Source: Planctomycetota bacterium
GTDB taxonomy: Bacteria; Planctomycetota; B129-G9
Assembly: GCA_030607235.1 (NCBI GenBank)
Contig: JAUWEX010000017.1
Span: 1 to 11,460, forward strand
Direction of reading: 5' to 3'
DNA length: 11,460 nt
Below, piece after piece: positions 1 through 11,460 of this stretch. Each line of letters starts with the position of its first letter. Position 1 is the first letter of the stretch. The position numbers and the translations under genes were made by a program. A model generated the notes under the pieces. The model did no database searches. It saw only the letters and a program-made list of their open reading frames with translations, and was not told where the DNA came from.

Positions 1-48
1 GACATGTTGCTGGAGAAAATCAACAAGTGCGTGGGAAAACCGGTATAG
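1..48 (+). CDS. 3' end of an unidentified plus-strand gene (partial)
   Basis: From base 1 an open frame runs 15 codons (Asp-Met-Leu-Leu-Glu-Lys-Ile-Asn-Lys-Cys-Val-Gly-Lys-Pro-Val) to a TAG at 46-48. The composition looks like a normal soluble protein C-terminus, and a plus-strand gene ending here would converge on the DAHP synthase, leaving 23 bases between the two stops. Too little remains to name a family. It could also be a chance open frame; the call rests only on composition and on the lack of any other gene explaining these bases. Confidence 0.35.
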   Translation, partial: DMLLEKINKCVGKPV

Positions 49-71
49 TGTGGGGCGCCGCTGTGATTGGC

Positions 72-911
72 TCAAGCCCGGCCCGCGCTGCGGCCGAAGC
101 AGGGGGCTATCCGGCGTAACTTTTGCATCATCGCGCCGAACTCGTCCACGGAAATGGTTTGTTTTGCGTCCGAAGACGCGCGCTCCGGCTGGCAGTGCAC
201 CTCCACTAGCAAACCGTCCGCGCCCGCCGCTGTCGCCGCCATCGCCGCCGCGCACACCTCGCCGCTGGCGCCGGTCGAATGGCTGGGATCGAAGATTACC
301 GGCAGATGCGAGATTATTTTGACCGCCGGAATCGCCGCGATGTCGGGTATGATAGGCCTTTGCGGGTCGAAAGTGCGTACGCCGCGCTCGCAAAGAATTA
401 CGTCCCAATTCCCACCCACCAGCACGTATTCCGCTGCAGAGAGCCATTCCTCGATCGTTGCGCCCATCCCGCGCTTCAGCAGCACCGGCTTGCCGCACGC
501 TCCCAGTTCCCGGAGCAGCGAATAATTTTGCATGTTGCGCGCGCCGACCTGAACGATATCGGCGTATCGGCACACCAACCCGACATTGCGCACATCCAGC
601 ACCTCCGTTACCGTGATAAGCGAATGCGCGTCCGCCGCCGCCCGCAGCAACTTCAGTCCCTCCTCGCCCAGCCCCTGGAACGAGTACGGCGAAGTGCGCG
701 GTTTGAACGCTCCGCCGCGCAGGCCTTTTGCACCGCAGGCCGCAACCGACTTCGCGATGCGGTTCATGGATTTTTCGTCCTCCACCGCGCAAGGTCCCGC
801 GAGGACTACGACCTCGCTGTCCCCGAATCGGACGCCGCCGACCTCGACGACAGTATCTTCCGGGCGGTGGTGTCTGGTGGTTAGTTTTAGTTTCTGATTC
901 ACGTCCGCCAC
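72..911 (-). CDS. aroF: 3-deoxy-7-phosphoheptulonate (DAHP) synthase, type I beta, catalytic barrel only
   Basis: Condenses phosphoenolpyruvate with erythrose 4-phosphate, the first step of the shikimate pathway to aromatic amino acids; cytoplasmic. Seen, numbering from the GTG at 911 (279 residues): GPC at 39-41, KPRTSPYSFQG at 70-80, LLKRGM at 144-149, FDPSHSTG at 207-214. The four expected metal ligands Cys41, His211, Glu237 and Asp248 have exactly the spacing of Thermotoga maritima DAHP synthase (Cys102, His272, Glu298, Asp309). The constant shift of 61 shows that the N-terminal ferredoxin-like regulatory domain of that enzyme is absent, as in the short archaeal forms, so feedback inhibition through it is unlikely. 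Start: TTG at 941 keeps the frame open but adds a hydrophobic, family-unlike stretch and lies at the predicted transcription start; GTG at 911 or 902 fits better. No clear Shine-Dalgarno sequence precedes any of them. Confidence 0.93.
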   Translation of the reverse strand: MADVNQKLKLTTRHHRPEDTVVEVGGVRFGDSEVVVLAGPCAVEDEKSMNRIAKSVAACGAKGLRGGAFKPRTSPYSFQGLGEEGLKLLRAAADAHSLITVTEVLDVRNVGLVCRYADIVQVGARNMQNYSLLRELGACGKPVLLKRGMGATIEEWLSAAEYVLVGGNWDVILCERGVRTFDPQRPIIPDIAAIPAVKIISHLPVIFDPSHSTGASGEVCAAAMAATAAGADGLLVEVHCQPERASSDAKQTISVDEFGAMMQKLRRIAPCFGRSAGRA

Positions 912-946
912 AAAAAAGACACACGAAAAATTCCCCAACAACGCGA

Positions 947-975
947 AACTTACCAGCCCGCGCCCCCGAGTTCAA
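947..975 (-). promoter_or_regulatory. Candidate sigma70-type promoter for the DAHP synthase gene
   Basis: Read on the minus strand: TTGAAC (970-975), a 17-base spacer, then TAAGTT (947-952) preceded by TGG, an extended -10 element. Transcription would start near 940. That places the TTG codon at 941 outside or at the very edge of the message and favours the GTG starts at 911 or 902, with a leader of about 30 bases. Pattern match only. Confidence 0.4.
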
Positions 976-1020
976 GCAAATTATGCCATTAACCGTCGGC
1001 GTCATGCCGGGGCAAAACTG

Positions 1021-1049
1021 TTGAGACGCGGCCAAATTCATGGTAAGAT
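1021..1049 (+). promoter_or_regulatory. Candidate sigma70-type promoter for asnS (distal)
   Basis: TTGAGA (1021-1026), exactly 17 bases, then TAAGAT (1044-1049) preceded by TGG, giving an extended -10. Transcription would begin near 1056, about 80 bases before the asnS ATG. This is the best promoter match in the window. It sits back-to-back with the candidate DAHP synthase promoter, with about 45 bases between the two -35 boxes. Confidence 0.5.
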
Positions 1050-1067
1050 ATATTTCCCCAGATTTTG

Positions 1068-1080
1068 GCAAACTATTTGC
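1068..1080. repeat. Short inverted repeat in the asnS leader
   Basis: GCAAA-CTA-TTTGC is a perfect 5-base inverted repeat around a 3-base centre. It lies between the two candidate asnS promoters, so it could be a small operator half-site pair or a weak hairpin in the leader of the distal transcript. A repeat this short can easily arise by chance. Confidence 0.2.
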
Positions 1081-1085
1081 GTGCG

Positions 1086-1115
1086 TTGAGCCGCGTCATT
1101 TTTTACGAGTATTAT
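1086..1115 (+). promoter_or_regulatory. Candidate second promoter for asnS (proximal)
   Basis: TTGAGC (1086-1091), an 18-base spacer and TATTAT (1110-1115). Transcription would start around 1122, leaving a leader of about 15 bases that still includes the GGGAG at 1121-1125. It is weaker than the distal match because of the spacer length and the -35 sequence. Confidence 0.3.
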
Positions 1116-1136
1116 ACCACGGGAGCGATAACAAAT

Positions 1137-2435
1137 ATGGCGCCGATTGATACGATTATAACAAAACTAAAACAACATATCGGAAAAGAAGTCCGAATCA
1201 AGGGCTGGCTATACAACAAACGCTCGAAGGGCAAAATTCACTTCCTCGAGATTCGCGACGGCACCGGCATCGTCCAGGGTGTCATGTCCACCGGCGACGT
1301 CGACGAGGAGACCTTCACCCTCGCGGATAAAATCACACGGGAATCCTCCATTATCGTTACCGGCACCGTTCACCAGGACGACCGCGCCCCCGGCGGCGTC
1401 GAACTGCACCTGACGGGGCTGGAACTCGTGGCGATGTCCGAGGAATACCCCCTGGGCAAAAAAGAACACGGCCCCGACTTCCTGCTCAACAATCGGCACC
1501 TCTGGCTGCGCTCCAAACGCCAGCACGCCGTCATTCGTGTGCGGCACGCGGTCATCAAGGCGATTCGCGACTTCTTCGACGATCGCGATTACACGCTCGT
1601 CGATACGCCTATTTTTACGCCCGCCGCATGTGAGGGCACCAGCACTCTGTTCGAGGTGTCGTATTTCGGCGAAAAGGCCTATCTGACACAGAGCGGCCAA
1701 CTTTACGGCGAGGCCGCCGCGATGGCGCACGGCAAAATCTATTGCTTCGGCCCGACGTTCCGCGCCGAGAAAAGCAAAACACGCCGCCACCTCACCGAGT
1801 TCTGGATGGTCGAGCCTGAAATCGCATACGCGACGCTCGACGACGTCATGGATGTAGCCGAAGAATTCGTCGAATACATCGCCGGCTTCGTAGTCAAGAC
1901 CCGCCGCGCCGAACTGGAGACGCTCGGCCGCGACATCTCGAAACTCGAGGCGGTCAAGCGCCCGTTCCCGCGCATGACCTACCAAGAGGCATGCGAGAAG
2001 ATCAAGTCGCTCGGCGTCGAGATGAAGGACGGCGACGATTTTGGCGCGCCGCAGGAAACCGCGCTGGGCGATTCCAGCGACAAGCCCATCATGATCCACC
2101 ACTGGCCCTCGGCGATCAAGGCGTTTTACATGAAGCGCGACGCGGACAATCCTTCTCTGGCGCTGGGTGTCGATATGATCGCGCCCGAAGGTTACGGCGA
2201 AATCATCGGCGGCGCGCAGCGCGAAGAAGACCTCAACCTCATGCTCCAGCGCATCAAAGAACACGACCTGCCGATGGAGGCCTTTCAGTGGTACCTCGAC
2301 CTGCGGCGCTTCGGCACCGTTCCGCACGGCGGCTTCGGGCTTGGCGTGGAGCGCACGGTTGCGTGGCTTTGCGGTATCGAGCACCTGCGCGAAACCATCC
2401 CGTTCCCGCGCATGTTGCACCGGATTTATCCCTGA
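1137..2435 (+). CDS. asnS: Asparaginyl-tRNA synthetase
   Basis: Class IIb aminoacyl-tRNA synthetase charging tRNA-Asn with asparagine in the cytoplasm. The protein has 432 residues. An N-terminal OB-fold anticodon-binding domain spans about residues 16-100 (begins [14 protein letters not shown], then FLEIRDGTG). The catalytic core has SGQLYGE at 186-192, motif 2 from Phe208 to Glu228 ([20 protein letters not shown]) and motif 3 [15 protein letters not shown] at 399-413. The FWMVEPE and SGQL signatures separate it from the related aspartyl enzymes. The length is that of a complete short bacterial AsnRS. ATG 1137 was chosen because the conserved OB-fold begins right after it and a GGGAG lies 11 bases upstream; the 24 in-frame codons before it, back to a TTG at 1065, look like leader. 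The aminomutase gene follows after 50 bases, so co-transcription is plausible. Confidence 0.96.
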
Positions 2436-2473
2436 AATATTATAGATAGTGCTAATCGCCATTGACAATGCGT

Positions 2474-2478
2474 GGAGA
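2474..2478 (+). promoter_or_regulatory. Shine-Dalgarno site deciding the aminomutase start
   Basis: GGAGA lies 7 bases before the ATG at 2486. Alternative in-frame starts at 2462 (TTG) and 2468 (ATG) have no comparable purine-rich sequence in the right place, and GTG 2480 lies too close. ATG 2486 is therefore the preferred start. Confidence 0.6.
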
Positions 2479-2485
2479 CGTGAAA

Positions 2486-4306
2486 ATGATTACACATTTC
2501 GAAATCGAACGCAAAAAGCGCTTATCCGATCAATATACCGCAGAAGTGTTCCTGGACCACATTTCGGAAGTTGCGCGTCCGCTGGCCGACTGCACCGATG
2601 TCAGGCAGGCCCGAGACGTTCTGTGGGATTGGCTTGACCTGGTCCAGCGCAAGGCCTATGGCGCCGAAGAAGAATTGCATCCACTGGAATTGGTTGTGGT
2701 GCGCGACTGTATCCGCACTTTTCGTATGATGTTTTCCGCGCGCAAAGAAAATCGCGCGAAATTCAGCATCGTTCGAGCGATATGGGACGTGGCCTGCGGC
2801 CGCAGTCGTCCCGATCTCACCGCCGCCTTCTGGGCCGATATCATTCATCTGGTGCGTGGCGGCCTCGGCTGGAGCGACATCTATTCCGATTATCGCAAAA
2901 GCGAAGTTGATTACCTGGAAGGCCGACAGGCCGCCCGCGCGCGTTCGAGAGAACTTGACGACATGTGGGAAAACGCCCGCCGGATCGCCCGCCGCTACCC
3001 TCATGGCATGTTGTCCGGAATAATTGCCCGGAGGAACGGGAATCGCGACAGAATAATGAAGGTGCTTGGCGCTTCGCCTGCCGACTGGATGGATTGGCGC
3101 TGGCAGATTCGCAACGTTGTGCGCGACGTTCGCCGTCTCGAAGACCTCGTAGTTCTGAGCGGCGAGGAAAAAGAGTGTATTCGCAAAACGCGCGAGGCCG
3201 GTTTGCCTTTCGGCGTAACGCCGCACTATATCAGCCTCATGGATAATTCGCTCAACCGTTACAACGATCACGCGGTGCGCGCGCAGGTCTTGCCCAACCG
3301 GAAATACGTCGAGATAATGGCGAAAAGGCACGGCCAGCGAGATGGGGCCTTCGATTTTATGCTCGAACGCGACACCTCGCCCGAAGACCTGATAACCCGC
3401 CGCTATCCTACGATAGTCATATTCAAACCGTATAACACCTGTCCGCAGATTTGCGTTTATTGCCAGCGCAACTGGGAAATCGACGACGTGCTCGATCCGC
3501 ACGCGCTGGCAAGCAGCGAGCAGATTGCCAGAGCCATTTCGTGGCTGCGCCAACATCGCTCTATTACCGAAGTCCTTGTTACCGGCGGCGATCCCCTGGT
3601 GCTCAGCGCCACCAAACTCCACAATCTTTTGGGCGAAATATCCGACATAGATCACATTCAGCGAATTCGCATCGGCACCAGGATGCCCGTAACCATGCCC
3701 ATGCGCATTACGGATCGCCTGGCCGATATGCTTGCCGGTTTCCGCATCCCCGGTCGCCGCGAAATCGTGGTGGTAACTCACGTCGAACACGCATACGAAC
3801 TCAACCCCGATCTCGTGGACGCCGTGGAGAAATTGCGCCGGCGCGGGATAGGCGTATACAACCAGATGGTATTTACGTTTGAAAACTCCCGCCGCTTTGA
3901 AGCGGCGCAGTTGCGGCGGCTGCTGCGGCTATGCGGGGTCGACCCGTACTACACCTTTAACGCAAAGGGCAAGGAGGAAACGGAGCGATTTCGCGTCCCG
4001 ATGGCGAGATTGTTGCAGGAGCAAAAGGAAGAGGCGCGATTGTTATCGGGCCTGGATCGTACCGACGAGGCCGTTTACAACGTGCCGCGCCTGGGCAAAA
4101 ACTACCTGCGCGCCGCACAGCACCGCGACATAATCTCAATCCTCCCCGACGGGCGGCGCGTCTATGAGTTTCACCCGTGGGAAAAGAAGATGATGCTTCA
4201 GGAGACTTTTATCATCCCCGATGTGGCGATCCTGCCTTACCTCGAGAAACTGGCGCAGTGCGGCGAAGACCCCGACGACTACAAAAGTATCTGGTACTAT
4301 TTCTGA
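2486..4306 (+). CDS. KamA-family radical SAM aminomutase, probable glutamate 2,3-aminomutase
   Basis: PLP- and SAM-dependent enzyme moving an alpha-amino group to the beta carbon; cytoplasmic, 606 residues. Residues 1 to about 195 are a helical extension not found in clostridial lysine 2,3-aminomutase (KAM). The KAM-like part starts at Trp201 (WMDWRWQIRN). The cluster motif is Cys319-x3-Cys323-x2-Cys326. Arg328 matches KAM Arg134, which holds the substrate alpha-carboxylate. GGDP (367-370) is the SAM-binding motif. Lys538 in VPRLGK matches the PLP lysine (KAM Lys337). The KAM aspartates that grip the lysine side-chain ammonium are replaced: Asp293 by Lys494, and Asp330 by Tyr531 or, with a one-residue shift, Asn532. 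As I recall, clostridial glutamate 2,3-aminomutase has Lys and Asn there. The zinc cysteines of KAM (268, 375, 377, 380) are also missing. The likely product is beta-glutamate, a compatible solute in some microbes. Substrate is inference; family is secure. Confidence 0.9.
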   Translation: MITHFEIERKKRLSDQYTAEVFLDHISEVARPLADCTDVRQARDVLWDWLDLVQRKAYGAEEELHPLELVVVRDCIRTFRMMFSARKENRAKFSIVRAIWDVACGRSRPDLTAAFWADIIHLVRGGLGWSDIYSDYRKSEVDYLEGRQAARARSRELDDMWENARRIARRYPHGMLSGIIARRNGNRDRIMKVLGASPADWMDWRWQIRNVVRDVRRLEDLVVLSGEEKECIRKTREAGLPFGVTPHYISLMDNSLNRYNDHAVRAQVLPNRKYVEIMAKRHGQRDGAFDFMLERDTSPEDLITRRYPTIVIFKPYNTCPQICVYCQRNWEIDDVLDPHALASSEQIARAISWLRQHRSITEVLVTGGDPLVLSATKLHNLLGEISDIDHIQRIRIGTRMPVTMPMRITDRLADMLAGFRIPGRREIVVVTHVEHAYELNPDLVDAVEKLRRRGIGVYNQMVFTFENSRRFEAAQLRRLLRLCGVDPYYTFNAKGKEETERFRVPMARLLQEQKEEARLLSGLDRTDEAVYNVPRLGKNYLRAAQHRDIISILPDGRRVYEFHPWEKKMMLQETFIIPDVAILPYLEKLAQCGEDPDDYKSIWYYF

Positions 4307-4320
4307 TTCACCACGAATTT

Positions 4321-4797
4321 CTATCGAAGCAATGACGGAAACAGGATGGGCAAGAGGTGGTAGGCGATCAGTACGCCGTACATGACAACTATCACGATAG
4401 TGGCGATGCGCGCCAGCGTGAAGTTCTTGTGGACGAGCAGAATAAACAGACCTGTCGCCGTAACGGCGTACTTGATGACAATCCACCACGTGTTGCCCTC
4501 AATCTCCATCAGCATTGCGATTATCGGATTGACCTCGGTTGCGTCGTTGTTTTCCAGGTGATAAATCGTGAACGCCGCGTCCGCGCCGCAAAGTACCAGG
4601 ATCATGATTACCGCCAGCCACGCCTTTTTGCCGAACCGGTCTACGTAATAACATTCTTTGGGGTCGCTTGACCTGCGGTTCCAGCGCCTGCGGCCCATAA
4701 GCAGGTACTTGCTGAACATCGGCGTTGGATTTTTGCGCCGGTCTTCATTGCCGCGGTTTTCCATATCCGCGCCGTGGTTTTTTGGTTGATCACTCAT
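4321..4797 (-). CDS. DUF5658-type small membrane protein
   Basis: A 158-residue protein. Residues 1-57 are polar and strongly basic (GRRRWNRRSS, then YYVDRFGKK just before the membrane), so probably cytoplasmic. Three hydrophobic helices follow at about 59-79, 104-122 and 130-153. The first runs into GADAAFTIYHLE and the loop TEVNP, the Asp-Ala / Glu-x-Asn-Pro pattern I associate with DUF5658, whose function is unknown. The ATG at 4797 overlaps the end of the upstream glycosyltransferase by 8 bases (ATGAGTGA), with a GGGAGAG about 14 bases before it, so it is probably translationally coupled. A longer frame from 4842 is open but lies inside the upstream gene. It is the last gene of the minus-strand glycan operon; a role in membrane-linked glycan export or anchoring is a guess from position only. 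Confidence 0.8.
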   Translation of the reverse strand: MSDQPKNHGADMENRGNEDRRKNPTPMFSKYLLMGRRRWNRRSSDPKECYYVDRFGKKAWLAVIMILVLCGADAAFTIYHLENNDATEVNPIIAMLMEIEGNTWWIVIKYAVTATGLFILLVHKNFTLARIATIVIVVMYGVLIAYHLLPILFPSLLR

Positions 4798-5707
4798 CGA
4801 AATCGTAGTCCGCTCTCCCGAATTTTCCGTCGTTGAAATCACTCCAGGCTTTTCGGATCCAGTGTTTGAGGCGTTTCCGTTTGTCCGTAGGGGCCCTGAG
4901 CAGTTGCAATCTTGTCAGCAAACGAACCCACAATAATCTTATCGGCAAAAAATATCCGTCGCTGTGCTTCGAAATTAACAGCAAGTGGTTGCGCGCGGCG
5001 TAGTAAAAACGTTTTGCGCTGAAGCCTCCGCCGAACGACGACGCACCCTTGTGCATCACACGTGCGGAGGGACAGTACATTACTTGCCAGCCCGCCCTCG
5101 CGGCCCGCAGACAGTAGTCGATTTCCTCGAAATAGCAGAAATACTCCTCTGCCAATGGTCCGATATCGTTGAACATCTTTATCCTGATCAACATCGCCGC
5201 GCCGTGCACCGCGCGCCGCTCCAGCGGCTCGGCGGGCGCTTCCGAATCGGGCCTGCCGAAACCGATCTGGCGAATTCTGCCGGTAAAGAGATTGATCGCG
5301 ACGCCTTCGGACTCGATCATCCCCGGAGAGCCGGCCATCAAAACCTTCGCGCCGACGATGCCGGCCGTTTCATTTTCCTCCGCGCATGACACCAGGTCGG
5401 CGATCGTATCCGCTTCGACTTCGGCGTCGTTGTTGAGCAGAAAAACGTAATCCGCCTTTTTTTCCGCAGCGTCCCGCAGGGCCGTGTTCGCGCCGCCCGA
5501 AAAACCGCGGTTTTCCGGCAGGAGCAGCATTCGCGCCTCCGGGAAGCGCGAAGCGATTTCCCCGCCGGATCCGTCGGTCGAGCCGTTGTCGACCACCACC
5601 GTTTCGGTGTTGTTGCAGGCGTGCCGCTCCAGCGAACGCAGACACGCAATCGTGTCCGGTGCGTTGTTCCAGTTCAGCACGGCTATGTGTACGCGCGGCG
5701 CGCTCAT
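4790..5707 (-). CDS. GT2-family glycosyltransferase (rhamnosyltransferase-like)
   Basis: Inverting GT-A fold enzyme expected to add a sugar from a nucleotide-sugar donor to a growing surface glycan at the inner face of the membrane. It has 305 residues. Seen: the N-terminal strand HIAVLNWNN at 7-15, VVVDNGSTDGS at 37-47 (donor nucleotide binding), NRGFSGGAN at 66-74, the DXD-type NNDAEV at 92-97 (Asp94), and the acceptor/base region EEIDYCLRA at 194-202, followed by VMHKGASS. This layout is that of the WbbL-like rhamnosyltransferase group of GT2, but donor and acceptor cannot be told from sequence. No membrane helix is evident. It starts 10 bases after the radical SAM stop, with GAGAG 7 bases before the ATG, and its last codons overlap the DUF5658 gene. 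Confidence 0.92.
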   Translation of the reverse strand: MSAPRVHIAVLNWNNAPDTIACLRSLERHACNNTETVVVDNGSTDGSGGEIASRFPEARMLLLPENRGFSGGANTALRDAAEKKADYVFLLNNDAEVEADTIADLVSCAEENETAGIVGAKVLMAGSPGMIESEGVAINLFTGRIRQIGFGRPDSEAPAEPLERRAVHGAAMLIRIKMFNDIGPLAEEYFCYFEEIDYCLRAARAGWQVMYCPSARVMHKGASSFGGGFSAKRFYYAARNHLLLISKHSDGYFLPIRLLWVRLLTRLQLLRAPTDKRKRLKHWIRKAWSDFNDGKFGRADYDFDE

Positions 5708-5717
5708 TTCGTATCTC

Positions 5718-7517
5718 TCATGAATACAAACCGAGCAGGGGGCAGTCGCGGCAGCCCTTCATCAGTTTGCCGGTATAGAACGACTTGCGCAGTTGCCGGT
5801 ATTTTTTGCCGTTCCAGATTTCTTCAAATGGCTCGTTTTTTACGTTGCCCATCTTCAGATCCTGCGGCGCGCGGCAGCACGGGAACACCGAGCCGTCAGG
5901 CTCGATCTTGGCGTAAATCGCCACGAAGTAGCAAAATCGCCGATGGCGCTTGATAACGATTTCCGGCAGGTAGTTCATTTTGAACCGCCGGAAGGCTTTC
6001 TTGTTGAAATTGTACGCATTGGGCTTGCCCAGGCCCACGTGCAGGTTGATTTCGCGGCGACGCGCCGTCTCGACCGCACGCTCGATCTCGCGTTGCAATT
6101 CCTCATCCGAGACCCTGCCCTTCAAATCCCACTCCTTCAGCGCCGGGAAGTTTATCAGCAGTTCTTGCAGCGCAATCGTGTCCACGCCGAGATCGGCCAT
6201 GAAATCCACATATTCGGCCATCTTGTTCCAGTTCATGTTCATAATGACCGAACTGGTCATCACCTCGACATCATCGCGCGCGGCGAGTTTGCAGGCCTGC
6301 CTGATATTTTCCACGACCCTTTCGAATTTCGCGCCCGTCCGGATCAATTCGTAGGTCTCTTTCTCGTGCGAGTCGAACGAAATCTGCAGGCGCCCGATAA
6401 TGTCGGCCATCATCTCGTAGCGTTCGGGGGTGAGCAGCGAACCGTTGGTGATCATGTTAATCTGCACCTCGTATTTCCGCGCCAGTTCGGTTATCAGCCC
6501 GAAATCGCCCAGCAGAGGCTCGCTTCCGGCTGACGGTGTCAGCAGGCTTGCCTTCGGAAAGACCTGCCCGCAGATGTCGCGTGCTTCGTCTTCGGTCATC
6601 ATCGAATCTTCGGGCCTGCTTTCGGGGCTGCACATCAGGCAGCGCAAATTGCAGCGGTTGTTCGTGGCCAATTCGATATGCATCGGCCGTCCTTCCCACT
6701 CCAGCCGCTGCTCGTTGAGGTCCTGCAGGATCAGCGTGGAATTTTCGCGTTCGATACCTTGCTTGGCGACCTTTTGGCGGCCTAGCAATTCCTCGTAAGC
6801 GTGCGCCAGGAACTTCGCCCGTTTTTGTACGGCTTCCGCGTCGTTAGGCCCGTCGCCCTCAAGCGCGATGAAAGATTCGTCCAGATACAGCCGCCCGTCT
6901 TCGATGCCGAATTCCTTTACACACTGCATGATCGTTGCGTTCGGGCAGAAAAAGAAATCCACGCCCGCCATCAGGCGCACGTTCTCGCGCCTGTCTCCGG
7001 CGAATTTCCTTACGTTCTCGGCGTCATCGAGGCGGAAATCAAATTCCTCGGCGTTTGCGCGCTGGCAAATTCTCAAAAACTCATCCCGCTTGTCCTTGTC
7101 GGACGGCAGGCACTTTTTGAAAAGTTTCGCGCCGTGCGTCCCTTTTTCGACTTCCTCGAGGCGATAGGCGAAGCACTCCGCGCGGCCGTAAGCGTTTTCG
7201 TTCGAGCAGAAAAAACGGTTGCAGCCATACAGCGCACCCCTCATACACATCGCAGAAAGATCCGGCACATCCACAACGACCAGCGCACCGGCCTGCTGCG
7301 CCGCGGCGATTTCCGCTTCGTCGATCGTTTCAGGAGCGGAAAAATGCACTACCTGCGGCTTGTGCAGCGCGATCTCCCGCCGCAGTTTCTCCGGCTGGGC
7401 GCCGCCGTTCAGAACCAGTGTCGCGGGAATCTCGTCCAGCGTCTCGTTCAGGGCCTTCACCAGCGATTCCATATAGAACGGAGTGATTTCTTTGGATACT
7501 ATCAACAGCCTCGTCAT
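5718..7517 (-). CDS. Radical SAM/SPASM protein fused to a GT4-like N-terminal half domain
   Basis: A 599-residue two-part protein. Residues ~1-220 look like the N-terminal Rossmann half of a GT-B glycosyltransferase: KPQVVH (53-58), PDLSAMCMRG (85-94), DFFFCPN (187-193) and FGIEDG (203-208) line up with the adjacent GT4 (7550-8911) at a fixed offset of 42 residues. The Gly-rich loop that starts a normal GT4 is missing, and so is the donor-binding half. After a helical linker comes a radical SAM core with Cys289-x3-Cys293-x2-Cys296 (4Fe-4S, SAM cleavage). A SPASM-like C-terminus follows with Cys529, Cys547-Cys548 in DGSVFPCCRA, GNVKNEPFEEIWNG (558-570) and Cys589/Cys592 for an extra cluster. 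The ATG at 7517 has GGAGAG 5 bases upstream; the longer open frame to 7832 overlaps the previous gene and is basic, unlike a protein start. The genomic context suggests it modifies a glycan, lipid-linked sugar or linked peptide; the substrate is unknown. Confidence 0.9.
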   Translation of the reverse strand: MTRLLIVSKEITPFYMESLVKALNETLDEIPATLVLNGGAQPEKLRREIALHKPQVVHFSAPETIDEAEIAAAQQAGALVVVDVPDLSAMCMRGALYGCNRFFCSNENAYGRAECFAYRLEEVEKGTHGAKLFKKCLPSDKDKRDEFLRICQRANAEEFDFRLDDAENVRKFAGDRRENVRLMAGVDFFFCPNATIMQCVKEFGIEDGRLYLDESFIALEGDGPNDAEAVQKRAKFLAHAYEELLGRQKVAKQGIERENSTLILQDLNEQRLEWEGRPMHIELATNNRCNLRCLMCSPESRPEDSMMTEDEARDICGQVFPKASLLTPSAGSEPLLGDFGLITELARKYEVQINMITNGSLLTPERYEMMADIIGRLQISFDSHEKETYELIRTGAKFERVVENIRQACKLAARDDVEVMTSSVIMNMNWNKMAEYVDFMADLGVDTIALQELLINFPALKEWDLKGRVSDEELQREIERAVETARRREINLHVGLGKPNAYNFNKKAFRRFKMNYLPEIVIKRHRRFCYFVAIYAKIEPDGSVFPCCRAPQDLKMGNVKNEPFEEIWNGKKYRQLRKSFYTGKLMKGCRDCPLLGLYS

Positions 7518-7522
7518 GTTCG

Positions 7523-7528
7523 CTCTCC
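7523..7528 (-). promoter_or_regulatory. Shine-Dalgarno site deciding the radical SAM start
   Basis: On the minus strand GGAGAG lies 5 bases before the ATG at 7517, inside the 32-base gap after the GT4 stop. This fixes the start here, rather than at the far-upstream end of the open frame at 7832. Confidence 0.65.
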
Positions 7529-7549
7529 AAAAGTTGGCGGCGCGGTATA

Positions 7550-8911
7550 TCAGCGGTTTTCGATCAGGCGCGTGTAAAGTACGACCATATCCGCCGCATC
7601 GTCTTCGATAGTTTTTACGCGTGGAATTCCGGCACGCAGTTTTTCGATAAGCGTCGGATCGTCGGTGCTTTTTTTCATGGCGTCCCGCAGTGATTGCGCG
7701 TCGTTCTGCTCGAACAGAAGTCCGCTGACCCCGTGTTCTACCAGTTCGGCCATACCGCCGGAATTTGACGTGATAACCGGAGCGCTCGCCATGAACGCCT
7801 CGTGAATTACCAGTGGCGAATTTTCGTACCATATCGACGGTACGACCAGCATGTCGATTTCGGCGAAGACCCCGGCGATTTCGTGTGCGAGATAACTGCC
7901 GCGCATGTTGACGCCGGGCCTGTTGGCCGCTTTTTTGATAATTTGAGGGTAATCGTCGAATTCGTAGAACTGCGTGAACCCGCCGAAGACGTTGAGTTCC
8001 GCCTTTCCCGGGTCGATTCCGTCGAATGCCTCCAGCAGTACGTGCAGGCCTTTGGTGGGAATGATCGAGCCGACGAAACCAAAGCGGATTTTGTCGCCGG
8101 GCTTGCGCTCAAAGCCTTCGAAGGGCGCGGTGTCGAAGCCATAGTCCGAGTAAATGATTTTTTCCGGCTCAACACCAAATTTAGTGTATTGCTCGCGCAA
8201 AAAATTCGACGGCGCGATCAGCAGGTCGATCTTGCCGAGAGTTTCGAGCATGTGGCGCCGACGCCGCTCGATCGGCCCGATTGCGTCCTTATCGCCTTTG
8301 CCGCCGCTCGATATCCGCAGATAGATGCGACGCAAAAACCCGCGCATGAAGTTGTTGCCCAGATGCAGGGTGCCGGTAATTCTTTTGTATAGCCCGAACG
8401 CCTTTTGCGAAAAGCCGCTGGTCCGTAGTTGCAGCAACTGGCATTGCGCGCATCTTGCCTCGCTCGAATCGCCGCATACTTGCAGCTCGCTGTCGATCAA
8501 CTGTCCGCGCGGGCAAATTGCCCAGTAATCGTGCAGCGTCATGACTGTCGGAATTTGCCGTTTTTTCAACTCGTCGGCGATTAGCGTCGACAAGTGCGTC
8601 AAGTGGCCGATGTGGACGACGTCGGGCCTGACCTCGTCGAGGAATCGCCCAAACGCCTCGGCGACAGCCGGATTTGTGTAAGTCTTCTCGTAAGAATCGC
8701 AGTAACCAAGCGAGTTGTTTATCGACCACACATCCAGCCCCTCGCGATTCTCGCGTTTTACTTTGTATTTCGGCGCCCTTGCGTCTTCGATCCTGTGGAA
8801 TATGCTGACCTCGTGGGTGCGGGCCTGTGCGAGAGCGAGTTTGTAGGTGTAGGTCTCGGCTCCGGCGTTGTTGTGCGGCGGGAACCCGTGTATTACGTGC
8901 GCGATTTTCAT
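7550..8911 (-). CDS. GT4-family glycosyltransferase (GT-B fold)
   Basis: Retaining glycosyltransferase, 453 residues, probably acting at the cytoplasmic membrane face on a lipid-linked glycan. The N-terminal half begins MKIAHVIHGFPP with the Gly-rich GAETYTY loop (17-23), RPDVVH at 95-100 and the catalytic-type His127-Asp128 (LHDYWAIC). A Cys set follows: Cys133-Pro-Arg-Gly, Cys146, Cys154 and Cys157, common in this GT4 branch and possibly structural or metal-binding. The C-terminal half opens with IRFGFVGS and TKGLHVLLEA (Lys287) and holds the EX7E donor motif intact: Glu363 and Glu371 in ENSPLVIHEAF. It therefore looks like an active enzyme; donor and acceptor are unknown. The ATG overlaps the upstream GT4 stop by 4 bases (ATGA), with GGGGAG 8 bases before it. 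It is a tandem relative of the upstream GT4 and of the N-terminus of the downstream radical SAM protein. Confidence 0.95.
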   Translation of the reverse strand: MKIAHVIHGFPPHNNAGAETYTYKLALAQARTHEVSIFHRIEDARAPKYKVKRENREGLDVWSINNSLGYCDSYEKTYTNPAVAEAFGRFLDEVRPDVVHIGHLTHLSTLIADELKKRQIPTVMTLHDYWAICPRGQLIDSELQVCGDSSEARCAQCQLLQLRTSGFSQKAFGLYKRITGTLHLGNNFMRGFLRRIYLRISSGGKGDKDAIGPIERRRRHMLETLGKIDLLIAPSNFLREQYTKFGVEPEKIIYSDYGFDTAPFEGFERKPGDKIRFGFVGSIIPTKGLHVLLEAFDGIDPGKAELNVFGGFTQFYEFDDYPQIIKKAANRPGVNMRGSYLAHEIAGVFAEIDMLVVPSIWYENSPLVIHEAFMASAPVITSNSGGMAELVEHGVSGLLFEQNDAQSLRDAMKKSTDDPTLIEKLRAGIPRVKTIEDDAADMVVLYTRLIENR

Positions 8912-10200
8912 CTGGAGATCTCCCCGTAGATTTCCATGAGTCTTTGCGCGTGTTGCTCGGTATTCATGGGCGCGGTGATCTTGTCCGCCATGTTTTCAAT
9001 CAAACCCGCTTCGTCGATAAATCTGCGCATCGCGGCGGCGAGCACCTCCGCATCGTCCGGCGCGACCGCCAAACCGGTTTCGCCGTCGCTGACGAATTCG
9101 GTCAGGCCGCCGTAATCGCTTACGATCATCGGCGTGCGGGTTTGTTTGGCGTAGAGGACGACCAGCGGCGAATTCTCGTACCACAGCGAAGGAACGACGA
9201 GTATGTCGAACTGCGCGAACGCGTCGGCGATCTTTTCGGGCGGAAAGGTTCCTTGCCAGTGGATGTTTTTTTCGGGGTGTTTTTCTTTCAGATCGGAGAC
9301 GTATTCCACGGAGCCGTGCAGGTTTGTGCCGCCGAACACGACGATGTCGCACTTGTCCTGCGGCAGTTTTTGCGCGGCCTCCAGCAACACGTGCAATCCT
9401 TTGTGTGGCAGAAGTTGGCCGATAAAGCCGAAGCGGATTTTTTCGCTGTGCTGCCGGTGAAAATTGCCGAAAAGTTTTGCGTCGATTCCGAATCCCAGCG
9501 CCTCGGTGCGGTTGATCTCCGGCATCCACCGCCTGTATTGCGCGGCCAGCGCGGCGGTGGGCGCAATGACGCAGTCCGCCGAAGCAAGGGCGCGGGTGAT
9601 TTTGCGCCTGCGGGCGGAGATCATGACGGCGATTATTTTCCGCGCAATAGCCGCGACAGGCGCGAGTCTCATCCGGATGGTTTCGAGGATGCCGTTGCGT
9701 ATGCGCTTAACCATCCAGAGGCACCGGGCGCATTTGTGCGATGATTCCGGGCCGGTGCAAAGTTCGTTTTTGTAGTCCAGCAATTGTCCGCGCAGACACA
9801 GCGGCAGGAAATCCGTCAGTGTTATGACGACCTTCGCGCCGGATTTCTTCGCGTCGGTTACCTGCTCTATCGAGAGGCCGCCGAGGACGTAGGTGAAGTG
9901 CGCCACGTCGGGCTTGAAGGCTGCGAGGCAGTCGCGAAAGGCCCGCGCGACCTGCGGCGTGTGCCATGTTTGACGGAATTTTTTCGCCTGCGTGCTGACG
10001 TCGTAATTGATTCCCAAGCACTTCATCCCGTCCTGTTCTTTTTCTTCGCGGCTGAACGGTGCCTGCTGCGGATCTTTGAAAATGTAGAACACACCCATGT
10101 CGTTGCTTTTGGCGACCGCTCGGGCGGTCTGGTATGTGTAGGATTCGGTGCCGGTGAAGGCCCGCGGCGGAAATCCGTGTACTACATACAATATCCTCAT
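8908..10200 (-). CDS. GT4-family glycosyltransferase with altered catalytic positions
   Basis: A GT-B fold protein of 430 residues, clearly a paralogue of the downstream GT4: MRILYVVHGFPP, GTESYTYQ (17-24), KPDVAHF (96-102), CLRGQL with Cys135, Cys148, Cys157 and Cys160, then IRFGFIGQ and HKGLHVLLEA in the donor half (Lys267). Two usual GT4 signatures are changed. The His-Asp pair is Thr129-Asp130 (LTDFLPLC), and the EX7E motif keeps Glu342 but has Tyr350 instead of the second Glu (ENSPLVVLYAK). In GT4 enzymes the His supports catalysis and the second Glu contacts the donor ribose. It may use a different donor, be slow, or act as an inactive partner of the intact paralogue. ATG 10200 is preferred over GTG 10203: it matches the paralogue's start, has GAGGGGGG just upstream and shares one base with the previous stop (TGATG). 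Confidence 0.93.
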   Translation of the reverse strand: MRILYVVHGFPPRAFTGTESYTYQTARAVAKSNDMGVFYIFKDPQQAPFSREEKEQDGMKCLGINYDVSTQAKKFRQTWHTPQVARAFRDCLAAFKPDVAHFTYVLGGLSIEQVTDAKKSGAKVVITLTDFLPLCLRGQLLDYKNELCTGPESSHKCARCLWMVKRIRNGILETIRMRLAPVAAIARKIIAVMISARRRKITRALASADCVIAPTAALAAQYRRWMPEINRTEALGFGIDAKLFGNFHRQHSEKIRFGFIGQLLPHKGLHVLLEAAQKLPQDKCDIVVFGGTNLHGSVEYVSDLKEKHPEKNIHWQGTFPPEKIADAFAQFDILVVPSLWYENSPLVVLYAKQTRTPMIVSDYGGLTEFVSDGETGLAVAPDDAEVLAAAMRRFIDEAGLIENMADKITAPMNTEQHAQRLMEIYGEISR

Positions 10201-11141
10201 CACACCCCCCTCTGTTTTTTCAGCGGCCTGTCTTTTCGCTCATGGCGGTAGGCGCGGAATTGGGCGTAGGTCTCGAGGAACCCTAGCGCGAACGCGCGAT
10301 AAAGGTTTCGCGTCTTTTCGCCTGTACCGAGGTCGGAATTCCAGACCATGCTTACGTTGTCTTTGATGTAGTAGAAAGAGTGGTGCAGGAGTTCTCTTAA
10401 CGAATGAACCGCAGCGTAGCCGAAGATCCGGTAGAGCCGCCGGGCCGAGATGTAAGTCCGGTGATATTCGTAGCGCACCGGTCGGCGATGCGAGTGCACA
10501 ACCGCGGCGGCGGGCTCGTAGACGATTTTGTGCCCGTCGAGCAAGACATCCCGCGCCCACTCCACGTCTTCGGCGAAATTCGCAACGGGAAAATGGTGTT
10601 CTTGCCAGACCGACTTCCTGACGCACGAGCAGACGTTGTCGAAGGCGCAGAGCATGTACTTTTCCAGCGCAGGCAGTTTTTCATATTCGGCCCTGTCGGC
10701 GATTTCGCTGACCTGCTGCGTCTCGCGGGAGGCGGCCCATTCGGCGAGCCGTTTTTTTGTCATGAGGTCGACGTTCTCCCGCGGGATTTGTCGTCCGTAC
10801 ACGCCGGCAATCCGTTCGTCGGCGAACGGCGCGGTTAGCGCGTCGAGCCAGCCTTCGCCCTGCGGCAGAGCGTCCTGGACGGTGAGCACGATCAGATCGC
10901 CGTCGGCCTTTTCGATGGCGAAGTTGCGCGTGCCGCCGTGGTTGAACGATTTGCGATCGATGCGATATGTCCGCACGCCGAACTCCGCGAGCGTTTCGAG
11001 CGTGCCGTCGGTGGAGCCCGAGTCGACGGCCAGTATCTCGAAGGCCGCGCCGGTTTTTTGCGCGCGGATCGCTTCGAGGCACGCGCGCAGTTTCGCGCCG
11101 CCGTTAAAGGTCGGAATGATTATGGATATCGCTGGCTTCAA
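10200..11141 (-). CDS. GT2-family glycosyltransferase
   Basis: Inverting GT-A fold sugar transferase, 313 residues, presumed to work on a surface glycan. Seen: AISIIIPTFNGG at 4-15, AVDSGSTDGT at 38-47, FNHGGTRNFAI at 66-76, the DXD-equivalent TVQDALP at 87-93 (Asp90), AEDVEWARDVL at 190-200 and VVHSHRRP at 214-221. The QDALP and NHGGTRN pattern is that of the rhamnosyltransferase-like GT2 group, distinct from the GT2 at 4790-5707, so the two probably add different linkages. The start is a TTG at 11141, immediately before the first beta strand, with a weak GAAGAAG upstream; no ATG or GTG in frame gives a complete domain. The previous gene ends 18 bases before. The C-terminus ends in a basic tail (ERKDRPLKKQRGV). 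Confidence 0.92.
   Translation of the reverse strand: MKPAISIIIPTFNGGAKLRACLEAIRAQKTGAAFEILAVDSGSTDGTLETLAEFGVRTYRIDRKSFNHGGTRNFAIEKADGDLIVLTVQDALPQGEGWLDALTAPFADERIAGVYGRQIPRENVDLMTKKRLAEWAASRETQQVSEIADRAEYEKLPALEKYMLCAFDNVCSCVRKSVWQEHHFPVANFAEDVEWARDVLLDGHKIVYEPAAAVVHSHRRPVRYEYHRTYISARRLYRIFGYAAVHSLRELLHHSFYYIKDNVSMVWNSDLGTGEKTRNLYRAFALGFLETYAQFRAYRHERKDRPLKKQRGV
10205..10212 (-). promoter_or_regulatory. Strong Shine-Dalgarno sequence overlapping the end of the GT2 gene
   Basis: On the minus strand GAGGGGGG lies 4 bases before the ATG at 10200, within the last codons of the upstream GT2 gene. With the TGATG stop/start joint it implies translational coupling of the two glycosyltransferases. 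Confidence 0.55.
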
Positions 11142-11159
11142 AACATCTTCTTCAAAAGT

Positions 11160-11460
11160 TTATGGATGCCTGATAGGCGCGGCCTTGTATTTCCGCGCGA
11201 TTTTCAATGCGTATCGTCTGAGAGTTTTTTCTATGTTGTGCGGGCATTTATGCTCGTCTTTGGCGGAAAGTATTCCGAGGAACGAGCCCGAAATCTCGGC
11301 CATTGCGAAGAGCGGCGCGAAAAAGAACCATTTCATTTTTCGCCACAGGCCTTTTTGCCTGCGCGCCACCGCAAGGTAGTATTTCGTCTCCAGCCAAATC
11401 GCCCGTAGCGCCGGCGTCAGTGCCGGGTAGAGTTCGAGGCCATAGTAAGAGTAATTGAAG
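11160..11460 (-). CDS. C-terminal part of an unidentified, probably membrane-associated protein (partial)
   Basis: The minus-strand frame is open from the window edge to a TAA at 11160, giving the last 99 residues. They read NYSYYGLELYPALTPALRA, then IWLETKYYLAVARR, a basic patch, a hydrophobic stretch (KWFFFAPLFAMAEISGSFLG) that could sit in or on the membrane, and a basic tail with CPHNIEKTLRRYALK. The start lies outside. Its position directly upstream of the GT2 gene (18-base gap) makes it part of the same operon. The hydrophobic-plus-basic tail resembles the region behind the catalytic domain of some GT2 glycosyltransferases, but no catalytic motif is visible here, so that is only a suggestion. 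Confidence 0.7.
   Translation of the reverse strand, partial: FNYSYYGLELYPALTPALRAIWLETKYYLAVARRQKGLWRKMKWFFFAPLFAMAEISGSFLGILSAKDEHKCPHNIEKTLRRYALKIARKYKAAPIRHP

Follow-up and report, generated by a model that had tools for sequence, protein, structure and literature searches.

The closest described counterpart of the protein analyzed here is UC3/WD0613, encoded in the Undecim Cluster of Wolbachia phage WO, in which an N-terminal glycosyltransferase (GT) is fused to a C-terminal radical SAM domain; according to the available excerpts of the source, its gene cluster is carried by the majority of the genomes sequenced from several Wolbachia supergroups (PMC9203015). A looser precedent was found in excerpts on a Brachyspira plasmid, where radical SAM and GT genes lie side by side (PMC4267127), and the excerpts on pelagimyophages added nothing further (PMC7029224). 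With respect to the individual domains, the twitch form of SPASM is defined in excerpts of PMC9012708, and the last helix of GT-B enzymes goes back to the N-terminal domain, as described for residues 342–358 of WaaB (excerpts of PMC10556518). Neither a description of a radical SAM protein with half a GT nor the term TIGR04157 was found in the excerpts searched of the open-licence PubMed Central literature. The GT4-radical SAM fusion is already published, and the half-GT form is new as far as these searches went. The first-pass annotation, which knew of no named family with this architecture, was right for the half-GT form in the literature searched but not for the fusion as such, since UC3/WD0613 combines the same domains with a complete GT (excerpts of PMC9203015).

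The window, the whole stretch of 11,460 nucleotides that was analyzed, comes from a Planctomycetota bacterium and encodes a protein, P0001, that resembles UC3/WD0613 in its N-terminal region of glycosyltransferase group 1 (GT4), its C-terminal radical SAM domain and its location beside sugar-metabolism genes. Unlike P0001, UC3/WD0613 has a complete GT with a donor lobe. The features of the locus were the following:

4321..4842, minus strand: DUF5658 protein (Pfam), closing the run and partly overlapping the preceding GT2 at its end
4790..5707, minus strand: GT2 glycosyltransferase, downstream neighbor of P0001 (PF00535, E 3.7e-15)
5718..7517, minus strand: P0001, half-GT4/radical SAM/twitch protein, open frame of 599 aa plus stop
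5739..5933, minus strand: SPASM/twitch tail, residues 529–593 (PF13186, E 6.1e-16, 58.9 bits versus a cut-off of 21.5)
6201..6662, minus strand: radical SAM core, residues 286–439 (PF04055, E 9.1e-17, 62.2 bits versus a cut-off of 29.5)
6630..6653, minus strand: CxxxCxxC motif, C289/C293/C296, invariant in 18/18 proteins
6777..6836, minus strand: segment resembling the C-terminal crossover helix of GT4s, residues 228–247 (matrix score; predicted helix 227–245)
6858..7394, minus strand: homology to the GT4 N-half, residues 42–220 (hhalign; profile match in the same genome)
6858..7517, minus strand: predicted GT-B-like Rossmann domain, residues 1–220 (predicted fold)
7173..7247, minus strand: cysteine segment, residues 91–115, with C91, C99, C104 and C115 (residue comparison)
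7523..7528, minus strand: GGAGAG, putative Shine-Dalgarno-like sequence upstream of the P0001 ATG
7550..8911, minus strand: P0002, complete GT4, upstream neighbor of P0001 (Pfam; EX7E at 363)
8908..10203, minus strand: P0003, complete GT4 (Pfam)
10200..11141, minus strand: GT2 glycosyltransferase (PF00535, E 6.2e-21)

The P0001 frame starts with the ATG at 7517 (minus strand). The genes are co-directional, in the order GT2, P0003, P0002, P0001, GT2 and the DUF5658 protein, and form a run from 4321 to 11141 in which there are two gaps only, of 32 and 10 bases, the remaining genes overlapping. A radical enzyme that starts with a glycosyltransferase lacking its donor lobe, encoded in a sugar-chain operon, suggests that a radical step is tied to chain building. 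In L009, the corresponding position holds an equivalent of the downstream GT2 gene (E 3.7e-55). On the plus strand (2462–4306), opposite to the GT genes and just past them, lies a gene for a KamA-family radical SAM protein, which reached 310 bits with TIGR00238 (cut-off 199); the next model, glutamate 2,3-aminomutase, was under its own cut-off.

At least 17 homologues of P0001 were recovered from approximately 8000 scored candidates (E 2.9e-249 to 2.9e-135), at least 11 of them covering 100% of it; the 17 are located on other contigs and are 45–61% identical to P0001, and the close relatives of known source belong to Planctomycetota assemblies. The genome holding the window is a draft of 418 contigs, 76% complete, and this would favor an assembly or annotation artifact joining two genes. 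Such an artifact is contradicted by the homologues with the same join, among them P0013 in the separately assembled L009, and its probability was considered negligible. Among the best 80 of 165 loci, 79 of which were kept, one matched residues 1–599 and 78 began at residue 232 or later. In the four genomes of the class that were examined, the half form was found in two, the complete fusion in one (G003) and neither in one, this last genome (73% complete) containing neither form at E 1e-40; G002 and L009, each 4255 bases long, look like one and the same contig and were therefore counted once.

The first-pass annotation had proposed that residues ~53–220 of P0001 match the N-terminal half of the neighboring GT4, P0002, at a constant offset of 42. 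All the residue pairs that it named do lie at that offset, and the ungapped comparison of residues 53–220 gave 26 identities there, versus a mean of 9.8 (SD 3.1) and 18 for the runner-up among the 260 offsets compared; His58, listed as conserved, is not kept across the family. A comparison by hhalign of the P0001 family with 20 GT4s was significant (probability 98.8%, E 1e-16), residues 42–220 of P0001 aligning with 84–262 of P0002. Furthermore, a profile of 18 family proteins retrieved P0002 (E 9.9e-13) and P0003 (E 2.9e-7) from the window's own genome. The single BLASTP comparisons of P0001 gave E 0.005 with P0002 and E 4e-6 with P0003, and no GT domain was matched by Pfam when P0001 was scanned alone. 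The EX7E motif is characteristic of the donor lobe of GT4 enzymes, and no donor lobe with this motif was found in P0001, the hhalign alignment ending at residue 262 of P0002. These sequence comparisons confirmed that the N-terminal domain is homologous to the GT4 N-lobe and that the donor half is absent, as had been claimed.

The fold of this domain is predicted to be GT-B-like, again as anticipated. In the raw Foldseek list for the predicted N-domain, the sole match at E ≤0.001 was the glucose-binding protein 2h3h, and GT-B took the lead only on structural realignment, where 25 rows extended from model residue 1 or 2 through 242–251, set against the end or near-end of the solved chain. A cobalamin-binding Rossmann domain, the alternative fold named in the first-pass annotation, was also considered and rejected, as both the sequence profiles and the realignment favored GT-B; the B12-binding chains 1y80 and 8jbt appeared in the Foldseek list with E 6e-3 to 8e-3 over 92–95 columns.

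The residues of the lobe were then compared with those of 159 related GT4s, a pool biased by having been picked for likeness to the GT4s of the window and to P0031, the complete fusion of G003. H8, G17, E19, H103 and G258, near-invariant in this pool (156, 158, 158, 155 and 151 of the 159, respectively), were absent in 13 of the 13 half-GT proteins compared (P0008, P0010, P0017, P0018 and P0019, from the total of 18, were left out). For the N-lobe signature G17/E19 the contrast was 158/159 versus 0/13, with an alignment gap at that place. Given the loss of these five positions, the lobe is unlikely to be a transferase, and the acceptor recognition previously assigned to it was not borne out. 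The replacement of the catalytic His by Pro85 was correct for P0001 but is not a family trait, since His occupies this position in 5 of 13 aligned half-GT proteins (111 of 159 intact GT4s); 12 of the 13 half proteins have retained the Asp that follows it. All 159 pool GT4s have the same four cysteines, three of which are kept in 12 of 13 half proteins, and C99 is new in the latter.

These losses would fit a lobe that is a structural remnant and plays no part in handling the substrate, with the radical SAM part acting like its stand-alone relatives. One such relative is present in the same genome (L141, G000:C339 781–1809, 42% identical to P0001), beside a gene for a putative AarF/UbiB-type kinase. 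Moreover, P0020 lacks the entire cysteine segment, and the N-domain is diverging more rapidly, its identity to P0004 being 48%, versus 70% for the radical SAM part. Nevertheless, all 16 distinct half-GT proteins of the set A2, which omits P0017 and P0020, share C99, R101, C104, C115, C151, C191 and N193, and C99, R101, C151, C191 and N193 are not GT4 residues; the lobe is therefore apparently under a constraint of its own, and a mere relic was considered possible but doubtful.

With regard to the C-terminal half, the radical SAM core (C289, C293 and C296) and the SPASM-like tail recognized by the first reading passed their Pfam cut-offs, and C529, C547, C548, C589 and C592 of the tail are invariant in 18 of 18 proteins, as is the CxxxCxxC motif. 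A full SPASM domain, with two auxiliary clusters, follows a seven-cysteine pattern, which was not found, as the tail has only five invariant cysteines in the 18 proteins. C529, C547, C589 and C592, plus C548, fit the pattern of a putative twitch domain, with one auxiliary cluster (four cysteines in BtrN). BtrN, a twitch dehydrogenase acting on an aminocyclitol, was also the best PDB sequence match of the tail (529–596, E 6.2e-9), the likeness being restricted to the tail; it shares the four-cysteine auxiliary site pattern with P0001 but has no GT lobe. The top NCBIfam model, NF033640 (twitch domain-containing radical SAM protein), gave 104.9 bits, below its curated cut-off of 170, and P0001 was not assigned to this family.

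By analogy with BtrN, a likely candidate role for P0001 is the radical oxidation or epimerization of a glycan intermediate. The reduced lobe would still dock or position a glycan or glycolipid coming from the neighboring GTs, hydrogen abstraction by the radical SAM center would take place at a sugar carbon, and the electron would pass to the single auxiliary cluster, leading to an oxidized or epimerized sugar. Many SPASM enzymes have peptide substrates, and SkfB and SuiB were among the closest folds. The target might then be a peptide or protein glycosylated by the neighboring GTs, as in glycosylated RiPP pathways such as that of mycofactocin (excerpts of PMC7491314). However, the gaps of 32 and 10 bases and the overlap of the other genes leave no room for a precursor gene in the run 4321–11141, and no leader-binding domain was found in P0001 by Pfam, so that a peptide target was considered improbable.

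In P0001, the donor lobe is missing immediately before residues 228–247, and this stretch resembles the helix with which GT4 enzymes end. When a matrix built from the C-terminal helix of 20 GT4s was run along P0001, 228–247 ranked first among 580 positions, with a score of 5.2 against −1.2 for the runner-up. No column-permuted matrix out of 5000 scored as high there; 48 of the 5000 nonetheless had their best place at 228–247. Among 412 other GT4 segments, this stretch was preferred by just the two that overlap the helix. The in-register helix came out on top in six of the 18 family proteins (P0001, P0004, P0005, P0015, P0016 and P0019), ranked sixth in P0006, and was not the best in P0020 or in the ten P0007-like proteins. 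In a joint permutation test of the six best-place proteins, picked after the family-wide scan, all were best there in 1 of 5000. P0001 appears to lack about 170 residues of the donor lobe while retaining the crossover helix as well as the N-lobe. It has both elements in common with GT-B enzymes of the GT4 type such as P0002, and differs from them by having neither donor lobe nor EX7E and by the lost N-lobe signature residues.

A complete counterpart was found in G003, the sole genome of another family among the four class genomes examined. Its protein P0031 has an intact GT4 (Pfam; EX7E at 364), with the donor lobe missing in P0001, followed by a radical SAM part of the same family as that of P0001 (38–39% identity). 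Between the helix and WExRP, a motif preceding the radical SAM core, P0031 has 45 residues and P0001 has 44, and the P0031 locus is a GT gene run as well. In addition, phrog_21308 matched P0031 over 217–614, spanning the GT and radical SAM parts. A search with P0031 in 392 genomes of the phylum (E 1e-60) listed P0031 itself as the sole full-length match; it scored two candidates per genome and missed a fusion in G023, and is no census.

Sequence comparison established the GT4 homology, the absence of the donor lobe, the loss of GT signature residues, an intact radical SAM motif and a gene run with four GTs. In the preferred reading, to which we give an even chance, P0001 would be a radical SAM/twitch enzyme with a GT-B module cut to the acceptor-side lobe and the crossover helix, the donor lobe having been removed by an internal deletion from a formerly complete GT4-radical SAM fusion. 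The first-pass annotation had instead proposed the capture of the N-half of a local glycosyltransferase. That a GT4 N-half is joined to a radical SAM/twitch enzyme within a GT run was upheld. Its capture was called into question by the helix at 228–247 and by P0031, as the two are better accounted for by loss of the donor lobe from a complete fusion.

An alternative in which a GT4 N-half was captured by a radical SAM gene that had stood alone, as an event separate from the fusion in G003 and with a convergent helix likeness, was also weighed against the trees. In the radical SAM tree, the 18 half-GT proteins group together (100/97); the tree is slightly improved when P0031 is sister of this clade (log-likelihood +0.41, AU p 0.524), and others were not rejected, such as L002 (p 0.235). 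The UC3/WD0613 family, represented by P0026 and L099 (P0152 was left out), falls outside P0001's 98/99 clade, and uniting it with the half clade was not rejected (AU p 0.107). Apparently, the GT4-radical SAM fusions comprise two radical SAM subfamilies, and GT4 and radical SAM were probably joined more than once. In the N-half tree (84 of 173 rows, that is, 172 plus P0026; 12 of the 18 half proteins included), the GT4 of P0031 is sister to the adjoining GT4 (100/100), so that P0031 may have been fused locally. P0031 with P0032 (p 0.245), the P0002 group (p 0.266) and P0026/L099 (p 0.412) were each tested as relatives of the half clade and none was rejected, and the best tree joins P0003 to it (57/55), where long branches meet. 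The N-half tree thus names no source, and a local GT as donor was not borne out. Capture is compatible with both trees, but it leaves the helix match (0/5000) and the P0031-like spacing unexplained, and was considered unlikely.

Relatives of the phage WO fusion were observed at L099 1195–3561, in G023, a genome of the window's phylum, in P0026 and at L148 7001–9337. P0026 is 52% identical over its full length to the annotated phage WO fusion, a record taken as UC3/WD0613 from its annotation and neighbors rather than its locus tag; L099 groups with P0026 (100/100, 77% identity), and from this nearest relative P0026 is presumed to be planctomycete.

If the loss of the donor lobe is correct, P0001 would document something seldom recorded, a two-lobed enzyme that was joined to a chemically unrelated one and then lost a lobe, with the complete form surviving in a class relative (G003). 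If the radical center acts on the glycan that this gene run serves, this would point to late-stage radical tailoring in bacterial polysaccharide assembly and provide a handle on the unexplained fusion UC3/WD0613. A further step, speculative and quite improbable, would be that the radical SAM barrel functionally replaced the donor lobe, the acceptor lobe and helix presenting the growing glycan so that the scaffold switched from adding a sugar to rewriting it, and that the six near-invariant lobe cysteines (91, 99, 104, 115, 151 and 191) hold a further metal center.

Additionally, relatives of the window's four GTs were searched for near stand-alone radical SAM genes, and none were found in 17 of the 18 examined. 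The exception was G006, with a radical SAM-methyltransferase-GT4 run, in which an unfused radical SAM relative (L142 4832–8728) is co-directional with a methyltransferase and a P0002-like GT4. Finally, in the GT4 subfamily of P0002, the HD motif is followed by four cysteines that never vary (C133, C146, C154 and C157 in P0002; residues 133–157, window 8441–8515), being present in 159/159 members of the biased pool, where a metal site is possible.
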